DNA of 64,000 bases, taken from Pseudomonas sp. Irchel 3H7 (lineage in GTDB: Bacteria; Pseudomonadota; Gammaproteobacteria; Pseudomonadales; Pseudomonadaceae). The DNA lies in the NCBI RefSeq assembly GCF_900187605.1, contig NZ_FYEA01000001.1, forward strand, positions 434,001-498,000. The letters are read 5' to 3'. Positions 1 through 64,000 of the stretch are shown one piece after another. The position numbers were made by a program, and so were the translations under genes. How positions within the stretch are numbered: the first letter of the stretch is position 1; each line of letters starts with the position of its first letter. Under the pieces are notes generated by a model. That model was given only the letters and a program-made list of their open reading frames with translations. It did no database searches and was not told the origin of the DNA.

Positions 1-2
1 CG

Positions 3-1454
3 TTGATGCAGCAGGCGCAGAACGATTGGGAAAACACGCCGACCTTGTTATGGATCGATCGCTACGCCCGAGGGCTGGAAGATTTGCGCGCAGCGCTGGA
101 CTGGAGCCTGAACGGTGTCGGCCCTGGTGGTTTGGGGATTCGGCTGACGGCGGCGTCGGCACCCTTGTGGCAGGAGTTGTCGCTGCTCAAGGAGTACGGC
201 GCCTATGTGCGCCGGGCGCTGAGCCTGTTTGATGAACTGCACGAACCCTGCCCGCGCCTGAAAGTCGCCCTCAAACTGGCCCTTGGCAGTGCCTGCTACC
301 ACACGTGGGGTGGCACGGCGGAAACCATCCAGGCCTTCGCCGAAGCCCGCCAGTTGGCCCACGAGCACGACGACGTTGCCGGACAATTGCGCGCAGTCTC
401 CGGGCACATGGCGGTCAACCTCAGTTGCGGGCACTACCGCATGGCGCTGGCACAGAGCGAGCACTTCGACCGCCTCGGCCTGCACGGTGACCCGCTGTTG
501 TCACTGAGTACCCACCGCTTGCGCGTATTGGCTCTGCATTATGCCGGCGACCAATTGCAGGCGCGCATCCACGCCGAACAGGTCCTCCAGCGCATGGCGC
601 ACAGCGGCCATGTCAACCGTTTCACTCATGGCTTTGGCGTGCAGTACGACCAGAGCGTCGCGTCGCTGACGGTGCTGGCACGGGTGTTGTGGATGCAGGG
701 TCTGCCAGAGCAAGCGTGGCGCACAGCGCGGCAGGCACTGGACATTGCCGTGCAAATCGACCATGGCACTTCGATTTGCTACACCCTGGCGCTGGCCAGT
801 TGCCTGATCGCTCATTACAACGGCGATCAGCAAAACGCCCGGGCGCTATTGCAGTTGCTGCTCGAGCAGTCGCAGAAACATTCGGTGCTGCTGTTCAACA
901 CTTGGGCGCGGCACTACGCGCAGGTGATCGAACCACAAGTCAGTGCGCCTGTGTCGACAGGCAGCGGCGGGCTGATCGGGGAAATCATGGTGACTCTGGA
1001 TGACCGTTTTGTCGACGACGCACTGCTTGAGCGGGCGCTGAGTGGTGATGCGGGGTGGAGCACGGCGGAGATTCTGCGGGCTCGGGCGGATACGTTATTG
1101 AAGGGAGGGATGGTTTGTCTGGGCGGGCCTCTTCGCGAGCAGGCTCGCTCCCACACTGGTTCCGAGTACATCCAGAATTCCTGTGGGAGCGAGCTTGCTC
1201 GTGAAGGGGCCATTCAGGAAGCCGAAGCACTCCTGCAACAATCCCTGACCATCGCCCGCACTCAAGGCGCGCTCGCCTGGGAACTGCGCAGCGCCACTTC
1301 ATTGGCGCAACTCTGGCAGCGTCAGTCACGCTGTCGCGAGGCGCTGGATTTGCTCAGTCCGATCTATCAACGTTTCACCGAGGGCTACGCGACCCCGGAC
1401 CTGCGCAAGGTGCACTTGCTGATCGACGAATTACGCGAGGGCGCGCACGTCTGA
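3..1454 (+). CDS. TPR-rich C-terminal part of a large transcriptional regulator (5' partial)
   Basis: The frame is open to the window edge, so this is the end of a longer gene. The 483 visible residues are helical repeats of TPR type with many Ala/Leu pairs (for example GLPEQAWRTARQALDIA). This is the architecture of the sensor half of large regulators that also carry a DNA-binding domain and an NB-ARC-like ATPase; the DNA-binding end would lie upstream of the window. A REP doublet at 1126-1211 is read through in frame and adds about 30 foreign residues near residue 375. The 3' end overlaps the convergent gene by 24 bases. Target genes are unknown. Confidence 0.75.
   Translation: MMQQAQNDWENTPTLLWIDRYARGLEDLRAALDWSLNGVGPGGLGIRLTAASAPLWQELSLLKEYGAYVRRALSLFDELHEPCPRLKVALKLALGSACYHTWGGTAETIQAFAEARQLAHEHDDVAGQLRAVSGHMAVNLSCGHYRMALAQSEHFDRLGLHGDPLLSLSTHRLRVLALHYAGDQLQARIHAEQVLQRMAHSGHVNRFTHGFGVQYDQSVASLTVLARVLWMQGLPEQAWRTARQALDIAVQIDHGTSICYTLALASCLIAHYNGDQQNARALLQLLLEQSQKHSVLLFNTWARHYAQVIEPQVSAPVSTGSGGLIGEIMVTLDDRFVDDALLERALSGDAGWSTAEILRARADTLLKGGMVCLGGPLREQARSHTGSEYIQNSCGSELAREGAIQEAEALLQQSLTIARTQGALAWELRSATSLAQLWQRQSRCREALDLLSPIYQRFTEGYATPDLRKVHLLIDELREGAHV
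1126..1211. repeat. REP doublet (REPIN) inside a coding sequence
   Basis: Two 30-base arms, 1126-1155 and 1182-1211, are inverted repeats with three mismatches. They carry the Pseudomonas REP core (GCGAGCAGGCTCGCTCCCACA-like, and its inverse TGTGGGAGCGAGCTTGCTCG), separated by 26 bases. These elements are normally extragenic and are moved by RAYT transposases. Here the element lies within an open TPR regulator frame that it does not interrupt. Confidence 0.9.
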
Positions 1455-2888
1455 AGCCCGGCGAATCCGCTTGATGTAACGTGCATGCCGGCGTTCAAGA
1501 TCAATCCCCTCACCACTGCGCTCAAGTTCCGTGCGGGCATAGCATCGGATGGTATTGAGCATCCGGTACCGGCCTGCACTGGCGCCGCGTTCCAGTGACA
1601 GCCAAGACTTCTGCGCCAGGCCTTCGATGATCGCGGCCAACTCCGACACAGCCAGTCGCGGGCAACTGATCACCGCCAACGCAGCCTCCAGCGTAAACGC
1701 CAGTTTGAACACCGATAGGCGTTGCAGCACGCGTTGTTCCTGCTCACTCAAGCATTGATAGCTCCAGTCGAGTGCCGCCTGCATGGATTGGTGCCGCGCC
1801 ACTGCAGTGCGCCGGCCATGGCTGAGTACTTGCAGGCCGTTGGCCATTTGCGCTTGCAAACCTACCAGCGCCAGCGCATCGATCTGCGCCGCCGCCAGTT
1901 CGATCGCCAGCGGCAAACCGTCGAGTTGACGACAGATCTCAAGCACGGCACTGACATCCTGCTCGCGCAAGCGGAAATCATGCTGTCGCGCCCGCGCACG
2001 GCTGACGAACAACTGCACCGAGGAATGTCCCATGGCTTCAGTGATGCAATTGGCTGCCGAGCGCTTCGGAATGGCCAGCGCTGGAACACGCTGCAGGGTT
2101 TCCAGACTGACCTGTAAGGCTTCACGACTGGTGGCGAGGATCGACAGTCGAGGCGCGGCTTCGAGCAACGTTTCAACCGCTAATCTGCAAGCATCGCGAC
2201 GGTGGTCACAGTTATCCAGCAGCAGCAACGCATGGCGAGTCGACAGCCCGGTCAAATCGCTCTTCAGGGTGCGCAGCACATGGTCGAGCAGCGGCGTGTG
2301 GTCGTCGATCAAGCTCAGATCTACTTGCCATACACCGTCTCTGTAGTACTGCAAAAGCAGTTCCGCGACCCGCAGCGCCACGGTGGACTTACCTACGCCC
2401 GGCGCTCCGGTGATGGTCATCAACCGACACAGCGGCATTTGTCGCACCAACCCGCCAACCAGCGAGTCACGACCGGTGACCGAGGTCAGTCGCGCTGGCA
2501 AATTATGCTGGGGTGTCTGCAAGCCCTCGAAAACCACTTGCGCGGCGCTGTCGCAGCGGACCGGGGCGATAAAGCTGTAACCGCATTGTGGTACATGGAC
2601 GATGTAACGCTGACCGTTCTCGCCGTCACCCAACGCTCGCCTGAGCGCCGCAATGTGCACGCGCAGGTTGATCTCCTCGACCACCGACGTCGGCCATACC
2701 AGCGCGATCAACTGCTCCTTTCTGACCACTCGACCGGCACGCTCGACCAGCACTTGCAGAATGTCCAGCGCGCGACCGCCCATGCGCAAGGGCCGATCTC
2801 CATCGAGTATCAGCCGTTGCCGCAGATGGAAGGCGTAAGGGCCGAAATGCAGCACCGACGCCGTGTTCAAATCGTTGAGGCTATCCAT
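1431..2888 (-). CDS. Winged-helix transcriptional regulator with NB-ARC-like ATPase
   Basis: A 485-residue cytoplasmic regulator. Residues about 15-110 form an OmpR/PhoB-type winged helix (RALDILQVLVERAGRVV, then the wing YIVHVPQCGYSFIAPV). Residues 161-168 are a Walker A (GAPGVGKST) and 221-228 a Walker B (LLLLDNCD). The ATPase and helical region run to the end, but the long TPR C-terminus of the roughly 900-residue relatives is absent. The neighbouring convergent gene looks like exactly such a TPR half. It probably binds DNA in an ATP-dependent way; ligand and targets are unknown. Confidence 0.85.
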   Translation of the reverse strand: MDSLNDLNTASVLHFGPYAFHLRQRLILDGDRPLRMGGRALDILQVLVERAGRVVRKEQLIALVWPTSVVEEINLRVHIAALRRALGDGENGQRYIVHVPQCGYSFIAPVRCDSAAQVVFEGLQTPQHNLPARLTSVTGRDSLVGGLVRQMPLCRLMTITGAPGVGKSTVALRVAELLLQYYRDGVWQVDLSLIDDHTPLLDHVLRTLKSDLTGLSTRHALLLLDNCDHRRDACRLAVETLLEAAPRLSILATSREALQVSLETLQRVPALAIPKRSAANCITEAMGHSSVQLFVSRARARQHDFRLREQDVSAVLEICRQLDGLPLAIELAAAQIDALALVGLQAQMANGLQVLSHGRRTAVARHQSMQAALDWSYQCLSEQEQRVLQRLSVFKLAFTLEAALAVISCPRLAVSELAAIIEGLAQKSWLSLERGASAGRYRMLNTIRCYARTELERSGEGIDLERRHARYIKRIRRASDVRALA

Positions 2889-2978
2889 GCCAACTATCTT
2901 GGCAGCCTCAGATGACGCGACAACCGCTACACGAGGCGCAGCACGGACATCCGAGTGCGCCAGACGGACACAAGCGCT

Positions 2979-3929
2979 CTAGCTGAACTGTTCGCGGTAT
3001 TGCGCGGGAGTCAGGCCGAGCTTTTCAGCGAACAGCGAACGCATGTGCCGCACACTGCCGAACCCACTTTTGTAAGCCACGGTTTTAAGCGGCAGATCAC
3101 TGGTTTCCAGCAGATTGCGCGCGCAATCGATGCGCGCACTTTGCAGAAACTCCATCGGCGTCATGTGGATGTCGCGGGTGAACACCCGCGCAAAATGCCG
3201 CGCACTCATGTTGGCAATGGCGGCCATGCGCTCGACCGTAAAGGCTTCGTCGAGATGCTCCAGCACATAGCTTTGTGCGCGGGTGATCGGCGTTTCCTGT
3301 GGCGCCACGGCAGCCATCAGCGGACTGAACTGCGCTTGACCGCCCTGCCGCTTCATCACCACCAACAGGACTTTGGCGACATCCTGGGCGAGTTTTTTGC
3401 CGTGATCGCGGGCGATCACGGCCAGCGCCATATCGATGCCGGCAGTGACGCCACCCGAGGTGATCAGATTGCGATCCTCGACATAGATCTGATCGGTCGT
3501 GACATGGGCTTTGGGGAATCCTTTGATCAGGCGTTCGGTGTAGTTCCAGTGCGTGGTCACACGGTAGCCATCAAGTAATCCGGCATGCCCCAACACAAAC
3601 GCGCCGGTGCAGATCGAACCGTAATATTCAACGCGCCGGACGGCGTCTTTGAGCCAGGCAAACAACGACGGAAACTGCTGGTTGTAGGCACCGGGGCCTC
3701 CCGGCACCAGCAGCAAATCATAACGTTCGGTGTCGCCGCCAATGGTCCGGTCCGCCTGCACCATCACACCATTGGAGGCCCGCAGCGGTCCATCTTCGGT
3801 GCCAAGCGTGATCAATTGATAATGCGCATCGGGTTTCAGATACCGATTGGCAACCGAAAAAACCTCCAATGGCCCGGCCATGTCGAGCAGGAGAAAGTCG
3901 GGGAACAGCACCATTGCCACGGTTTTCAT
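2979..3929 (-). CDS. GlxA-family AraC transcriptional regulator
   Basis: 316 residues. Residues 1-190 form a DJ-1/PfpI-like domain (start MKTVAMVLFPDFLLLDMAGP, elbow GSICTGAFVLG with the conserved Cys). Residues about 215-316 are an AraC double helix-turn-helix (VERMAAIANMSARHFARVF and VAYKSGFGSVRHMRSLF). Members regulate catabolic genes such as arginine or quaternary-amine use; the ligand here cannot be read from the sequence. The gene is transcribed away from the pirin gene, with about 215 bases between the two starts. The start is the first ATG giving the full DJ-1 domain. Confidence 0.9.
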   Translation of the reverse strand: MKTVAMVLFPDFLLLDMAGPLEVFSVANRYLKPDAHYQLITLGTEDGPLRASNGVMVQADRTIGGDTERYDLLLVPGGPGAYNQQFPSLFAWLKDAVRRVEYYGSICTGAFVLGHAGLLDGYRVTTHWNYTERLIKGFPKAHVTTDQIYVEDRNLITSGGVTAGIDMALAVIARDHGKKLAQDVAKVLLVVMKRQGGQAQFSPLMAAVAPQETPITRAQSYVLEHLDEAFTVERMAAIANMSARHFARVFTRDIHMTPMEFLQSARIDCARNLLETSDLPLKTVAYKSGFGSVRHMRSLFAEKLGLTPAQYREQFS

Positions 3930-4144
3930 GGGAGGACATCACTTCAATCAAAGAAACATGAGACAGGCCAGACATTATGGCCAACTGTAGCCGTTTGAGC
4001 GCAAAAGTTTTGTGTGACGGCTATCGCAAAACTGTCAACCTGAAAGGGACAGTCTTTCAATTTTCATCTACTTATTGCGCAATCCAGTAAACAGTAACCT
4101 TCTCCTCACTCGGACGAATTCACGTCCCGCAAGGAGATTTCATC

Positions 4145-4867
4145 ATGCTGACTCTTCGCAAAGCCTCCGATCGTGGCCTCGCCAATCATGGCTGGTTGAA
4201 GTCCTTTCACACCTTTTCCTTCGCCAGCTATCGCAACCCTCGCGAACAGGGTTTTTCCGACCTGCTGGTGATTAACGATGACCGCGTTGCCGCGGGCAAA
4301 GGCTTCGGCCAGCACCCGCATCGCGACATGGAGATCTTTTCCTATGTGCTGGAAGGTGCGCTGGAACACAAGGACACGCTGGGCACCGGTTCGGTCATTC
4401 GTCCAGGCGACGTACAATTAATGAGCGCAGGCAGCGGCGTGGCGCACAGCGAGTTCAACCATTCAGCGATCAAACCGGTGCACTTCCTGCAGATCTGGAT
4501 TGTGCCGGAGGTTGCCGGAGCCAAACCGCGCTATCAACAAGAGCATTTCAGCGCCGAGAAAAAACGCGGTCGCCTGCAGTTGATCATTTCGCCGGACGGC
4601 AAGCACGGTTCGCTCAAGGTGCGTCAGGATGCACGGGTCTTCGCCGGGCTGTTCGACGGCAAGGAAAGCGCCACACTGGAACTGGCTGCCAACCGCTATG
4701 CCTATGTGCATGTCGCGCGTGGCAGCGTTGAACTCAATGGCCAGCCATTGCACGAAGGTGACGGCGTGCGGGTTCGCGAAGAACAGTTGCTGACCTTGAG
4801 CAACGGTGTCGATGCCGAAGTGCTGGTGTTCGACCTGCGGCCGCAGGAATTGCCAGAGATGCCATGA
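4145..4867 (+). CDS. Pirin family protein (YhhW-type bicupin)
   Basis: 240 residues matching the usual pirin/YhhW length. The N-terminal cupin has the metal ligands His57, His59 (GQHPHRDME), His101 and Glu103 (HSEFNHS), which bind Fe or Ni in relatives with quercetin 2,3-dioxygenase activity. The C-terminal cupin (residues about 150-235) lacks them. The ATG follows a good AAGGAG. A strong terminator follows at 4889-4917. The physiological substrate is unknown. Confidence 0.92.
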   Translation: MLTLRKASDRGLANHGWLKSFHTFSFASYRNPREQGFSDLLVINDDRVAAGKGFGQHPHRDMEIFSYVLEGALEHKDTLGTGSVIRPGDVQLMSAGSGVAHSEFNHSAIKPVHFLQIWIVPEVAGAKPRYQQEHFSAEKKRGRLQLIISPDGKHGSLKVRQDARVFAGLFDGKESATLELAANRYAYVHVARGSVELNGQPLHEGDGVRVREEQLLTLSNGVDAEVLVFDLRPQELPEMP

Positions 4868-4888
4868 CGCGGTGTTTCAATGCTCACG

Positions 4889-4917
4889 AAAAACGGCCTT
4901 CTTTGAAGGCCGTTTTC
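4889..4917. terminator. Bidirectional intrinsic terminator between pirin and a small membrane gene
   Basis: A-run, then ACGGCCTTC / GAAGGCCGT stem with a short loop, then a T-run. It serves the pirin gene on + and the convergent gene ending at 4917 on -. Confidence 0.85.
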
Positions 4918-5381
4918 TATTGTGCTGATTCGGGTGCTTGTTGCGAAGCAGGTCTGGGTGCGCCTATATCTTTACCTACCTGGATCGCCGCGAGTGTCGT
5001 CTGCAAGGTGGTTAACACCGCTGCCTGATTGGCGAAGTGCGCCCCCACGACGATGGTGATCATTCCGAGAAAATGGACGGCTGTTGTCGCCCAGTAATGC
5101 GCCTTCACTGTCGAGGCTTGTTTGATGGCTTCTTTTGAATCTTCGGCGATTTGTTGTACACCGTCCCACATCAAATCGTATCGTTTGTCCCTCTCCGCCT
5201 GAGTCAAAAGATAAGCATCGATTTTTGCCGACACACCCTCGAACCGAGCGTCCATCCTGGTCTCAATGGTTTCGATCCGGGCATTGAATTCTTCACGGCT
5301 TATTGCGTTCATGGCTTGAGTATTCCGGCTTTTACTCGATAGATCACTGATTGGATTTTGACTGAATTCCGAGGTTTTCAA
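4917..5381 (-). CDS. Small coiled-coil membrane protein, similar to a prophage protein at 51615-52163
   Basis: 154 residues with a TTG start preceded by AGGAAGG at 8 bases. The N-terminus is polar, followed by a helical or coiled-coil stretch (REEFNARIETIETRMDAR, KIDAYLLTQAERDKR). One membrane segment lies near residues 100-120 (FLGMITIVVGAHFANQA), with a short Pro/Ala/Gln tail. The prophage cI-operon protein shares this layout and blocks such as TVKxxYWA, VGAxxANQAxVL and LQTT-like. Function unknown. It is convergent to pirin and shares its terminator. Confidence 0.75.
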   Translation of the reverse strand: MKTSEFSQNPISDLSSKSRNTQAMNAISREEFNARIETIETRMDARFEGVSAKIDAYLLTQAERDKRYDLMWDGVQQIAEDSKEAIKQASTVKAHYWATTAVHFLGMITIVVGAHFANQAAVLTTLQTTLAAIQVGKDIGAPRPASQQAPESAQ

Positions 5382-5558
5382 TTCGACACCTTCCTGGGTC
5401 TACATACCGTCCCTGGTATTAAATCGGTGAGTTTCCAACGCCTCTCACCGAGCTGAAGAAACGATAGGCCCCATCCAGAATGCTGACAAGCCGGGCGATT
5501 CTGCCTCTGGTGTAGGCCGTTTCGTCAGAGGTTGTAGCCCTGCCAAAACAGCATCTAC

Positions 5559-6434
5559 CTATTCATTCTCCGACGCGAACACATCGACAATCTGCTCAAT
5601 CACCGCCCTCACCCGCGCGGTGTGGCGCAGGTCCGCGTGGGTTACCAGCCATACCTCATACGGGAGCGGCGTAGTGCGCTCCGGCCATAGCCTGATCAAG
5701 CCATCGCGCTCACCCATGTATACCGGGATTTCTCCTACACCCAACCCTGCTGCAATCGAACGACGGACGAGCAAACTGGAACTGAGGCTGGCGACGATCC
5801 GACCGCGACTCAACGGCTCCGATACCAACGTCAGGTCCTTTTTGCCTTGCAGATACGGTTGATAAACCACCAGATCATGCCCCTCAAATGCCGTGCCCGG
5901 CGGCGGTACGCCATTGGCGTCTATATAGGCTTGAGAGGCGAACAGCCCCACTGGCCATCGGGCAATGCGCCGGGCGATCAGGTCAGGGTTGTCCGGCCGG
6001 GTGTTGCGCACCGCGATATCCGCCTCACGCTTGGCCAGGCTGAGAATCTGTGTGGACGCATCCAGTTGCACGCGCACGTGCGGGTGCTGCTCGTGCAAGC
6101 GGGCAATCGCCGGAATCAGAAAATCGATGGCCAGCGAATCCGTGGTGCTGACGCGCACCGTGCCAGTCAGACGATCGTCCAAGCCTTGAATCTGCCGCTC
6201 CAGCTCCAGCGCCGAATGCTCCATTTTCTCCACGCTTTTAAGCGCTGCTTCGCCGACCGCCGTCAACGCGTACCCGTCAGAGGTGCGCAGGAACAACGTC
6301 GCGCTCAGGGACTTTTCCAGTGCCGTGATGCGCCGCCCGACGGTTGCCTGATCCACCGCCAAAACCCTCGCTGCACCGCGCAGCGTCGATTCGCGGCAAA
6401 CGGCAAGAAATACCCGTGCGTCATCCCAATTCAT
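5559..6434 (-). CDS. LysR family transcriptional regulator
   Basis: 291 residues. The N-terminal winged helix (VFLAVCRESTLRGAARVL, then DQATVGRRITALEKSL) is followed by a two-lobed LysR substrate-binding domain. It is divergent from the MFS gene at 6546, with 111 bases between starts, the common arrangement where the regulator controls the neighbouring exporter and itself. The effector is unknown. Confidence 0.92.
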   Translation of the reverse strand: MNWDDARVFLAVCRESTLRGAARVLAVDQATVGRRITALEKSLSATLFLRTSDGYALTAVGEAALKSVEKMEHSALELERQIQGLDDRLTGTVRVSTTDSLAIDFLIPAIARLHEQHPHVRVQLDASTQILSLAKREADIAVRNTRPDNPDLIARRIARWPVGLFASQAYIDANGVPPPGTAFEGHDLVVYQPYLQGKKDLTLVSEPLSRGRIVASLSSSLLVRRSIAAGLGVGEIPVYMGERDGLIRLWPERTTPLPYEVWLVTHADLRHTARVRAVIEQIVDVFASENE

Positions 6435-6545
6435 GCTGTCTCCAGGCGATGCAAATTCGCATCAGCGTGCCGCTTAATCGCTGCATTAACGCAGCAACGA
6501 TAGCCGATATGCTGAACGCCATAAACCTTCCGCGAGATCGCTATC

Positions 6546-7745
6546 ATGCGCACTTCAACCTCCACCGGCATCTGGCTGTCGATCTTCGCTGGCCTCTGCG
6601 CCAGCCTGGTCAGCATCGGACTGGCGCGTTTCGCTTACACCCCGTTGATCCCTTGGCTGATTGAGGCGCAGTGGTTCAGCGCCAATGATGTGGTCTACCT
6701 CGGAGCCGCCAATCTGGTGGGTTATCTGATCGGCGCCCTGCTCGGCCGGCCTGCAGCACGCCAACTCGGCAATAAAAATGCCTTGCGGCTGATGATGCTG
6801 GTGGTCACGGCGGCATTTTTTGCCTGCGCGTTTCCGTTGTCGGTGAGCTGGTTCTTCGGCTGGCGGCTGCTGTCCGGGATTGCCGGCGGCGCGATCATGG
6901 TTCTAGTGGCCGCGACAGTACTGCCGCATGTCCCGGCGGCGCGTAAAGGGCTGGCCAGTGGTGCGATTTTTCTGGGTATCGGTCTCGGCATTGCCGGTTC
7001 CGGGACACTGGTGCCACCGCTGTTGAGCCTTGGCTTGCAGGCAACGTGGCTGGGCCTGGGGGCTTTGGCCTTGTTGCTGACGGTGCTGAGCTGGTTTGCC
7101 TGGCCGTCTGATTTCCTGCACCCGGTCGTTGCGCAAGAAATAGTGCCCGTAGAACCAACACCGCGTGGTGTGTACTTGCTGTTCGCTCAATACGCTTTTA
7201 TGGCAGCCGGCCTGGTGCCCGCCATGGTGTTTCTGGTGGATTACGTGGCGCGTGGACTCGGTGCCGGGGCGCATATCGGCGCGTTGATCTGGGTGATGTA
7301 CGGCTTGGGCGCGATTGTCGGCCCGGTGAGTTATGGCTTTCTCGCCGATCAACTGGGCGCACGGTCCGGCATTCGTCTGGTGCTGGTGGTGCAGGCGATT
7401 GCCCTAGGACTGCTGGCGATCTCCCACTCGTTTCTCGCGCTGGCGTTGCTGGCGGTGATTCTCGGTTCATTTCCGCCGGGCATTGTGCCGCTGGCGCTGG
7501 CTCGGGTGCATGAATTGGTGCCGGAGCACCATCGCCAGCAAATCGCCTGGAGCCGTGCCACGGTGTCATTCGCCACGTTTCAGGCGCTGGCCGGGTTTGC
7601 CTATTCGGCGCTGTTCAATGCCAGCAGCGGGCATCACGCGTTGTTGTTCGTTATTGCCGCTGGCGCGATCGTCGTGGCGCTGCTGCTGGAGCAAGCCATG
7701 AAATGGCTGCCCGCCCCGGTTGAGCCGCGCTGCTGCGCAAATTGA
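6546..7745 (+). CDS. MFS transporter, YbfB/YjiJ type
   Basis: 399 residues with about 12 hydrophobic segments. The opening (GLCASLVSIGLARFAYTPLI) fits the YbfB/YjiJ family of the major facilitator superfamily. It is an inner-membrane proton-linked permease, probably exporting a small molecule. It is divergent from a LysR gene that probably controls it. The oxidoreductase gene follows 61 bases later on the same strand and may be co-transcribed. Confidence 0.9.
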   Translation: MRTSTSTGIWLSIFAGLCASLVSIGLARFAYTPLIPWLIEAQWFSANDVVYLGAANLVGYLIGALLGRPAARQLGNKNALRLMMLVVTAAFFACAFPLSVSWFFGWRLLSGIAGGAIMVLVAATVLPHVPAARKGLASGAIFLGIGLGIAGSGTLVPPLLSLGLQATWLGLGALALLLTVLSWFAWPSDFLHPVVAQEIVPVEPTPRGVYLLFAQYAFMAAGLVPAMVFLVDYVARGLGAGAHIGALIWVMYGLGAIVGPVSYGFLADQLGARSGIRLVLVVQAIALGLLAISHSFLALALLAVILGSFPPGIVPLALARVHELVPEHHRQQIAWSRATVSFATFQALAGFAYSALFNASSGHHALLFVIAAGAIVVALLLEQAMKWLPAPVEPRCCAN

Positions 7746-7806
7746 AGGGAATCATTGCTTGCGCAGCACGCTCCCACTTACACAACTCAAGCCAAGAGGA
7801 ATCGAT

Positions 7807-8805
7807 ATGTCCCTGCCCAGCGAAATGACCCGAATCGAAATCACCGAGCCCGGTGGACCCGAGGTCTTGCAACCCCGCCGCGTACCGCTGCCAGTCGCCG
7901 CAGAGGGCGAGGTGTTGATCCGCGTACACGCCGCCGGAATCAACCGGCCGGACGCCTTGCAGCGCGCCGGCAAATACCCGATGAAACCCGGCATGAACCC
8001 GATTCCCGGGCTGGAGGTCGCCGGTGAAGTCGTGGCGCTCGGGGCGGGTGTCAATCAGTTCGCCGTGGGCGACAAAGTCTGCGCGCTGACCAATGGCGGC
8101 GGTTATGCCGAATACTGCGCCGTCCCCGCCGGCCAGACCCTGCCGATTCCCGACGGCCTGGACTGGGTGCACGCCGCCGCGATCCCGGAAACCTTCTTTA
8201 CCGTATGGGCCAACCTGTTCGGCCTCGGTGGCGCCAGCCGTGGTCAACGCGCATTGATTCATGGTGGCACCAGCGGCATCGGTACTACCGCACTGATGCT
8301 GTGCCGAGAATTCGGCATAGAAGCGTTTGCCACCGCCGGCAGCCCGGACAAATGCGCAGCGATCAGCAACCTTGGCGGCTTGCCGATCAACTATCGCGAG
8401 GAGGAGTTCGCCAAGGTCATCGCCGATAAAACCGCAGGCCAGGGCGTCAATGTGATCCTCGACATCATGGGCGGCTCGTATCTCAACGATAACGTCAGCG
8501 CTTTGGCGATGGATGGCCGTCTGGTCATGCTCGGTTTCCTCGGCGGCGCACGGGCCAACGACTTTGACCTGCTGGCAATGATGGCCAAACGCGCGGTGAT
8601 CACCGGCTCCCTCTTGCGTGCCCGTACCGCTGCCGAAAAAGCCGCGATTGCCGATCAACTGCGCGAGCACGTATGGCCAGCACTGTCTGCCGGGCGCTGC
8701 CTGCCGATGATCGACAAGGTTTATTCACTCAACGACGCGGCTCAGGCTCACGCACACATGGAGGCTGGCGACCATATCGGCAAGATCGTGCTGCAGGTCG
8801 TGTAA
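7807..8805 (+). CDS. NAD(P)H quinone oxidoreductase, PIG3/zinc-less MDR type
   Basis: 332 residues. The ATG at 7807 follows AAGAGGAATCGAT; the open frame extends further up but without a ribosome site. The N-terminal GroES-like domain (PGLEVAGEVVALG) leads to a Rossmann nucleotide site (IHGGTSGIGTTAL). The zinc ligands of alcohol dehydrogenases are absent, as in quinone oxidoreductases. It probably reduces quinones with NADPH. It lies downstream of the MFS exporter. Confidence 0.9.
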   Translation: MSLPSEMTRIEITEPGGPEVLQPRRVPLPVAAEGEVLIRVHAAGINRPDALQRAGKYPMKPGMNPIPGLEVAGEVVALGAGVNQFAVGDKVCALTNGGGYAEYCAVPAGQTLPIPDGLDWVHAAAIPETFFTVWANLFGLGGASRGQRALIHGGTSGIGTTALMLCREFGIEAFATAGSPDKCAAISNLGGLPINYREEEFAKVIADKTAGQGVNVILDIMGGSYLNDNVSALAMDGRLVMLGFLGGARANDFDLLAMMAKRAVITGSLLRARTAAEKAAIADQLREHVWPALSAGRCLPMIDKVYSLNDAAQAHAHMEAGDHIGKIVLQVV

Positions 8806-8917
8806 GTCTTTGCAGCATTTGGTAATCGTTGCGCCGGGGCGGTGGTCGAAAAACTCACGCGCAGACCGAGGCATCTGGTAAAAAGCCTTCTTTGTCTGCG
8901 CCTGGGTGAAACGTTTA

Positions 8918-9862
8918 ATGTTCCTGTCCTTCATGACGCGTCTGCGACGCCGCCGTTTGGCGTTTGCCTGCATGGCCGCGCTGATTATCGGCGTGCCGAC
9001 CAGTTGTGCCGTACTCGAACACACCGAACGCAAACTGCTGTTTCGCATCGAACCGGGCACTGCCGGTTGGTATCGCGGCTTGCCCGGCAGCGTGCAGGAA
9101 CTCGACCTGCAACCGAAGAGTTTCAAGGCCGGGGAAAACATTCATGCCTGGTGGTGGCCGGCGGAAAAGGCCAATGCGCCGGCCATTCTCTATCTGCATG
9201 GCGTGCGCTGGAACCTCACCGGGCAGTTGTTTCGCATCGAACAATTGCGCGCGGCGGGTTATTCGGTGTTGGCCATCGACTATCGCGGTTTCGGCAAGAG
9301 TCACGGTGATCTGCCATCGGAAAGCAGTGTCTACGAAGACGCACGCGTGGCGTGGGAGCGCTTCAAACTGCTGCAACCGGATCCGGCCAAACGCCTGATC
9401 TACGGGCATTCCCTCGGTGGTGCTGTGGCGATCGATCTGGCAGCGGAACTTGGGCAGGCCGCCGCCCGCGATCACTCCGCGCTACCCGTGCGCGGACTGG
9501 TGATCGAGTCCACGTTTACCACGCTGGCAGATGTCGCCGCCTCTGTGGCCAACACTTCATTGCCGGTGCGCTGGCTGCTGTCGCAGAAATTCGATTCGAT
9601 CGACAAGATCGCCGACATTCACATGCCGCTGCTGGTGGTTCACGGTCTGGCTGATGCTTTCGTTCCTCCGCGCTTCAGCGAGCAACTGTTCAACGCCGCG
9701 CAACAGCCCAAGCGCCTGTTGTTGGTGCCAGGAGCGACGCACAACAACAGCATGGCGCTCGGCGGGCAGAATTATCGCAAGGCGCTCGACAGCCTGATGC
9801 AGAGCAAACCAGCGCCGCGGATGGCCGGACCGGCGACCGTGCGCAGCGGGCGGGACACTTAG
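8918..9862 (+). CDS. Membrane-anchored alpha/beta hydrolase
   Basis: 314 residues from the ATG at 8918, which has GGGTGA 8 bases upstream; a GTG at 8906 and an ATG at 8933 are alternatives. A basic N-terminus precedes a hydrophobic segment (LAFACMAALIIGVPTSC) that could be a signal anchor or a lipoprotein signal. The hydrolase core shows the oxyanion region LYLHGVRWN, nucleophile GHSLGG, Asp in HGLADAFVP and His in GATHNN. The substrate is unknown. The stop overlaps the convergent ABC gene by four bases. Confidence 0.85.
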   Translation: MFLSFMTRLRRRRLAFACMAALIIGVPTSCAVLEHTERKLLFRIEPGTAGWYRGLPGSVQELDLQPKSFKAGENIHAWWWPAEKANAPAILYLHGVRWNLTGQLFRIEQLRAAGYSVLAIDYRGFGKSHGDLPSESSVYEDARVAWERFKLLQPDPAKRLIYGHSLGGAVAIDLAAELGQAAARDHSALPVRGLVIESTFTTLADVAASVANTSLPVRWLLSQKFDSIDKIADIHMPLLVVHGLADAFVPPRFSEQLFNAAQQPKRLLLVPGATHNNSMALGGQNYRKALDSLMQSKPAPRMAGPATVRSGRDT

Positions 9863-11670
9863 CGGTAGCCGCGAGCCTGCAAATCGAACAGTTGCGCGTA
9901 ATGCCCCGCAGCGGCGACCAGTTGATCGTGGCCACCCTGCTCCAGAATCCGGCCTTGTTGCAGGACGATGATGTGGTCGGCATTGCGCACGCTGGAAAAA
10001 CGATGGGAAATCAGCAAGGTCATGCGCCCTTCGCTGTGCTGGCTGAAATGCTCGAACACCGCCGCTTCGGCCGCCGGATCAAGGGCGGAAGTCGGCTCAT
10101 CGAGGATCAGAATGTCGGCCTCACGGCGCATGTACGCGCGGGACAAGGCAATTTTCTGCCACTGCCCGCCAGACAATTCCTGGCCCCCGGCAAACCAGCG
10201 TCCCAATTGCGTGGCATACCCCTTGTCCAGTCCTTCGATAAAGGGCGCCGCCATCCCTTGGGCAGCCGCCTCTTTCCATCGTTGCGAATCGTTGAACGCC
10301 AAGGTATCGCCGACGCCGATGTTTTCTCCGACGCTGAACTGATAGCGGATGTAGTCCTGAAAAATCACGCCAATACGTCGACGTAACGCGGTCTCCTGCC
10401 AATCCTGCAAATCACTGCCATCGAGCAGGATGCGCCCTTGATCAGGACGATAGAGCCGGGTCAGTAATTTGATCAGCGTGGTCTTGCCTGAACCGTTCTC
10501 TCCGACCAACGCCATGCTCTGGCCTGGCACCAGTTGCAGGTCAATATTTTCCAGTGCCGGTCGACTGGCACCCGGATAACGGAAACCGACGTTTTCGAAA
10601 CGCAAACCATCGCCCGGGCAGGCACCGACCGTCAGGTGGCCGCTATCGACCTGAACCGGTTCGGCTAGATATTCATAAAGACTGGTCAGGTAGAGGCCGT
10701 CTTCGTACAGGCCGCTGATTGCACTCAGGCTGCTGCTCACCGCGCTTTGGCCTTGCTTGAACAACACCAGATACATGGTCATCTGGCCAAGACTGATCTG
10801 GCCATGCACAGCATCAATCACCACCCAGGCATAGGCCACGTAAAAAGCCGCCGTACCGAGCAGACCGAGGCCGAAACCCCAGCCATCGCGCCGCAACGTC
10901 AGACGTCGATCTTCGGCATACAACCTGGCGAACGTGTCGCGGTAGCGTTGCAGCAACAGTGGTGCAAAACCGAACAGCTTGACCTCTTTGATATAGGTTT
11001 CGTGGGACAGCAAGGTTTCGATGTAATTCTGCTGCCGACTCTCCGGCGCGCGGCGGGTGAACAGGCGAAAGGCGTCACCGGAAAAATGCGCCTCGGCAAA
11101 GAACACCGGCAATGCTCCGACCACCAGCAGCACCAGCGCCCAAGGGGAAAAGTGCACCAGCAGCACACCAAAGCTGATCAGCATGATCAGGTTTTGAATC
11201 AAGCCCAACGACTTCATGACCAGTGCCAATGGCCGGGTCGAAGCCTCGCGACGCACACGCACCAGTTTGTCGTAGAACTCGGAGTTTTCGAACTGCACCA
11301 GTGACAGGGTCTGTGCTTTTTCCAGGATCAGCGTATTGACCTTCTGCCCTAGCTGCACCCGCAACAGCGACTGCTGCACCGAGAGCGCCCGTTGCGTGCC
11401 GGACAACAGCGCCAACACCCCGGCCTCCAACAAAACGTAACGCAACACCGGCCACAACGGCGCACTGCCGTGTTGCGCGTGCAACTGCATCGCTGCGACC
11501 ACGGCATCGACAATTCGCTGCCCCAACCACGCCGCCAGTGCCGGCAGCAGCCCGGCCACCAACGTTGCCAGCACCAGCCCCAGAAACAAGCCACGCGATG
11601 TCCCCCAGACCAGGCGCAAGGCGCGCTGCGCCTGATCGAACAAGGACGTGAAGCGTGATAGATCAGGCAT
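9859..11670 (-). CDS. ABC transporter, fused permease and ATPase
   Basis: 603 residues. The N-terminal 320 carry about six membrane helices (GLFLGLVLATLVAGLLPAL and others). The C-terminal half is an ATPase: Walker A GENGSGKTT at 390-398, signature ELSGGQ, Walker B ILILDEPTSALD and H-loop LISHR. This half-transporter type works as a dimer and exports lipids, peptides or drugs; the cargo cannot be told. The gene is monocistronic and meets the hydrolase gene tail to tail. Confidence 0.93.
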   Translation of the reverse strand: MPDLSRFTSLFDQAQRALRLVWGTSRGLFLGLVLATLVAGLLPALAAWLGQRIVDAVVAAMQLHAQHGSAPLWPVLRYVLLEAGVLALLSGTQRALSVQQSLLRVQLGQKVNTLILEKAQTLSLVQFENSEFYDKLVRVRREASTRPLALVMKSLGLIQNLIMLISFGVLLVHFSPWALVLLVVGALPVFFAEAHFSGDAFRLFTRRAPESRQQNYIETLLSHETYIKEVKLFGFAPLLLQRYRDTFARLYAEDRRLTLRRDGWGFGLGLLGTAAFYVAYAWVVIDAVHGQISLGQMTMYLVLFKQGQSAVSSSLSAISGLYEDGLYLTSLYEYLAEPVQVDSGHLTVGACPGDGLRFENVGFRYPGASRPALENIDLQLVPGQSMALVGENGSGKTTLIKLLTRLYRPDQGRILLDGSDLQDWQETALRRRIGVIFQDYIRYQFSVGENIGVGDTLAFNDSQRWKEAAAQGMAAPFIEGLDKGYATQLGRWFAGGQELSGGQWQKIALSRAYMRREADILILDEPTSALDPAAEAAVFEHFSQHSEGRMTLLISHRFSSVRNADHIIVLQQGRILEQGGHDQLVAAAGHYAQLFDLQARGYR

Positions 11671-11892
11671 GGGGCGTTGGACTCTGCAGGTGATGGTGAT
11701 GCGTCATGGTACTCCAGCGCTTGGACTGAATTTCACACAACGACCGCGTTATCGTCGAAGCGCTTTTCAGAACAAAAACATCTGGAAGACTCAGGCCTTT
11801 CCGGCGTCCAACGCTCTGCTATGTTTTAACCGCCTAACGCGGAACCCGGCGACACCCGCCATGCTCCGCGCCTGACTGCCGGGAGCAGAGAC

Positions 11893-12306
11893 ATGAGAAT
11901 CGACCCGTACCTGATCTTCAACGGTGACTGCCGCGAGGCCTTCACCTTTTACCAGCAAGCCTTGCAAGGAAAGCTCGAAGCGATGATGACATTCGGCGAG
12001 ACACCCGCCGCCGAGCATGTGCCCAAAGAACACCACAATCTGATCATCCACACCTGCCTGAAAGTGGGTGATCAGATGATCATGGCCTCGGACACCACAC
12101 CCGACCGCCCGACTCAAGGCATGAGCGGCTGCTCGATTTCGCTGAATGTCGACAGCATCGCTGAAGCTGAGCAGGTGTTTAACGCTCTGGCCAAGGATGG
12201 CCGCATCGATATGCCGCTGGAGGCGACTTTCTGGGCGGTGCGCTTCGGCATGCTGGTGGATCGTTTTGGCGTATCGTGGATGGTCAATTGCGAGAGCGAA
12301 AAGTGA
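11893..12306 (+). CDS. VOC family protein, PhnB/YjdN-like
   Basis: 137 residues beginning MRIDPYLIFNGDCREAFTFY, the typical start of PhnB/YjdN-like glyoxalase-fold proteins. The two beta-alpha-beta halves end in VRFGMLVDRFGVSWMVNCE. The family includes demethylubiquinone methyltransferase-like and resistance proteins, but most members have no known reaction. A GGGAGCAGAGAC ribosome site precedes the ATG and a terminator follows. Confidence 0.88.
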   Translation: MRIDPYLIFNGDCREAFTFYQQALQGKLEAMMTFGETPAAEHVPKEHHNLIIHTCLKVGDQMIMASDTTPDRPTQGMSGCSISLNVDSIAEAEQVFNALAKDGRIDMPLEATFWAVRFGMLVDRFGVSWMVNCESEK

Positions 12307-12328
12307 GACAAACTTTTCGCCAGGCATG

Positions 12329-12360
12329 AAAAAGCCCAACCGGTTCAGGTTGGGCTTTTT
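12329..12360. terminator. Bidirectional terminator
   Basis: A-run, AGCCCAACC / GGTTGGGCT stem with a short loop, then a T-run. It ends the VOC gene on + and the gene at 12364-12693 on -. Confidence 0.88.
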
Positions 12361-12363
12361 GCT

Positions 12364-12693
12364 TCAGCGCTGGGCCAGTTCGTGGCGTACGCATTGTTCA
12401 TAATAGGTCTGCTTGACCGCTGCGGGTTTGAGCTTTGATGGACTGTCGTAGGTCTGCTCGGTGATCCCCATCGCAGTCATGCGCATCCACGGCTGCTGGA
12501 ACTTGCGCACCTGCAGGCGTTTGCGCGCGCCATACAGCGAAATCCCCGCAAGCTTTGACTGCTGCGCGCCGGCGGCGATGTCCGAACCCCATACACAGGC
12601 AAAACGATGACTCTTGCTCAACTCTTTCGCCTGAACCCCACAGGCGATGACAGCCAGGGAAAGCGTTGCAACGGTTATTACAATCGTCCGCAT
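12364..12693 (-). CDS. Small secreted hypothetical protein
   Basis: 109 residues. An N-terminal signal peptide (MRTIVITVATLSLAVIACG, probable cleavage after VQA) is followed by a basic periplasmic domain with two further Cys that could pair. No family is recognised. It is monocistronic and shares the terminator at 12329-12360. Confidence 0.75.
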   Translation of the reverse strand: MRTIVITVATLSLAVIACGVQAKELSKSHRFACVWGSDIAAGAQQSKLAGISLYGARKRLQVRKFQQPWMRMTAMGITEQTYDSPSKLKPAAVKQTYYEQCVRHELAQR

Positions 12694-12847
12694 ATAGCCA
12701 ACCTAACCTTTTGAAAAAAGGCGATTTTGCCGGGGAAGCGAAAGTCCGGGGGCCAGCAATTTGCCTTCTCGCCACTCGTCCGGTGGCCCGCACCTTTCGC
12801 CTCTCAGCACTTCCAAACTGAACACCCCTCAGTGGAGCGTACAGATA

Positions 12848-13123
12848 ATGAACAAGAATATTGCTGCCCTGTCCCTCGCCAGTCTGCTGCTCATTGGCCC
12901 TGCCTGCACATTGGCTGCCGAGGAGACTAACGCTGGGTCTGCTGCCCCGCCGACCGCCCTGCCAGGAGTCAATTCCGGCAGCAAACAATCCAATGAAGAA
13001 AAGGCGAACAAGAAAGGCGAGGAATCGTCAGGCGGCAACGCAGGCGCGCAATCGCACGAAACGGAAAAGGACGCTGCGACTTCGAGTGACTCGGATGACA
13101 TCAAGAAGAAGCCTGCACAATAG
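12848..13123 (+). CDS. Small secreted, highly polar hypothetical protein
   Basis: 91 residues from the ATG at 12848, preceded by GTGGAGCG. A signal peptide (MNKNIAALSLASLLLIGP, likely cut after TLA) leads to a low-complexity mature part rich in Lys, Glu, Ser, Asn and Ala, probably disordered. The longer open frame upstream reads through untranslated sequence. Function unknown; such proteins are common in Pseudomonas. Confidence 0.7.
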   Translation: MNKNIAALSLASLLLIGPACTLAAEETNAGSAAPPTALPGVNSGSKQSNEEKANKKGEESSGGNAGAQSHETEKDAATSSDSDDIKKKPAQ

Positions 13124-13229
13124 CCGCTCTTTTTCCGTCTCGCGGTGAGCTCCAAACATTGCAACTAGCGAGCCGGGCACCATGAATACACGCTAGCCGC
13201 GCTGGCATCGCATAAAGGGACACGTACTG

Positions 13230-13261
13230 AAAAGGCCAATACTGAATGCATTGGCCTTTTT
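13230..13261. terminator. Intrinsic terminator
   Basis: AAAAGGCCAAT stem pairing with ATTGGCCTTTT and ending in a T-run. On + it may end the secreted-protein gene; on - it sits just beyond the frameshifted membrane gene. Confidence 0.75.
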
Positions 13262-13268
13262 AAATGAA

Positions 13269-13414
13269 TTATACGACCGGGACAGAGTAACTCTGATAGT
13301 CGCTCAGTGGCACCTCCTGTTTGTGCTCGCCCCAAGCCCCACCCTTTATTGATTTGTAGTACCAGAAAAACCCACCGACAGCACAGCTGCCAAAATTAAA
13401 ATCGAACGAAACAT
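13269..13414 (-). pseudogene. Micro membrane-protein gene with a one-base frameshift
   Basis: The minus strand starts MFRSILILAAVLSVGF, a membrane segment. It then continues in another frame as FFWYYKSIKGGAWGEH and ends QSYSVPVV with a TAA at 13269. The span of 146 bases is one short of a multiple of three. A T5 run at the joint would restore one frame of about 48 residues if it were T6. It may be a decayed gene, a sequencing error or slippage. No strong ribosome site is seen. Confidence 0.5.
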
Positions 13415-13459
13415 GAGACCATCATAATCCCGCACAAATAGAAACGCCAAGAACCACTC

Positions 13460-13921
13460 TTAGTTCGTGAACTTGTCCTTTGTATATTGAGTACCAATGG
13501 GATCACCAAGAGAATTTGTCGGTGTTAGTGTCCGTCCTCCTGCAGAAACAAACCTAAGTTGGAGGGAACCGTCATTGTCATCAAGACCGTCAAACGTGTC
13601 ATTGATCATCATCCACACATCCTCACCACCGCTGAACGCCCCTCGCAGACCCAGCGCCTCTGGCGATCCATGCTCACCGACTCTGAATATTGCCTGCCCC
13701 ACTATTGCCTTCTCGCCGCTATAAGGATATTTCTTGTCCCCCTTATCAATATTCATAATGTAGTAGTTGCCCTTGCCTACACCATATCCTTTAGCATCAC
13801 AGGTTCTGGCGTCTCGCTCGCGAGTATTGAAGCACCATGTACCATCTGCATAAAGATTGCCTGCCGAAGGGATTTTCCCGATACGTTGCCAGCCTTTATT
13901 CGCATGAATTTTACTTTCCAT
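13460..13921 (-). CDS. Possible LecA/PA-IL-like lectin-fold protein
   Basis: 153 residues with no signal peptide. The second half reads like the LecA jelly-roll: an IFRVGEHGSP strand, then VWMMINDTFDGL and DDNDGSLQLRFVS. This resembles the LecA motif around LIYNDVPGTYGNNSGSFSV that binds calcium and galactose. The first half has a Cys pair (WCFNTRERDARTC) and GYGVGKG. Base composition is more AT-rich than the flanking host genes, suggesting transfer. Sugar binding is inference from the motif only. Confidence 0.55.
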   Translation of the reverse strand: MESKIHANKGWQRIGKIPSAGNLYADGTWCFNTRERDARTCDAKGYGVGKGNYYIMNIDKGDKKYPYSGEKAIVGQAIFRVGEHGSPEALGLRGAFSGGEDVWMMINDTFDGLDDNDGSLQLRFVSAGGRTLTPTNSLGDPIGTQYTKDKFTN

Positions 13922-14395
13922 TTAGCAACACCTCATCAACAAAGAATAGAATTCTGCCTGCAGCAAAAAACTATAGCTCGATATTTTTTGGCGTCAAATA
14001 AACTTACGACCTATACACTTCTATATACCAGAGCTATAAAGCAACATCAGCACTATGGCGCTATTTCGAAAGTGTTAAGTTGTTAAAGCAAGAGACTTGA
14101 TTACCCCCAAAAGACGCGACACGCTGGAAGTAATGTCGTCTGACATCGGAAATAATGGCTTTCATCGACATCTTGCCTACCTGAAGCGCAATGAGTCTGC
14201 GGATGTCCGCGTTGGTGATGAGGTTACTCGCTGAGCATGCATTGGTGCAGTCGTGGCGAATACGACCGCATGACCCACGCAACCCGATGTCGCAGCTTTT
14301 GGCTGAGTCGGCATCGAGGTCAATCAGTTCGCGAGGACCGGCTCTGATCATCTTGAGGAGAAAACGAGATGCCCCCCGCAAATTCCCCACGCATG
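13922..14395. other. AT-rich stretch without a confident gene
   Basis: About 470 bases between the lectin-like gene and the tRNA terminator. Open frames exist on both strands (for example 14061-14390 on -) but none has a convincing ribosome site, family motif or codon bias. It may be debris of an older insertion beside the tRNA. Confidence 0.5.
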
Positions 14396-14423
14396 AAAAA
14401 GCCCAACCTTTTCAGATTGGGCT
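14396..14423 (-). terminator. Terminator of the tRNA-Pro gene
   Basis: Read on the minus strand: AGCCCAATC stem, loop, GGTTGGGCT, then a T-run. It lies 17 bases beyond the tRNA CCA end, as expected for the host tRNA transcription unit. Confidence 0.75.
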
Positions 14424-14439
14424 AAGTCATTGAATTATA

Positions 14440-14489
14440 TGGTCGGGACGGAGTGATTCGAACACTCGACCCCTAGCACCCCATGCTGG
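14440..14489 (-). other. tRNA-Pro(GGG) 3' half: prophage attachment site
   Basis: The minus strand carries the anticodon arm (5' stem CCAGC, loop ATGGGGT with anticodon GGG, 3' stem GCTAG with one mismatch). The variable loop, T arm with GTTCGAATC and acceptor end CCGTCCCGACCA follow. The sequence upstream of the anticodon stem does not continue as tRNA. A 3' half with its terminator and no 5' half is what integrases leave at the end distal to int. The restored tRNA and integrase would be beyond 64 kb. Confidence 0.85.
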
Positions 14490-14683
14490 GGACTGTAGCG
14501 GCCTAAACTATTGTTTTATATGAACAACATGCTGTTTTAGCCATAGCAAAACATCCGTTTTTTTGTGATTATGCAAACGTAAATACGCGGCCTCCAGAGG
14601 AGGTTTTGCGCACCATCTCCCCGGCGTTCTGCCGTAAAATAATTCCCCCTGCTACGCTGGTTTCGTCATAAGAGGAAACCAAA

Positions 14684-14893
14684 ATGCCTAACTCCGACCT
14701 ACTCCCGCCCTTGCTCTTCAAGATCAACGAAAACCAACTCGCCCTCGAAGCCGCCATCATGGAGCTGTCGAACTGGGTCGAACAACGCGGATCGGCCGAC
14801 GTCGCCGAGAATGTGCGCGGCGCGCTCTGGGCGATCGACAAAAACGAAGAGTTCATCAAGATGACGCTTGCGGTACTGATGACACCCGAGTAA
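14684..14893 (+). CDS. Small prophage hypothetical protein
   Basis: 69 residues, acidic and helical (LLFKINENQLALEAAIMELS), with no membrane segment or Cys. The ATG follows AAGAGGAAACCAAA. It is the first gene inside the attachment site, opposite to the late genes, so probably expressed independently. Family unknown. Confidence 0.65.
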   Translation: MPNSDLLPPLLFKINENQLALEAAIMELSNWVEQRGSADVAENVRGALWAIDKNEEFIKMTLAVLMTPE

Positions 14894-15004
14894 CTGCAAT
14901 CGGTCAGGAGTTTCGCACTCGCTTCCCAGCCCCCCAGCCCCCCAGCCGGAACATGTACCGATTTCAAATACCGATACTAAAAATATAAACAATGGAATGT
15001 CTGA

Positions 15005-15406
15005 ATGAAAAAAATCGCACTGTTCCTCACTTTTTTTTGTGTCGCCGGATGCACTACACCGCCAAGGCCTGCGCCTCAGAAACCTTTAGTTCTTTATCGA
15101 TATCCGATGAGTGAAAACACAGTTCTGCTTGCCCACACGTTGGCGAGTCACGACCTGAAGGATCCGGATAGCGCAAAGTTTCGTGATGCTTTTTTCATAA
15201 CCTCAGACAGCCGAGGAGAATCACGAGACAAATCGAAAGACTCCTGGTGTATCGAGATAAATGGGAAAAATAGCTACGGCGCCTATGTTGGGTACACATG
15301 GGCTCTTCTTCCGGCTGGCGGTAACTCAATCATCATGGGGAGCACTCCAACCGGAGTCGTGGCTAATCAGCTATGTGCTTCTGCGATTTACCCTTCAGCA
15401 GGATAA
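15005..15406 (+). CDS. Prophage lipoprotein (moron)
   Basis: 133 residues. A lipoprotein signal (MKKIALFLTFFCVAGC, lipobox VAGC) leads to a periplasmic domain with a Cys pair and the block SHDLKDPDSAKFRDAF, also seen in small Pseudomonas lipoproteins of unknown role. It is AT-richer than the phage late genes and on the opposite strand, so it is a lysogenic-conversion candidate, for example a surface change or superinfection block. Confidence 0.75.
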   Translation: MKKIALFLTFFCVAGCTTPPRPAPQKPLVLYRYPMSENTVLLAHTLASHDLKDPDSAKFRDAFFITSDSRGESRDKSKDSWCIEINGKNSYGAYVGYTWALLPAGGNSIIMGSTPTGVVANQLCASAIYPSAG

Positions 15407-15502
15407 TTTTTACCTCAATACACAAGGCGATCTTCGATGTCTATTGGAGTTTGTCTACCTTGCTATACTCATCTGAACCTCTGAACAAAGGAGCGGTACA
15501 AG

Positions 15503-15568
15503 ATGCTGTTACTTCCCGCCGAATGCTTAGCGGGGGTCCAAACCGGTGTAAACCGCGAAGGAATCTGA
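15503..15568 (+). CDS. Possible 21-residue leader peptide
   Basis: An ATG at 15503 with AAAGGAG nine bases upstream opens a frame reading MLLLPAECLAGVQTGVNREG plus Ile. Its TGA sits four bases before the next start at 15572, so the two could be translationally coupled. Only the strong ribosome site and the coupling support it. Confidence 0.35.
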   Translation: MLLLPAECLAGVQTGVNREGI

Positions 15569-15571
15569 TGT

Positions 15572-15772
15572 ATGCAAACCAGTTTTGCTTATCTTGATCG
15601 ATCCCGTGAGAAGGCGAGTTCGGCCTTTGATCGACACTGCATCCAATGGGAGCTGCTCCAAGCGAATCCGGCTCCTACAGATGCAGATTTAATCCCATGG
15701 CTTTCTGCACGTGATGAACTCCACGCTGCGCAAGCAGAGTTCGAGGAAGAGCTCCGTCAAGCATCCCGTTGA
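15572..15772 (+). CDS. Small prophage hypothetical protein
   Basis: 66 residues, soluble, helical and acidic (AYLDRSREKASSAFDRHC, AAQAEFEEELRQASR). AAGGA lies nine bases before the ATG. It follows a possible leader peptide. No family recognised. Confidence 0.6.
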   Translation: MQTSFAYLDRSREKASSAFDRHCIQWELLQANPAPTDADLIPWLSARDELHAAQAEFEEELRQASR

Positions 15773-15947
15773 GCGAAGCTTCCTTCCATATCACCGGTCA
15801 CCTTGCCCACCACCATATCAAGGTGACTTGGAGTGCACGCAACTTACTGATACAAAGGGCAAACAGCGCTAAATTCTCAAGTTAAAAAAACACCTTTATC
15901 ACCAATAAGAATCAACAACTCAGCGCTGTATTTTCCTACAGTGCTTT

Positions 15948-16160
15948 TCAATTTTGACCGGTAAGACCTCCAGTAGCTTTTCGAAGCGTGGCGGCGCGCT
16001 GTGTCACACCATCCATGCATTTATCAATTTCGGCGTGCGGGAGCCTCAAACATCCAAACGCATCCTGTTCAACGTCCTTGGAAGCCGTAAAAAATGAATA
16101 CCCTATTCCGACAATTCCGAGGGTGAAGATGAAATAAACCCCATACAACGCTTTTGCCAT
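15948..16160 (-). CDS. Small single-pass membrane protein
   Basis: 70 residues from the ATG at 16160, which has AGGGGAG eight bases upstream; a longer frame reaches 16214. One N-terminal membrane helix (YGVYFIFTLGIVGIGYSFF) precedes a 45-residue soluble tail with two Cys. It lies between lysis genes and the attachment site. It may be a conversion gene; function unknown. Confidence 0.6.
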   Translation of the reverse strand: MAKALYGVYFIFTLGIVGIGYSFFTASKDVEQDAFGCLRLPHAEIDKCMDGVTQRAATLRKATGGLTGQN

Positions 16161-16355
16161 AATCAGGACTCCCCTTTTGGTTTGACTTATGAGGCTACCG
16201 CAAAGAATCGCCAAATGCAGTCAAACTGACAGCACTTCCCTCCTCCAGCGTCTTGCCGACCGAACACCCAATCCAAAACCCTACAGCTCGTCGCCTCACC
16301 CTCGCCGCCCCACGCAGCCTCGATTACTGTATATACAACCAGTAACCAGCAAGGC

Positions 16356-16745
16356 ATGCCCGTGGACCCCCTCTACATAGAAGACACCGACGACTGGCTT
16401 GGCTGTCCGACGCCGCTCGAAACCTGCCGGCACCAGCTCGCCCTCTACGAAAATGAATTCGAAGAACTGAACCTTCAGCTGCAACAGTCCAGGGAGCGGA
16501 TATTCAAGCTGGTTGAGATGCACGCGGCGGCGTCGGCCGAGTGCGAAACCCTCCGCTCTCAATTGAGCGTTGCGAAGTCAGAAGCATTGGATGCAAGCCG
16601 GCGAGCGACCGATATAGAGACCAACAGCAACTGGGAGCTGATGGCGAACGACAAGCACATTGCTGAGTTGCGAACCCAAATTCGGATCCTCAGCGGAGAC
16701 AATCCATTCAAAGACCCCTTCCCTCATCAGCGGGACAATTCCTGA
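16356..16745 (+). CDS. Coiled-coil prophage hypothetical protein
   Basis: 129 residues with a central heptad region (LALYENEFEELNLQLQQSRE, ECETLRSQLSVAKSEAL) and no signal peptide. It is convergent to the Rz gene and overlaps its end by 19 bases. No recognised family. Confidence 0.6.
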   Translation: MPVDPLYIEDTDDWLGCPTPLETCRHQLALYENEFEELNLQLQQSRERIFKLVEMHAAASAECETLRSQLSVAKSEALDASRRATDIETNSNWELMANDKHIAELRTQIRILSGDNPFKDPFPHQRDNS

Positions 16746-17233
16746 ATGTAGGCTTGGCACGCTTGCAACGCGATCAATCCACGGTCGCCGGTGTCGGTGA
16801 TGGCGATAATTCGTTGAGCATGCTCCGGGTCAAGTCGGGCGCGTACGGCTGCATGATCCACGCTGCGGGCGCCGGCGGTGGCAGGCACGTCGCAGCCTTT
16901 GGCAACGTCGGTTGCGTCGAGGAGGACTGACAGCCGCAGATCAGAAGTGGCAAGGCGATCGCGCAGGCGATCTTGGTCACGTTGGGCATCGGTCATTTTC
17001 TCAAAGTGGGTTTTCTCGCTGGCCGAAAGCTTCTGATAGAGCGCTAGGCGCTTATCCTGCTCGGCCTGTTGGGCGGTAGCCGCAGCGATGGTCAGTTGAT
17101 TGAGGGTTTCCGCGCTCAGCCTCGCCTGCTCCGCCAACTGTTTCCCATAACGCCAGTCCTGAAACTGCCAGGCGCTGCCGAAGCCGACGAGCACCAGCGC
17201 AAGCGCTCCCACCGCTTTCCAAGGTACGACCAT
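16727..17233 (-). CDS. Rz: Rz-like inner-membrane spanin
   Basis: 168 residues from the ATG at 17233, which overlaps the endolysin stop as TGATG. The N-terminal membrane anchor (AVGALALVLVGFGSAWQF) is followed by a periplasmic coiled coil (LAEQARLSAETLNQL onward). With Rz1 it fuses inner and outer membranes in the last step of lysis. A complete Rz1 frame lies inside it, and it directly follows the endolysin. Confidence 0.85.
   Translation of the reverse strand: MVVPWKAVGALALVLVGFGSAWQFQDWRYGKQLAEQARLSAETLNQLTIAAATAQQAEQDKRLALYQKLSASEKTHFEKMTDAQRDQDRLRDRLATSDLRLSVLLDATDVAKGCDVPATAGARSVDHAAVRARLDPEHAQRIIAITDTGDRGLIALQACQAYIQELSR
16774..16989 (-). CDS. Rz1: Rz1-like outer-membrane lipoprotein spanin, nested in Rz
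   Basis: 71 residues in a different frame wholly within Rz. Lipoprotein signal MPNVTKIACAIALPLLICGC with lipobox LICGC, then a Pro-rich mature part (STQPTLPKAATCLPPPAP), the hallmark of Rz1. It would be tethered to the outer membrane and meet the Rz C-terminus across the periplasm. Confidence 0.82.
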   Translation of the reverse strand: MPNVTKIACAIALPLLICGCQSSSTQPTLPKAATCLPPPAPAAWIMQPYAPDLTRSMLNELSPSPTPATVD

Positions 17234-17655
17234 CACGGCACATCCCTGAAGAACACGTGACCACCCAACTTGAGCGTCTGCTTTGCCTTCGCCGCCCAGG
17301 CCGGGGCCTTGATGCTGGTGGCGTAGTAGTGCGTGGCACCGCCGGTAGGATCGGTCACTTTCCCATCGATCACCTGGTCAGCCGCGATCCGGCACTGCGC
17401 CAGCTCGCGGAACGGAATCTGCTTCACGCCAATCAGGAACTGATAGTTCGGGTCGGTCTTGTTCCAGCAGCTGAACTGGTACTTTGCCTGGCAAACGCCA
17501 GCGTAGCCCTCACCCCACCACGAATTTTCCCTCCCATCAAACACGCGGTTGCGAATCGTCCAGGCCACGGCGATCTGGCCGGCAGTTCCTTCGCCGCGGG
17601 CCTCTCCCCACAGCGTGCGCGCGAGGATGTCTCGATCTTTTTCGGTTGCAGTCAT
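17233..17655 (-). CDS. Endolysin, SleB-type cell-wall hydrolase
   Basis: 140 residues. The ATG at 17655 has GGAG six bases upstream; one at 17658 is adjacent. The family core LARTLWGEARGEGTAGQIA includes the catalytic Glu of the SleB/hydrolase_2 group, followed by YQFSCW and GATHYYA. It cleaves peptidoglycan in the periplasm after the holin opens the membrane. The holin gene is 26 kb away at 43235. A terminator lies just upstream at 17672-17693. Confidence 0.88.
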   Translation of the reverse strand: MTATEKDRDILARTLWGEARGEGTAGQIAVAWTIRNRVFDGRENSWWGEGYAGVCQAKYQFSCWNKTDPNYQFLIGVKQIPFRELAQCRIAADQVIDGKVTDPTGGATHYYATSIKAPAWAAKAKQTLKLGGHVFFRDVP

Positions 17656-17671
17656 CATTATCTCCAAGCAC

Positions 17672-17693
17672 AAAAAAACCGCCTCATGGGCGG
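17672..17693 (-). terminator. Terminator between tail and lysis genes
   Basis: On the minus strand CCGCC-CATGA-GGCGG followed by seven T. It lies inside the late operon, so late transcription must read through it. Confidence 0.75.
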
Positions 17694-17712
17694 CCGGGTA
17701 TTCTTGATTCGA

Positions 17713-17955
17713 TCACGCCGGATTGGCTTGCGGCAGTGGGTACCGCGCTTTAATCGCCGCTACTGAGGCGACCCACGGCGAATAGTCCGGCTCCAGTCCC
17801 TGACTGAGTGCGTCATAGGCGATTTCCAAACGCAGCGGATCCGACTCCGCCTGATAGGCCGCACGGCGCTGCGCACGGGCTGTTTCGAAATCGGCCTGAA
17901 ACTGCTCAGACTTCCGCTGCTCGGCGGTGATCACTTTGCTGAAGTCGATGTTCAT
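17713..17955 (-). CDS. Tail fibre assembly/chaperone-like protein
   Basis: 80 residues. The ATG at 17955 overlaps the preceding stop as ATGA. The C-terminal pattern (RRAAYQAESDPLRLEIAYDA ... WVASVAAIKARYPLP) resembles XkdW-like phage tail accessory proteins. It probably helps fibre folding or attachment. It is the last gene of the tail block before the terminator. Confidence 0.65.
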   Translation of the reverse strand: MNIDFSKVITAEQRKSEQFQADFETARAQRRAAYQAESDPLRLEIAYDALSQGLEPDYSPWVASVAAIKARYPLPQANPA

Positions 17956-18242
17956 TCCGGCAGCCTCACTTCGCCGTCTGGCGGGTTGACGATATCGACC
18001 GGAAAGCACGCAGCCTCACCGGCGTCCACGGCAATTGGAAGTGACAAAGTGATAACCAGCTGGCCGTTTACCCGCTCAACCGGGAGTTCGACCCGCCGGC
18101 ATCCTACGGCTTCGGCCGGCAATGTCGCGCCGTCCGGCAATGCAGTGAAGTCGAAGGTCTCACCGTCAATGGTGAGCGCGTCGCCAGACTTGGAAAGCGT
18201 CATGACGCCGTCCATGCGGATGGGGGAAAGCTTGATGATCAT
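17952..18242 (-). CDS. Tail-region hypothetical protein
   Basis: 96 residues, mostly beta (LTIDGETFDFTALPDGATLP, NGQLVITLSLPIAVDAG). It is coupled by stop-start overlap to the downstream chaperone-like gene and follows the fibre gene by ten bases. Probably a fibre accessory protein; no family recognised. Confidence 0.65.
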   Translation of the reverse strand: MIIKLSPIRMDGVMTLSKSGDALTIDGETFDFTALPDGATLPAEAVGCRRVELPVERVNGQLVITLSLPIAVDAGEAACFPVDIVNPPDGEVRLPE

Positions 18243-18252
18243 GAAGTACTCC

Positions 18253-19254
18253 TTAGAACCAGCGGCCGGTTGCGAACAGACGCGAAGCGCGACCGGTGGA
18301 ATCGTTGTAGAAAGCCATTCGCGACCAGTTCACGCTGGTTGGTGTCGGCGGTGCATTTTGGGTCATGACGCCGTTACCCGTGTTGGGCATCCCTAGGAAT
18401 ACCGGTTCTGCCCCAGCCACGAACGCGGCAGGAAACGTCCAGACGGTACCGGAGCTCATCCAGCCATTCCCTTGTGCTGTCGTCGCCGTAGTCGCACCGG
18501 TCGTGCAAGTACAGAACTGCGTCCCGTCAGCAAAACGAACCCAGGTCCCGTTGACGTTCGACCCACTCTCCACGACATTGCGCCCAGCAAGCTGAAGACC
18601 CACTGGTACGTTCAGCACGCCTGCATAGGAGTAGGTCATGAACGGGCCGCCGGCGGTGTTGGCCTGGTTGACGGTTCGCCAACTGAAACCGCCGGTTCCG
18701 CCGCCTTGATTGCAGGTGAAGGACACTGCACCAGACATACCGCTGCCATTACCGGTTTCGTTCCAGCCTAGGAAACCACCACCGCCCGAGGGTACTGCCC
18801 CGGTCACCACACGAAGCGAATTGAAAATGGGCGTATAGGCGCCACCCGCCACAGGCATAGCACCAATAGCAGCAAGCAATTCAGTGTTGTTGTTCGTCGC
18901 GACCCCGACACCGCCCTTGGTCAATGGCAGGATTTCGTAGTTACCCGTGGTGCCGAGGGCAGCGAGTTTCCCTCCCCACTGCAGGTTGATGTTATTAAAG
19001 GCATCAGCCAGCGCTTTCGGATAACCCTGAACCGGCATAATTGCGTATGTTGCCCCGCTCGCAGTTGCACCTTTGTAAGCCGGTATAATTGAAATAACTG
19101 TCGCGCTAGCAACATTTCCTATTTCGTAATTCAAACCATCCGGCCCAACGAAGGCGTCACCTATCTTTGCGTTTGCGGCAAAGTCTGCATTCACACCAAT
19201 AACCGTCGTCGATCCGTTCATGACATTAACTGTCCCGCCTCTAAGCCAAGGCAT
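18253..19254 (-). CDS. Tail fibre / receptor-binding protein
   Basis: 333 residues, Gly/Ala/Thr-rich beta repeats typical of fibres (VSFTCNQGGGTGGFSWRTVN, VVTGAVPSGGGGFLGW). The N-terminus is a conserved attachment part (PWLRGGTVNVMNGSTTVIGV); the C-terminus (SRMAFYNDSTGRASRLFATG) is a probable receptor tip. GAGGGGG precedes the ATG. Likely to determine host range. Confidence 0.8.
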   Translation of the reverse strand: MPWLRGGTVNVMNGSTTVIGVNADFAANAKIGDAFVGPDGLNYEIGNVASATVISIIPAYKGATASGATYAIMPVQGYPKALADAFNNINLQWGGKLAALGTTGNYEILPLTKGGVGVATNNNTELLAAIGAMPVAGGAYTPIFNSLRVVTGAVPSGGGGFLGWNETGNGSGMSGAVSFTCNQGGGTGGFSWRTVNQANTAGGPFMTYSYAGVLNVPVGLQLAGRNVVESGSNVNGTWVRFADGTQFCTCTTGATTATTAQGNGWMSSGTVWTFPAAFVAGAEPVFLGMPNTGNGVMTQNAPPTPTSVNWSRMAFYNDSTGRASRLFATGRWF

Positions 19255-19310
19255 AGTTACCCCCTCTTTGGCAAAATACCAAACATGTAATTTAAATTAA
19301 TACCATTGTA

Positions 19311-19994
19311 TCAGCCGAGCTTTGCAAACATCGCCGGCAACCAGAATGCATAAGGGTTTGAGAATGCGACAGTTACCGCATATAGCGCCTTATTTTTGAA
19401 ATCCCACCACGAATAAAGAGCCCTACCAACGTTATCATTGTTATACATTCGGGTGGAAAACGAGTTAGCCAGAAGGTATTCATTTTCAGGAAAATCAAAT
19501 GGTACAGTATAGTAGTTAATATATTCGCCCTGCGCCCCTCGACCAGTCATCACGTAAGTCCAGTTTTGGAACGCGCGAGTAAACAATACGCTCGGCGTAC
19601 CAGTATCGAAAATAGGCTTGGCAGTCTCGGAGAAAAGTCTGACTCCGTATTCTGCAATCGACTGAGCACCAAACGAAGCGACGATATACCTGCCGTTTGG
19701 ATAAAACCCGATCTGGTTGTACATCCCCGTCAAAAAACCTGTCCAGTTACCGGGACTACCTATCAAGCCAGCAGCGCCGCCCAACTGTGCCATCCCGTCA
19801 ACCGTATCCGGCCTGATGAAAATAAAGGGCTGTTCGATGGTGGTTATAGGGGTTGGGAAGGTGACCACAGAGCCATAATTACCGGCGCCGTAGTTCGGCG
19901 AATATCGCCCTGTGAAAATCACACACAGCCTTGCATATTCCGAATCCAGGACAACTTCATTGTCTTTATTGACAAAACTCAGACCATAGGTCAT
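19311..19994 (-). CDS. Tail tip accessory protein
   Basis: 227 residues, beta-rich and aromatic, beginning MTYGLSFVNKDNEVVLDSEY. It sits between the J-like protein and the fibre and is coupled to the preceding gene by a TAATG overlap. Base composition is AT-richer than the tail core. Probably binds the J hub or the fibre. Confidence 0.65.
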   Translation of the reverse strand: MTYGLSFVNKDNEVVLDSEYARLCVIFTGRYSPNYGAGNYGSVVTFPTPITTIEQPFIFIRPDTVDGMAQLGGAAGLIGSPGNWTGFLTGMYNQIGFYPNGRYIVASFGAQSIAEYGVRLFSETAKPIFDTGTPSVLFTRAFQNWTYVMTGRGAQGEYINYYTVPFDFPENEYLLANSFSTRMYNNDNVGRALYSWWDFKNKALYAVTVAFSNPYAFWLPAMFAKLG

Positions 19995-20311
19995 TAGCGA
20001 AACCTCACAACAAACAATCGCATAGAACCTGCTGATGTATTACTGGCCTCGAACATGCGCGTATAGTTATACACGCGCGCGACACCATTCAGCATTTCAG
20101 TCTCAAACTGTCTATCATTTGACGTAGGTGTTGTTATTGGCAGGATAAACGCGATTGCATTATTTGGATTACAGCCGGGAACAGCAAAGTCCTGTGTTCC
20201 TTTTGCGTTAGGAAAGGTCACCACCACTGACAATACCAACCTAACAGTGAATGAGTTCTCGTCAATCTCCGGAAGTCCTTGTGCACTCCACGTGCCCAAT
20301 CCATATTCCAT
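19994..20311 (-). CDS. Tail tip accessory protein
   Basis: 105 residues, beta-rich, starting MEYGLGTWSAQGLPEIDENS. The pattern XYGLxxW/F followed by IDENS/LDSEY is shared with its neighbour at 19311-19994, suggesting related N-termini. Start and stop overlap both neighbours by one base (TAATG), so the three genes are translated as a unit with J. Confidence 0.65.
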   Translation of the reverse strand: MEYGLGTWSAQGLPEIDENSFTVRLVLSVVVTFPNAKGTQDFAVPGCNPNNAIAFILPITTPTSNDRQFETEMLNGVARVYNYTRMFEASNTSAGSMRLFVVRFR

Positions 20312-23300
20312 TATGAAAGCCTCCCGAATTTGGCTCGCAGTGTTCCAGCTGCATCGAATGCCGCAAGTCCATCATTATTGAGAAGAGACGAACCTCCAGA
20401 GCCAGCGCTTCGCAGTGTCAATGTCCCGGCTGGAATGTTGATTTCCAACAGCGGCTGGCCTTGAGCGTTTAATGTTGCCGAACGCAGCGTCATGCCTAGG
20501 ACCAGATCCTTGATGAAGGCTTGGCTAATAATTGCGGTGTTCATGAACACCTGGCCACTCTGTACAACAAATGGCGCAATCATTTGGCCGCTCACTTCAT
20601 CAAGGATCGCGAAACGTTGAGCGAACGCAAGGATCTGCGACTCTTGCTGTTCACCCTCCACGCCGATGGCGAGGCCAGCCATCACTGTTCTGTTTCCCAC
20701 AGTGGTGGAAGTTTTGATGGTGGTCAGCGCAGACACTTTGCCGTTCAAACCAGAAACGGCGGTGCTCGCGGTTTCTGCTTTTGCGGTGGCGTTGTTGGCG
20801 GTAGCCGAGATGGTCTCGATGCGCTGCGCCGTGGCTTCTTTATCTGTTGCAACCGCAGATTCCAGTGTTGAGAGATTCGCGGCATTTTTCCCTACCGCAG
20901 CATCAATGGACGTGAAGCGCGTTGCTGACGAAAGCTTCTCCTCCGCTATTACCTTCTCATTTGTCACGATGCTGGCCGTGTTGTGATATGCCTTCAGCGC
21001 CTCGCTCATTGCGCCAGTGCCGTCATCCTCTCGCCACGCCGCTTGCAAGGCCTGCATCGTTGACGCCTGCGCGGAAACCTTGCCATCGATGGTTTGAATC
21101 AGCGTCGTGTGCTGCTGGATCTGTAAGGCCATCGCATTGGTGGTTTCGGCAATGGTGCCCATGTCGTACCAGAACTCAGCATTCGGCGGCGTTGTGCCGG
21201 CCGGCACAGCCTTGATGGCTGAAAATAGCCGGCCATCCAACCGCACTATTTCGCCTTTTCCGTATGGCTTCGCCGGGTCATAGACCATGGCATCGGTGAT
21301 TTCGCCGATCAGGTTTTCAAGCTCTTGCTTGGCTTGCTCAAGCCGCTCATTGACCGAACCCTCGCCATCGCCAGAGATTTTCCCAATCTCTTTAAAAAGC
21401 TGCTCTCCCAAGGCTGACTCTTGGATTTTCCCGAGGAAATACTGCTCGTACTCAGACTGGTCGATGCTCACCTGCCCGTTGACACCATTTACTGCTGGGT
21501 ACCATGGCCCTACGTTGCCAATGCGATCGACCAGCCTCCCCCAGAAAAACAGACTGGTGCCCGGCACAACGTTCTGCATTTCGTGGTTCGATTGGGGATA
21601 GGCGAAATCCGCCAACTTCACAGCAGTAGCCAGATCGTTGATCTTGTTGTTCCAGATCTCCGTGCGCTGGGTGTCTTCCGCACCAGGTGGAAACCCCCAT
21701 TCCAGACCAATGCCGTAAACCTTGCTGATCGTTTTCAGATACGCCAGTGCGGGCGGCAGCCCCTGCTTCCCGCTGAGGTTCGTCAGTATCGAGTTGCGCC
21801 ATGGCGAAGTGATGTCGAACGCGCTCACCGCACGCACCCGCGCCACGTAGGCACCGGCATAGATACCGACCACGTCTGCGTTGGTCATACCTGTGCGCTG
21901 TAGTTTGATCCAGTTACCGCTGTCCTTGCGCCATTCCACGTCATAGCCTACCGCCCCGTCCACGGCGGGCCAGCTTATGGTCATGGTGGCCACGGCCAGA
22001 CCCTGCACGATCGACGACGTCGACGACAGTGTCACGCTCGCCGGCGCTGGAACAACGGTGATCGGGATGACGCTGATCGGCCGCTCTTCCAAGCGGGCGC
22101 CGGTATCGATATAGGCGAACTTGCTCGGTTCAAATTGCAACGCACTGATTTCGTAGTCGCCTTCGGTCGTGCGTTTGGTGCGCAGCACGCGGTACAGCGG
22201 GATTGCCAAATCATCGGCGTCGAGCGCCCATTGCAGTTGCGCAACCGGTGGTTCGCTGTAGGCAACTGTGACGGTCACGGCGCGGCCGTTGACGCTCTGC
22301 ACTGTCCGACCTTCGGCGCGTCCACCCGGCAGGTTGATGATCAGCCGGTCGCCGGCTTTGGCCTGGGTATCACGATCAAGTGTGATCACCCGCCCCGCCA
22401 CTGCCGAGATCCGGCCACCGACTTCACGACCAGCGAGCAGCGAATCGGCGACCGGAATGACATGGCCAGGCAGCGGAATCACACCTTCCATACCGGTCTT
22501 AAACGACACGGTGCGGTCTTGGTTGTTGCTCAAGATCGCCCACTTGCCACGGCGCTGGGCCTCAGATGCGCGTGTGCAGCCAATGGCGCTCAGCTCGGTC
22601 GGCCGATCACCATACCGGCGCTGCAGATCGAGGTCAGAAAACGGGATGACGTCTGTGTCGTAGTTGTTCGCCGGGTTGTCATAGCTGACCAGCGCCCGGG
22701 TGTAACGGGTCTTCGCCGAAGCGCTGCCATAGGAGAACTTTCCGTCGATAACGTTGGACCGGGTGAAGACGTAGTCGAAGTCCTGCGCTCGCGGCATGTC
22801 TGCCTGCATCACCAACTGTCCCTGCGCCCAGTACGTCATGCCTCGGTAAATCGCCGAGATATCGCGCAGCAGCGACCAGGCATCGGCCTTCCCCTGCAGG
22901 TTCATGTCACAGAGGAAGCGTGGTTCCTGCCCGCCCAGCCCGTTCGGCACCAGCTGGTCGCAGTATTGGGCGATGCGATACAGCTCCCACTTGTCGACCA
23001 TGAACGGCTTGATGCGCTTGCCCAAGCCGAAGCGCTCTTCAGTGCAAATGCCGTAGGTGATCCACGCCGGGTTATTGGTCCAGGCCGATTTCATCGAGCC
23101 GTCCCACGTCCCCGTATAGGTGCGCTGAATCGGGTCATAGTTGCTCGGCACCATCCAGCGGCGAGCCTTGCACTTGACGGTGACGGCCGGGATGTTGGTG
23201 AACTGCTCAGCGTCGAACTCGATGTAGAGAAGCGCGGTGTTCGGGTAGCGCAGCTTCGCGTCGATCACCTCGGTGTAACCAGCCACCAGCATGGTGTCTG

Positions 23301-23916
23301 CGATCTTGTTGGTGTTCTGGTTCGGCGTCAGGCGGCGCACGCGAATCTGCCATCCTGTGGTGGCATCCGGTAGATCGACGCGGCGCGAGCGCTCGTAGCG
23401 CGTGGTGGTCTTGCCATCGACCGCATCCACCAGCACCTGCTGATAGGCGCCGCCGTCGGTGGCCACATCAATGGCGTACTCGATGCGATAGCCACCGACA
23501 TTGCCTTCGTTGTCGACTCGCTGCAGCGCTGGCCAGGCCAAGCGCACGCGCACGGCGGACAGCTGAGTGTTAGTGATCGACCGCACCCACGCGGTATCGC
23601 TGCGCAGTTCGATGTTCAGCGATGTCTCATTCTCCACGGCCGGAATGCCGGGGATGTAGGTCTGATCCACGGAGCCCGGGCGCCAATCCCACTTCACGTT
23701 CGGGAAGTTGTAGTTGCCGCTGGAATCGCGGATTGGCGTGTTGTCCAGATAGATGTCGTAATCGGTCGGGACGCCGTCGAATTCACCCTCGCCCACGGCG
23801 ATCAACAGCTTGGCCAAGTTGGTCGAGCGCAGGCTGTCGCTGGCTTCGGTTGGCGACTTCGGCTTGCTGCTGCCGCCCTTCTCGCCACGGATATCGATCT
23901 GTGCTGCTGCGCCCAT
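20311..23916 (-). CDS. J: Host specificity protein J (tail tip attachment protein)
   Basis: 1201 residues, close to lambda J (1132). The N-terminal hub (GEKGGSSKPKSPTEASDSLR) precedes beta domains including fibronectin-like repeats near 620-720 (SVTLSSTSSIVQGLAVATMT). A long helical or coiled-coil section (about 900-1100) leads to the C-terminal receptor part. It forms the central tip of the non-contractile tail. It is separated from gene I by a terminator at 23933-23954. Confidence 0.93.
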   Translation of the reverse strand: MGAAAQIDIRGEKGGSSKPKSPTEASDSLRSTNLAKLLIAVGEGEFDGVPTDYDIYLDNTPIRDSSGNYNFPNVKWDWRPGSVDQTYIPGIPAVENETSLNIELRSDTAWVRSITNTQLSAVRVRLAWPALQRVDNEGNVGGYRIEYAIDVATDGGAYQQVLVDAVDGKTTTRYERSRRVDLPDATTGWQIRVRRLTPNQNTNKIADTMLVAGYTEVIDAKLRYPNTALLYIEFDAEQFTNIPAVTVKCKARRWMVPSNYDPIQRTYTGTWDGSMKSAWTNNPAWITYGICTEERFGLGKRIKPFMVDKWELYRIAQYCDQLVPNGLGGQEPRFLCDMNLQGKADAWSLLRDISAIYRGMTYWAQGQLVMQADMPRAQDFDYVFTRSNVIDGKFSYGSASAKTRYTRALVSYDNPANNYDTDVIPFSDLDLQRRYGDRPTELSAIGCTRASEAQRRGKWAILSNNQDRTVSFKTGMEGVIPLPGHVIPVADSLLAGREVGGRISAVAGRVITLDRDTQAKAGDRLIINLPGGRAEGRTVQSVNGRAVTVTVAYSEPPVAQLQWALDADDLAIPLYRVLRTKRTTEGDYEISALQFEPSKFAYIDTGARLEERPISVIPITVVPAPASVTLSSTSSIVQGLAVATMTISWPAVDGAVGYDVEWRKDSGNWIKLQRTGMTNADVVGIYAGAYVARVRAVSAFDITSPWRNSILTNLSGKQGLPPALAYLKTISKVYGIGLEWGFPPGAEDTQRTEIWNNKINDLATAVKLADFAYPQSNHEMQNVVPGTSLFFWGRLVDRIGNVGPWYPAVNGVNGQVSIDQSEYEQYFLGKIQESALGEQLFKEIGKISGDGEGSVNERLEQAKQELENLIGEITDAMVYDPAKPYGKGEIVRLDGRLFSAIKAVPAGTTPPNAEFWYDMGTIAETTNAMALQIQQHTTLIQTIDGKVSAQASTMQALQAAWREDDGTGAMSEALKAYHNTASIVTNEKVIAEEKLSSATRFTSIDAAVGKNAANLSTLESAVATDKEATAQRIETISATANNATAKAETASTAVSGLNGKVSALTTIKTSTTVGNRTVMAGLAIGVEGEQQESQILAFAQRFAILDEVSGQMIAPFVVQSGQVFMNTAIISQAFIKDLVLGMTLRSATLNAQGQPLLEINIPAGTLTLRSAGSGGSSLLNNDGLAAFDAAGTLRAKFGRLS

Positions 23917-23932
23917 GCTTTCCTCCAGGCAT

Positions 23933-23954
23933 AAAAAAACCGCCTCGAGGGCGG
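23933..23954 (-). terminator. Terminator between tail genes I and J
   Basis: On the minus strand CCGCC-CTCGA-GGCGG then seven T. It is within the late operon and nearly identical in sequence to the one at 17672. Confidence 0.7.
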
Positions 23955-23974
23955 TAGGTGTGCTGCTGTCCTGA

Positions 23975-24565
23975 TTACACTTTGTCTTCAGCCAGGATCG
24001 AGGCCGAGATGATCATCCCGCCCCACCGGCGCTCGCCGATGCAGATCGGTACCGGGTTGCCGCTTGCCGTGGTGTTCTTGGCGCTTCCGAAGGCGTAGGA
24101 CGGTGAGTTTTCTGGGGATGCGCTTTGCTTCAGGCCCTTCGCCTGAGGGCTGAGCATCTGTATCACACCACCAGCCACCAGCCCGGCACCCAACTGCACG
24201 GCCCAAGGCTGACCGAAGTACGAGCCGGCCACGACCAGAACTGCGCCAATGATCGTCTGAAGCAGGCCTGCTCGTTTGCTCCCGGAAATGACTGGGACGA
24301 TGCGAATCTCTTGGGTCCCGCCGAGACCGAAATCTTTTTCAGCTACGTTTTTCCGGTTTCTGAAAATCGCAAAACGCATCCCTTTGCGCTCAAGATCTTT
24401 AATAGCGCCTTCGAATCCTTCAATCGTGCACTTCAGCGCTTTGAATGCCTCGCCCACTGACTTGCTGCCGAGCTCTCGGCGATGAACGCGACCAAACAGC
24501 TTGATAAGCGGGCCTGAGAGAAGAATGGTTGTCATAGCTGGGTTGTTACTTGCCGTCGCTGCCAC
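23975..24565 (-). CDS. I: Tail assembly protein I
   Basis: 196 residues. The GTG start at 24565 has GGAG six bases upstream; the internal ATG at 24535 has none. Lambda I-like: N-terminal ubiquitin-like part (VGEAFKALKCTIEGFEGAIK), then a Gly/Ala hydrophobic segment (AGLLQTIIGAVLVVAGSYFG) and a C-terminal tail. It is required for tail tip assembly and is not in the virion in lambda. It is flanked by terminators on both sides. Confidence 0.88.
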   Translation of the reverse strand: MAATASNNPAMTTILLSGPLIKLFGRVHRRELGSKSVGEAFKALKCTIEGFEGAIKDLERKGMRFAIFRNRKNVAEKDFGLGGTQEIRIVPVISGSKRAGLLQTIIGAVLVVAGSYFGQPWAVQLGAGLVAGGVIQMLSPQAKGLKQSASPENSPSYAFGSAKNTTASGNPVPICIGERRWGGMIISASILAEDKV

Positions 24566-24581
24566 AGCTTTCTCCGGTCAT

Positions 24582-24602
24582 AAAAAAACCGCCCGTAGGC
24601 GG
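24582..24602 (-). terminator. Terminator downstream of the lipoprotein gene
   Basis: On the minus strand CCGCC-TACG-GGCGG then seven T. It ends the lipoprotein unit and lies just before tail gene I. Confidence 0.7.
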
Positions 24603-24607
24603 CTCTG

Positions 24608-25006
24608 TCATTGCATCGTGGGTGATAAGTCCATGCTCATTGATGAGTCGATGGATATCCTGAATTTCTTGGTGGCACCAGCCTTTATGTTGGCTTCCCG
24701 CTCTTTAAGGCCGCTGCCGCATGATGATGCGCCGACGATGTGCTCACCGGCGGAAACGTAGAACTTTGCAGTTTCACCAGAACCAATCTCGGCAGCTTTT
24801 CGCCCGTCGATGCTCACTGATGTATTGCAGCCGCCACCAACAAAGCCGGAATCACGGGTAACGATCAAGACAGCGTCACCGGAGGCTGGCTTCTGATATG
24901 CGAACAGGCGCGAGCTTGGCACGGGATCCGCCTTTCCTGACGGAACTGGCGTGGTTGCACAAGCAGTCAGCAACATTAGAGCGATAACGGTAGATATGAA
25001 TTTCAA
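24608..25006 (-). CDS. Lipoprotein moron inside the tail module
   Basis: 132 residues from a TTG at 25006 with AAGGAGAGAAC upstream; the longer GTG frame lacks such a site. The signal FISTVIALMLLTAC has lipobox LTAC. The mature domain is beta-rich with a Cys pair (GGGCNTSVSIDG, VGASSCGSG). It is inserted between tail genes K and I and followed by its own terminator. Lipoproteins placed here in other lambdoid phages can block superinfection, which is a guess for this one. Confidence 0.75.
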   Translation of the reverse strand: MKFISTVIALMLLTACATTPVPSGKADPVPSSRLFAYQKPASGDAVLIVTRDSGFVGGGCNTSVSIDGRKAAEIGSGETAKFYVSAGEHIVGASSCGSGLKEREANIKAGATKKFRISIDSSMSMDLSPTMQ

Positions 25007-25038
25007 AGTTCTCTCCTTGAGGCCCACCTATTCACGTA

Positions 25039-25932
25039 TCACGGAACAAAAGGGCTGATTATCTCGTCCGCTATGATAAATGGTTCCGAATACGATTTTT
25101 TGCCAATCGAAAAATAGGACGCTCTCCGAGTATCCGTATCGAGAAGCTTACCGCCCCTATTTGGCCAGGAAGGATAAATTCCATCTGGATCAGGCTTTCC
25201 AAAAACCGATGTTAGATACTTGGCTCCAGAATTGTAGCCCGCCTTGGTTCCAGGAATGACGACCGCGCTATAAAAGAAGCCATCAAAAAAGCACAGTGTG
25301 CTCTTTTGCATTTTTTCCGAGCCAAGAACGCCAGGCAAATTATCCCCTGCGTAGCAAACATCTAACCCCTCACCCTTTGCCTTTTGTAAAGGCGGCCCAA
25401 CATCTGGATATCTTTTACCAAGCTGATAGCCAAGCAGAGCCAGCGGTTTCCCTTCATCTATGGATAGATCAAGTGCGCCCGAATCAAATTTGTATTGGCG
25501 AGTACCTATTCCACTCACGTTCAATTCGACAAAAACCTGTTTAGCTCTGGCTACGGCGCCGGCGAAAGCCACAACCTGTGTCGGTATCAATTGCCGTCCA
25601 TCATCAGACGCAAAAAGCTCTTCTCGAACCTTGCCGTCGTCAAATTTTACACTTGCATTACAAAGCGATTCGCCTGGTTTAGGACAGCCTTTGACCTTTC
25701 CGTCTTCCAGATGCAAAACCACGCCAGGCTTTCCATCTTTTTTGTCCAGTACCATCAAGGTAGCGCTGGGGCCACCGCCATTCATAGGCTTTGCTGTTTG
25801 GCTGAAAGCCATCGTAACGCTTCCGCGCATCTCGTCTTTTACTTCTGACTTAACCCATTCGGCATTTACGAAAGGCGCGAACATCATTCCAGCCAATAAA
25901 GTTGCCGACAGCGAGCTTGCGTTGTTGCTCAT
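25039..25932 (-). CDS. Secreted hypothetical protein inside the tail module
   Basis: 297 residues with a signal peptide (LSATLLAGMMFAPFVNA, cut before EWVKSE). The periplasmic domain has three to four Cys and no recognised family. It is AT-richer than the tail genes, and precedes the lipoprotein gene by 32 bases on the same strand. The pair looks like a two-gene cargo unit of envelope proteins placed between K and I. Confidence 0.7.
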   Translation of the reverse strand: MSNNASSLSATLLAGMMFAPFVNAEWVKSEVKDEMRGSVTMAFSQTAKPMNGGGPSATLMVLDKKDGKPGVVLHLEDGKVKGCPKPGESLCNASVKFDDGKVREELFASDDGRQLIPTQVVAFAGAVARAKQVFVELNVSGIGTRQYKFDSGALDLSIDEGKPLALLGYQLGKRYPDVGPPLQKAKGEGLDVCYAGDNLPGVLGSEKMQKSTLCFFDGFFYSAVVIPGTKAGYNSGAKYLTSVFGKPDPDGIYPSWPNRGGKLLDTDTRRASYFSIGKKSYSEPFIIADEIISPFVP

Positions 25933-25965
25933 CTATGCCACTCCTGTGAAAAGGTTTATACCTTA

Positions 25966-26721
25966 TCACCGAGATCGACGGTGACGTAGCACCAGTCGCG
26001 CGCGGTCAAGCCACGGCCCGCCGAAGACAATGACCTCCGATGGCCTGCCGTATAGGTGGTGCAGCAGGAATGGCCCGGGGCCGAAAGTCGCTGCGTCCTC
26101 GCCGGGCAACGCCGGGTCGGGGCCGAGAAAGATCCCGGCGTGGTTCGGGAAAACCGTGCGCCCCACTTCCATCACGATCATGTCGCCGCGCTGCGGCTGG
26201 TCGACGCGGTAGAAGCCGGCGGCCTCGTAATTCGCCTCGTAAAGACTGGTGTTGTCTTTGCTCTCCCACCAGCCATCGGCACGCTTGAAAGCTTCGAACT
26301 CCAGCCCCCACTCGCGCTTGTACCAATCGGCGCACACCTGCCAGCAGTCCCAAGCCCCGTGCACAAATGGCCGTTTCAGCAGCGGCACCTCGCCGGTCGG
26401 CACAATGGTGCGCAGGTCTCCTTCCGGCCAGCTCAGGATATGCCAAGGCATTGCGGTCGCTTCGCACATGGCGAGGTCACGCGGTGACGGTCGGCTGGTT
26501 GCGTCCGGATGCGAATGAACCACGCCGATTACTTCGCCGACGTCTTCGGCCACTGCGTACTCCTCCGGATCGATTCGGAACTCTTCGTTCGGCACGGTCG
26601 AGACGTTGATGCAGGGGAAGTATCGTTGCTTGCGTCCTATCGCCAGCAGCAGCCCGCAGCACTCTTTCGGGTACTCGGCCGCCGCGTGCGCCTGGATCGC
26701 GTTCAGTATGTGCTTGCGCAT
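25966..26721 (-). CDS. K: Tail assembly protein K: JAMM peptidase plus NlpC/P60 domain
   Basis: 251 residues from the ATG at 26721, preceded by AAGGAGCTGATC. The N-terminal Mov34/JAMM domain has VVHSHPDATSRPSPRD (His-x-His ... Asp zinc motif). The C-terminal NlpC/P60 part has the Cys in HGAWDCWQVCADWY and His in FPNHAGIFLG. In lambda K has the same two-domain design and acts in tail tip assembly. It starts two bases from the end of gene L. Confidence 0.9.
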   Translation of the reverse strand: MRKHILNAIQAHAAAEYPKECCGLLLAIGRKQRYFPCINVSTVPNEEFRIDPEEYAVAEDVGEVIGVVHSHPDATSRPSPRDLAMCEATAMPWHILSWPEGDLRTIVPTGEVPLLKRPFVHGAWDCWQVCADWYKREWGLEFEAFKRADGWWESKDNTSLYEANYEAAGFYRVDQPQRGDMIVMEVGRTVFPNHAGIFLGPDPALPGEDAATFGPGPFLLHHLYGRPSEVIVFGGPWLDRARLVLRHRRSR

Positions 26722-26723
26722 GA

Positions 26724-27473
26724 TCAGCTCCTTGCGATCAGGGAAACGGCCGGGAAGCCACCGAAAGGCAGCGGGTTTCCCTCGCTGAAGCGCGGTATGC
26801 AGCCTTTGCCCAACGTGGCGTCGCACTCGTCCAGTTCCGGGTTGTCGGTAACGACGCCGTCCTTGGTCACGTATGGCCCGGTGTATCCGCAGTTCGGCCC
26901 ACGATAGCCACCAGTGAGGCACCAGTGGCACAGCGTCGTGGCCTGCCGGCCGATGGATTCGTTACCTACGTCGCCCGGGCTGGCCAGTTCCCAACTGACA
27001 TTCTCCCCGTCCTCGTTCGTTTTCTGGTCGATGTACCAGACCTCAATTGTCTCTTGGGTTGGATCTGCCGTTGGATTGCCGGTCGGAAAGTTGGCGGCAT
27101 CGAGGTAGGTGCCGAGCGTGTGCCGCATCGTCAGCTTGAACTCGAGCAGATCCTCGAACGCGAGGCACAGCGCCGTGATGCGCCCATTGACGTTGCCCAC
27201 CGATAAAGTGGGCCGCACGGCAGTGCCGTCGCCGTTCGCCTCGATCCCTTCAATCTGCATCGGCCAGGCGCTGTACTCATTGCCCTGCCAGTAGATCGCC
27301 TTCGCCGGGAGCTGGTCGGCATCGTCGCCGGCAGCGATCAACCCGGCCGCCGTGTGCGGAATCGCGTGCCCGTGAAAGCGCAGAACGTCCGCACCGTAGT
27401 CCGTGCCGTCCAATTCGAAGAGCAGCACTTCGCTGCCAGGCTCAAGCACCTGAATGTCACTGATCAGCGGCAT
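26724..27473 (-). CDS. L: Minor tail protein L
   Basis: 249 residues, near the lambda L length (232). The C-terminal third is Cys-rich (LCHWCLTGGYRGPNCGYTGP, ELDECDATLGKGC), matching the lambda L domain reported to bind an iron-sulfur cluster. It is a tail tip component between M and K. Confidence 0.88.
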   Translation of the reverse strand: MPLISDIQVLEPGSEVLLFELDGTDYGADVLRFHGHAIPHTAAGLIAAGDDADQLPAKAIYWQGNEYSAWPMQIEGIEANGDGTAVRPTLSVGNVNGRITALCLAFEDLLEFKLTMRHTLGTYLDAANFPTGNPTADPTQETIEVWYIDQKTNEDGENVSWELASPGDVGNESIGRQATTLCHWCLTGGYRGPNCGYTGPYVTKDGVVTDNPELDECDATLGKGCIPRFSEGNPLPFGGFPAVSLIARS

Positions 27474-27482
27474 GATTGCCCC

Positions 27483-27821
27483 TTATGGTTTGAATGCCCG
27501 CTCGAACGTGGCGGTGAGTTTGAAGACCTCACCGCCCATTGGTGTGGGAGCGGGATTTTTGCAGGTGAACAGTCCGAGTTCGCCGAGCGGCGTTGTCCAG
27601 AGAAACGCCTTTGCCCCGGCGTGCCTATCGAGGAACGCCATGATCTGCTGCACCTTGGCCTTGTGGCCGACGCAGGTGATCGGGTAGGAGTCCTCTTTGT
27701 TGTTTGGTCCGTCGCCGACATTTTGGGCGTAGCCATTGCCGAACTTGGAGGAGCGCACCCGATAGTTGATATCGGGTGTTTCCCCGCGCCCGGTTGGCCA
27801 TGTGAATTTCTCGATGGCCAT
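27483..27821 (-). CDS. M: Minor tail protein M
   Basis: 112 residues from the ATG at 27821, which overlaps the tape measure stop as ATGA and has GGGAGGG upstream. Lambda M-like start (EKFTWPTGRGETPDINYRVR) and end (FKLTATFERAFKP). It joins the tip to the tape measure protein. Confidence 0.87.
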   Translation of the reverse strand: MAIEKFTWPTGRGETPDINYRVRSSKFGNGYAQNVGDGPNNKEDSYPITCVGHKAKVQQIMAFLDRHAGAKAFLWTTPLGELGLFTCKNPAPTPMGGEVFKLTATFERAFKP

Positions 27822-30800
27822 CAGGCCCTCCCATTTGCGTTTCGGAAGCTGGTACCGCCTGGGTACCAAGAGTCGGCGACGGCTTTTTCGGCCACCGCCC
27901 GCATTTGCGACTGAAGGTTTTTCGACAGGGCTTGCTGGTCGATCTGCATCCCTTCGGAGCTGCGATCCTGCGTCATCACCGTCACCGGCGCGTTGATGCT
28001 GATCGAAGTTCCGGAGCCGCCACCGGCAGCGATAACCCCCAGCTTTCCGCTAGAGGTCCTGGTCAGCGGCATGATCGCCTCCGGCCCCGCCTCCCCCATG
28101 ACCCCCGCCCGGCCGCCGGCCATGCCAAAGGCAGTCGGCGCGCTGACGATGCTGTTGGTGAAGGCACCGCCGTTGGCGAACATCTGCACGCCCGACGACC
28201 AAGCACCGCCGAGGGCCTGCGGGAAGTAGGTACTGGAGTAACCCGCCGAAGAGGCGCCGAGATTCGACGACGTTGCACCTGCTGATCCAGCCGCCAGCCC
28301 ATTACCGCCACCACCGCCAGTGAAGTAACTGGTGGCAGCGCCGACGAGACTGCTCAGCAACGCCGAACTGGCCTGACGGGTCGCGATACGCGCCATGTCT
28401 GCCAAGATCGACTTGGTGAAGTCCGCAAACGATAGCTTCCCGGTCATGGCGAAGTTGACGACGGCGTCTTCCATCGAGCTGAAGGCATTGCCGAACAAAG
28501 TCTTTGTCTGTCCGGCAATGTTGCTCGCCGAGTCCAGATAGTTGGCCCAGGCCGACGCTGCGCCTTTCGTCCAATCACCCTGCGCCGCCTCCACGTCCGC
28601 GTAGTTCTGGCGGATCTGGTCGGTAGCCGCCTTGTTCGCGTCGGCGAGAGCCTGCGATTTACGGCTGAACTCCTCCTCCGACATGTTCCGAGACGGATCG
28701 GACTTCTGATTTGCCAGCTCCAGCGACTGCTGAGCGAACCGATCCTGCTGGCTGTTCAGCTCACTGCTGAGCGCGTTCTGGCGATCGCCCTGCCCGACGC
28801 CGAGAACGGCTCGCTGCCCTGCCAGCTCCAGCGCTCGCTGCTGCTGAGCCAGCGCCTGAACGTAGGTAGTGATCGCACGCTCTTGGCGGGCGAGACGGCC
28901 GGTCTCGTTTGTGGCCAGAACCTCGAGCTGGCTGTCCGCCTCCTTCTGCGCTTTGACCATGCCTGCGCGGGCGTCGGCGATCTTCTGGTCCAGTTGGATG
29001 CTTTGCGCGGTAGAGGTGGTTTTCTTCGCCTTCGCAACTTCCAGAGCAGCAATCTCCGCCTCGTAGGCCGCGGTCACCTCGTCGCGCTCGTTACCGATCA
29101 GCGCTTCGCGTTTAAGGACATAGTCGGCTTGAGAAACGAGTCCGGCCTTCTGCGCTGCGTCCAGTTTCTTCTGGGCGTTTTTGTACTCATCGCTGATGGC
29201 CGCCAGGTTGTTCTTGGCATTGTTGAAGCCGGTCAGGTCGACCTGAGTGCCTGCCGTTTTTGCATCCTTGAACTGGTCGTTGATGTTCGCAATGTTCTTG
29301 TCGATCGCGGCCTGATTCAGCCGCGGGTCGTTGGGGGCGACCTTGCGAATGTCTTCGAGTTGGCGCTTGTACTCCTTGATCGCTTCGGTGCGCTTCTGCT
29401 CATTGGTCAGCGCAGATTTCGTCAGCGCATCAATCTTGATCATTGCCTGCTGAGACGCCAGCTCGGCGTTCGCCTGCTCGCCTTGCCATTTGGCGATATC
29501 GGCTTCGGCAGCCTTCTGATCCTCCAGCATGTTGAGACGATTCTGGTAGAGATCAATCATCTCCTGTTTGTTCTGGAACAGGCCGACATTGCCTGCCTGA
29601 GCACTCGCCAAGTCGCGTTGAGCTTGCTCGATATCGGCGCCGATATCGCTACGCCCGATATTCTTCAAGCCATCAGCAGCTCGAGCAACGGCGTTGTAGC
29701 CCTTCTCCCAGAAACTCAGGTTCTCGAGGATTCGCGGCGTGCGCTCGTTGATTGCATCAGCAAACGATTCGGTGGCCAGTTTCACGGCGCCGGCATGGTC
29801 GCCTTGCTTCTCCAGTGCAGCGATCTGCGAGTAAACGGACGCGGTCAGGTAGTGGTACTGCTCATTCAGCGCGGCAGACGCCTTGACCGGGTCGTCGGCG
29901 AGCTTGGCGAACTCGGCAACTGTCTCGCTCACTGCCTTGCCTGTCGCTTCCTGCATCGACACGGCGGCTTGGGTTATTTCGGTGAAGCTCTCGCCGGCAA
30001 TCTTTCCGTTGTCGGCAAGCAGAGCCAGCACGGCTGCGGCTTGGCCGGTGGTGCCAACGGTTGCACTGACCTGACGGGCCATATCGCCCAATTGCCCGGC
30101 GCTCACACCGGCGTAGTTGCCAGTCAGGATCAGCGATTTGTTGTAGCTGTCCTGCTCCTCGCTGCCCTTGTAAAAAGCGTATGCCAGTCCACCCACGGCA
30201 GCGGTAGCCAGCGCAAGCGGGCCGAGGATGGCAAGCAGTCCCGCCGCACCCTCACCCGCACCAGCGCCAAGTTGTGCGACTGCGCGAACGCCGCTACCCC
30301 AGTCGCCTGACGACAGCGCGTTTCCCAGCTGAACGACGTTTTCCTGTGCTTGGCGGGTGCCGAGGCGCAGCTTGTCGAAGCCGGTGGTAGTTTTGTTTAG
30401 CTTGTCGTAGTCCTTATCGATCTTGCTCAGGGCGGTGTTGTACTCGTCCTGACTGATTCGGCCGGCGTCCAGATGCTTGCCCAATTGCTCGACCTGCGTA
30501 TCCAGCTTCGCCAGCGCGGAGCGGGCGGGATCGATGGCGCCCAGCAGGCTATTCAGCGCCTTCTGTTCATCCATGGCCGACTTGGCCAGCGCTACCTGTT
30601 GCTTGTCGAGCTGCGCAGAGATCTTCGCGGCCTCAGCCTCGCCATAGGCGCCGGTCTTGGTCAGCTTCGCCAATGCATCGCGCTGTTTGGCAAGGTCCTG
30701 TGTGGTCTTGGCGTTGGTAGAAAGCGACTTCTCCAGCGCCTGCATTTCGTTCATCAGCGAAACGGCGGACTGCTCGGCCCGGCCGCCAGCTTTCGCCATT

Positions 30801-30871
30801 TCATCTAGGCTCGTTTTGGCCTCGATCGCATCGGCCGAGTCGATCTTGACGCCGAGTTCTGCAATGTTCAT
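27821..30871 (-). CDS. H: Tape measure protein
   Basis: 1016 residues, lambda H-like. The N-terminus (MNIAELGVKIDSADAIEAKT) precedes a long coiled-coil section and a hydrophobic patch (LGPLALATAAVGGLAYAF) near 220. A Gln/Ala-rich middle leads to the C-terminal conserved part (WTKGAASAWANYLDSASNIA) and a Gly-rich end. It sets tail length. It follows the frameshifted chaperone gene. Confidence 0.95.
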   Translation of the reverse strand: MNIAELGVKIDSADAIEAKTSLDEMAKAGGRAEQSAVSLMNEMQALEKSLSTNAKTTQDLAKQRDALAKLTKTGAYGEAEAAKISAQLDKQQVALAKSAMDEQKALNSLLGAIDPARSALAKLDTQVEQLGKHLDAGRISQDEYNTALSKIDKDYDKLNKTTTGFDKLRLGTRQAQENVVQLGNALSSGDWGSGVRAVAQLGAGAGEGAAGLLAILGPLALATAAVGGLAYAFYKGSEEQDSYNKSLILTGNYAGVSAGQLGDMARQVSATVGTTGQAAAVLALLADNGKIAGESFTEITQAAVSMQEATGKAVSETVAEFAKLADDPVKASAALNEQYHYLTASVYSQIAALEKQGDHAGAVKLATESFADAINERTPRILENLSFWEKGYNAVARAADGLKNIGRSDIGADIEQAQRDLASAQAGNVGLFQNKQEMIDLYQNRLNMLEDQKAAEADIAKWQGEQANAELASQQAMIKIDALTKSALTNEQKRTEAIKEYKRQLEDIRKVAPNDPRLNQAAIDKNIANINDQFKDAKTAGTQVDLTGFNNAKNNLAAISDEYKNAQKKLDAAQKAGLVSQADYVLKREALIGNERDEVTAAYEAEIAALEVAKAKKTTSTAQSIQLDQKIADARAGMVKAQKEADSQLEVLATNETGRLARQERAITTYVQALAQQQRALELAGQRAVLGVGQGDRQNALSSELNSQQDRFAQQSLELANQKSDPSRNMSEEEFSRKSQALADANKAATDQIRQNYADVEAAQGDWTKGAASAWANYLDSASNIAGQTKTLFGNAFSSMEDAVVNFAMTGKLSFADFTKSILADMARIATRQASSALLSSLVGAATSYFTGGGGGNGLAAGSAGATSSNLGASSAGYSSTYFPQALGGAWSSGVQMFANGGAFTNSIVSAPTAFGMAGGRAGVMGEAGPEAIMPLTRTSSGKLGVIAAGGGSGTSISINAPVTVMTQDRSSEGMQIDQQALSKNLQSQMRAVAEKAVADSWYPGGTSFRNANGRA

Positions 30872-30898
30872 CGACTCACCTTGAATAAGTGCCCGTGG

Positions 30899-31225
30899 TT
30901 ACGGGCTGTTTTCCCTTTCCTCCGCCATCACGCGCAGGGCTTCGCCTTCCAGCACCTGCAGGTCAGGAAAGATTTCAGCGAGTTTCTTTTTCTTGATGCC
31001 GAGGAATTTGGCGACGTCGCGAATGCAGTTGTAATCGAGACCGATCGGGCCACCGGTGCCGACCCGCCACTGCGTGGACATTCGGTTGAACAAGAGAAAG
31101 GCCGGCCAGTTGCATGGCCAGACCTCTACATCGTCACCGCACAAATCGGCAGCCGTCAGCCCGAGGATTGCCAACTGCTCAGCAGATGGTCCGCTTTCGT
31201 ACAACGCCGCGGCGGCCGCCCTCAG
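30899..31225 (-). CDS. T: Tail assembly chaperone T extension, made by -1 frameshift from G
   Basis: No ribosome site of its own. The frame is entered by a -1 shift at GGGAAAC (31225-31231) near the end of the upstream gene, giving a G-T fusion. The extension starts LRAAAALYESGPSAEQ and contains DLCGDDVEVWPCNWPAFLLF, a DUF1799-like pattern. In lambda the same G/GT pair loads the tube protein onto the tape measure. Confidence 0.85.
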   Translation of the reverse strand: MRAAAAALYESGPSAEQLAILGLTAADLCGDDVEVWPCNWPAFLLFNRMSTQWRVGTGGPIGLDYNCIRDVAKFLGIKKKKLAEIFPDLQVLEGEALRVMAEERENSP

Positions 31226-31602
31226 TTTCCCAAGCGGGCCTGATTGAATGCGCTCTGGTAGGCATTCACCACCGCTTCAGCAGTTCCTTGGCATGACTTC
31301 ACAAGGGCAAGGATGCTCTTGTCGTCGAACTTGTCATCAAAGCCCCAACCCGCGACCAGATCCTTGATCTGCTGCACCTGATACTCGGTTTCGGCAGCAA
31401 CGACATCCGACAATGTGGTGCCTTCCCCGAACCCCTCGCGCATTTCCTTCGCCTTCAGGTTCCATTCGTCGAACAGCGCTGCGAGTGCCGGGCGATCGCG
31501 ATACTTGAAGGTGAACTCGATTGCCTCGGGCTCACACCCAACGACGGGGATGTGCACAAGTGCCCTGAACGTAGGGTTCTGAGCGATCCTGATCTTTGCC
31601 AT
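31222..31602 (-). CDS. G: Tail assembly chaperone G
   Basis: 126 residues. AAGGACTTCTC precedes the ATG. Body pattern RALVHIPVVGCEPEAIEFTF; the end QARLGN comes just after the slippery site, as in lambda G. It binds the tape measure before tube assembly and is made in excess over the G-T fusion. Confidence 0.87.
   Translation of the reverse strand: MAKIRIAQNPTFRALVHIPVVGCEPEAIEFTFKYRDRPALAALFDEWNLKAKEMREGFGEGTTLSDVVAAETEYQVQQIKDLVAGWGFDDKFDDKSILALVKSCQGTAEAVVNAYQSAFNQARLGN
31225..31231 (-). promoter_or_regulatory. Programmed -1 frameshift site GGGAAAC
   Basis: In the zero frame TTG-GGA-AAC-TGA; slipping back one base gives GGG-AAA then CTG-AGG, which is open through the T extension. The heptamer fits X-XXY-YYZ and differs from lambda GGGAAAG only in the last base. 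GC-rich, hairpin-capable sequence (GGGCGGCCGCCGCGGCG) follows directly. Confidence 0.85.
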
Positions 31603-31611
31603 GAGAAGTCC

Positions 31612-32271
31612 TTATGCGCCAGCCAAGTAACGGAGCGAACGAGCAGAAAGCCCGATGCTGATGGTGCGCGTCATGACGTTGTTGCGCTCCATCGTTGGAT
31701 CGGGAGTGATGCTCACATAACCCGGATAGAGGATCTGATCGCCGTTGCGCAACTTCATGCGCACGATGGCCAGCTCTTTGGTGTCATCGAAGCCCTCGAC
31801 TGTCTCGACGTATTGAGCGGTCGGCTGATCCTCCACCACGATGGTGATCGTGGTCGGGTTTCGGTTGGTTGGAAATTGCTTGTCGTCGTCATCTTCCAGG
31901 TAGCCGACAGTTTGGTATTGCTGCTCACCGCCGGAGGATGTGAAGGACGTAACTTTCGAGATTTGCGTCCATCCGGACACAGGAATCACTGAGCCAGAAC
32001 CTGCGCCAACAGTGAATTTGTCAGTGTTGATGGTATTGAGACCAGCCAAGGCAAAAGCATCGGCAGTGACGCCGGACGCCTTTACTGCACGGTCATTGAT
32101 CAGCGCCCAACCGGAGTTGATCAGCAAAACGTCGCCATTTTCGATGCTGTGCCCCACAGAAGCAGCGACCGGCGGTTTCGCATTGGTCAAGGCAGTGAAA
32201 GCGACGGCGGATCCCATAATGCTGGCAATCTCCAGCACAGCGCCGTTCGGCAGCGGGAAGCGTGCGGCCAT
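31612..32271 (-). CDS. V: Major tail (tube) protein
   Basis: 219 residues, lambda V-like: N-terminal tube domain (ALEIASIMGSAVAFTAL-like start, WALINDRAVKASGVTADAF), then VTSFTSSGGEQQYQTVGYLE with an acidic patch, and the end SIGLSARSLRYLAGA. It forms the hexameric tail tube. It lies directly upstream of the G/T chaperones. Confidence 0.9.
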   Translation of the reverse strand: MAARFPLPNGAVLEIASIMGSAVAFTALTNAKPPVAASVGHSIENGDVLLINSGWALINDRAVKASGVTADAFALAGLNTINTDKFTVGAGSGSVIPVSGWTQISKVTSFTSSGGEQQYQTVGYLEDDDDKQFPTNRNPTTITIVVEDQPTAQYVETVEGFDDTKELAIVRMKLRNGDQILYPGYVSITPDPTMERNNVMTRTISIGLSARSLRYLAGA

Positions 32272-32310
32272 GGTGTGTTTCCTCTTGAGTGCCCGCCTGA
32301 CGGCGGTAGG

Positions 32311-32739
32311 TTATGCCCCAGCGGGCGGTAGGTCTGCGACACCTGCGTAGGTGAAGCTGGCCGGGACCGTGTAGGTCGCCGACTCTGTGATTGTTGGCCC
32401 TTGATCTACTGGTTCCGTGATGAGGCCATCGAACCCGTTGCGGGCCAGTGGCGTGTCTACGCGAAAGAGTTGGGTCAGCTCTTCAACAAGCGTCTCTGCG
32501 GTGGCCATGGCCTGGGCAGATGGACAGACGATGCTGATCTGATAGACGCCGGTGTACTCGTAGGCGTCCCCGCCGAGATAGCGGCAGGTGGTGTTGGCTG
32601 GTAGCTGGAAGGCCCGCAGATAGGTTTCAGATGGATTCGGCGTAAATGGCTGATTCGAGTAGGCCACTCGTATTGGGCGCGCAGCCGACCATGCGGCCAG
32701 CTTCGTTTCGATGGCCTGACGGGCGCGTGCATGACTCAT
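32311..32739 (-). CDS. U: Tail terminator protein
   Basis: 142 residues beginning MSHARARQAIETKLAAWSAA, as in lambda U-like terminators that cap the tube and stop its growth. The centre has YTGVYQISIVCPSAQA. It starts four bases inside the preceding gene. Confidence 0.82.
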   Translation of the reverse strand: MSHARARQAIETKLAAWSAARPIRVAYSNQPFTPNPSETYLRAFQLPANTTCRYLGGDAYEYTGVYQISIVCPSAQAMATAETLVEELTQLFRVDTPLARNGFDGLITEPVDQGPTITESATYTVPASFTYAGVADLPPAGA

Positions 32740-33332
32740 ACCTGATTGTTCCTGATGGCCTCCTGCACGATCTGCTGGAAGCGAGCCACGGTTACCCGGA
32801 CCATGCCGCCGGGGGCCTGAGTGGAATGGCCGAACTCAAGCGGGATCGCATAGGGCAAGTTGTTGATGATGTAAGCCATCTGGCCGGCAGTGAAATCGCT
32901 CATCGCGGCGACAAGCGCGGCGGTAGTTTCGGCGCCGCTCGGGTCAACCTCGTCGAAGGTGACGCTTTCGACCACTCCGAGGGAGATGTGCCAGTTCGCG
33001 CGGAAGCGGCCGCCGACATATCCTTTCGGTGCAACGATATCCATGCCGTCGTTGAGCTTGCGGCCTTTCTTGAGTCTGCCGCCCTTGGTGAGGTTGACCG
33101 GATCGCTGCGCAGCGCGCTGTTGTGGTCGTCGACGGCCTTGTTGTACTGCGTCGCCACTGCGTTCTGCGCCCAGATCTCCGGGTTACCCACTGGAGACAT
33201 GCGGATCAGGCTGCTGCCGACCTCGATGATGATCTCGCGCACACTGGCGTCGATGGCTTCGCTGGTCTGGGCGGCAAACTCGGCCAGGCTCAGAGCGAAG
33301 CTACCGGACTGGCCGGCACCTGCCCGGCTCAC
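32736..33332 (-). CDS. HK97 gp10 / lambda Z-like tail completion protein
   Basis: 198 residues with FALSLAEFAAQTSEAID at the N-terminus, the pattern RTxPVD-like (IRMSPVGNPEIWAQ), and the end VTVARFQQIVQEAIR. It is thought to sit at the head-tail joint. It overlaps both neighbours by four bases. Confidence 0.8.
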   Translation of the reverse strand: MSRAGAGQSGSFALSLAEFAAQTSEAIDASVREIIIEVGSSLIRMSPVGNPEIWAQNAVATQYNKAVDDHNSALRSDPVNLTKGGRLKKGRKLNDGMDIVAPKGYVGGRFRANWHISLGVVESVTFDEVDPSGAETTAALVAAMSDFTAGQMAYIINNLPYAIPLEFGHSTQAPGGMVRVTVARFQQIVQEAIRNNQV

Positions 33333-33697
33333 GACCGCACCTGCAGCTCATACAAGATGGGCGTACCGGCAGGGCTGACCTCTTTCAGCGGCGGGACGAT
33401 GGCCCAAGTACGGTCCTGAGTGACCACCTTGTCGAGCAAGCCCGGTACCCAGGACAGGCCCTGCGCGGCAATCTTGAGCTTCTTGTCGCCCTGCTTGATA
33501 AGGCTGTTGTTTTGGAATTCTTGGCCGGTGAAGTCGAGCAGGATGCCTTGGGCGATTTGCTCGACGGGCACGCCTGGCGCTTCGCCGCCGAGATCCGGGT
33601 CGTACTCGCCCGGCTGAGTCTTGCTGATAGTCACCGGCTGGCCGAACTCTGTGATCATCTCCAGAGCCATCACGGCCATTTCGTCGTAATAGGCCAT
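33329..33697 (-). CDS. Head-tail joining (closure) protein
   Basis: 122 residues, small and beta-rich (QPVTISKTQPGEYDPDLGGE, GILLDFTGQEFQNNSLIKQG), positioned as the head-closure protein between the connector and gp10-like genes. The call is mainly by position. Confidence 0.7.
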   Translation of the reverse strand: MAYYDEMAVMALEMITEFGQPVTISKTQPGEYDPDLGGEAPGVPVEQIAQGILLDFTGQEFQNNSLIKQGDKKLKIAAQGLSWVPGLLDKVVTQDRTWAIVPPLKEVSPAGTPILYELQVRS

Positions 33698-33739
33698 GGT
33701 GGCTCCAGATCTCGAAGTAAAAGCCTCGGCTTCAGTAAC

Positions 33740-33964
33740 TTACATGCGTAGAGGTTGTGAACTTGCTGAACGCTTTTTTTCTGGAAATGCATTTCGCCGC
33801 TCATCAAGCATCATATTCGCGAAGTCAGCCGCTACAAGTGCTGGGTTACCTGTGCTTCCACCTTTGATGATCAGTGCATTAAGCGCCGCGCTTGCATATG
33901 AATCCCAAGCGTCCTTTTCATCCTGATCTGAACTCTTTGAATTAACTCGATGCTCTGCAGACAT
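33740..33964 (-). CDS. Small hypothetical protein in the head-tail connector block
   Basis: 74 residues, polar (DQDEKDAWDSYASAALNALI, AADFANMMLDERRNAF). AT-richer than its neighbours and flanked by gaps on both sides, unlike the overlapping structural genes, so it may be cargo. No family recognised. Confidence 0.6.
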   Translation of the reverse strand: MSAEHRVNSKSSDQDEKDAWDSYASAALNALIIKGGSTGNPALVAADFANMMLDERRNAFPEKKRSASSQPLRM

Positions 33965-34004
33965 GACGAACTCCTTATCAATGGAAGTCCTAGCCTACGC
34001 TTGA

Positions 34005-34508
34005 TCAAGCGCGAACGGCGAACAGACCACGTCGTGACAGATAATCCGCAAACTGCGTGGCGCTCGGTCGATCCGGCGCCGCCGGCAGTAGTCGGCCGCT
34101 GGTGTTAGGGATAGTCGCGTACTCGCGCGTCACCGCACCTTCGACTCGCTCCAGTGTTACCGCGCCTTTGCGTTTCTCGATCGGATCGACGTCGTCGGTA
34201 TGGATCTCGACCGCCAGCGACATCTGGCCGTACTGGATCCGCGCAGGTAGGTAGTTGTCGGGCTTGAATTCGTAATCAAGCTCGACACCGCGGCGCGGCC
34301 AGGACAGGGCCTGCTCGCTGTTGGACTTTCGCCCCTTCCACGTCATGCCATCCATTGCCAGCGCGGCTCGGCGTAACAGGGCTTCCTGTGCTAGCACATC
34401 TGCGGGGATGACCACGCCGAACTTCACGGCGTAGATGGCCAGATCTTCGGCAGATGCGTAGCTTTCGGCGTCAGGCTTGCCGGTACCGTCCTCAATGATG
34501 AGAGTCAT
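34005..34508 (-). CDS. Head-tail adaptor (DnaT-like superfamily annotation)
   Basis: 167 residues: MTLIIEDGTGKPDAESYASA, then LRRAALAMDGMTWKGRKSN and ALSWPRRGVELD. This matches phage proteins often labelled DnaT-like ssDNA-binding but placed as head-tail connectors. The position just after the capsid block supports the connector role. Confidence 0.78.
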   Translation of the reverse strand: MTLIIEDGTGKPDAESYASAEDLAIYAVKFGVVIPADVLAQEALLRRAALAMDGMTWKGRKSNSEQALSWPRRGVELDYEFKPDNYLPARIQYGQMSLAVEIHTDDVDPIEKRKGAVTLERVEGAVTREYATIPNTSGRLLPAAPDRPSATQFADYLSRRGLFAVRA

Positions 34509-34565
34509 GAATCAGCTCGCTGTTGTGTGCTGGATCGGGTGCCGCGTTGGCGGGCACCCGGATTA

Positions 34566-35156
34566 TTAAGCCTGTTGCAGATCAGCAACTGCCTTTTCCA
34601 GCGATTCTACCGAAGCGTTCGCCCGGTACGTCACGTTGGCGGCGTCGAGCTGCGCTTTGAGGCTTGCGATCTTCTCGGCATTATCGACCGGCTCCGCTGC
34701 CGCCTTGAGATGTGCGACTTCAGCGCGGAGTGATTCAACTTCTCCCGCCAAATTATCGCGTTCGCCCCCGATGGTGACGACGCCTTCGTGAATGGCTTTC
34801 AGCGCACCGTACAAGCGGGTCGGCAGTTCGCCGGCGCCTGGGTGTTCCAGCTCCGACTGACCTTCCGCGGCTTCGATCAGCCGCTGGATGCCATCGCGCT
34901 CGGCGCGTAGCGTGAAGTTATCCTGCTCCAGGCTGGCAATGGTGTCAGCGCCGCTCGAATCAACTGGCTGGCTGATCAGAGGTTTCAACACAGAAACTTC
35001 GACGCTAAGCGCCTCATAGGCGTCGACCACTTTCGGCCAGTCGCCAATCACAACTGCGTGGGTTACACCCGCTTCAGGCCGATCGAAATGCGCTGGATTT
35101 CGATACCGCTTTTCCGGATCGAAGTCCGAGTTCTGGGTGGAGTAAACCAGTTCCAT
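34566..35156 (-). CDS. Coiled-coil protein after the capsid gene
   Basis: 196 residues from the ATG at 35156 with GGAGAC four bases upstream. Residues about 60-195 are heptad-like (SLEQDNFTLRAERDGIQRLI, NLAGEVESLRAEVAHLKAAA). The N-terminus (MELVYSTQNSDFDPEKRYRN) looks like a short folded domain. Possibly a head accessory protein; unrecognised. Confidence 0.6.
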   Translation of the reverse strand: MELVYSTQNSDFDPEKRYRNPAHFDRPEAGVTHAVVIGDWPKVVDAYEALSVEVSVLKPLISQPVDSSGADTIASLEQDNFTLRAERDGIQRLIEAAEGQSELEHPGAGELPTRLYGALKAIHEGVVTIGGERDNLAGEVESLRAEVAHLKAAAEPVDNAEKIASLKAQLDAANVTYRANASVESLEKAVADLQQA

Positions 35157-35201
35157 AAAAGTCTCCGTAGCGGCCATCGCTGACCGCTTTCAGGGCCAGT
35201 A

Positions 35202-36164
35202 TCAGCCGCCGGCTGGTGGCGTAGTGGTCAGGGTGATCAGCACACCAGCAGTCACTTTGTTGCTGTTGGAATGCTTGACCCAGTTCGCAGCCGAACCCAC
35301 GGCGGCAAGCGTTGGGTTCGCACCACCAGCGGCTTCCTTCCAGCTGTAGCCGAGCACATCGATGTTGACGGTGCCTTCAGCGCGGTAGCCGATACCCAGG
35401 TTCTCTTCGTCATTCACCGCGTAGGAGCGGAAGCCAGGCGCCTGCGATTCAGTGATCACCACAGCGTTTGGCAGCAGGCCGAAGATCACATCTGTGGGCG
35501 CGGTATCGGTGACCAGCACCGGCTTACCGAGAGTACCAGGGAGACCGCCGTAGATGACGACACCCGCCTCTTCGTAGACTTTGTTCGCGATCGCCTCGTC
35601 GACGATGTCGAAGTAAGCGCTGGAGTGCATGACCCACAGCGCGATGCGACCGAATTTGTCGCCGAACTTACGCATGCCGCGGGTCAGGGTCTTTTTGCCA
35701 TCCGTCTCGATGTTGGCCGAAACCACCATGTCAGCGTTGGAGCTGATCGAGGCGCGCAATGCAGCAGTGGCGTATTGGATGAAACCTTCCAGAGTGGCGT
35801 CGGCAACGTCGGCACCAATGATCTGGGAAAACTCATCGACCGGACGACCGCGGCGTTTGAAGGCCTCTTCGGTGGTCTGGTACGGGCCGTACTTCCATGG
35901 CGCCTTGACACCAACGGCCTCGCCGGCGCCGATCTTCTTCGCAGTCACTTTGCCGGTGGAGTTGACGTCACGGTGCTCCAGCGAGCCGCCGATCTTGTAG
36001 AACGAGCGTTTGCGGAAGTCGCCTTCGATCAGTTCGTTGTCGAGAACGATCGCGCCATTGGACGATGCGTTGAATACATCGAGGTTGTCCTGGACACGCT
36101 CCAGGTATGCGGTTTGCGCCTCATCGTTGTAAATGATCAGGTCGCTGTTCACAGTCGTTGCCAT
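35202..36164 (-). CDS. Major capsid protein
   Basis: 320 residues beginning MATTVNSDLIIYNDEAQTAY. Conserved capsid pattern GDFRKRSFYKIGGSLEHRDV, then RIALWVMHSSAYFDIVDEAI and TLGKPVLVTDTAPT. Probably HK97 fold, forming the icosahedral shell. It directly follows the scaffold gene (12-base gap). Confidence 0.9.
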   Translation of the reverse strand: MATTVNSDLIIYNDEAQTAYLERVQDNLDVFNASSNGAIVLDNELIEGDFRKRSFYKIGGSLEHRDVNSTGKVTAKKIGAGEAVGVKAPWKYGPYQTTEEAFKRRGRPVDEFSQIIGADVADATLEGFIQYATAALRASISSNADMVVSANIETDGKKTLTRGMRKFGDKFGRIALWVMHSSAYFDIVDEAIANKVYEEAGVVIYGGLPGTLGKPVLVTDTAPTDVIFGLLPNAVVITESQAPGFRSYAVNDEENLGIGYRAEGTVNIDVLGYSWKEAAGGANPTLAAVGSAANWVKHSNSNKVTAGVLITLTTTPPAGG

Positions 36165-36176
36165 GGGTGAATCCCC

Positions 36177-36905
36177 TTACTTGGGCAATTGCAGGTATGC
36201 GGTTTGGCCGTGCTTGCGCTGGTAGTCGCGCTTTTGCTCGGCAGTCATTTCGGAGCGCTTGAATGCAGCCTGGCCGCCACCCCCGCCCGGGGCATGTGTT
36301 CCTGAAGCCCTTGGCCACAGGTGAGGCGCGCTTTCGCGCAGCGATTCCGCCCATTCGAGCGGGGTCAGAGGGGTCTTGCCGTCTTTGCCGAGGATGACCT
36401 GGCCAGATTCATCAACGGCGACCGCTTCACCCTCTTCGTTCAGCGAGAACACGCCTTTGGCGCGCAGGATGATGTCGTCGGTTGCTTCCGGCAGTGCGCC
36501 GGCTTTCAATGCTGCACCACGTACCGAATCGCCCAGGACTTTGCCTTGGAACTTGGCGGCGAATGCTTCAGCCTTTTCAGCCCGTGCGGTGACGGTCTTC
36601 AACTGCTTGTCGTAGTCGCCACGCAGGCGTTCAGTGCGGCGGTTGAATACCTCGTCCACCTTTCCCTCTGTCAGCAGCTTGGTTTCTTCGTCTTGGCCGG
36701 CCCGGCTGAGCAAGCCTTTGACGGCGTCAATGTCGATGCCTTCAAACTGAGTTTCGAACTGGGTCAGCTTGCCGGTGGTTTCCTTCAGCTTGCCCAGCAG
36801 CTCAGAGTTTTTGGTTTTCAGACCAGAAACAGAGGTTTCAACGGCAGTCGCGATAGCGGCCTTGATTGCCGGATTGTCCAGGTCGATTTCGTTTTCTTCT
36901 GCCAC
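36177..36905 (-). CDS. Capsid scaffold protein
   Basis: 242 residues, acidic and coiled-coil (KTKNSELLGKLKETTGKLTQ, RTERLRGDYDKQLKTVTARA) with a Gly-rich hinge (GGGGGQ near 213) and a basic C-terminus. These traits fit GP20-type scaffolds that guide shell assembly. It precedes the capsid gene. Confidence 0.85.
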   Translation of the reverse strand: MAEENEIDLDNPAIKAAIATAVETSVSGLKTKNSELLGKLKETTGKLTQFETQFEGIDIDAVKGLLSRAGQDEETKLLTEGKVDEVFNRRTERLRGDYDKQLKTVTARAEKAEAFAAKFQGKVLGDSVRGAALKAGALPEATDDIILRAKGVFSLNEEGEAVAVDESGQVILGKDGKTPLTPLEWAESLRESAPHLWPRASGTHAPGGGGGQAAFKRSEMTAEQKRDYQRKHGQTAYLQLPK

Positions 36906-36948
36906 GTTGATGCACCCCTTGGGTATGTGTTGCCCGCTTTGCAGGCAT

Positions 36949-36971
36949 AAAAAAACCCGCCGAAGCGGGTT
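36949..36971 (-). terminator. Terminator closing the 36985-37650 unit
   Basis: On the minus strand CCCGC-TTCG-GCGGG with a following T-run. A UUCG-type tetraloop makes it strong. It isolates the cargo gene from the scaffold. Confidence 0.8.
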
Positions 36972-36984
36972 AGATTCATGATCG

Positions 36985-37650
36985 TCAAATGTATAAGTCG
37001 AATCGATTCAGAAGGATGTTATCCATCTCTCTCAAGCTTAATGGTCGCTCCAGATAATCTTCGAAAAGCTGGCGAGCCCGAAGGAAGTGATCCACGTAAA
37101 CCCTGTAGTTTTTAGATTGCCCTGCAGTTGTATGTGCGAAAACCCAATCGTGCTCATCTGCCACCCATTTCAAAGCCGTTCGAGCTCTAGAGTCCATCAT
37201 CGGAAACAGCTTTGGGCGATGAAAATGGAGATATTTTGAAGAGAAACTGCTGCAATCTTTTTCAGTTATTTTGGTGACTGCATCGCATAGAAAAGCATGG
37301 GCCTTTACAACGTCGCCGATCAACATCGGCGTGAGTTCCTGATCCTCATCCAGCATATCGAGCAACTCTCCGACCATCGAGTCGGCAATGGTCTGCCCCA
37401 ATAGGTCGTAGAAATTAGCTGTACCAGTGACGGGGTCAACTTCGCTTGGTGTGCGCCGCTCGGCAGATGCAGAGAGGCTTCGTCCAATGATCAATGCCTT
37501 AGATGCGATCTGAGCCTTGTCAGTATTGCTCGGGTTATCTTTCACAAACTGATAAAGCATTCGGTTAGCAGGGATGAAAATCCCACAACCTTCATCAGTG
37601 CCGATGATCTCACTGGTCAAATACGGAATGTCTGGCTTGGTAAGGTGCAT
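36985..37650 (-). CDS. Cargo (moron) gene of unknown function between head genes
   Basis: 221 residues, no signal or membrane segment. A distinctive block is FSSKYLHFHRPKLFPMMDSR, then YRVYVDHFLRARQLFEDYLE and LSLREMDNILL. Proteins with a similar SKY-HFH-FP-DSR pattern occur near defence and toxin genes, from memory. AT-richer than its neighbours and followed by its own terminator. Could be a lysogen-expressed defence gene; function not shown. Confidence 0.75.
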   Translation of the reverse strand: MHLTKPDIPYLTSEIIGTDEGCGIFIPANRMLYQFVKDNPSNTDKAQIASKALIIGRSLSASAERRTPSEVDPVTGTANFYDLLGQTIADSMVGELLDMLDEDQELTPMLIGDVVKAHAFLCDAVTKITEKDCSSFSSKYLHFHRPKLFPMMDSRARTALKWVADEHDWVFAHTTAGQSKNYRVYVDHFLRARQLFEDYLERPLSLREMDNILLNRFDLYI

Positions 37651-37701
37651 GTGTAACTCCCTGTCTATGTCAAAGACACCTTAACGAAGCCAATCGCTAT
37701 T

Positions 37702-38790
37702 TCAAGCCAAACCCGCCCTTTCAAATGCCAAGGGCTCCAAGCCTTTCATCTGCAACAAGGTCAGCGGAGCGAAGTTCCGATCGAGTTGCAGCTCCGCGAA
37801 ACGCTCGACGCTCAGCCCGCCCTCGCGGAACAGCTTTGCCCGCACCGGCCCGATCGCCACATCCTGAAACGACGCCGGCTGCTGCTGGAGCCAATGGTAA
37901 TAGTCAAGGCTCGCGCTGACCTGACCCGCTCCATCGGCTCCGACCGAAGCTCGGGTAGCCCCCTTAGCGAACATCTCGCTGAGCTTGGTCAGCAAGACGA
38001 ACGTGGTGCGGCAGTTCGGGTGAAACGGAGGCCTCGGCCCAGAATCGACCGGAAACCGCCGCTTATCCATCGAACGACATTGCTGGCTGGTCTTGCTGTC
38101 CAGCGTGGCGACCATTTCAACCTCGGAAACGATGTCCGTGTTGGCCTTGGCCACCTCCATGCGTGCCTGGGACGACACATGCTGAATCGCTGTATTCACC
38201 ACCGTGCTGGCATTACGGTTGGTGGTGGCTAGAATCCCGTCCTTGTAGCCGGCCGACTTCGTGCCGCGAATGTTGCGGATGATCTGGAAGTTCGTCTGCC
38301 CCTCGAAGATACCCTGCCGAATCGTGCCGGTGACGCGCTCGCGCTCGGCACTGGTCCAGCCCTTGATGAACGACTTCAGCAGCTTGCCGCCGCCGGTGCC
38401 GCGCACACTGAGGGGATTGGTCAGCACCGCCGTGCGAATAGCCGCCGCCGTCGGCGCGACCACATCCAGCGAGACACCAACCGGCGCCGACCGGGCCAGG
38501 CTCGACGCTTCAAACTCAGCCTCGTAATTGGCGATGTCGATCAGGTCGAGGTTCAGTTGTGCGCTGTAGCGGTCGAAGATACCCAACAGCAGACTGTCGA
38601 CCTCTTTCAGCAGCGCTTCCAGCCGCTTGACGTTGTACTCGGTCATATCGGACTGGGTGAGCCGATTACGGATCGATCGGTCGATCTCCTTCAGGAAGGG
38701 AGCGAACTTGCCGACCTCCCCTGCCTTCAGCTTTTCGAGGAAGACCGCGTGCCGAATCGTGGCGTCAAGGATTGCTTGGTTTGCCGCCAT
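37702..38790 (-). CDS. Minor head protein (Mu F / SPP1 gp7-like)
   Basis: 362 residues. The C-terminal half has the head-morphogenesis pattern: VVNTAIQHVSSQARMEVA, DSKTSQQCRSMDKRRF and PPFHPNCRTTFVLL with conserved Cys/His. It enters the prohead with the portal. It overlaps the portal gene by 26 bases. Confidence 0.88.
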   Translation of the reverse strand: MAANQAILDATIRHAVFLEKLKAGEVGKFAPFLKEIDRSIRNRLTQSDMTEYNVKRLEALLKEVDSLLLGIFDRYSAQLNLDLIDIANYEAEFEASSLARSAPVGVSLDVVAPTAAAIRTAVLTNPLSVRGTGGGKLLKSFIKGWTSAERERVTGTIRQGIFEGQTNFQIIRNIRGTKSAGYKDGILATTNRNASTVVNTAIQHVSSQARMEVAKANTDIVSEVEMVATLDSKTSQQCRSMDKRRFPVDSGPRPPFHPNCRTTFVLLTKLSEMFAKGATRASVGADGAGQVSASLDYYHWLQQQPASFQDVAIGPVRAKLFREGGLSVERFAELQLDRNFAPLTLLQMKGLEPLAFERAGLA

Positions 38791-40183
38791 CTACTTTATC
38801 CTCGTCGTCCAGGCCCAAGCCGTCGCCCTGCTCTGCCAGCTCGCCATCGATCTGCTGGTCTGTGCGCTCAGGCGCGATCAGGCCAAGTTTGCGAAGGTAA
38901 GCACGCAAATCCGCTTTGGCGAATCCACCGTTCTGCCAGAGGCCGACGAGTGCAGTGATCATTTGCGGATCAGCCGTCAGTTCCACGAATTCTTGGTTGA
39001 TCTGGTAAGCGACCTTTGCGTCGTCGACGCCCATGTAGGTGCAGCACCACATGATCGCCCGGGTATAGGCCTCACTAACGTTGGCCACGCAACCCGCGAG
39101 CACCGACGTCGACGCGGACTGATCACCGCGTGCTTCGGTCGCCGTCTTGGACGAGAGAGAAGCCACGACCATCCGGGCGCCGAGTTCGATCATCATCTGG
39201 TTCTTGTCCGCCATGGCCTCCTTCACCAGCGTGTTCGGCAGTGGCTGGGCGTAGCCGAACTGGCCACCGGCCGGCAGCATCATCGGCGCACGGGAGCCGA
39301 CGTAGACGCCGTTCTTCTCCATCCAGTCGCGCCACTGCTCATCCAGACCGGAAATCCAAGGCTGGGCCTGGCCGCACCAGAAGACGCTGTCTTCATAGTC
39401 AGCGCTGTTCCGGTAGTGGCCCAGGTTGATCATTGCAATGTCGTATAACGGTGACTCGTCAATGCTCGGGTCATTGTTCTGTGCGCCTACGAAGGTGAAC
39501 GGGATCTCCTTCAGGCGGCCGGCGGCGCCGGTGGGTTTGAATTCCTGCACAACGGCGAGCGGCCCGCCACCTTTCGGCCCGGATCGGCGCCAAACGCGGC
39601 AGACAAAGCCATCATCATCGAGCGCCAATTCCCGGTATTGCTCTACCACCTTGAAACCGAAGCCGTCTTCGATCTCCGGCGACTCGCGCAGCACCACCAG
39701 GGTCAACACGCTGTGACCGTTCACCATGCCCGTGCGCCAGTTGATGATGTCTTCGGCGCAGTACGACAGGATCACAGAGTGGCCACCGGTTCCGGCGTCC
39801 TGGTGGTAATCGATGTATAGACCATGCCGTCCAGCCTCAAGCACCTTTTCCAGCGTGCCTTGCGAGTGCTGGTAAATGCTCACCCCTGAGCCGTTGGCGT
39901 TGTCCTGCAGGTATTCCATCTTCTTCGCGACGGTCAACGTCGGGTCTTTGTGAAACGCCAAACCGAGCAAACCATTGCGCGTGTGACCGGTGGCGTTCTT
40001 GAACACCGCCCGTTCGCGATAGGCCTTGTTTCGATCTACGTTCTCCGGCGACTTGTCGTGAGCATTGATGTACGGCAGTCGGTCAACAACCCTGTGCTGA
40101 CCGGCGCAAACATCGCGCACGGTTGCCCAGCGATCCAGCACTTCGATGTAGTCCGCCCGCTTGAAGGAGACGTCGTTGCTCAT
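38765..40183 (-). CDS. Portal protein (DUF4055 type)
   Basis: 472 residues from the ATG at 40183, which overlaps the terminase stop as ATGA. Starts MSNDVSFKRADYIEVLDRWA; internal GLLGLAFHKDPTL and LGARMVVASLSSKTATEARG are portal-like. It forms the dodecameric ring for DNA entry and tail joining. Confidence 0.87.
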   Translation of the reverse strand: MSNDVSFKRADYIEVLDRWATVRDVCAGQHRVVDRLPYINAHDKSPENVDRNKAYRERAVFKNATGHTRNGLLGLAFHKDPTLTVAKKMEYLQDNANGSGVSIYQHSQGTLEKVLEAGRHGLYIDYHQDAGTGGHSVILSYCAEDIINWRTGMVNGHSVLTLVVLRESPEIEDGFGFKVVEQYRELALDDDGFVCRVWRRSGPKGGGPLAVVQEFKPTGAAGRLKEIPFTFVGAQNNDPSIDESPLYDIAMINLGHYRNSADYEDSVFWCGQAQPWISGLDEQWRDWMEKNGVYVGSRAPMMLPAGGQFGYAQPLPNTLVKEAMADKNQMMIELGARMVVASLSSKTATEARGDQSASTSVLAGCVANVSEAYTRAIMWCCTYMGVDDAKVAYQINQEFVELTADPQMITALVGLWQNGGFAKADLRAYLRKLGLIAPERTDQQIDGELAEQGDGLGLDDEDKVDGGKPSNP

Positions 40184-41481
40184 CGGGCGTATCCCATTTT
40201 GATAGCAGTGACCGGTTTGATGATCGGGTACTCGCGGTGAATGAAGTAACCGCCGCCGTCGTTGGCGTGGTCGTTTCCTTGGCTCTTGTCCGGCTCGCCG
40301 TTCGGCGCCCAGATCTGCTGTTCCAGGCCATCGGCGTAGGTCGGGCATGTAAACGGGTTGACCAGGTAACGCCGCTCGCCCTGTGCATTGCAGAACATGG
40401 CGTTCATGGCGTTGATCCGATCCTTGACCGGCGGGTTGGCCGCCGGCGCGATGACTGTGAAGCCCGCCTGCTTGAGCATGGCGATATCGGTGAGGCTCGC
40501 ATTGACCGACTTACGCGAATCACCGGAGGCGTCCGGGTAGATCCGAATCTCGCAGGTTTTCTTGTAGTCGTTGCCGGTGTGTTGCCAGTACCGTTCTTTG
40601 AGGCGGCGGATCATGTCCGGCGTGTCATAGCCATCCATTAACTCGTCCACGGCGCGCGGCAGGCCCTGATCACGTTTGACGTGGGTAATCGCGGCCATCT
40701 TCCCGACGTTGAAGTCCATGCCGATGAACAACGGCTCACCGGGCTGCACAGTGTCGAAGCACTGGTTCAACTTGCGGTCGTAAGCGTGGTAGATCGATCC
40801 GGACGTCAGGTTGACGAACTGGCCGTTCAGGTACGCGCGAATCAATTGCTCAGGGTATGACTCCATCAGCGATGCGATGTAGTCATCCGGCAGGTTCAGC
40901 TCGTTGTCGAAGGTGCTGGCCTGAATCAGTCCATACATTTCCTTCAGCGCCGGCTTGTCGCGCAGCTGCTTGACGAACTGGAGAAAGACGAACTTGAAGC
41001 CTTCCGGCGTCGTGGTCACGTCCACGCCGTTTTTAAGCCCGGGCAGGTTGTAACGCATCCGAGCAATGATCTTGCGCCAGGCTTGCTGAGCCTTGATCGA
41101 CGTCAGCACGTCCAGTTCATCGACCAGAGCGTGACCGATCTTGAAGCCGACGATTGTTTGCGGCTTCTCCATCGACCGGCAAATCACAGTACCGCGATAC
41201 TGCCGGCCGCTGTAGATATGAACCTCATGGTTCGCCTGATTGATCTTGGTCTTTAGGCCCCAGTCGTAAGCCACCTCCTCCATCGTGGGATAGAAGATGT
41301 CGCGGATCTGCGGGTATGTCGGCGCGAAGTACCCAGCGTTGACGCCGGGCCACTCCATGAAATGCTTGCTCAGCGCCGAGCATCCGACCCAGGTCTTCCC
41401 GGAACCGAATCCAGCAACGAATGCGCGAAACTTGTGGGGCAACAGGAGGAACTGCGACTGCGGAACATTAAGGCTCGGCAT
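40180..41481 (-). CDS. terL: Terminase large subunit
   Basis: 433 residues from the ATG at 41481 (AGGAAG upstream). ATPase domain: Walker A GFGSGKT at 24-30, Walker B ALVDELDVL. The nuclease domain contains FIGMDFNVGKMAAI and later acidic residues (YPDASGD). It cuts and packages DNA into the prohead. Confidence 0.94.
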   Translation of the reverse strand: MPSLNVPQSQFLLLPHKFRAFVAGFGSGKTWVGCSALSKHFMEWPGVNAGYFAPTYPQIRDIFYPTMEEVAYDWGLKTKINQANHEVHIYSGRQYRGTVICRSMEKPQTIVGFKIGHALVDELDVLTSIKAQQAWRKIIARMRYNLPGLKNGVDVTTTPEGFKFVFLQFVKQLRDKPALKEMYGLIQASTFDNELNLPDDYIASLMESYPEQLIRAYLNGQFVNLTSGSIYHAYDRKLNQCFDTVQPGEPLFIGMDFNVGKMAAITHVKRDQGLPRAVDELMDGYDTPDMIRRLKERYWQHTGNDYKKTCEIRIYPDASGDSRKSVNASLTDIAMLKQAGFTVIAPAANPPVKDRINAMNAMFCNAQGERRYLVNPFTCPTYADGLEQQIWAPNGEPDKSQGNDHANDGGGYFIHREYPIIKPVTAIKMGYAR

Positions 41482-41929
41482 TCGGCTTCCTCGCATCCAC
41501 TACGTCGACCTGGATGCGCGTCGGGATTGCCGGTTCATCGTCGGGCTCGTCCTTCCGGTTGCGGTTGACGTAGACGTCGCCGACTTCCTTGGCGGCCTGC
41601 TCGAGGATCTGCATGGCGAGTCCGATGTTCTTCATCGTCTCGGCCCGTTCGACAAACCGATTCATGGCGCGGAGCCGGAACGCTCGGTTGGCGATTGGGA
41701 TCTCAGCCGTCTCTTCGCGGAAGCGCTTGCGGGTATCTTCAAACACCGCCTTCCACTTCACGCCAAGATCACGGCCAGCGTGTTTCGTTGGGTCGTACTG
41801 CTCGCACTGCTGGCGAGACACCTCGACGCCGAATGTTTCCTTGACCGCCTGCACTACCTGAGTCGGCGTATCAAAGCAGGCCAACGCCTGCACAATGAAG
41901 CGCTTCACCTCATCTTTCAGGGCTGCCAT
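41468..41929 (-). CDS. terS: Terminase small subunit (DUF2280 type)
   Basis: 153 residues. N-terminal helix-turn-helix region (FIVQALACFDTPTQVVQAVK, SRQQCEQYDPTKHAGRDLG) typical of DUF2280; the C-terminus is acidic. It recognises the packaging site, which probably lies nearby but was not identified. Confidence 0.88.
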   Translation of the reverse strand: MAALKDEVKRFIVQALACFDTPTQVVQAVKETFGVEVSRQQCEQYDPTKHAGRDLGVKWKAVFEDTRKRFREETAEIPIANRAFRLRAMNRFVERAETMKNIGLAMQILEQAAKEVGDVYVNRNRKDEPDDEPAIPTRIQVDVVDARKPNAEP

Positions 41930-41961
41930 ATGGGTTTATTCCGTCAAGGTCCTGTCAAGGA

Positions 41962-42585
41962 TCAGGCCGACTTGAGCAGACAGGTTCCGCAGGCCCTCGA
42001 TATGTTCATTTTTCCTACCTCAGCAGGATTGTTTGCAGCGTCCACCAGCTCTTGCACTTGAGGACTTGCCCCATAGCGACGCACCACACCGACGAACTCT
42101 TCAACGTCGTGTCCGCGCATCTCGAGCTTGGGTAAGCCTTCTTGTGTGAACGCTGGTTGACCGTACCTATCGGTCGCCTGGGCTATGTGATACAGCTCAT
42201 GTTCGACCAGCGCACAGAACTCAGCGTCAGAACACTGGGCGCAGTAGTCGGCAGCCAAGGTGATGATGAAGTCCGGCACATCGCCGAACCATTCACGCAT
42301 CTGCTGTTCCATCCGGGCCTTCTGCCAACCTCCAGCGCGGAACGCGACCTGCTCGGCCTGGCCGACGACTGTGCGCCCCTTCTTCGTGAAGGCAGCAGAC
42401 GCCCACATCACACGAATGTCCGCATCGATCAGATGGTCGTGCTCTTCGTTGTGAATGCTTCCGGTATCGGCGAGGATCTCAGCGTGGAGCCAATCCCAGA
42501 CATCTGTAGCGGGTTCAAGCGATATTTCAATTGAGCTGATCTTAGATGGCACAAGAATAGATGCAGGTGGTTGTGGCCTGTTCAT
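41962..42585 (-). CDS. Phage zinc metallopeptidase-like protein
   Basis: 207 residues with VEHELYHIAQ: HExxH zinc motif at His129, Glu130, His133. The N-terminus carries IRVMWASAAFTKKGRTVVGQ, seen in phage putative metallopeptidases next to terminase. Substrate unknown; possibly a head maturation or host-takeover protease. Confidence 0.8.
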   Translation of the reverse strand: MNRPQPPASILVPSKISSIEISLEPATDVWDWLHAEILADTGSIHNEEHDHLIDADIRVMWASAAFTKKGRTVVGQAEQVAFRAGGWQKARMEQQMREWFGDVPDFIITLAADYCAQCSDAEFCALVEHELYHIAQATDRYGQPAFTQEGLPKLEMRGHDVEEFVGVVRRYGASPQVQELVDAANNPAEVGKMNISRACGTCLLKSA

Positions 42586-42692
42586 GGTTCTCCAGCCACT
42601 GATAGAATGTTGAATTAGGTCACTCTATTGACAGCATCCGCTGCTTATAAGTGAGACATTGAAATTCAGAATATCTAGGTAGATAAACGTTC

Positions 42693-43202
42693 ATGAAATG
42701 GAGTCGTTCCGCAACAAGGCTAATCGCTGCCGTATCGGTCATTGGCGGTATCATAGGGCTTTTTCTCAACGGCCCATTTTTAGACGAAATCCGATTAAAC
42801 ATCTTGAGAACAACGAAATACTTTTACAATTCAGATTACACGATCGACGGCAAGACACTTCTTATTATATGTTCAACGTATGCGCTTTGCCTTGCCGGCT
42901 TCTGTTTTTTGTGGTTCCGCTACCAAAAAAGAACCGCGGCTCTGGATGTCGCAATAAAGAAACTGACCGGGCAAGACCTATCACCTGCGCACTTAGAAAT
43001 GCTATTTAATATGTCAACCAACAATGGATTAATGTTATTCGACCCTTTCCCTTCGCCTAAAACATTTATCCTCCAGCAACTCATAAGCTGGGGTTATGCG
43101 TATACCCCAGTGCATCCAACTTTTGCACAGAAGACAATACTCACTGATAAGGGTTATATGGTCCTGTATGCCCATGAAGTAGCCAAGTCAGCTAAATTGT
43201 GA
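42693..43202 (+). CDS. Two-helix membrane protein, opposite-strand cargo
   Basis: 169 residues. Two membrane helices (LIAAVSVIGGIIGLFLNGPF and LLIICSTYALCLAGFCFLW) are followed by a cytoplasmic helical domain that may be a winged helix (LQQLISWGYAY ... KTILTDKGYMVLYAHEVA). Strongly AT-rich and on + among minus-strand late genes, so a lysogenic-conversion or exclusion candidate. Confidence 0.75.
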   Translation: MKWSRSATRLIAAVSVIGGIIGLFLNGPFLDEIRLNILRTTKYFYNSDYTIDGKTLLIICSTYALCLAGFCFLWFRYQKRTAALDVAIKKLTGQDLSPAHLEMLFNMSTNNGLMLFDPFPSPKTFILQQLISWGYAYTPVHPTFAQKTILTDKGYMVLYAHEVAKSAKL

Positions 43203-43234
43203 CCACGCATTCCTAGATTCTGATCAGTTTACAA

Positions 43235-43567
43235 TTACTCAACCTTCCTACTTGGCAACTTGAAGTCAGTCACCCGATCCGCGATGTTGCGGATCTTCTC
43301 CACTCCAAGGAAACCCACCCAACCGCCGGCGAATGTCGCCATGCTCTGCGGCAGACCGAAGAAGTCTAGGCCGCTGATGATGGTCAATGTGAGGCCGCCG
43401 CAAATGGCGCCCTCCACCAGCATCTGGCGACGAGTGCCGCCACCGTAAGTGATCCTCAAGACGGCCATCGCGCAGGACAGTGCAGCCGCATAGAGGATCG
43501 GCGAATGCTGGCTCAACCACGCAAGCGCTATCGCCCATGTGTCTGGTTTGTCTGGCATGTTTGGCAT
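43235..43567 (-). CDS. Holin
   Basis: 110 residues with GGAGGAACCGAG before the ATG. Three hydrophobic helices (ILYAAALSCAMAVLRITYGG, GAICGGLTLTIISGLDFFGL, MATFAGGWVGFLGVEKI) and a basic tail fit the LydA/phage_holin_3 group. It would time lysis and release the endolysin encoded 26 kb downstream in the same late direction. Confidence 0.85.
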   Translation of the reverse strand: MPNMPDKPDTWAIALAWLSQHSPILYAAALSCAMAVLRITYGGGTRRQMLVEGAICGGLTLTIISGLDFFGLPQSMATFAGGWVGFLGVEKIRNIADRVTDFKLPSRKVE

Positions 43568-43728
43568 CTCGGTTCCTCCCGGTCAGGGAGTGGTGGTCAA
43601 TGGGCAGGAGTTCACCTGCATATTTGATCCGGCTCCAACTGCACTCACGATTTAGGCGATGGCGTGGCAGAGCCGAAAACGAAAAAGCCCCTGCGAATGC
43701 AGAGACTTAGATAAGAAGAGTAAAACAG

Positions 43729-44082
43729 TTAATTACCGAATTTAAACTTTATCGGCTTTAATGGATTTATAGGTTTACCACCATTTACATTGGGCGGGGG
43801 GAGTTCACATGTAGGATCTTCAGCGCCGCACTCAGGCAATTTTTTCGCCGCCTCTTTTGCAAGATCCTCTGTTTCTAAGGGGCCGATTCTGATCTTCCCC
43901 TTGCAATAAACAAACCATCCCGTACCAACACCATAACCATTCAACGGACCACTATTTTCAAAGCAAGCATCACTTGTTTTTGCCCGTTTCTCGGCGGCAT
44001 TTTTAGTAGCGAATGCAGTACCTTTCTTGCCACACCGAAGGAACCATCGTTCAACAATATTAAAGCCGTTAAAAGTACTCAT
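43729..44082 (-). CDS. Hypothetical protein, probable cargo
   Basis: 117 residues from the ATG at 44082 with GGAG six bases upstream. Six Cys, spread in pairs (WFLRCGKKG, ACFENSGPL, FVYCKGK, PECGAEDPTCE), and a Pro/Lys-rich C-terminus. AT-rich. It may be a small disulfide or metal-binding protein. No family recognised. Confidence 0.65.
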   Translation of the reverse strand: MSTFNGFNIVERWFLRCGKKGTAFATKNAAEKRAKTSDACFENSGPLNGYGVGTGWFVYCKGKIRIGPLETEDLAKEAAKKLPECGAEDPTCELPPPNVNGGKPINPLKPIKFKFGN

Positions 44083-44175
44083 AGTAAGCTCCATCTATCT
44101 AGAGCACCAAAATATAACATGCCCTCCCCAACAAGAATATCCGCGAATGCATCTAGGGCCTTTTAATGGGGAGCA

Positions 44176-44352
44176 GTGAACGATTCGTCGACCCTTGAAT
44201 TATCAGGCACAGCCAAGGAGCAGCTTGAAACCATACTGCGAGGGCTGCCGGCGTTGATTCAGTACGTCGCACTCTCCGGCTATCGACGTCCAGGTCTTCC
44301 CGAGGGCTGCCCTGGCTATAGGAAAATTCGAAGCATAAAAAACCCGCATTAA
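44176..44352 (+). CDS. Possible 58-residue protein
   Basis: GTG start with GGGGAG two bases upstream, a tight spacing. Reads VNDSSTLELSGTAKEQLETI then LRGLPALIQYVALSGYRRPG and ends before a terminator stem on the other strand. Protein-like composition is the only support. Confidence 0.35.
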   Translation: MNDSSTLELSGTAKEQLETILRGLPALIQYVALSGYRRPGLPEGCPGYRKIRSIKNPH

Positions 44353-44359
44353 GCGGGTT
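44337..44359 (-). terminator. Terminator after the 59-residue gene
   Basis: On the minus strand CCCGC-TTAAT-GCGGG followed by a T-run, six bases past the stop at 44365. Confidence 0.78.
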
Positions 44360-44364
44360 GATTT

Positions 44365-44544
44365 TCAGTTTTTCTTTTCGGAGGCTTTGGCTTCTGCCAT
44401 CGCCTGATATTGCTTTCGTCTGTTAGCTATGAGGGCATCTGCTTCAGCCTCATACTTTAGCTCGCCAATGAGCACCATGCCGTCGAATACGTTGTATCGC
44501 GGTATCCCACGACCTGGGCAGAGTACTTTTCTCAGCTTGTCCAC
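44365..44544 (-). CDS. 59-residue phage protein
   Basis: GTG start at 44544 with AGGGGTG seven bases upstream. Starts MDKLRKVLCPGRGIPRYNVF; centre LIGELKYEAEADALIANRRK; end basic (AEAKASEKKN). It is directly followed by a terminator. Probably a small late-region protein; no family recognised. Confidence 0.65.
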   Translation of the reverse strand: MDKLRKVLCPGRGIPRYNVFDGMVLIGELKYEAEADALIANRRKQYQAMAEAKASEKKN

Positions 44545-44585
44545 AGTTCACCCCTGTTACAAAGGGAAGAATGCTACCAGAAATG

Positions 44586-44610
44586 AAAAATCCGGCGCAG
44601 TGGCCGGACT
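44586..44610 (-). terminator. Terminator after the DUF2513-like gene
   Basis: On the minus strand TCCGGC-CACTGC-GCCGGA then five T, about 45 bases beyond the stop at 44656. Confidence 0.75.
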
Positions 44611-44655
44611 TAAAGGAAACCCGGCATTAGGCGGGATTCTAAATAAACAAAGTGG

Positions 44656-44958
44656 TTAGCCGTGGGCCATGAAAGGATTGTCCAAAAGCACAGGGCGCTT
44701 GCTGACACTATCAAGATAGTCATAACCAGCCCAAGTGATTCGCACAACCTTGACCAGGTCGTCATCGCTCATTTCAACGTAGCCTACGTCCGCAAGCAGA
44801 CGAATGTGGCCGTTAACCAAGTAAAGCGGCCACTCCTCAGCCTTCTCAACCGATAGGTTTTGAAACAACTCCAAGGCTGAGATATTCAGATCCCACTCAG
44901 CCGTGGCTTTCACACAGTAGTGAACAATTGACGCGAGCAAATCCGGGCTTCGTTCCAT
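44656..44958 (-). CDS. DUF2513-like protein
   Basis: 100 residues from the ATG at 44958 with GAGGAAAAA upstream. The pattern LVNGHIRLLADVGYVEMSDD followed by VVRITWAGYDYLDSV matches the winged-helix-like DUF2513 group found in phages. It may bind DNA. It is the first gene after the late promoter-terminator pair. Confidence 0.75.
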   Translation of the reverse strand: MERSPDLLASIVHYCVKATAEWDLNISALELFQNLSVEKAEEWPLYLVNGHIRLLADVGYVEMSDDDLVKVVRITWAGYDYLDSVSKRPVLLDNPFMAHG

Positions 44959-45016
44959 TTTTTCCTCATAAGCGCTGGATGCGCGCTCGGATGATATCTG
45001 AAGCCAACCCACAAAC

Positions 45017-45042
45017 AAAAAACCCGGCGCTCGGCCGGGCTT
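45017..45042 (-). terminator. Late leader terminator (tR'-like)
   Basis: On the minus strand CCCGGC-CGAGC-GCCGGG with a following T6. It lies about 40 bases downstream of the -10 box of the promoter at 45084-45112, the layout of lambda pR'-tR'. Confidence 0.8.
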
Positions 45043-45083
45043 GAATGCCTATGTGCGTTGCGCGTTACTTATGCACTATGAGG

Positions 45084-45112
45084 AAAATACGCTAGAAACG
45101 CCGTCATGTCAA
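45084..45112 (-). promoter_or_regulatory. Candidate late promoter (pR'-like)
   Basis: Minus strand: -35 TTGACA (45112-45107), spacer of 17, -10 TATTTT (45089-45084). It starts just past the end of the gene in the Q position and reads into the terminator at 45042 and then the late genes. Confidence 0.7.
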
Positions 45113-45117
45113 GATGA

Positions 45118-45795
45118 TTATGCCGCCTCTTGATCTTTTTCCGCGTGAATAACCTGCCATAGCGGTTGCTGCGCCTGAATATCCACTTCCTGAATGACTT
45201 CTTTCAGGGATCCCCACAATCCCAACCAGTCACGCGTCCAGTTTTTCGGGTCGATTGTCACACCGAAGAAGGCATCCATCTCAGCCGCCACCCGCGCGGG
45301 CCCCCACTCCGCCGCGCCCTGCACCTCCCCCTTGTACGACTGCAGGGCCAGAGTGACCAAGTACTGCGCCTTGACGCGCTTGGCCGAAGTCAAGTCGGGC
45401 AATCCCGCCTTGGCGGTGATCAGCAATACCGCATTCAGCAAATGCCGCAGGTTCATCGCCGGGTGATACAGGTAGTGCCCAAATTGCTGAACCTGGAACG
45501 GCAGCGTGTCGATCGCACGCAGCACTTTTCCGATCATCGCCAGATGTGCGGCGCGGGCAGTGGATCGGCCAACTGGCGTGCGCCGCGTCTCGCTAATGCT
45601 GATCCTCTGACGAACGATCTCGATACGCTCCTCCTTGTCACCACCCAGTGCCGCGAACACAGCCTCATGCCGGCGCATGCGGGCGCCCTTCTTCACCGGT
45701 GCCGATTCACCCCGCTCAATTGCTACAGCGCTGATCGACGCGTTCGATTCGTGCTGAGCCTCAGTCCATACCTGCCTTGCGTTGATCAGTTTCAT
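45118..45795 (-). CDS. Putative late antiterminator (Q-position gene)
   Basis: 225 residues from the ATG at 45795, coupled to NinG by ATGA overlap. No metal motif of lambda Q is seen; body is helical (HLAMIGKVLRAIDTLPFQVQ, LLNAVLLITAKAGLPDLTSA) with a basic N-terminal half. The Q role is inferred from its place after NinG and the promoter plus terminator right behind it. Confidence 0.6.
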   Translation of the reverse strand: MKLINARQVWTEAQHESNASISAVAIERGESAPVKKGARMRRHEAVFAALGGDKEERIEIVRQRISISETRRTPVGRSTARAAHLAMIGKVLRAIDTLPFQVQQFGHYLYHPAMNLRHLLNAVLLITAKAGLPDLTSAKRVKAQYLVTLALQSYKGEVQGAAEWGPARVAAEMDAFFGVTIDPKNWTRDWLGLWGSLKEVIQEVDIQAQQPLWQVIHAEKDQEAA

Positions 45796-46373
45796 GCTGC
45801 TTCCTTTTTCAGTTCTCTGGTCTTTGCCCGATATTCGGCCTTGATGGTTTTGATTTCTTCGACGGTTTGCTTGCAGGCCGGGTGCGGCCCTTCCAGCCAA
45901 TCGACCTTTTCCGGGCCGATCAGCTGCAGGAGCGAAAGCCGGTAATTCACCAGGTTGCCGGACAGGTGCGTGTTGCATGGCGCGCACTGCTTCCACACGT
46001 TGAGCGGTTCGAATCGCAGCTCAGGGTTCGCTCCTACAGAGCGGTAGTGCCCGGCGTGGTATTGGCCTTCGTGGTGACGACCGCAGCTCACGCATGGGCG
46101 ATCGGCATCACGCAGGCGGATCCACTCGTTGAAAGCTGCTTGTGCTTCGCGCATATGCTCCGCCCTGCTCTTCAGCTTCTCCTTGCGGACTTTGATCTCA
46201 CGGCGCTCGCACTGGTCGATTGCCTTGCGAGCTTTCTCTTGATGACGCGGGGCATCAATGGCTGCACAGGCCGGACTGCAAACGGCCTGCCCCATGCGCG
46301 AAGGGATGAAGGATTTCCCACACGATACGACACAGCATTTCTTCGGCTTTGGCTGCCTCCTTGCGATCGTCAT
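45792..46373 (-). CDS. ninG: NinG-like recombination protein (Rap)
   Basis: 193 residues. N-terminal Cys motif (CCVVSCGKSFIPSRMGQAVC, CSPAC), basic coiled section, then CVSCGRHHEGQYHAGHYRSV and WKQCAPCNTHLSGN, the zinc/nuclease-like NinG signature. It promotes phage recombination, acting on branched DNA in lambda. Overlaps NinB and the Q-position gene. Confidence 0.92.
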   Translation of the reverse strand: MTIARRQPKPKKCCVVSCGKSFIPSRMGQAVCSPACAAIDAPRHQEKARKAIDQCERREIKVRKEKLKSRAEHMREAQAAFNEWIRLRDADRPCVSCGRHHEGQYHAGHYRSVGANPELRFEPLNVWKQCAPCNTHLSGNLVNYRLSLLQLIGPEKVDWLEGPHPACKQTVEEIKTIKAEYRAKTRELKKEAA

Positions 46374-46840
46374 GCAGCCTCCTGGCTCAAGAGATCGTCG
46401 AAGTGCACGCCCTGCTGAGCGAAGCGCGCGACTATCCGGTCGGTGTAAGCCACGCCTTGGGCGCGGTTAAACAGGCTGGTTACAGGGAAGCCATCCGGAC
46501 CGAAGAGCTTGCAGCCGCCCATCATGGCCAGTTTCGTCTCGTACGGGAGGTGACGCATCACCCGGTACCACTCCGCCTGAAACCCGGCATCCTCGTTCAG
46601 CAGGATCTGCACGCCGACGTGCAACTTGCAGTACCGGCGAGCGTCGGCCTCGTCGCCGATCTGGGTCATCTCTGCGATGCGCTTGTACATCGCGAACCAC
46701 AGCCGGTTTTGGTCGAGCGTGCGGTCCTTTCCCGGGCGCAGCGATACGACGACGAACTTCTTGTCGCGGTACATAGCGCTAAGCTTCGTGATGGCCTCGG
46801 AGAGTTTCGCCTGACAGTTCACTGAGATTTTGTCAGCCAT
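46370..46840 (-). CDS. ninB: NinB-like recombination protein
   Basis: 156 residues, lambda NinB length 146. Motif RPGKDRTLDQNRLWFAMYKR is characteristic. It is a single-strand DNA-binding recombination mediator that can load RecA. It overlaps both neighbours by a few bases. Confidence 0.88.
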   Translation of the reverse strand: MADKISVNCQAKLSEAITKLSAMYRDKKFVVVSLRPGKDRTLDQNRLWFAMYKRIAEMTQIGDEADARRYCKLHVGVQILLNEDAGFQAEWYRVMRHLPYETKLAMMGGCKLFGPDGFPVTSLFNRAQGVAYTDRIVARFAQQGVHFDDLLSQEAA

Positions 46841-47060
46841 GGGTGGCCACCTTGTTCGGCAATCCGTTGATCAGCTCGCCGAGTTGCCGTGTCAGTCGCT
46901 CGTTCTCGGCCAGCAACTCCAGCGCCACCTCTTCCACTGTTTTCTCCCCGAGAAAGTCTTGCAGCGCCTCGGTGTTGCGCTTCCAGTCTGCACAATCGGT
47001 ACGGTACGACGCCGCCTCGGCCCACAGCAGCTTCTGGAGTTTTTGTTTGTCGATGGTCAT
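46833..47060 (-). CDS. Small helical early protein
   Basis: 75 residues, coiled-coil-like (QKLLWAEAASYRTDCADWKR, VALELLAENERLTRQLGELI). It overlaps the upstream gene as ATGA and NinB by eight bases. Unrecognised; probably a replication or recombination accessory protein by position. Confidence 0.7.
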   Translation of the reverse strand: MTIDKQKLQKLLWAEAASYRTDCADWKRNTEALQDFLGEKTVEEVALELLAENERLTRQLGELINGLPNKVATHG

Positions 47061-47854
47061 TGAGCTGCGCTCCTTGCTTCCAATTGTTCGGCCTGCTGAA
47101 TGAGCAGCGCCCGGCGATCCGCCAGCTCATTGGCTGCCAGAATTCGCAGTTCTGTTTTTTCCTCTGCCGATGTTTGGCGCATGGCGAGCATCGAATCCTT
47201 CACCGCGGCGAGCTTCTCGCGCAGTTTTGGCGAAGGCCGTGCTACATCACCGGTCAGCAGCGCAACGACGGCCCGGCCGTCTTCGGTAACCGGCGCGACA
47301 CTCAAGTCGGCCAAGTACAACTGCCCGCGTTCATGTGGGATCCGTTGCATCTGCACCGCCTTGGTGATCGCCTGGGTACGGCGGTTGGCGTCGAAGCCGA
47401 CCGACACATGCCAGTTCACTTCCTTGCTGTCCTCCCGGGCCTGACCCACCAGACGCTCGTAAGCACTGTTGAACGCCATGCGCGCACCGACCTTGTCGCC
47501 GGCGTCGAGGACAGGTTTCGCAGCTGCCAGCGCGAGCTGAACTTCGTCCGTCAGCACCACGGTTTCAAACTCGTCATTGGTGGTCATGGCGATTGCCCAG
47601 GCTTCGTCCTTGCCCGGGCGCCCGTCGGCGATCTGCACGCGCTGGAGAATGTCGGCCATTGCCAACTTGCCTCTCACCTCAAAGCGACAAGCTTTCAGCG
47701 CGGATTTCACGACCGGCACCGGGTAAGCGCAGAGGTCTTCAGCCATGATCGCCGCAGTGCCTGGGTTCATTTCCTGACCCATGGCCTCGGCGGTGGCGCA
47801 GATCGCAGCAGCGAGGCTGGCAACCTGCTGATCATCCATCTCAAATGTACTCAT
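47057..47854 (-). CDS. Replication accessory, probable helicase-loader-like protein
   Basis: 265 residues from the ATG at 47854. The N-terminus (VASLAAAICATAEAMGQEMN ... AEDLCAYPVPVVKSALKACR) resembles phage proteins in the lambda P position. The C-terminal half is helical. It overlaps the initiator gene by 14 bases. The loader role is by position and weak resemblance. Confidence 0.6.
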   Translation of the reverse strand: MSTFEMDDQQVASLAAAICATAEAMGQEMNPGTAAIMAEDLCAYPVPVVKSALKACRFEVRGKLAMADILQRVQIADGRPGKDEAWAIAMTTNDEFETVVLTDEVQLALAAAKPVLDAGDKVGARMAFNSAYERLVGQAREDSKEVNWHVSVGFDANRRTQAITKAVQMQRIPHERGQLYLADLSVAPVTEDGRAVVALLTGDVARPSPKLREKLAAVKDSMLAMRQTSAEEKTELRILAANELADRRALLIQQAEQLEARSAAQ

Positions 47855-48812
47855 TGCGCTCCCCTGCTTTGCGCTTGGCCAAAACCATCTGAGCGGCTTG
47901 CTCTGCAGCAGAGACGTTCGCTTCGGTACGCTCCATCTGGCGGGCAGTTGTCCCGTTGATGCGCTGACCGGTAACCCACTGGGTGTGGTAGCTCTCGGCG
48001 TTGGCCAGCAATTCGTTGAGGCTGTGGCACTTGCGCAGGACAGCGGCATCGCTGGTTTTCAGGTAGTGCGCGGCGACATGGTGAGCGACATCGGCGCCGA
48101 GGCGGTCGACCAGTTGGCCGAGCTGGCCACCGACCTTGGCGTTCCACACAGGCCAGGTGCTGTAGCGCTTGCGGTAGGCCATGGCGTAGTTCGCCCAAAC
48201 CTTGAAGGTTTTGCAGGACTGGTCTTTTGGGCCTGGCATGTCGGCGGGAATCTCAACCCGTGGCGCATCGGTGCGATCAACTACCAGAATCAGATTGCGG
48301 GCCGGCTTGTCCGGGCTGCCTTGCAAATCCTGACTGGTATCCTGATTGGTACCCTGATGATTGGTATCCTGATTTGTCGGAGATTTTTCCGACCCTTGCT
48401 CGGATTTTTCTCCGACCTTGTTCGGATTTTTTTCCGAGGTAGATCGGATTTTTTTCCGACCTCCGTTCTTTGGTGGGGTCGGATATTTTTCCGACCCATC
48501 CAGTTTCTGGTTCCACTCAATTGCCTTATCGGTCAGGCGAAACAGGGTGATGTTCGACGTGCTGGAAAGCTCAATCAGACCGGCCTCTTCCAGTGCCTTC
48601 AGCATGCGGTAAGCAGTGTCTGGCTTGTCAGTAAGCAGCGGCAGCTCCTCGATGATCTTGGCCTTGCTCAGCGCGAAGAAGATCCCGTCGTCAGTCTTGA
48701 TTGGCTTTGTCCAGCTCGGGCAGCCGTAGACGAAGGCGAACAGCAGGGCTTGCTGAGAATTCAGCCCCCACTCCAGCGCTTTCACCTGATTGATCGTGAC
48801 GGTGAATTGCAT
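47841..48812 (-). CDS. Replication initiator, lambda O-like
   Basis: 323 residues. The N-terminal winged-helix region (LEWGLNSQQALLFAFVYGCP, KPDTAYRMLKALEEAGLIEL) binds origin DNA. A polar linker (residues about 105-160) rich in SEK and NQDT repeats is encoded by the iterons at 48377-48495. The C-terminal domain (KTFKVWANYAMAYRKRYSTW onward) probably recruits the loader encoded next. Confidence 0.85.
   Translation of the reverse strand: MQFTVTINQVKALEWGLNSQQALLFAFVYGCPSWTKPIKTDDGIFFALSKAKIIEELPLLTDKPDTAYRMLKALEEAGLIELSSTSNITLFRLTDKAIEWNQKLDGSEKYPTPPKNGGRKKIRSTSEKNPNKVGEKSEQGSEKSPTNQDTNHQGTNQDTSQDLQGSPDKPARNLILVVDRTDAPRVEIPADMPGPKDQSCKTFKVWANYAMAYRKRYSTWPVWNAKVGGQLGQLVDRLGADVAHHVAAHYLKTSDAAVLRKCHSLNELLANAESYHTQWVTGQRINGTTARQMERTEANVSAAEQAAQMVLAKRKAGERNEYI
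48377..48495. repeat. Iterons of the phage replication origin
   Basis: Five 17-base near-palindromic repeats of the form TCGGA-N7-TCCGA-C-like: 48377, 48400, 48422, 48444 and 48479, with 22-23 base spacing for the first four and 35 for the last. They lie inside the initiator gene, as lambda O iterons do. Upstream, three copies of TGGTATCCTGAT-like sequence occur at about 48333-48374. Confidence 0.85.
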
Positions 48813-48813
48813 A

Positions 48814-49620
48814 TCAGGCCTTCCCGACCAGTTTGGCTAGTTCGAGGAAGCGATCGACGTACCAGTGAGGCTGCGTCTCGCGTGGGGATTGAGGGTTGGT
48901 CAGGTTCTTGCCGTAGGTCATGCCCTTCTCGGTCAGCGACCAGAACGGAACCATTTCCTGTTTGGAGTTCTTGCGCTGGAGCTGCTTCAGAAAGCCCTTG
49001 GTTTCCAGTGCCCGGTTGAACGCAGCGGGAGACACGCGAATGCCGTTGTCTTTCAGCAAGGCCGTGGCTGACTTGGTGGGCATCGAGGATCCGCCGGTAG
49101 CATCTGGCGCGGCGTCGACGGCGTAGCCTGGGAGAAACTTCGGATCAAGACCGTTGTTCTGGGCGATCTTCGTGAGCATCGCCATCTGGCAGGATGGAGC
49201 CGGCTTCAGCAGGCGCGTGAAGCACTCCATTATGGCGATCTCGCCAACGACCTTGGTGCCATTGAGCAGAACCTGCTCGCGGGCGCCCTGCTGCTGCTCC
49301 AGCTCCCGCCAACGGCGAATCACCTTCATGCGCATCGGGGCGCTGTAGCCGGTGAGCAGGCAGTCGGTGTGTTCGCGGTCGAGCATGTATTCGACCTGCT
49401 CCCGGTTTTGACCGTCCAGATAGATGTGCTCAAAACTGAGTACATCTAATTTCAGTTCTTTCAGCATCGCAGCGATGTCGCGCTTCACGTTGGCGTGCCG
49501 CTTGCCGGTGACGTTAGCGATCTCTCGTGAGGACATCGTGGTACGCGACACGTTTTCAGAATTCGAAAAACGTGTCGCGACACTGTTGGGGGTATTGCTG
49601 GATTCTGTGTGTTGGTGCAT
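48814..49620 (-). CDS. Rha family phage regulatory protein
   Basis: 268 residues. N-terminal Rha domain (MSSREIANVTGKRHANVKRD, EHTDCLLTGYSAPMRMKVIR) and a C-terminal winged-helix/antirepressor-like region (KSATALLKDNGIRVSPAAFN). GGAGCGAATC precedes the ATG. Rha proteins can interfere with phage growth when host IHF is absent. A 36-base inverted repeat (49544-49579) lies in the codons before the Rha domain. Confidence 0.88.
   Translation of the reverse strand: MHQHTESSNTPNSVATRFSNSENVSRTTMSSREIANVTGKRHANVKRDIAAMLKELKLDVLSFEHIYLDGQNREQVEYMLDREHTDCLLTGYSAPMRMKVIRRWRELEQQQGAREQVLLNGTKVVGEIAIMECFTRLLKPAPSCQMAMLTKIAQNNGLDPKFLPGYAVDAAPDATGGSSMPTKSATALLKDNGIRVSPAAFNRALETKGFLKQLQRKNSKQEMVPFWSLTEKGMTYGKNLTNPQSPRETQPHWYVDRFLELAKLVGKA
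49544..49579. repeat. 13-10-13 inverted repeat in the rha N-terminal codons
   Basis: Arms CGCGACACGTTTT and AAAACGTGTCGCG are perfect inverses around a 10-base spacer. Nearly the same arms and spacer length recur at 59639-59678, and decayed at 58629-58668. In each place it encodes Thr-x-Phe ... Glu-x-Val-Ser-Arg. Confidence 0.85.
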
Positions 49621-49648
49621 GATTCGCTCCAGTTGTTTACCGCTGTAG

Positions 49649-49678
49649 AAAAAGCCGACCTCGTACGTCGGCTTTTTT
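49649..49678. terminator. Terminator between the CII-like gene and rha (tR1-like)
   Basis: AAGCCGAC / GTCGGCTT stem with A-run and T-run on both sides. It lies just past the stop of the CII-like gene (49690), matching lambda tR1 between cII side genes and replication genes. Confidence 0.82.
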
Positions 49679-49689
49679 GTGTCTGAAAT

Positions 49690-50115
49690 TCAGGCTGCCT
49701 TTACGGACTGCTTGAAAACTTCCAGGCTGACGATCACTTCCTCAGCTTCCTTAAGCAGGCTCGTTTTCTCGAGCGAGCAGACTCGACCGTCAACCTGTGC
49801 GTCGAACGCAAGCCGGGTAACGTCGGCAAGATCGGCATGCAGTCGCAGCAGAGCGGCGTTGAGGTTGATTCCTTCCGGCCGCTCCTTCGGGACCAGGTCG
49901 AAACCGAACGCCTCCGCCCAAGCCTTTAGCGGGCGGAAGTCCTGGGTAAACTTCATGATCCGGTGCAGCTCTTCCAGGTTCATGCGGTGGGTGTCGTAGT
50001 CCGGGTTTGCCTTCTGCGAAAGCAACGTCCGGGATTTGAAGTCCGCGCCCTCGGCGATCTTTTTGGTGCCATGGTCGTCAACCACGTCGTAGATCGCTCT
50101 CATCAACTCCTGCAT
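49690..50115 (-). CDS. CII-like phage regulatory protein
   Basis: 141 residues from the ATG at 50115 with GAGGTGTGAC upstream. Helix-turn-helix-like N-terminus (IYDVVDDHGTKKIAEGADFK, SRTLLSQKANPDYDTHRMNL) matching the phage regulatory CII (CP76) family. It probably steers the lysis-lysogeny choice or the toxin-like early programme. It follows cro in the early operon. Confidence 0.78.
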   Translation of the reverse strand: MQELMRAIYDVVDDHGTKKIAEGADFKSRTLLSQKANPDYDTHRMNLEELHRIMKFTQDFRPLKAWAEAFGFDLVPKERPEGINLNAALLRLHADLADVTRLAFDAQVDGRVCSLEKTSLLKEAEEVIVSLEVFKQSVKAA

Positions 50116-50194
50116 GTCACACCTCAAAAATTGTTACGTGGCTCTGCGCCACCAGCGGCGCGATCATTTGCTCAAGGAACGGCGGACTTCGATG

Positions 50195-50401
50195 TCAGGC
50201 GGCGGTTCTTTGAACCGGCAGCTGGCACGGAAATGGACGAACCTCCTCCGCTGTCAGCTTTCCGTCCTCATGTTCGATGACCAGGATTTCCCTGGCCGCC
50301 TTCAAGGCTTTTGAAATGGCTGGAGCGCTGACGCCAAGGCCCTTGGCGACAGCGGACTGACCAATTCGCTCAACCAGTTCTGGCAGTGGCGTCTTTTTCA
50401 T
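50195..50401 (-). CDS. cro: Cro-like repressor
   Basis: 68 residues with a single helix-turn-helix (GQSAVAKGLGVSAPAISKAL) and a short C-terminal strand (EILVIEHEDGKLTAEEVRPF). Divergent from cI with three shared operators at 50437-50498 between them. Confidence 0.88.
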   Translation of the reverse strand: MKKTPLPELVERIGQSAVAKGLGVSAPAISKALKAAREILVIEHEDGKLTAEEVRPFPCQLPVQRTAA

Positions 50402-50436
50402 GTCGTTGCCTCAGCAAACTTTGTCAGCCCAAATAT

Positions 50437-50498
50437 TAACCGCCGGTTAGCTTTCAAGCAATACCGGCGGTTGCCGCAATAAAATTAACCAACGGTTA
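50437..50498. promoter_or_regulatory. Right operator region: three repressor sites between cro and cI
   Basis: Three 13-base sites of consensus TAACCGnCGGTTA: 50437-50449 (perfect palindrome TAACCGCCGGTTA), about 50461-50473 (ATACCGGCGGTTG) and 50486-50498 (TAACCAACGGTTA). Centres are 24-25 bases apart. A leftward promoter for cro (TTGCTT, 17 bases, TAATAT) overlaps the first site; a TAAAAT -10 for cI (50480-50485) sits between sites two and three. Confidence 0.88.
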
Positions 50499-50508
50499 AA
50501 TTTCACGG

Positions 50509-51375
50509 ATGAGCAGAAAGAAAGAGCTGTCCCCAGAACTGAAAGCTGAGTGCGACGCCGCTAAGGCGCTTTTCGTATCGAAAAAAAACGCACTCGGATT
50601 GACCCAAGCGAGTCTTGCGGCGGAGGCTGATATATCGGCCGCTGCGGTAGCGATGTACCTGAACGGAACGAATCCTCTGAATGCCAAGTTCGCGGCAGTT
50701 CTATCGCGCTTACTCGGCGTTCCAGTCGAGCGGTTCAGTAAGCGACTCGCCCGCGAGATCAGCGGGCTGACAAGTGTCGCCGAAGCGCCATCGGCTTCGA
50801 CGCTTTCAGCAGCTGATATGGTCCGCGCGATGCTTGATAAGCAGGGCAAAGGGCTTACTGACACCGCCAGACAAAGATTGATGGCGGCCGCTGAAGCAGA
50901 TGATGCCGGCGGCGCCATCGAGATTGACTACTACCGGCCAGGAGTTGTGGGTGATGAGGTGTGGATCGCCCACTACGACGTCCGCGCCGCGATGGGCGGC
51001 GGTCAGATCCCGCATGACTATCCCGAGATGCTGCAGGATGTGCGCGTAAGCCCTCAACATCTTCGCGAGATGGGTGTCGAGTTCAAAGAGCACTTCCATC
51101 TGAAAATGGTGACCGGCTGGGGCCAGTCGATGGCGCCAACGATCAAGCATCGCGATCCGCTCTTGGTCGACATCAGCATCCGGGAGTTTGTTGGGGATGG
51201 GATCTATATGTTTTCTTGGGAAGGACATCTATACATCAAGCGTTTGCAGTGGCTGGGCGATGAACAGATCAGGATGATTTCCGACAACGATCGGCATCCA
51301 CCGCAAACCATTCGGGCAGATGAGACATTCATTCAGGCGCGTGTGCTGCTCGTCTGGAACGCTCACCTGGTGTAA
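50509..51375 (+). CDS. cI: CI-like prophage repressor (HTH plus S24 peptidase)
   Basis: 288 residues. Helix-turn-helix at about 30-60 (LTQASLAAEADISAAAVAMY). C-terminal LexA/S24 domain with Ser207 (GWGQSMAPT) and Lys244 (YIKRLQ). The linker is long and no cleavage dipeptide is obvious at the usual distance, so RecA-driven self-cleavage is likely but not certain. It represses both early promoters through the TAACCG operators. Two genes follow in the same transcript. Confidence 0.92.
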   Translation: MSRKKELSPELKAECDAAKALFVSKKNALGLTQASLAAEADISAAAVAMYLNGTNPLNAKFAAVLSRLLGVPVERFSKRLAREISGLTSVAEAPSASTLSAADMVRAMLDKQGKGLTDTARQRLMAAAEADDAGGAIEIDYYRPGVVGDEVWIAHYDVRAAMGGGQIPHDYPEMLQDVRVSPQHLREMGVEFKEHFHLKMVTGWGQSMAPTIKHRDPLLVDISIREFVGDGIYMFSWEGHLYIKRLQWLGDEQIRMISDNDRHPPQTIRADETFIQARVLLVWNAHLV

Positions 51376-51400
51376 TTGCCATTTTTCATAAGGGCGCCAT

Positions 51401-51628
51401 ATGGACAAGAGCGAAGAACTGCATCTGAGAATGCAGGTTAGTAAACTCAGTAGGATAGCTGTCATAAATCTGGAAACAGTCATGCGTCTGGCTAATGCAA
51501 TTGAGAAAATCCCTAATGCGCCCGAATCCGTACGCGATGATCTAAAAAACGCCTCAAAGACCATTGATGAGCAAATCGAAGTCCTCCGCGAGCTGTATGG
51601 TATGGGGGAAAAAAATGAGTCAGTCTGA
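51401..51628 (+). CDS. Small helical protein in the cI operon
   Basis: 75 residues, all-helical and polar (EELHLRMQVSKLSRIAVINL, APESVRDDLKNASKTIDEQI). Starts 25 bases after cI and overlaps the next gene by 14 bases, so it should be made in the lysogen. Unrecognised; a partner of the membrane protein encoded next is plausible. Confidence 0.72.
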   Translation: MDKSEELHLRMQVSKLSRIAVINLETVMRLANAIEKIPNAPESVRDDLKNASKTIDEQIEVLRELYGMGEKNESV

Positions 51629-52163
51629 TTTCACTGATGCCGGCCTCCCGGACTCCTGGGCCAAGAATCTACAACGCCTTCAAAAGGCCGAGCTAGACTC
51701 CCAGCTGGATGACAAGCCTGAAGTTAAAGCCGATACTGCAGTCATGAACGACATAACTCGCGAAGAATTCAACGCAAAACTTGAGACTATTGAAGCCCGG
51801 ATGGATGCACGGGTTGAGTCTGTTTCATCGAAAATAGATGCGTTTCTCGCTACCCAGTCTGCGGTTCAAGTTGAGCGAGATAAAGCTCAGACGGAACGAG
51901 ACAGGCGTTTTGAGATGCTCGCTGAGCGGGCTACAGAAGCAGCAAAAGGCGCTGAAGAAGCAGCAAAACAAGCGGCAACAGTAAAATCGAATTATTGGGC
52001 TGCCGTCGTTGTTCAGCTGCTCGCCGTCGTCGCGATCCTGGTGGGCGCATATTACGCAAACCAGGCCAACGTCCTAGGCGCAATGCAGACCACGATGTCG
52101 GCGTTTCAAGCAGGCAAGGCCGAGACACCTCCACCTCCTTCAGCGCCCGCTCCAACCAAGTAA
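51615..52163 (+). CDS. Coiled-coil membrane protein in the cI operon
   Basis: 182 residues from the ATG at 51615 with GGGGGA just upstream; a longer frame starting at 51564 lacks a site. A coiled coil (KLETIEARMDARVESVSSKI, ATEAAKGAEEAAKQAATVKS) precedes one membrane helix (AAVVVQLLAVVAILVGAYYA) and a Pro-rich tail. Similar along its length to the host protein at 4917-5381. Expressed from the repressor transcript, it is a good superinfection-exclusion candidate. Confidence 0.75.
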   Translation: MSQSDFTDAGLPDSWAKNLQRLQKAELDSQLDDKPEVKADTAVMNDITREEFNAKLETIEARMDARVESVSSKIDAFLATQSAVQVERDKAQTERDRRFEMLAERATEAAKGAEEAAKQAATVKSNYWAAVVVQLLAVVAILVGAYYANQANVLGAMQTTMSAFQAGKAETPPPPSAPAPTK

Positions 52164-52167
52164 TGCA

Positions 52168-52193
52168 AAGCCCGCCGATAGCGGGCTTTTTTT
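52168..52193 (+). terminator. Terminator of the cI operon
   Basis: AGCCCGC-CGATA-GCGGGCT then seven T, five bases after the stop at 52163. Confidence 0.88.
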
Positions 52194-52200
52194 GTACCTT

Positions 52201-52521
52201 TTAGAATGGAGCTGCCTGCTCCATCGCTACTTCAAACAGATCCTCCACCTCGGCGACACGCTCCTCCTCAATTTGAGGATCCCACCTGAGCGTAACTGAG
52301 TCGTCGTCATTGAATTTCATGTCTATGCATTCCGTCTCGGACAGCAGCCCCATCACCTCTTCCCACTCTCGCACACCGTCCGTGTCCAACCGATGGATCG
52401 TCACCCATCGCTGAATCTGCGCGACTGGGTGATTGATCATCGACGAGACGCGCAGCTCAAGACGCTCAAGGCCAGACATGCCAGCGCTTTCGAGCCGGTT
52501 TTGTTTTTGTGCCGCCGCCAT
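52201..52521 (-). CDS. Hypothetical early protein
   Basis: 106 residues; GGAG nine bases before the ATG. Mixed alpha/beta and acidic (CIDMKFNDDDSVTLRWDPQI). It is convergent to the cI operon and starts about 70 bases from the left operators, so repressor may also govern it. No family recognised. Confidence 0.65.
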   Translation of the reverse strand: MAAAQKQNRLESAGMSGLERLELRVSSMINHPVAQIQRWVTIHRLDTDGVREWEEVMGLLSETECIDMKFNDDDSVTLRWDPQIEEERVAEVEDLFEVAMEQAAPF

Positions 52522-52592
52522 CTACTTCACTCCCGATAGCTGTATATCCATCCAGTCAAACAAAGGATAACCAAATCTTCCGTGAATTAAAT

Positions 52593-52633
52593 TAACCGGC
52601 GGTATTGACGGCAAAGTAACCGCCGGTTAATTT
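52593..52633 (+). promoter_or_regulatory. Left operator region and rightward early promoter (pL equivalent)
   Basis: Sites TAACCGGCGGTAT (52593-52605) and TAACCGCCGGTTA (52617-52629), centres 24 bases apart, identical in type to the three at 50437-50498. A promoter TTGACG (52605-52610), 17 bases, TAATTT (52628-52633) lies between and over them and faces right toward RecT. Confidence 0.8.
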
Positions 52634-52666
52634 ACACCCATCGCAGCGACACACAGCCACTGCGAA

Positions 52667-52743
52667 GGGCCTCAAGAGGCCCGCTGCTCTTTAACAGTCA
52701 GGAATCTTCGCGGATCGATCCCCGGAAACGGGCATAGCGCGAA
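52667..52743 (+). ncRNA. nut-like antitermination leader with boxA
   Basis: A hairpin GGGCCT-CAAG-AGGCCC (52667-52682) is followed at once by TGCTCTTTAACA (52685-52696), matching the rrn/lambda boxA. Then comes a hairpin with outer stem TTCGCG/CGCGAA (52707-52743) and inner CCCG-GAAA-CGGG (52721-52732). More stems follow to about 52950, including CTCCC-CATAT-GGGAG. Layout fits boxA plus boxB-like RNA recruiting Nus factors. Confidence 0.7.
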
Positions 52744-52811
52744 ACACAAACTTCGATCCCCATGCAGGCTCTGGAACCTGCCGGACTCCCCATATGGGAG
52801 GACGCCAAACC

Positions 52812-52967
52812 ATGCAAGCCAGCCGGCGAAGAACACCGAACACGAAATGTGTGACGCCGGCCAGGTGGGGAAACCGCGGCGCTGTGCATGGGGCGGAGAA
52901 AAGAGAACGCCGGCCCTTTTATTTTGGGCCGGACACTCTTCAGAAAACCCTGCGAAGGACTTTGTGA
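52812..52967 (+). CDS. 51-residue Arg-rich protein, candidate N-type antiterminator
   Basis: ATG at 52812 with GGGAGGA nine bases upstream. Basic: MQASRRRTPNTKCVTPARWG, later AEKRERRPFYFG and KTLRRTL. It is the first frame after pL and the boxA leader, where lambda encodes N, whose N-terminal Arg-rich helix binds boxB. No sequence relation to known N proteins is claimed. Confidence 0.5.
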   Translation: MQASRRRTPNTKCVTPARWGNRGAVHGAEKRERRPFYFGPDTLQKTLRRTL

Positions 52968-52978
52968 AGAGTGTGCAG

Positions 52979-53233
52979 CTATCTGCGAGCTGAACCGTAG
53001 CTACCAGAGAGTTTTCTGGCTCTCACCTTGTCGATCTTCGATATCAGATGAGTACGCTCTACGACCAAACTCTCCTTGCAGATACGAATCTCACGAGCGA
53101 TCTGTCCAGCCCTTCGTGCAGGAGCCTCCTCAAGCTCAGCCTGAAGACGCTCTATGCGCTCATGCAGCCTTGCGATTCTCTCTTTGGTACTGAGCTTCCC
53201 ACCGGTTTTTTTCTTTGAAGGCTGATCAGTCAT
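52979..53233 (-). CDS. Small coiled-coil protein, opposite strand
   Basis: 84 residues from the ATG at 53233; the frame also reaches an ATG at 53251. Lys-rich start (MTDQPSKKKTGGKLSTKERI), then heptads (ARLHERIERLQAELEEAPAR) and a basic end. It is antisense within the pL-side operon. Possibly real by composition; function unknown. Confidence 0.55.
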   Translation of the reverse strand: MTDQPSKKKTGGKLSTKERIARLHERIERLQAELEEAPARRAGQIAREIRICKESLVVERTHLISKIDKVRARKLSGSYGSARR

Positions 53234-53412
53234 TGCCGGAGCTTCCTGCATGGTGATCCATCAGGTGGAGAGTAGTAGAGCAACCTGAGGCGCGCGCCTT
53301 ATAAAAATGTCGACACCACCCGAATGCCCCCCCCCCCCTCCGCGCCCAACGGCAGCCAGCGGATCGGATGAGTGCATCCGAGTTTTGTTGGACCAACCAC
53401 ATGGAGCAAATC

Positions 53413-53604
53413 ATGGCCGAGCAACGAGCGCCGTATCCGCGGTCGGCGGACAACGCCGATCAGATGAATCTGCCCGACGGCAAGACCTGCGGCGACTGCG
53501 TGCACTGCAAGCGCTGCACCGCGATGGTCGGCCACATCCCGGCCGACGAGTCTTGCGACTGGAGCCCATCGCGGTTTCGTGAAGCAGTCATCGCTACCGC
53601 CTAA
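53413..53604 (+). CDS. Small Cys-rich (zinc-ribbon-like) protein
   Basis: 63 residues; ATG at 53413 with GGAG six bases upstream. CxxCxxCxxC block (KTCGDCVHCKRC) plus a later Cys (DESCDWSP) suggests metal binding. Preceded by a C12 tract at 53327-53338. Common in Pseudomonas phage early regions; role unknown. Confidence 0.7.
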   Translation: MAEQRAPYPRSADNADQMNLPDGKTCGDCVHCKRCTAMVGHIPADESCDWSPSRFREAVIATA

Positions 53605-53631
53605 CCGGTGAACCAACGAATGGAGAGAGTC

Positions 53632-53928
53632 ATGGCCAAGAAGGTTGGCGTGAAAACCCGGAGCGCCCAAATCGGCGTTCGAATCAGTCCGCGCGTTAAG
53701 TACATGCTTGACGTAATGGGTCGCATCCAGCGCAGAACCATGAGTGGAGTTATCGAGTCAGCACTATTGGCCTTTGTCAGGCCCAACGAAGAATCCTTGG
53801 CGGATCAAACATGGTCGACTGATGAAAACGAACGGCTGCTCAACCTTTACCTTGCGGCGCCTCACCTTCTGTCATTCGACGAAGAGATAGAGGCGAAGCG
53901 GCTAATTGCAGCCAAAGCCACCGCCTAA
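53632..53928 (+). CDS. Ribbon-helix-helix-like protein
   Basis: 98 residues; GGAGAGAGTC precedes the ATG. KTRSAQIGVRISPRVKYMLD followed by RRTMSGVIESALLAFV fits an Arc/MetJ-type DNA-binding fold. The C-terminal half is acidic. The stop region carries a 7-base tandem repeat CGCCTAA three times. Confidence 0.65.
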   Translation: MAKKVGVKTRSAQIGVRISPRVKYMLDVMGRIQRRTMSGVIESALLAFVRPNEESLADQTWSTDENERLLNLYLAAPHLLSFDEEIEAKRLIAAKATA

Positions 53929-53956
53929 CGCCTAACGCCTAACTCTGGAGGCGCCC

Positions 53957-54205
53957 ATGCACCCAAGCGTTCAGCTCGGCAAAGAAGTGCGCGCAGCACT
54001 GCACATTCGTTCTCGCATCGCTACGGAAGATCTCTACGCACTGATCGGCCGGCCACTACAGGTAAAGATGCCCCGCTTCATTGTGAAGCCGGCAGGTGTT
54101 GCCTTCTTCCATGTCGTGGATGGCCGCACCGGCAAAACCCGTGGCTTCCGTCGCGATCACAACGATGCCTGCGCTTTGGCGCGCAAGCTTGAATCTCAGG
54201 AGTAG
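53957..54205 (+). CDS. Small early hypothetical protein
   Basis: 82 residues; CTGGAGGCGCCC before the ATG. Basic with a central VKPAGVAFFHVVDGRTGKTR beta part. It is in the pL-side operon, three bases before the next gene. No family recognised. Confidence 0.68.
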   Translation: MHPSVQLGKEVRAALHIRSRIATEDLYALIGRPLQVKMPRFIVKPAGVAFFHVVDGRTGKTRGFRRDHNDACALARKLESQE

Positions 54206-54208
54206 ACC

Positions 54209-54658
54209 ATGACTCATTTCCTCAACACCGTTGAAGGGCCGGACTGGCTCCATGACGCAATCAACTCGCTGATCTGCGGCGACAACGTCACGGCGCCGCG
54301 AGCTCACGGTAAGACGGTTGCTTTGGTGACTCCGCAATCGCTGTGGGAGGCGCTGGCCGAACACTTGGGCGCACAAAAACACATTGCCCCACTGCTCACG
54401 GATAACCGCGAGTATCCGATTGAGCGAATGATTTGCGAGATTATCGCCGACGGACGCCGCATGCACGGAAGGGCTTATGACTTGGCTATCGAAGCATTGG
54501 GCAAGCCGAGGAGCCAAAATAGCCCGACCGCTCTTCATGAGGTGGCTGAATCACTTATCCGGCCCCATGCAAATGAATACGGCCGGGCACGCGCCGAAGA
54601 GCTTGAAGCAAGCCGCGCAGCAGACTTGGCAGAGCAGCGCAAAGCAGACGCCGCGTAA
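54209..54658 (+). CDS. Early hypothetical protein
   Basis: 149 residues; CAGGAGTAGACC before the ATG. N-terminal GPDWLHDAINSLICGDNVTA and an Ala/Glu-rich helical C-terminus (RAEELEASRAADLAEQRKAD). In the pL-side operon; unrecognised. Confidence 0.68.
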   Translation: MTHFLNTVEGPDWLHDAINSLICGDNVTAPRAHGKTVALVTPQSLWEALAEHLGAQKHIAPLLTDNREYPIERMICEIIADGRRMHGRAYDLAIEALGKPRSQNSPTALHEVAESLIRPHANEYGRARAEELEASRAADLAEQRKADAA

Positions 54659-54676
54659 GCGTCCAGCTAGAGTTCG

Positions 54677-54997
54677 CTACGCCGACCTCTCCGCTTTTCT
54701 TAATGCCGCAGCTTGCTTCTTTGCATCAGCCACCCGCTTTGCAACATCACGAGATAGCTCAAGGATGGTATTAGAGGCGCTCTGATAAGAATAAAAAAAG
54801 CCCTTTCCTTGCGGCTCGTAAATGGTGCTTCCGCGAGCGGTACCCGCCTTGTAGATCTCCTTGATGCCCAAGGCCGTTGCCAGATTCACCATAATTTCTT
54901 CGAGAGTCTCGCGCTGATCCAGACCAGTATTTTTTATGGTCCCACCATAAAAACCATTCTGTGGTTTTGGCGCCTGAACAATCTTTGTCTTTGCCAT
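54677..54997 (-). CDS. Opposite-strand hypothetical protein
   Basis: 106 residues. IYEPQGKGFFYSYQSASNTI near the middle, and an Ala/Lys-rich helical end (DVAKRVADAKKQAAALRKAE). AT-richer N-terminal half. It is opposite to the recombination operon, so perhaps expressed from its own promoter in the lysogen. Unknown. Confidence 0.62.
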   Translation of the reverse strand: MAKTKIVQAPKPQNGFYGGTIKNTGLDQRETLEEIMVNLATALGIKEIYKAGTARGSTIYEPQGKGFFYSYQSASNTILELSRDVAKRVADAKKQAAALRKAERSA

Positions 54998-55091
54998 TCC
55001 TTGACCTCGCGAATTAAGTGAATCGAGGATTATCTCACATCCATTTTTTTGAATAGAACAGCGCTCCGCAAGGATAGCGCGGGAGACACTT

Positions 55092-55982
55092 ATGTCCGCT
55101 CAAAGCGTGGCGCCGGTGGCGCACGACCGAAACCTCCACATCCTTCCGCACGCAGCAACCAGTACCAGCGCTTTGGTGCTGGACGGCGACAGCCTGGACA
55201 AGATGATGCGCCTGGCCGAAGTCATGGCCACCGGCCGCGCCACGCTGCCGAAGCACTTCAACGGCAACCCGGCGGATTGTCTGGCGGTCGTCATGCAATC
55301 GATGCAGTGGAAGATGAACCCGTTCGCCGTGGCGCAGAAAACGCACTTGGTCAACGGCGTGCTGGGCTACGAGGCTCAACTGGTAAACGCGGTGATCACC
55401 ACCTGCGCGCCGGTGGTGGATCGCCTGCACTACGAGTGGTTCGGAGCCTGGGAAAAGGTGATCGGCCAGTTCGACATCAAGACCAATAGCGAAGGCAAAC
55501 AATACCGTCAGCCGGGCTGGAAGCTGGAAGACGAGCAAGGTTTGGGCGTGAAGGTATGGGCGACCTTCCGCGGCGAAGACGAGCCGCGAGTCCTTGAATT
55601 GCTGCTTGCCCAGGCTCGCACTCGAAACAGCACGCTCTGGGCTGACGACCCTCGCCAGCAACTGGCGTACCTCGCCACCAAACGTTGGTCGCGCCTCTAC
55701 TGCCCGGACGTGATCCTCGGCGTGTACAGCCCAGATGAGCTGGAAGAAACCGCACCAACCATCCGTGACGTATCACCGGGGCGTGGCGCGGCACCGGTAG
55801 AACTCCCGCCCTACCCCGACGAAAAGCTGACAGAGAACTTGCCTAAATGGCAAATCGCTGTCGACGACGGCCGCTCCGCCCCTGATCACCTGATCGCAAC
55901 CGTCAGCAGCAAATTCACTCTGAGCGAAGAGCAGATCGCCAAGATCAAAGCGCTCGCGCCAATTGAAGGAGACCACGAATGA
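55092..55982 (+). CDS. recT: RecT family single-strand annealing protein
   Basis: 296 residues; GGGAGACACTT before the ATG. RecT pattern: LPKHFNGNPADCLAVVMQSM, QKTHLVNGVLGYEAQLVNAV, then GVKVWATFRGEDEPRVLELL and YLATKRWSRLYCPDVILGVY. It anneals complementary strands together with the exonuclease encoded next (ATGA overlap). Confidence 0.92.
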   Translation: MSAQSVAPVAHDRNLHILPHAATSTSALVLDGDSLDKMMRLAEVMATGRATLPKHFNGNPADCLAVVMQSMQWKMNPFAVAQKTHLVNGVLGYEAQLVNAVITTCAPVVDRLHYEWFGAWEKVIGQFDIKTNSEGKQYRQPGWKLEDEQGLGVKVWATFRGEDEPRVLELLLAQARTRNSTLWADDPRQQLAYLATKRWSRLYCPDVILGVYSPDELEETAPTIRDVSPGRGAAPVELPPYPDEKLTENLPKWQIAVDDGRSAPDHLIATVSSKFTLSEEQIAKIKALAPIEGDHE

Positions 55983-57607
55983 AAATCCACAATGTCGCTC
56001 AGGGTTCCGAAGCCTGGCATGCGCTCCGCGCCAACTACTTCACTGCGTCAGAAGCGCCAGCAATGATGGGCGCGTCGAAACAGATGAAGCGCACCGAACT
56101 GCTGCACGCAAAAAAGACAGGTCTCGATCGAGATGTGTCGTGGTGGGTGCAGAAAAACCTCTTCGACAAAGGGCACGAAGCGGAGGCACTTGCTCGGCCA
56201 ATTCTCGAAGGGCGAATCGGAGAAGATCTGTTCCCCGTCGTCGGCACCGAAGGTGACCTGCTCGCATCCCTCGACGGCTGCACAATCCTCGGCGACGTAC
56301 TGTTCGAGCACAAAATGTGGAACGAGCAGCTCGCCGCCGACGTTCGCGCCGGCAACCTTGATGCGCACTATTACTGGCAGCTCGAACAGCAGCTGCTGGT
56401 GAGCGGCGCCGAGAAGGTAATCTTCGTCTGCTCCGATGGCACTGAAGAAAACTTCGTTTCGATGGAATACACGCCGGTATCGGGGCGGTCCGCGACACTC
56501 GTCGCAGGCTGGAAACAGTTCCAAGCCGATCTGCAGGACTTCACTCCCGCTGAGGTGATGCCGGAAGCCGTAGGCAAAACGCCGGAATCATTGCCAGCGC
56601 TGCGCATCGAGGTGACCGGCATGGTCACCGCCAGCAACCTAGAGCAATTCAAAGCTCACTCCCTCGCTGTTTTCGGCTCGATCAACACCGAGCTGCAAAC
56701 GGATCAGCACTTCGCCGACGCAGAAAAAGCGGTCAAGTGGTGCGGTGATGTCGAGGAGCGTCTGGAAGCTGCCAAGCAGCACGCGCTGAGCCAAACCGAA
56801 AGCATCGACGCACTGTTCAAGACGATCGATGACATCGCGGCGGAGGCACGGCGCAAGCGCCTAGAGCTGAACAGTTTGGTAAAAGCCCGCAAGCTCAGCA
56901 TCCGTGAAGACATCGTCATGGATGCGGCCAAGGCACTGCAGGCCCACATTGACCAGATCAACGCTTCACTGGGCGGCAAAGCGTGTATGCCGGCGGTGCC
57001 TGCAGATTTCGCTGGAGCCATCAAAGGCAAAAAAACGATCAGCAGCCTGCGCGACTCTGCCGATTCCGAGCTGGCCCGGGCAAAGATTGCCGCCAGCCAA
57101 ATCGGCGACAGCATCCGGAGCAACTTGGCCAGCCTAGACGAGCTCGCCGCCGACTGCATGTTCCTCTTCAATGATGTGCAGCAATTGGTGATGAAGGCGA
57201 ACGAAGACCTGGTCGCGCTGGTCAAGGTGCGGATCTCGGAACACCGGAAGGCGGAGGAGCAGAAAGCCGAAGCGCAGCGCGAACAGATCCGCCAACAGGA
57301 ACTGAAGCGAATCGAAGACGAGGCTAAAGCCAAGGCTCCGGTTGAGCCTGAACCAATCGCCTCCCCGGCGCCGGCAAAAGTCTCCGCGCCAATTCAGCCG
57401 GCCCAGAAATCAGCGACCACCACCGCGGCGACGGTAAACCTGCAGGCCGAAGTTTTCGATCTGGAGTCGCTGATCAAAGCCGTAGCCTACGGCCAAGCCC
57501 CTATTTCGGTACTGACCGTAGATTGGGACAACCTCGACGCACTGGTCGCCGAACAAGGCGCCAAGTTCAGCATGGCCGGCGTGAGGCTGGTCAAGGTGGC
57601 CGCATGA
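55979..57607 (+). CDS. YqaJ-type exonuclease fused to a helical DUF1351-like domain
   Basis: 542 residues. Residues 1-210 are a YqaJ/lambda-exo-like nuclease: QGSEAWHALRANYFTASEAP, LASLDGCTILGDVLFEHKMW, YYWQLEQQLLVSG with catalytic Asp, Glu, Lys candidates. Residues about 215-440 are a long helical section (AEKAVKWCGDVEERLEAAKQ), then an Ala/Pro linker and a small C-terminal domain. It pairs with RecT for recombination. Confidence 0.9.
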   Translation: MKIHNVAQGSEAWHALRANYFTASEAPAMMGASKQMKRTELLHAKKTGLDRDVSWWVQKNLFDKGHEAEALARPILEGRIGEDLFPVVGTEGDLLASLDGCTILGDVLFEHKMWNEQLAADVRAGNLDAHYYWQLEQQLLVSGAEKVIFVCSDGTEENFVSMEYTPVSGRSATLVAGWKQFQADLQDFTPAEVMPEAVGKTPESLPALRIEVTGMVTASNLEQFKAHSLAVFGSINTELQTDQHFADAEKAVKWCGDVEERLEAAKQHALSQTESIDALFKTIDDIAAEARRKRLELNSLVKARKLSIREDIVMDAAKALQAHIDQINASLGGKACMPAVPADFAGAIKGKKTISSLRDSADSELARAKIAASQIGDSIRSNLASLDELAADCMFLFNDVQQLVMKANEDLVALVKVRISEHRKAEEQKAEAQREQIRQQELKRIEDEAKAKAPVEPEPIASPAPAKVSAPIQPAQKSATTTAATVNLQAEVFDLESLIKAVAYGQAPISVLTVDWDNLDALVAEQGAKFSMAGVRLVKVAA

Positions 57608-57846
57608 TCAGCCTCAACCTCAACGCAGTTCGTGAAAAGCAGACTGAGTCGGAACGGATCGCCGCTGCGATGGCTCACTTTTGGGCGCATCCCGGCGGCA
57701 GCTTCAAAGAGTTGCCGCCGGCTCGCATGAAGCCAAGGCCTGCGCGGCGTGACTGGGTAGACCCTGAAACAGTCCTCAAGCGGCGCCCGAAGCCGATATC
57801 GGCCGCTGACCGCAGGGCTCTGCGCAAAATGGCGGACTCGCTATGA
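57604..57846 (+). CDS. Small early protein
   Basis: 80 residues, starting inside the nuclease stop (ATGA). Basic C-terminal half (PPARMKPRPARRDWVDPETV). Common downstream of phage recombination genes; role unknown. Confidence 0.7.
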   Translation: MISLNLNAVREKQTESERIAAAMAHFWAHPGGSFKELPPARMKPRPARRDWVDPETVLKRRPKPISAADRRALRKMADSL

Positions 57847-58307
57847 AGTCGAAACGCAAACCCAACAACGGTTTCGCCCGAGCTGAACGCAGTTGCCGGG
57901 CGCTGCTGCGCACCAACCACGTCGCGGTCGTGAACATCGATCCCAGCGGCAGCCAGATCATGGCGAACTGGAAGAGTTGCCGGCAGATCCGCAGTCTGGC
58001 GATCGCCAGCGCGATATTCGACTTCTCCTACCGCTGGACGATCTACATCGGTGCCATGTGTCGCGACGAGCGCGGCACCGAGTACATCATGTCGGTGGAG
58101 ATCTCGCCTGAAGGCATCTACAAGGTCGCGCGCCTGGCTGACGCAATCGAGCATTACTATTTGGAGCTGCGCAACAGCGCGAACCCGACCCACCTCGTCG
58201 CATCAGGCTGGATCGCCATTCCGGATGAAGTCTCGATGGACGAAGCCCAAGCCGCGAAGCTGTTCTACGCCGCCGGCGCCTGGCATCAGGTGAAGGTAGC
58301 AGCGTGA
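57843..58307 (+). CDS. Early hypothetical protein
   Basis: 154 residues; ATGA overlap with the upstream gene. Alpha/beta (NHVAVVNIDPSGSQIMANWK, RWTIYIGAMCRDERGTEYIM). Part of the recombination operon by coupling. Unrecognised. Confidence 0.7.
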   Translation: MKSKRKPNNGFARAERSCRALLRTNHVAVVNIDPSGSQIMANWKSCRQIRSLAIASAIFDFSYRWTIYIGAMCRDERGTEYIMSVEISPEGIYKVARLADAIEHYYLELRNSANPTHLVASGWIAIPDEVSMDEAQAAKLFYAAGAWHQVKVAA

Positions 58308-58382
58308 GACGTTGCAGACCCCAACAACGCAAACGACAGACCTGGCTGGACTTGCCAGCCAGCGGAATTGAAGAGGTAGGCC

Positions 58383-58760
58383 ATGGCCGGAGAACAGGAG
58401 CTGACGGCGGAAGCCATCAAGCAGCGCAAGAAGCGCGAGAAGGCAGCAGCAAAGGACGCTGCATTGGGCGTCGAGAAGTTTACGGTTGAAGTCGCCGGGG
58501 TGTTCAAGCCTGATCTGAAGGCGGTGATGAAGGCCCACGGCATCAACAACCAGCAGGACATTCACCAGCGGCTGTTGAAGAATCTGATCGAGGCCGATTT
58601 CGAGACGCAGGCTCGCATGCTGCGATGTGTCACGACACCTTACGAGCCGAGCGCAAGAGTGTTGCGACAATTTAGGACCGCTACCCGGGAATATCTTACC
58701 CAGCACCCCGGAGAATCTGAGGACGAAGTAATCGAGCCGAGTTCGATTACGCCTCTTTAG
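58383..58760 (+). CDS. Hypothetical protein, intact copy of a duplicated gene
   Basis: 125 residues; GAAGAGGTAGGCC before the ATG. Lys-rich N-terminus (IKQRKKREKAAAKDAALGVE), then FKPDLKAVMKAHGINNQQDI and RLLKNLIEADFETQARMLRC, a possible ribbon-helix or helix-turn-helix. A second copy at 59373 has lost a base. A decayed version of the rha-type inverted repeat is at 58629-58668. Confidence 0.72.
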   Translation: MAGEQELTAEAIKQRKKREKAAAKDAALGVEKFTVEVAGVFKPDLKAVMKAHGINNQQDIHQRLLKNLIEADFETQARMLRCVTTPYEPSARVLRQFRTATREYLTQHPGESEDEVIEPSSITPL

Positions 58761-58974
58761 ATCCCAACCGCTCACCCATCAACACCGAGTTATAGGCGTC
58801 CTGAAGTTCGATGCTCGCGCGGGAAAGCGCTTTTCCTGACAAATCGCGAGGATAGCTATCTGTCATGGGAAGTGCGCAATCAACAAGATTACGAAGGTCG
58901 TAACCCTGTTTTTTTGAAGCGATCATGAGGGACATGAGGGCGGTTTGGAGCGCTGTTTCGCGAGCAGTGGCCAT
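58747..58974 (-). CDS. Small opposite-strand protein
   Basis: 75 residues; GGGAGAAAGAA before the ATG. Helical (ALQTALMSLMIASKKQGYDL, KALSRASIELQDAYNSVLMG). It lies between the two duplicated copies and overlaps the first by 14 bases tail to tail. Unknown. Confidence 0.65.
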   Translation of the reverse strand: MATARETALQTALMSLMIASKKQGYDLRNLVDCALPMTDSYPRDLSGKALSRASIELQDAYNSVLMGERLGSKEA

Positions 58975-59103
58975 TTCTTTCTCCCTTTTAGCATCGTGCC
59001 GAAGAGGGAAAAATTAACCTATCGGTCATCAAAATGCCATCAGCTTGTAACTCCGCCGATCGTAAAAGCAGATCCGGGCGCATCCACCGCAGCGGCGAAG
59101 GTG

Positions 59104-59292
59104 TCAACGAAAGCTCGGTTCTTCGAATAGTCGATGTTTCGACTCCATGTAGCTGGCCAGGTCGATCACCTCTCGTAGAAAAACGACCACCTCCAGCTTC
59201 ACCGCATCATCCGGCAGCCCTATCCGTTTCAGCATCGCTTTAGCGTCTTCTTCGATAGCCGCTAGCGCATCTACATCGCTCTGCAACCTCAT
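59104..59292 (-). CDS. Small opposite-strand protein
   Basis: 62 residues; AGGAGGCCGAG before the ATG. Acidic and helical (LQSDVDALAAIEEDAKAMLK, LREVIDLASYMESKHRLF). Also between the duplicated copies. Unknown. Confidence 0.62.
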   Translation of the reverse strand: MRLQSDVDALAAIEEDAKAMLKRIGLPDDAVKLEVVVFLREVIDLASYMESKHRLFEEPSFR

Positions 59293-59372
59293 CTCGGCCT
59301 CCTGCCAGTGTGAGTTGAGTCATAGATACATCACTAGTGACGTGCCGGCCAGCGGAACTGAAGAGGTAGGTC

Positions 59373-59776
59373 ATGGCCGAAGAACAGCAGCTCCCGACGG
59401 AAGAGCCGCAGCCGACGACGGAGGCCACCGAGCAGCGCAGGAAGCGCGAGAAGGCAGCAACCAAGAACGCTGCATTGGGCGTGGAGAAGTTTACGGTTGA
59501 AGTCCCGGGGTGTTCAAGCCAGACCTCAAGCGGGTCATGAAGGTCCACGGCATCAACAACCAGCAGGAGATTTACCAACTGCTCCTGATGAACCTGATCG
59601 CCGCCAACTTCGAAACCCAGGCCAAGATGCTGCGCTGTGTCACGACACCTTTTGTAATTAACGAAAAGGTGTCGCGACTGATTGAGGCAGCCGGCGTGAA
59701 GTCGCTCGCTATCGATCCTCCAGAGCCTGAAGACGAAACTATTGCGCCAAAACGATCTTTTTCGCAGAGTGGTTAG
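59373..59776 (+). pseudogene. Frameshifted second copy of the 58383-58760 gene
   Basis: Starts with the same ribosome-site context and reads MAEEQQLPTEEPQPTTEATE ... GVEKFTVEVPG. A base is then missing near 59504 (GTCCCGGGG versus GTCGCCGGGG in the first copy) and the frame stops. The rest (FKPDLKRVMKVHGINNQQEI to the end) stays open in another frame from a GTG at 59510, so a short product from there is possible. The C-termini of the two copies have diverged. Confidence 0.8.
59639..59678. repeat. 15-10-15 inverted repeat, rha type
   Basis: Arms GTCACGACACCTTTT and AAAAGGTGTCGCGAC with one mismatch around a 10-base spacer, matching the repeat at 49544-49579 in both arm sequence and spacing. 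Confidence 0.82.
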
Positions 59777-60432
59777 TTCGCCAACAGAGAATCCTTCAAC
59801 TCATACAATCTTTTCATCTCTAGTATGCGCAGCTTAGCAAAATCCTTATAAATAGATTCATCATCATGCCCGAGAAGCTTAGAAGTTTCTAATAGCATTT
59901 TAGGATCTAATAGATCCGCAGCCACATCGACAATGTTCTTATGTATCCAGAATCCCTCACGCCATGGGCAAGTTGGCCCAACAGCTACCTGGTAAAGTTC
60001 TGGAAGCATCCTGTCTATGCAAGCAACTAACTCAGCTCTCACAAAATCAACTGCTTCAATTCGCTTTATCTCTGCCACGATGTCCCAGAAATCGGCGTCA
60101 ATGGCTGGCTTGTCTGGACTTTGAAACCAGGCTCTTATTATAAAAGATTTAGTTCGAAGCATTAACCGAAGCAATTCAGCTTGTGATCGCTTTAGAACTT
60201 CGATCGATTTGATCGCATCATTCTTCACCTCTCGCAACTTAACAACATTTCCGGCCACTGATATTTCTTGTACTTCCGGCGCAAAAACAACTATCCCACT
60301 GATGATTGTGAATACTACAACGAACGATACAAACTCAGTGCCACTCAGCTTTCCTGAGAGTAACAACCAAAGACCACCGCCACTTGCCAACACAAAAATA
60401 AAAAAGCCCGCGATAGCCAATTTTTTCCGCAT
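59773..60432 (-). CDS. Two-helix membrane protein, opposite-strand cargo
   Basis: 219 residues from the ATG at 60432 with GGAG seven bases upstream. Two N-terminal membrane helices (LAIAGFFIFVLASGGGLWLL and FVSFVVVFTIISGIVVFAPE) are followed by a long helical cytoplasmic domain. AT-rich and against the operon direction: another exclusion or conversion candidate. Confidence 0.72.
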   Translation of the reverse strand: MRKKLAIAGFFIFVLASGGGLWLLLSGKLSGTEFVSFVVVFTIISGIVVFAPEVQEISVAGNVVKLREVKNDAIKSIEVLKRSQAELLRLMLRTKSFIIRAWFQSPDKPAIDADFWDIVAEIKRIEAVDFVRAELVACIDRMLPELYQVAVGPTCPWREGFWIHKNIVDVAADLLDPKMLLETSKLLGHDDESIYKDFAKLRILEMKRLYELKDSLLAN

Positions 60433-60483
60433 GCGTCTTCTCCATTTCACCATCTAGTCACTATAGCGCTACAAGGATCCCGC

Positions 60484-60745
60484 ATGGAAATTACCTACGG
60501 CTCGGTCTGCTCCGGCATCGAAGCGGCAACGCTTGCATGGAAGCGGCTCGGCATGCGCGCCACCTGGTTCGCCGAGATCGAAGCCTTCCCCAGCGCGGTG
60601 CTGGCCCACCACTACCCGAACACGCAGAACCTCGGCGACATGACCAAACTCGGCGCCCAGGTGCTGGTCGGCATACGCGAAGGCCCTCGCCGATTCGCGC
60701 GGCGCCCTCACAATCAAATACGTGGAGCCTGCAGGTGCATTTGAA
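60484..60745 (+). pseudogene. Remnant of a DNA cytosine-5 methyltransferase
   Basis: The N-terminus is a good methyltransferase start (GSVCSGIEAATLAWKRLGM, AEIEAFPSAVLAHHYPNTQN, LGDMTK). After AQVLVG it jumps to a segment normally found beyond the catalytic loop. A base insertion (GGCCCTCGCC) then breaks the frame; read one frame over, the text continues GLADSRGALTIKYVE. The Pro-Cys catalytic motif is missing and the C-terminal half is gone. Confidence 0.8.
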
Positions 60746-60934
60746 TATGTTCGAACAGGGAGCGCGAGATCCCATCAGCGAGTGCCCGGGCGGGTAATGC
60801 TGCAAGGCGAGCGGCAAGAGCAAGAAGCGGTGCTTTTCTTTGGGAAGGGATTGGGAACTTCGACATGTGAAAGTTTTAGAGCCCTGCAAACTGCAAAGGC
60901 ACCGCCTCAAGCAGGGCATAAAACGCCATTCCAA
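60746..60934. other. Sequence after the broken methyltransferase
   Basis: About 190 bases with no confident gene. An open frame continues on + to 60994 but without family motifs. It probably contains scar sequence of the methyltransferase deletion. Confidence 0.4.
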
Positions 60935-61180
60935 CTATTTAATTTGCAGCTCGGGATCGCAATAAACTTCTTCAATTCTACCGCTTTCGCTTAAAAAAAT
61001 AGTAACTCGTCCCGGCTCAATCTCTTGAGTCACGACGTCACCTTGGCGTACTACACGGCACGCTCTACCGATCAGATCCTTAATCGAAATCGGTGCGTTG
61101 GATAGTGGAAATGGTACCGGTCGATAGTCCCATGGCCATGGCACGTCACCACCACCATCTCCACCACTATTTCCGCCCAT
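60935..61180 (-). CDS. I78-like protease-inhibitor-type protein
   Basis: 81 residues. The C-terminal half (CRVVRQGDVVTQEIEPGRVT then ESGRIEEVYCDPE) resembles the strand pattern and terminal Cys of I78 peptidase inhibitors. The N-terminus is Gly-rich without a signal peptide. Opposite to the operon. It might protect against a host or phage protease; weak call. Confidence 0.5.
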   Translation of the reverse strand: MGGNSGGDGGGDVPWPWDYRPVPFPLSNAPISIKDLIGRACRVVRQGDVVTQEIEPGRVTIFLSESGRIEEVYCDPELQIK

Positions 61181-61265
61181 AAGGCACCTCCTTTAATCGG
61201 CGTGATTGCCGAACCATAAGCAATAGTTCATCAAACTCCATCACGCCAGCCAGCGAGGATCCCCT

Positions 61266-63323
61266 ATGTCCGCACAACAGAAGAAACACCCCTTCGATTT
61301 CAAAACTCAATACGGACTCGGCTTCAGCACTCAGGACGATGAGATCGTTGTCGATTTCTTCTGTGGTGGTGGTGGCGCCGGTACCGGGCTGGAAATGGGA
61401 CTGGGTCGCGCGGTGAACGTGGCGAAGAACCACAGTCCGCAGGCGATCAGCATGCACACGATGAATCACCCGGGCGCGGTGCACTACACCACCGACGTGT
61501 TCGACGGTGATCCGGATACCGAGTGCGGCGGAAAGGCCGTCGGCTGGTTCCACATGTCGCCGGACTGCACGCACCACAGTCAGGCGGCCGGCGGTCAACC
61601 GCGCAAGCGCGAGATCCGGAACCTGTCGTGGATCGGGCTGAAGTGGGCCGGCAAGAAGAAGCCTCGCGTCATCAGTTTGGAGAACGTGAAACAGATCCTC
61701 CAGTGGGGGCCGCTGATCGCCAAGCGCTGCAAGTCGACTGGCCGGGTGATGAAGCTGGGCGGCTCCATTGCCGAGCCTGGCGAAGTCGTACCGGTTCACC
61801 AGCAGTTCCTTGTGCCTGACCCGAAACGCCGCGGGCAGACGTGGGCGGTTTTCGTCGCTGAGTTGCAGAAGCTTGGCTACAAGGTCGAATGGCGGGTCAT
61901 CAAGGCCTGCGACTTCGGTGCACCAACCAGCCGCGAGCGACTGTTCATGATCGCCCGTTGCGACGGACAGCCGATTGTATGGCCCGAGCCAACCCACGCG
62001 AAGAATCCGGCCAAGGGCCAAAAGAAGTGGCGCACCGCCGCGGAGTGCATCGACTGGACGATCCCGAGCAAAAGCATTTTCGACCGCCCGAAACCACTGG
62101 CACCCGCCACCCTGCGCCGAATCGCCAAGGGCATGAAGAAGTTCGTCATCGATGCTGCTGATCCATTTATTGTTCCGATCGCGAATTGGTCCGGCGAAAG
62201 CGTGCAGTCTGCAAATGAGCCATTGCGCACCGTGACGTCTTGGCCGCGCGGGGGATCGTTCGCTATGGCCAGCCCGATCATCGCCCCAGCCACGCACCAA
62301 GGTAGCGACCGGATCAACGACCCACACGCCCCGCTGCCTACGGTGACTTGCGCGAATCGCGGCGAGCTGACACTGATCAGCCCTACCCTGATTCAAACCG
62401 GTTATGGCGAGCGAGCTGGGCAAGAGCCTCGAGTGCCTGGCTTAGATCAACCGCTAGGAACAGTGGTTGCCGGTGGTGTGAAGCACGCACTCGCCGCGGC
62501 GCACCTGGTGAAGTTCCGGTTTGCGGACGAAGGAAAAGCGCTCGATGAGCCGCTGCCGACGATAACCAGCGGCGGCAACTACCAGCGCCCGGCCGGCGCC
62601 GCGCACGCCATGGGCATCTCTACGGTGTTCATGGCGCAGATGAATGGCGGATTCAACACCACCGACGCCAAGAGCATCGAGGACCCGATGACCACGGTGA
62701 CCAACACCGGAAGCCAGCAGCAGTTGGTGACGGCGAACCTGGTGCACTTGCGTGGCAACTGCGATGCCCGGGACGCCAGCGACCCGTTGCACACTATCAG
62801 CGCCGGCGGCACGCACCACGGTCTGGTTACCGCTTTCATGGAGCGCCAGTTCGGCGCCAGCGTTGGCCAGGGTGTGGACGAACCGGCGCCCACTATCACG
62901 GCCGGCGGTGGCGGGAAAAGCTCGTTGGTTGAGTTTCAGCTTTCGCCAGAGGTTGAAGCCGGTGCACTGCGTGTAGCGGCATTCCTGATCAGCTATTACG
63001 GCACCGAGAACGTGAGCGGCACTGGCGAACCAGCACCGACCATCACCACCAAAGATCGCCTGGGTCTGGTCACCGTGACGATCAAAGGCACGCCGTACGT
63101 GATCGTCGACATCTGCTTGCGGATGCTGCAACCCGTCGAACTGTACAAGGCTCAGGGCTTCCCGGCTGACTACATCATCAGCCACGGTGCCGACTGCAAG
63201 CCATTCACCAAAACACAACAGGTCCACATGTGCGGTAACAGCGTCAGCCCTCCCCCTATGGCGGCGCTCGCACGGGCCAACGATCCTTGGCGCGCAGTTG
63301 AGCGGCAAGCAGTGGCCGCCTGA
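61266..63323 (+). CDS. DNA cytosine-5 methyltransferase with internal repeats
   Basis: 685 residues. Motif I VDFFCGGGGAGTGLEMG; catalytic loop HMSPDCTHHSQAAGG (Pro-Asp-Cys rather than Pro-Cys-Gln); motif VI ISLENVKQI; motif VIII CDFGAPTSRERLFMIA; motif X MCGNSVSPPPMAALA. Between them (about 300-610) lie eight imperfect repeats of the form xEPxPTITxGG...LV. It methylates phage DNA, probably to evade host restriction; the target is unknown. Confidence 0.9.
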   Translation: MSAQQKKHPFDFKTQYGLGFSTQDDEIVVDFFCGGGGAGTGLEMGLGRAVNVAKNHSPQAISMHTMNHPGAVHYTTDVFDGDPDTECGGKAVGWFHMSPDCTHHSQAAGGQPRKREIRNLSWIGLKWAGKKKPRVISLENVKQILQWGPLIAKRCKSTGRVMKLGGSIAEPGEVVPVHQQFLVPDPKRRGQTWAVFVAELQKLGYKVEWRVIKACDFGAPTSRERLFMIARCDGQPIVWPEPTHAKNPAKGQKKWRTAAECIDWTIPSKSIFDRPKPLAPATLRRIAKGMKKFVIDAADPFIVPIANWSGESVQSANEPLRTVTSWPRGGSFAMASPIIAPATHQGSDRINDPHAPLPTVTCANRGELTLISPTLIQTGYGERAGQEPRVPGLDQPLGTVVAGGVKHALAAAHLVKFRFADEGKALDEPLPTITSGGNYQRPAGAAHAMGISTVFMAQMNGGFNTTDAKSIEDPMTTVTNTGSQQQLVTANLVHLRGNCDARDASDPLHTISAGGTHHGLVTAFMERQFGASVGQGVDEPAPTITAGGGGKSSLVEFQLSPEVEAGALRVAAFLISYYGTENVSGTGEPAPTITTKDRLGLVTVTIKGTPYVIVDICLRMLQPVELYKAQGFPADYIISHGADCKPFTKTQQVHMCGNSVSPPPMAALARANDPWRAVERQAVAA

Positions 63324-63711
63324 CTCACGCAAACAACACCAGCCAAGGCATCGTGTTGAGCCATTCGATTAGGTGGTACATCTGCTTCATCACTTGGTCG
63401 AGCAGCATTTGGCACAGAAGGTCTTTAAGAAATTGTTGTATGTAGGCTCCTTGGGTAACCGCAAAGCCAAGGAATTGGTTCCTTGGTCTATAGGTGGCCC
63501 AATTAACCAAATCCAGTCCCGCCATTCCTCTTGGGCTTTTTCCAACTACCCAACTCCACCGCCCGGGCATGATCGGGCGTAGGATGCCCCGGCTATCAGA
63601 AAATGCTCGACTACTCCGACATCTAATTCGACATGCTCGCCGGCCAAGACGAAGCCATTGTCTGCTTCTGCGTGATTGAATATTCTGAAGACAAAATCTG
63701 TGTTGTAGCAA
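63324..63711. other. Gap before the partial gene
   Basis: About 390 bases. Small frames on both strands lack ribosome sites or motifs. A frame on + from about 63628 reads MLAGQDEAIVCFCVIEYSED but overlaps the next gene antisense. Nothing firm is seen. Confidence 0.4.
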
Positions 63712-63999
63712 TCAGCGCCAAACACTTTTATCTCTTACTATTTCAAATTTTGAAAATGCCGGTCGGGCTTTAAACACTTCTACCATATTTAACTCTTCGC
63801 CCAAAGCATCGCGTATCGCTGCATTAGAATCTGGAAAATTGCACCCAGCGATGACCCGCTTAAGCTCTAGCTGCGCCCCAAACTTAGTGAAATACAAATC
63901 TCCTTCCTTTTCTGAAGACCGAAGTGATTTTAATAAGCGCATTTCTCGCTCATAGCTCCAACTCCGATGCTTCGTGCTAAAGAAACTCATTAGCCAGTT
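63712..63999 (-). CDS. DUF2971-like protein, C-terminal part (5' beyond window)
   Basis: The minus frame is open to the window edge (NWLMSFFSTKHRSWSYEREM), so the ATG at 63990 is probably internal. STKHRSWSYEREMRLL fits the DUF2971 signature (TK-x-WxYExE). DUF2971 proteins occur often near phage defence genes, but no activity is known. AT-rich, so likely cargo. Confidence 0.65.
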   Translation of the reverse strand, partial: NWLMSFFSTKHRSWSYEREMRLLKSLRSSEKEGDLYFTKFGAQLELKRVIAGCNFPDSNAAIRDALGEELNMVEVFKARPAFSKFEIVRDKSVWR

Positions 64000-64000
64000 A

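What the first reader, a model, noticed from the sequence alone, without database searches (positions are those of the whole stretch)
24608..25932. Two envelope cargo genes inside the tail tip module
A lipoprotein and a signal-peptide protein interrupt the K-I order that is contiguous in lambda. They are AT-richer and end in their own terminator, so they may alter the lysogen envelope or block phage DNA entry.
Basis: inference. Interest (0 to 1): 0.55.

Follow-up and report, generated by a model that had tools for sequence, protein, structure and literature searches.

The report
Phage lipoprotein paired with tail plug
Two exported proteins sit inside a Pseudomonas prophage's tail genes; one fills a slot that usually carries an interchangeable lipoprotein, which probably stops rival phages from infecting the cell and, in related phages, seems matched to the part of the tail plug thought to enter the bacterial membrane.

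Summary
Between tail genes K and I lie a 297-aa protein with a signal peptide and a lipoprotein (phrog_890), AT-richer than their neighbours and followed by a terminator. This is an ordinary moron position: in 38 of 46 same-genus tail loci the K-I gap holds cargo, ending in a lipoprotein just before I in 37 and a lipoprotein-like protein in one. A Cor-like role was already suggested in print for a homologue.

New here: (1) signal peptide and mature domain are exchanged separately, with the joint at or near the lipobox cysteine. (2) Among phrog_914-type lipoproteins the mature domain co-varies with the hydrophobic hairpin of tail protein I, not with I's flanks, J or K; in lambda this part of gpI may enter the outer membrane. 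(3) Lipoprotein-I pairs also occur in satellites and downstream of a repressor. Best reading: an exclusion lipoprotein aimed at the incoming gpI plug, confidence 0.35.

Against: no own promoter found; terminators are general in this operon; the window's own class shows the coupling weakly; 12 of 30 class A loci have no I nearby.

The parts
25966..26721 (-). tail gene K (JAB + NlpC/P60 peptidase), upstream neighbour; start at 26721 inferred, the listed ORF runs to 26931
   Evidence: Pfam Prok-JAB 2.5e-17, NLPC_P60 6.2e-7; phrog_30
25933..25965 (-). 33-bp leader between the K stop and the SP297 start; similar to the leader that precedes the lipoprotein directly in some other phages
25039..25932 (-). 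SP297: exported 297-aa protein; N-terminal domain related to a phage family of secreted proteins, C-terminal domain of unknown type
   Evidence: signal peptide by sequence; phrog_1848 E 0.0049; relatives
24608..25006 (-). lipoprotein LP (132 aa from TTG; the GTG at 25027 gives 139 aa), class A = phrog_890
   Evidence: phrog_890 2.3e-40; AF2 pLDDT 85, beta-sandwich
24962..25006 (-). LP signal-peptide coding segment, which differs from close relatives far more than the mature part does; Cys codon 24961-24959
   Evidence: nine relatives: mature 180 nt 87-92% identical, signal 45 nt 44-53%
24582..24603 (-). intrinsic terminator between LP and I
   Evidence: the same motif in relatives
23975..24565 (-). 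tail protein I (gpI, insertion/plug protein)
   Evidence: phrog_32 2.2e-62
24152..24265 (-). hydrophobic hairpin of I (residues 101-138); its counterpart co-varies with the lipoprotein mature domain in class B loci
   Evidence: lambda counterpart
23932..23955 (-). terminator between I and J, a general feature of these tail operons
   Evidence: 41 of 42 loci

Best explanation
The lipoprotein is the usual last member of a moron slot between K and I. It is exported, lipidated and, by its residues after the Cys (A, T, T), expected in the outer membrane (sorting rule recalled). I propose that its mature domain works as a superinfection-exclusion factor that recognises the hydrophobic hairpin of tail protein I when an incoming phage of a matching type lowers this plug into the outer membrane, and so stops channel opening and DNA entry. 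The mature domain is exchanged behind a leader and signal peptide that can stay the same, so new specificities can be plugged in. SP297 is a second exported cargo gene ahead of the lipoprotein, and in this lineage the lipoprotein also has a different leader and signal peptide; SP297 probably acts in the same periplasmic step, but nothing here shows how. Shown: position, export signals, slot conservation, exchange at the Cys codon between classes, co-variation with the hairpin in class B, pairing with I in some satellites. Inferred: localisation, binding to the hairpin, exclusion, transfer of the class B result to this class A protein, and when the genes are expressed.
For: (a) Of 38 cargo-bearing K-I gaps, 37 end in a lipobox protein directly before I (10 class A, 27 class B by HMM); the 38th, L062, has a signal-peptide protein with a non-canonical box (TTGC, by eye). 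(b) Class B mature-domain distances (23 loci) follow I only in alignment windows 81-160 (rho 0.556, 0.643, 0.554); the other six I windows give 0.19-0.31, and 52 windows of K and J have median 0.217, maximum 0.422. Partial Mantel LP~I C-terminal half given J N-terminus and K: 0.573, 0/999 permutations; N-terminal half 0.112 (54/999), although it lies between the lipoprotein gene and the hairpin. After collapsing near-identical loci, 22 representatives: hairpin 0.515 (0/1999), N-flank 0.089 (271), C-flank 0.128 (258). (c) L075 has an HK97-type head and a different I N-flank (35-37% identity), yet shares lipoprotein subtype (65-68%) and hairpin (83-85%) with L094/L096/L100/L108. (d) In lambda, trimeric gpI plugs the tail; its helices H1 and H2 are predicted to be transmembrane and are proposed to drop toward and insert into the outer membrane after LamB binding (passages of PMC11101478 and PMC10721106). 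(e) I plus class A lipoprotein in AH14b and five AH14b-like satellites (one, L268, matching AH14b at 100%), with no match to the window's other tail or head queries; class B lipoprotein + terminator + a second I gene co-oriented about 2.5 kb behind the AH14a repressor gene. (f) mEpimmI phages carry several lipoprotein types in the structural gene cluster, and the two tested exclude phages (passages of PMC11893012).
Against: The window's lipoprotein is class A, where the coupling is weak and not hairpin-specific: 9 loci LP~I 0.389 (36/999), N-half 0.334 and C-half 0.358 alike; 15 loci LP~hairpin 0.271 against 0.21 and 0.225 for the flanks, and -0.031 among pairs with diverged N-flanks. In 35 distinct viral class A loci the correlation is high along all of I (0.48-0.72) and in parts of J (up to 0.65), and the N-flank keeps more partial signal (0.464) than the hairpin (0.315). 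Pairing with I is not general: 12 of the 30 class A loci returned have no I within about 1.5 kb, the homologues in HK639 and SSU5 are not next to I, and of 14 I loci without K nearby 10 have no class A or B lipoprotein in the fetched stretch. Two cross-class pairs share a hairpin (L060/L073 0.82, L071/satellite L267 0.74; 2 of 435). Lipoprotein class is not associated with I, J or K. Mantel tests on related sequences overstate significance. No promoter, so lysogen expression is unproven. Three headed tail loci (L066, L069, L072) lack the lipoprotein at this place.
Confidence: 0.35

Rival explanations
1. Receptor-jamming exclusion as by T5 Llp or Cor: the lipoprotein binds the periplasmic side of the outer-membrane receptor and blocks adsorption; coupling with I is indirect.
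For: Llp is a periplasmic outer-membrane lipoprotein encoded next to the receptor-binding protein and jams FhuA (passages of PMC9586334); the tested mEpimmI lipoprotein types go with receptors; the AH14a authors likened a homologue to Cor.
Against: No co-variation with the J C-terminus: partial 0.054 (255/999) in class B, -0.05 (608/999) in class A. No similarity to Cor beyond the signal peptide. The receptor-binding part may lie in other fibre genes, so this is not excluded.
Confidence: 0.25
2. A late, lytic-phase helper: the pair is made only with the tail genes and stops re-infection of the dying cell or loss of progeny to debris, or buffers membrane effects of newly made I.
For: Co-directional, 33 bp behind K, no promoter found; terminators are general in the operon (41 of 42 at I-J).
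Against: A second lipoprotein-I pair lies downstream of the AH14a repressor gene in the same direction, and an SP297-domain relative is the third gene behind cI in phage D14O, places usually read in lysogens (recalled).
Confidence: 0.15
3. Lysogenic-conversion cargo that changes the host envelope for host benefit, unrelated to phage entry.
For: AT-rich, exported, variable cargo slot; class A relatives also occur away from I.
Against: A lipoprotein ends 37 of 38 occupied slots and pairs with I in some satellites, which points to a phage function.
Confidence: 0.1
4. The apparent matching of lipoprotein and I hairpin is shared ancestry or chance recombination, and the genes are neutral passengers.
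For: Small data set; the class A sets do not show hairpin specificity.
Against: In class B, I's N-terminal half, physically between them and about as variable, shows no such matching.
Confidence: 0.13

Closest known systems
AH14a_p83 lipoprotein of Pseudomonas phage phiAH14a (PMC4936722)
   Same: Same family (39% identity over the match), same K-I slot; likened to Cor exclusion proteins by its authors (passages).
   Different: No SP297 beside it; the passages seen do not link it with protein I and report no test of it.
mEp390 gp17 lipoprotein (E. coli phage, NC_019721)
   Same: Class A homologue exactly between K and I.
   Different: Single cargo gene, 34% identity, no SP297.
mEpimmI Lpp exclusion lipoproteins (PMC11893012)
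   Same: Several lipoprotein types in the structural gene cluster of temperate phages; exclusion shown by plasmid expression for two (passages).
   Different: Sequences not compared here; discussed with receptors rather than with I.
T5 Llp / Cor of HK022, N15, phi80
   Same: Small phage lipoproteins encoded near tail-tip genes, exclusion.
   Different: No detectable homology to Cor beyond the signal peptide; Llp sequence not compared; target is FhuA; predicted fold here is a larger beta-sandwich.
Ltp of Streptococcus phage TP-J34
   Same: Exclusion lipoprotein whose named target is a tail protein of the incoming phage, the tape measure protein (title of Bebeacua 2013 in a reference list).
   Different: Gram-positive host, different target; sequence not compared.
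HK97 morons gp15, gp22, gp23
   Same: Small extra genes between tail genes with terminators nearby; gp22 and gp23 lie at the I-J junction.
   Different: Different junctions and no sequence comparison made.

Membership tests
phage moron | extra gene between two genes that are adjacent in relatives | tested here: met
   K and I adjacent or overlapping in lambda and N15 and within 24-144 bp in 8 of 46 loci
phage moron | base composition differs from neighbours | tested here: met
   GC 0.479 and 0.529 against 0.572-0.638; GC3 0.45 and 0.556 against 0.645-0.788
phage moron | own terminator | tested here: met
   present; 37 of 38 cargo loci against 2 of 8 cargo-free by rule; but the I-J junction has one in 41 of 42
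phage moron | own promoter, lysogen expression | tested here: inconclusive
   no sigma-70-like site found, no synonymous constraint in the K 3' end; no RNA data
phrog_890 lipoprotein | profile match over most of the protein | tested here: met
   E 2.3e-40, residues 11-137 of 139
Pfam DUF2846 | curated cut-off of 34.3 bits | tested here: not met
   22.7 bits
Cor exclusion lipoproteins | sequence homology of the mature domain | tested here: not met
   profile comparison with HK022 and N15 Cor aligns only the signal peptide
Cor exclusion lipoproteins | excludes superinfecting phages | not testable with these tools
   needs plating tests
Ltp-type exclusion lipoprotein | sequence homology and tape-measure target | not tested
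   no comparison made
phrog_1848 (SP297 N-domain) | profile match | tested here: inconclusive
   E 0.0049 for SP297; its relative in L121 3.4e-10

The most novel reading that the evidence does not exclude
Pseudomonas lambda-like phages and some of their satellites carry a modular specificity system: an outer-membrane lipoprotein with swappable mature domains, each cognate to a type of gpI membrane hairpin, which blocks incoming phages at the DNA-channel step whatever receptor they use. gpI and the lipoprotein would then form an attack-and-immunity pair inside the tail module, hitch-hiked by satellites.
Probability: 0.27. Interest if true: 0.85.

Novelty: new variant of a known kind. Interest (0 to 1): 0.58.

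Why it matters
It would give a target and a specificity rule to a group of uncharacterised phage lipoproteins, test the idea that the gpI hairpin enters the host membrane, and explain why a satellite without other recognisable tail genes keeps gene I next to a lipoprotein gene. If wrong, the locus is still a well-delimited moron hotspot with a clear exchange joint at the lipobox cysteine.

Tried and rejected
Own promoter: none found. A palindrome in the SP297 leader looked like an operator, but it is absent from several leaders of the same type that precede the lipoprotein directly, so I dropped it. Matching of lipoprotein with the J tip: null. Kinship with Cor: signal peptide only. Classes A and B align only in the signal peptide. 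SP297: no match in the phage collection at E 0.01, no relative found by the pattern scan of genome contigs, no Pfam or NCBIfam family at E 1, no PADLOC family at E 0.1, no PDB relative by sequence at E 1; its AF2 model is poor (mean pLDDT 50, residues 157-297 under 50) and the fold search on it gave nothing at E 0.001 or below. Lipoprotein: one PDB sequence match, at E 0.31, taken as chance. Structural matches (PepT1 domain Z 9.0, AlgF 8.5, T6SS Lip 7.3, TssJ1 6.5; best viral match E 1.2e-5, a DUF4352 protein) suggest a common beta-sandwich and no function. 'Tailocins lack the lipoprotein': 4 of 8 cargo-free loci show no head genes within the 20 kb fetched, 3 have at least one and one has only the tail tube gene, against head genes in 12 of 12 cargo loci tested (12 of the 38); the four headless loci look alike and may be one event, so this is weak. 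Class A versus class B is not linked to I, J or K. Hairpin specificity did not replicate in the viral class A set. The mEp021 lipoprotein could not be compared: the stretch fetched ends before it.

They weaken the pairing of lipoprotein and I, so I lowered the best explanation from 0.40 to 0.35 and the novel case from 0.30 to 0.27, raised the passenger rival from 0.10 to 0.13, and set interest from 0.60 to 0.58.

Papers were read only as passages found by search terms; others only as listings. That no one has linked such a lipoprotein to gpI rests on searches of the held library only.

Full report
What is there. The window is a stretch of a 6.49 Mb genome with a lambda-like prophage whose late genes run on the minus strand. 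Terminase, DUF4055 (portal-like), capsid and tail-tube genes are recognisable, and the tail-tip genes are H, M, L, K, I, J. Between K (stop ends at 25966) and I (start 24565) lie SP297 (25932-25039) and a lipoprotein. The lipoprotein gene probably starts at TTG 25006 behind AAGGAGAG; most homologues align from about that codon. Both genes are AT-richer than their neighbours.

Ordinary side. The K-I gap is a cargo slot. I fetched 60 of the 63 best-scoring I places found in 199 same-genus genomes; the bait was the window's own I, so the sample leans toward its relatives. K was found upstream in 46; the gap is at least 433 bp in 38 and at most 144 bp in 8. In 37 of the 38 the last gene before I is a lipobox protein: 10 of the window's class (A, phrog_890) and 27 of another class (B; the five tested match phrog_914, unknown function); the 38th, L062, has a signal-peptide protein with a non-canonical box. 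A terminator lies within 100 nt before I in 37 of 38 by rule (the 38th, L052, has an imperfect stem) and in 2 of 8 cargo-free loci; shuffles give 2 of 920. In viral contigs, 49 class A loci have K in reach: the lipoprotein follows K at 29-45 bp in 15, at 76 bp in one, and at 643-2616 bp in 33 (some contigs are near-duplicates). Enterobacterial phages have the slot too: mEp390 with class A, Serratia phage OS31 with class B. HK97's record names morons and terminators at the I-J junction. The AH14a authors likened the homologue in that phage to Cor in 2016 (PMC4936722, passages).

SP297. It is single-copy in its genome, found in 3 of 199 same-genus genomes including its own, and not matched in the phage collection. 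Five viral contigs hold it complete with both neighbours at 87-99% identity, and two more carry a 40% relative in the same K-lipoprotein gap. Its N-terminal domain belongs to a wider set of secreted phage proteins that lie between M and L in five other lambda-like tail loci (L121, L122, L123, L125, L127) and, in the D3-like phage D14O, as the third gene behind cI. This mobility among tail junctions, and one place in an immunity region, suits a moron acting in the envelope; the domain's function is unknown.

Exchange at the cysteine. The leader and signal-peptide DNA can be identical between loci whose mature domains are unrelated. L102 (A) and L109 (B) share all 70 nt before the Cys codon and then diverge at once; 47 of 918 cross-class pairs (61 sequences) have at least 90% identity in the 45 nt before the Cys. 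In reverse, the window's mature domain is 87-92% identical over 180 nt to nine relatives whose signal segment matches at only 44-53%; here the first 30 nt from the Cys are 67-80% identical where shown, so the joint is at or just after the lipobox. I read this as SP297 arriving with a new leader and signal peptide for the lipoprotein. The leader now in front of SP297 resembles the one that precedes the lipoprotein directly in L158, L161 and L168.

Pairing with I. Of the 30 class A loci returned, five have the order I-lipoprotein, and all five lie in AH14b-like satellites with primase and helicase genes and no match to the window's other tail or head queries; one of them, L268, matches AH14b at 100% and is probably the same element. 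AH14a has a second class B lipoprotein, terminator and I gene, co-oriented about 2.5 kb behind its repressor gene; the record annotates that lipoprotein only from a later start, as hypothetical protein p33. But pairing is not the rule for the whole family: 12 of those 30 class A loci have no I within about 1.5 kb, HK639 and SSU5 carry it elsewhere, and 10 of the 14 I loci without K have no lipoprotein in the fetched stretch.

Co-variation. I asked what the mature domain varies with. In class B (23 loci) the match is to the C-terminal half of I (partial 0.573, 0/999), not to its N-terminal half (0.112, 54/999), J (-0.009) or K (-0.029). Windows place it at the hydrophobic hairpin, alignment positions 81-160, peak 0.643, against a control maximum of 0.422 in 52 K and J windows. 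With the AH14a and OS31 pairs added and near-identical loci collapsed (22 representatives), the result stands: 0.515 (0/1999) against 0.089 and 0.128 for the flanks; among 308 pairs with diverged N-flanks, the 10 with a shared hairpin have mean lipoprotein identity 0.598, the other 298 have 0.315. Because the unmatched N-terminal half lies between the lipoprotein gene and the hairpin, simple linkage does not explain it. In lambda, gpI is a virion protein, a trimeric plug whose helices H1 and H2 are predicted to be transmembrane and are proposed to sink toward and insert into the outer membrane on receptor binding (PMC11101478, passages); residues 137-152 are noted as hydrophobic and possibly membrane-contacting (PMC10721106, passages). 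An exported lipoprotein and a cytoplasmically assembled tail protein would meet mainly when a new virion delivers the plug. Hence the proposal: a plug-directed exclusion lipoprotein.

Limits. The window's lipoprotein is class A, for which the effect is weak (15 loci, 0.271), not hairpin-specific (9 loci, N-half 0.334, C-half 0.358) or not separable from common descent (35 viral loci). Two cross-class pairs share a hairpin but not the lipoprotein class. Permutation tests on related sequences are optimistic. Covariation with the J tip, which receptor jamming might predict, was not seen, but other fibres may carry the receptor-binding part. Expression is open: no promoter, no constraint at synonymous sites of the K 3' end, and late transcripts must pass the I-J terminator anyway. 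Nothing shows what SP297 does.

Verdict. The finding as written is a good call on an ordinary moron position. The slot's usual lipoprotein, its cysteine-joint exchange and its matching with the gpI hairpin in class B are, as far as the searches of the held library show, not described, and they make a testable new variant of superinfection exclusion.

Noticed in passing
L265 10997-12061; L266, L267, L268, L269, L270: AH14b and five AH14b-like satellites (L268 matches AH14b at 100%) carry tail gene I followed by a class A lipoprotein, with no other tail or head query matched.
   Followed up: partly
L264 2956-3942 (phiAH14a, reverse complement): Second lipoprotein (class B, annotated from a later start as hypothetical p33) + terminator + second I gene downstream of the repressor gene of AH14a.
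   Followed up: partly
window 23932-23955 and the I-J junction of L050-L109: A terminator lies between I and J in 41 of 42 loci; 11 of the 42 junctions are 206-707 bp long, a second cargo slot.
   Followed up: partly
L121, L122, L123, L125, L127: SP297-type secreted domain proteins lie between M and L in other lambda-like tail operons.
   Followed up: partly
L061, L063, L064, L067: Tail clusters with no head gene matched in the 20 kb fetched and without K-I cargo; one search shows two I-like hits in tandem at the same places in G104, G170, G110 and G127.
   Followed up: partly
L087: Satellite-like locus with a class B lipoprotein about 540 bp behind I instead of class A, suggesting that satellites swap the lipoprotein too.
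   Followed up: no
L076, L078, L079, L091, L098, L099, L103: I loci without K and without a detected lipoprotein have a homologue of satellite gene p19 directly before I; what these elements are was not worked out.
   Followed up: no
L008, L011, L017, L022, L023, L025, L026, L027, L029, L031, L032, L033: Class A lipoprotein relatives with no I match within about 1.5 kb; their surroundings were not examined.
   Followed up: no
K-I gaps of L050-L109: Upstream of the lipoprotein the gap often holds varied cargo on both strands, largely small ORFs that were not classified; Medea1 carries annotated regulators there.
   Followed up: no
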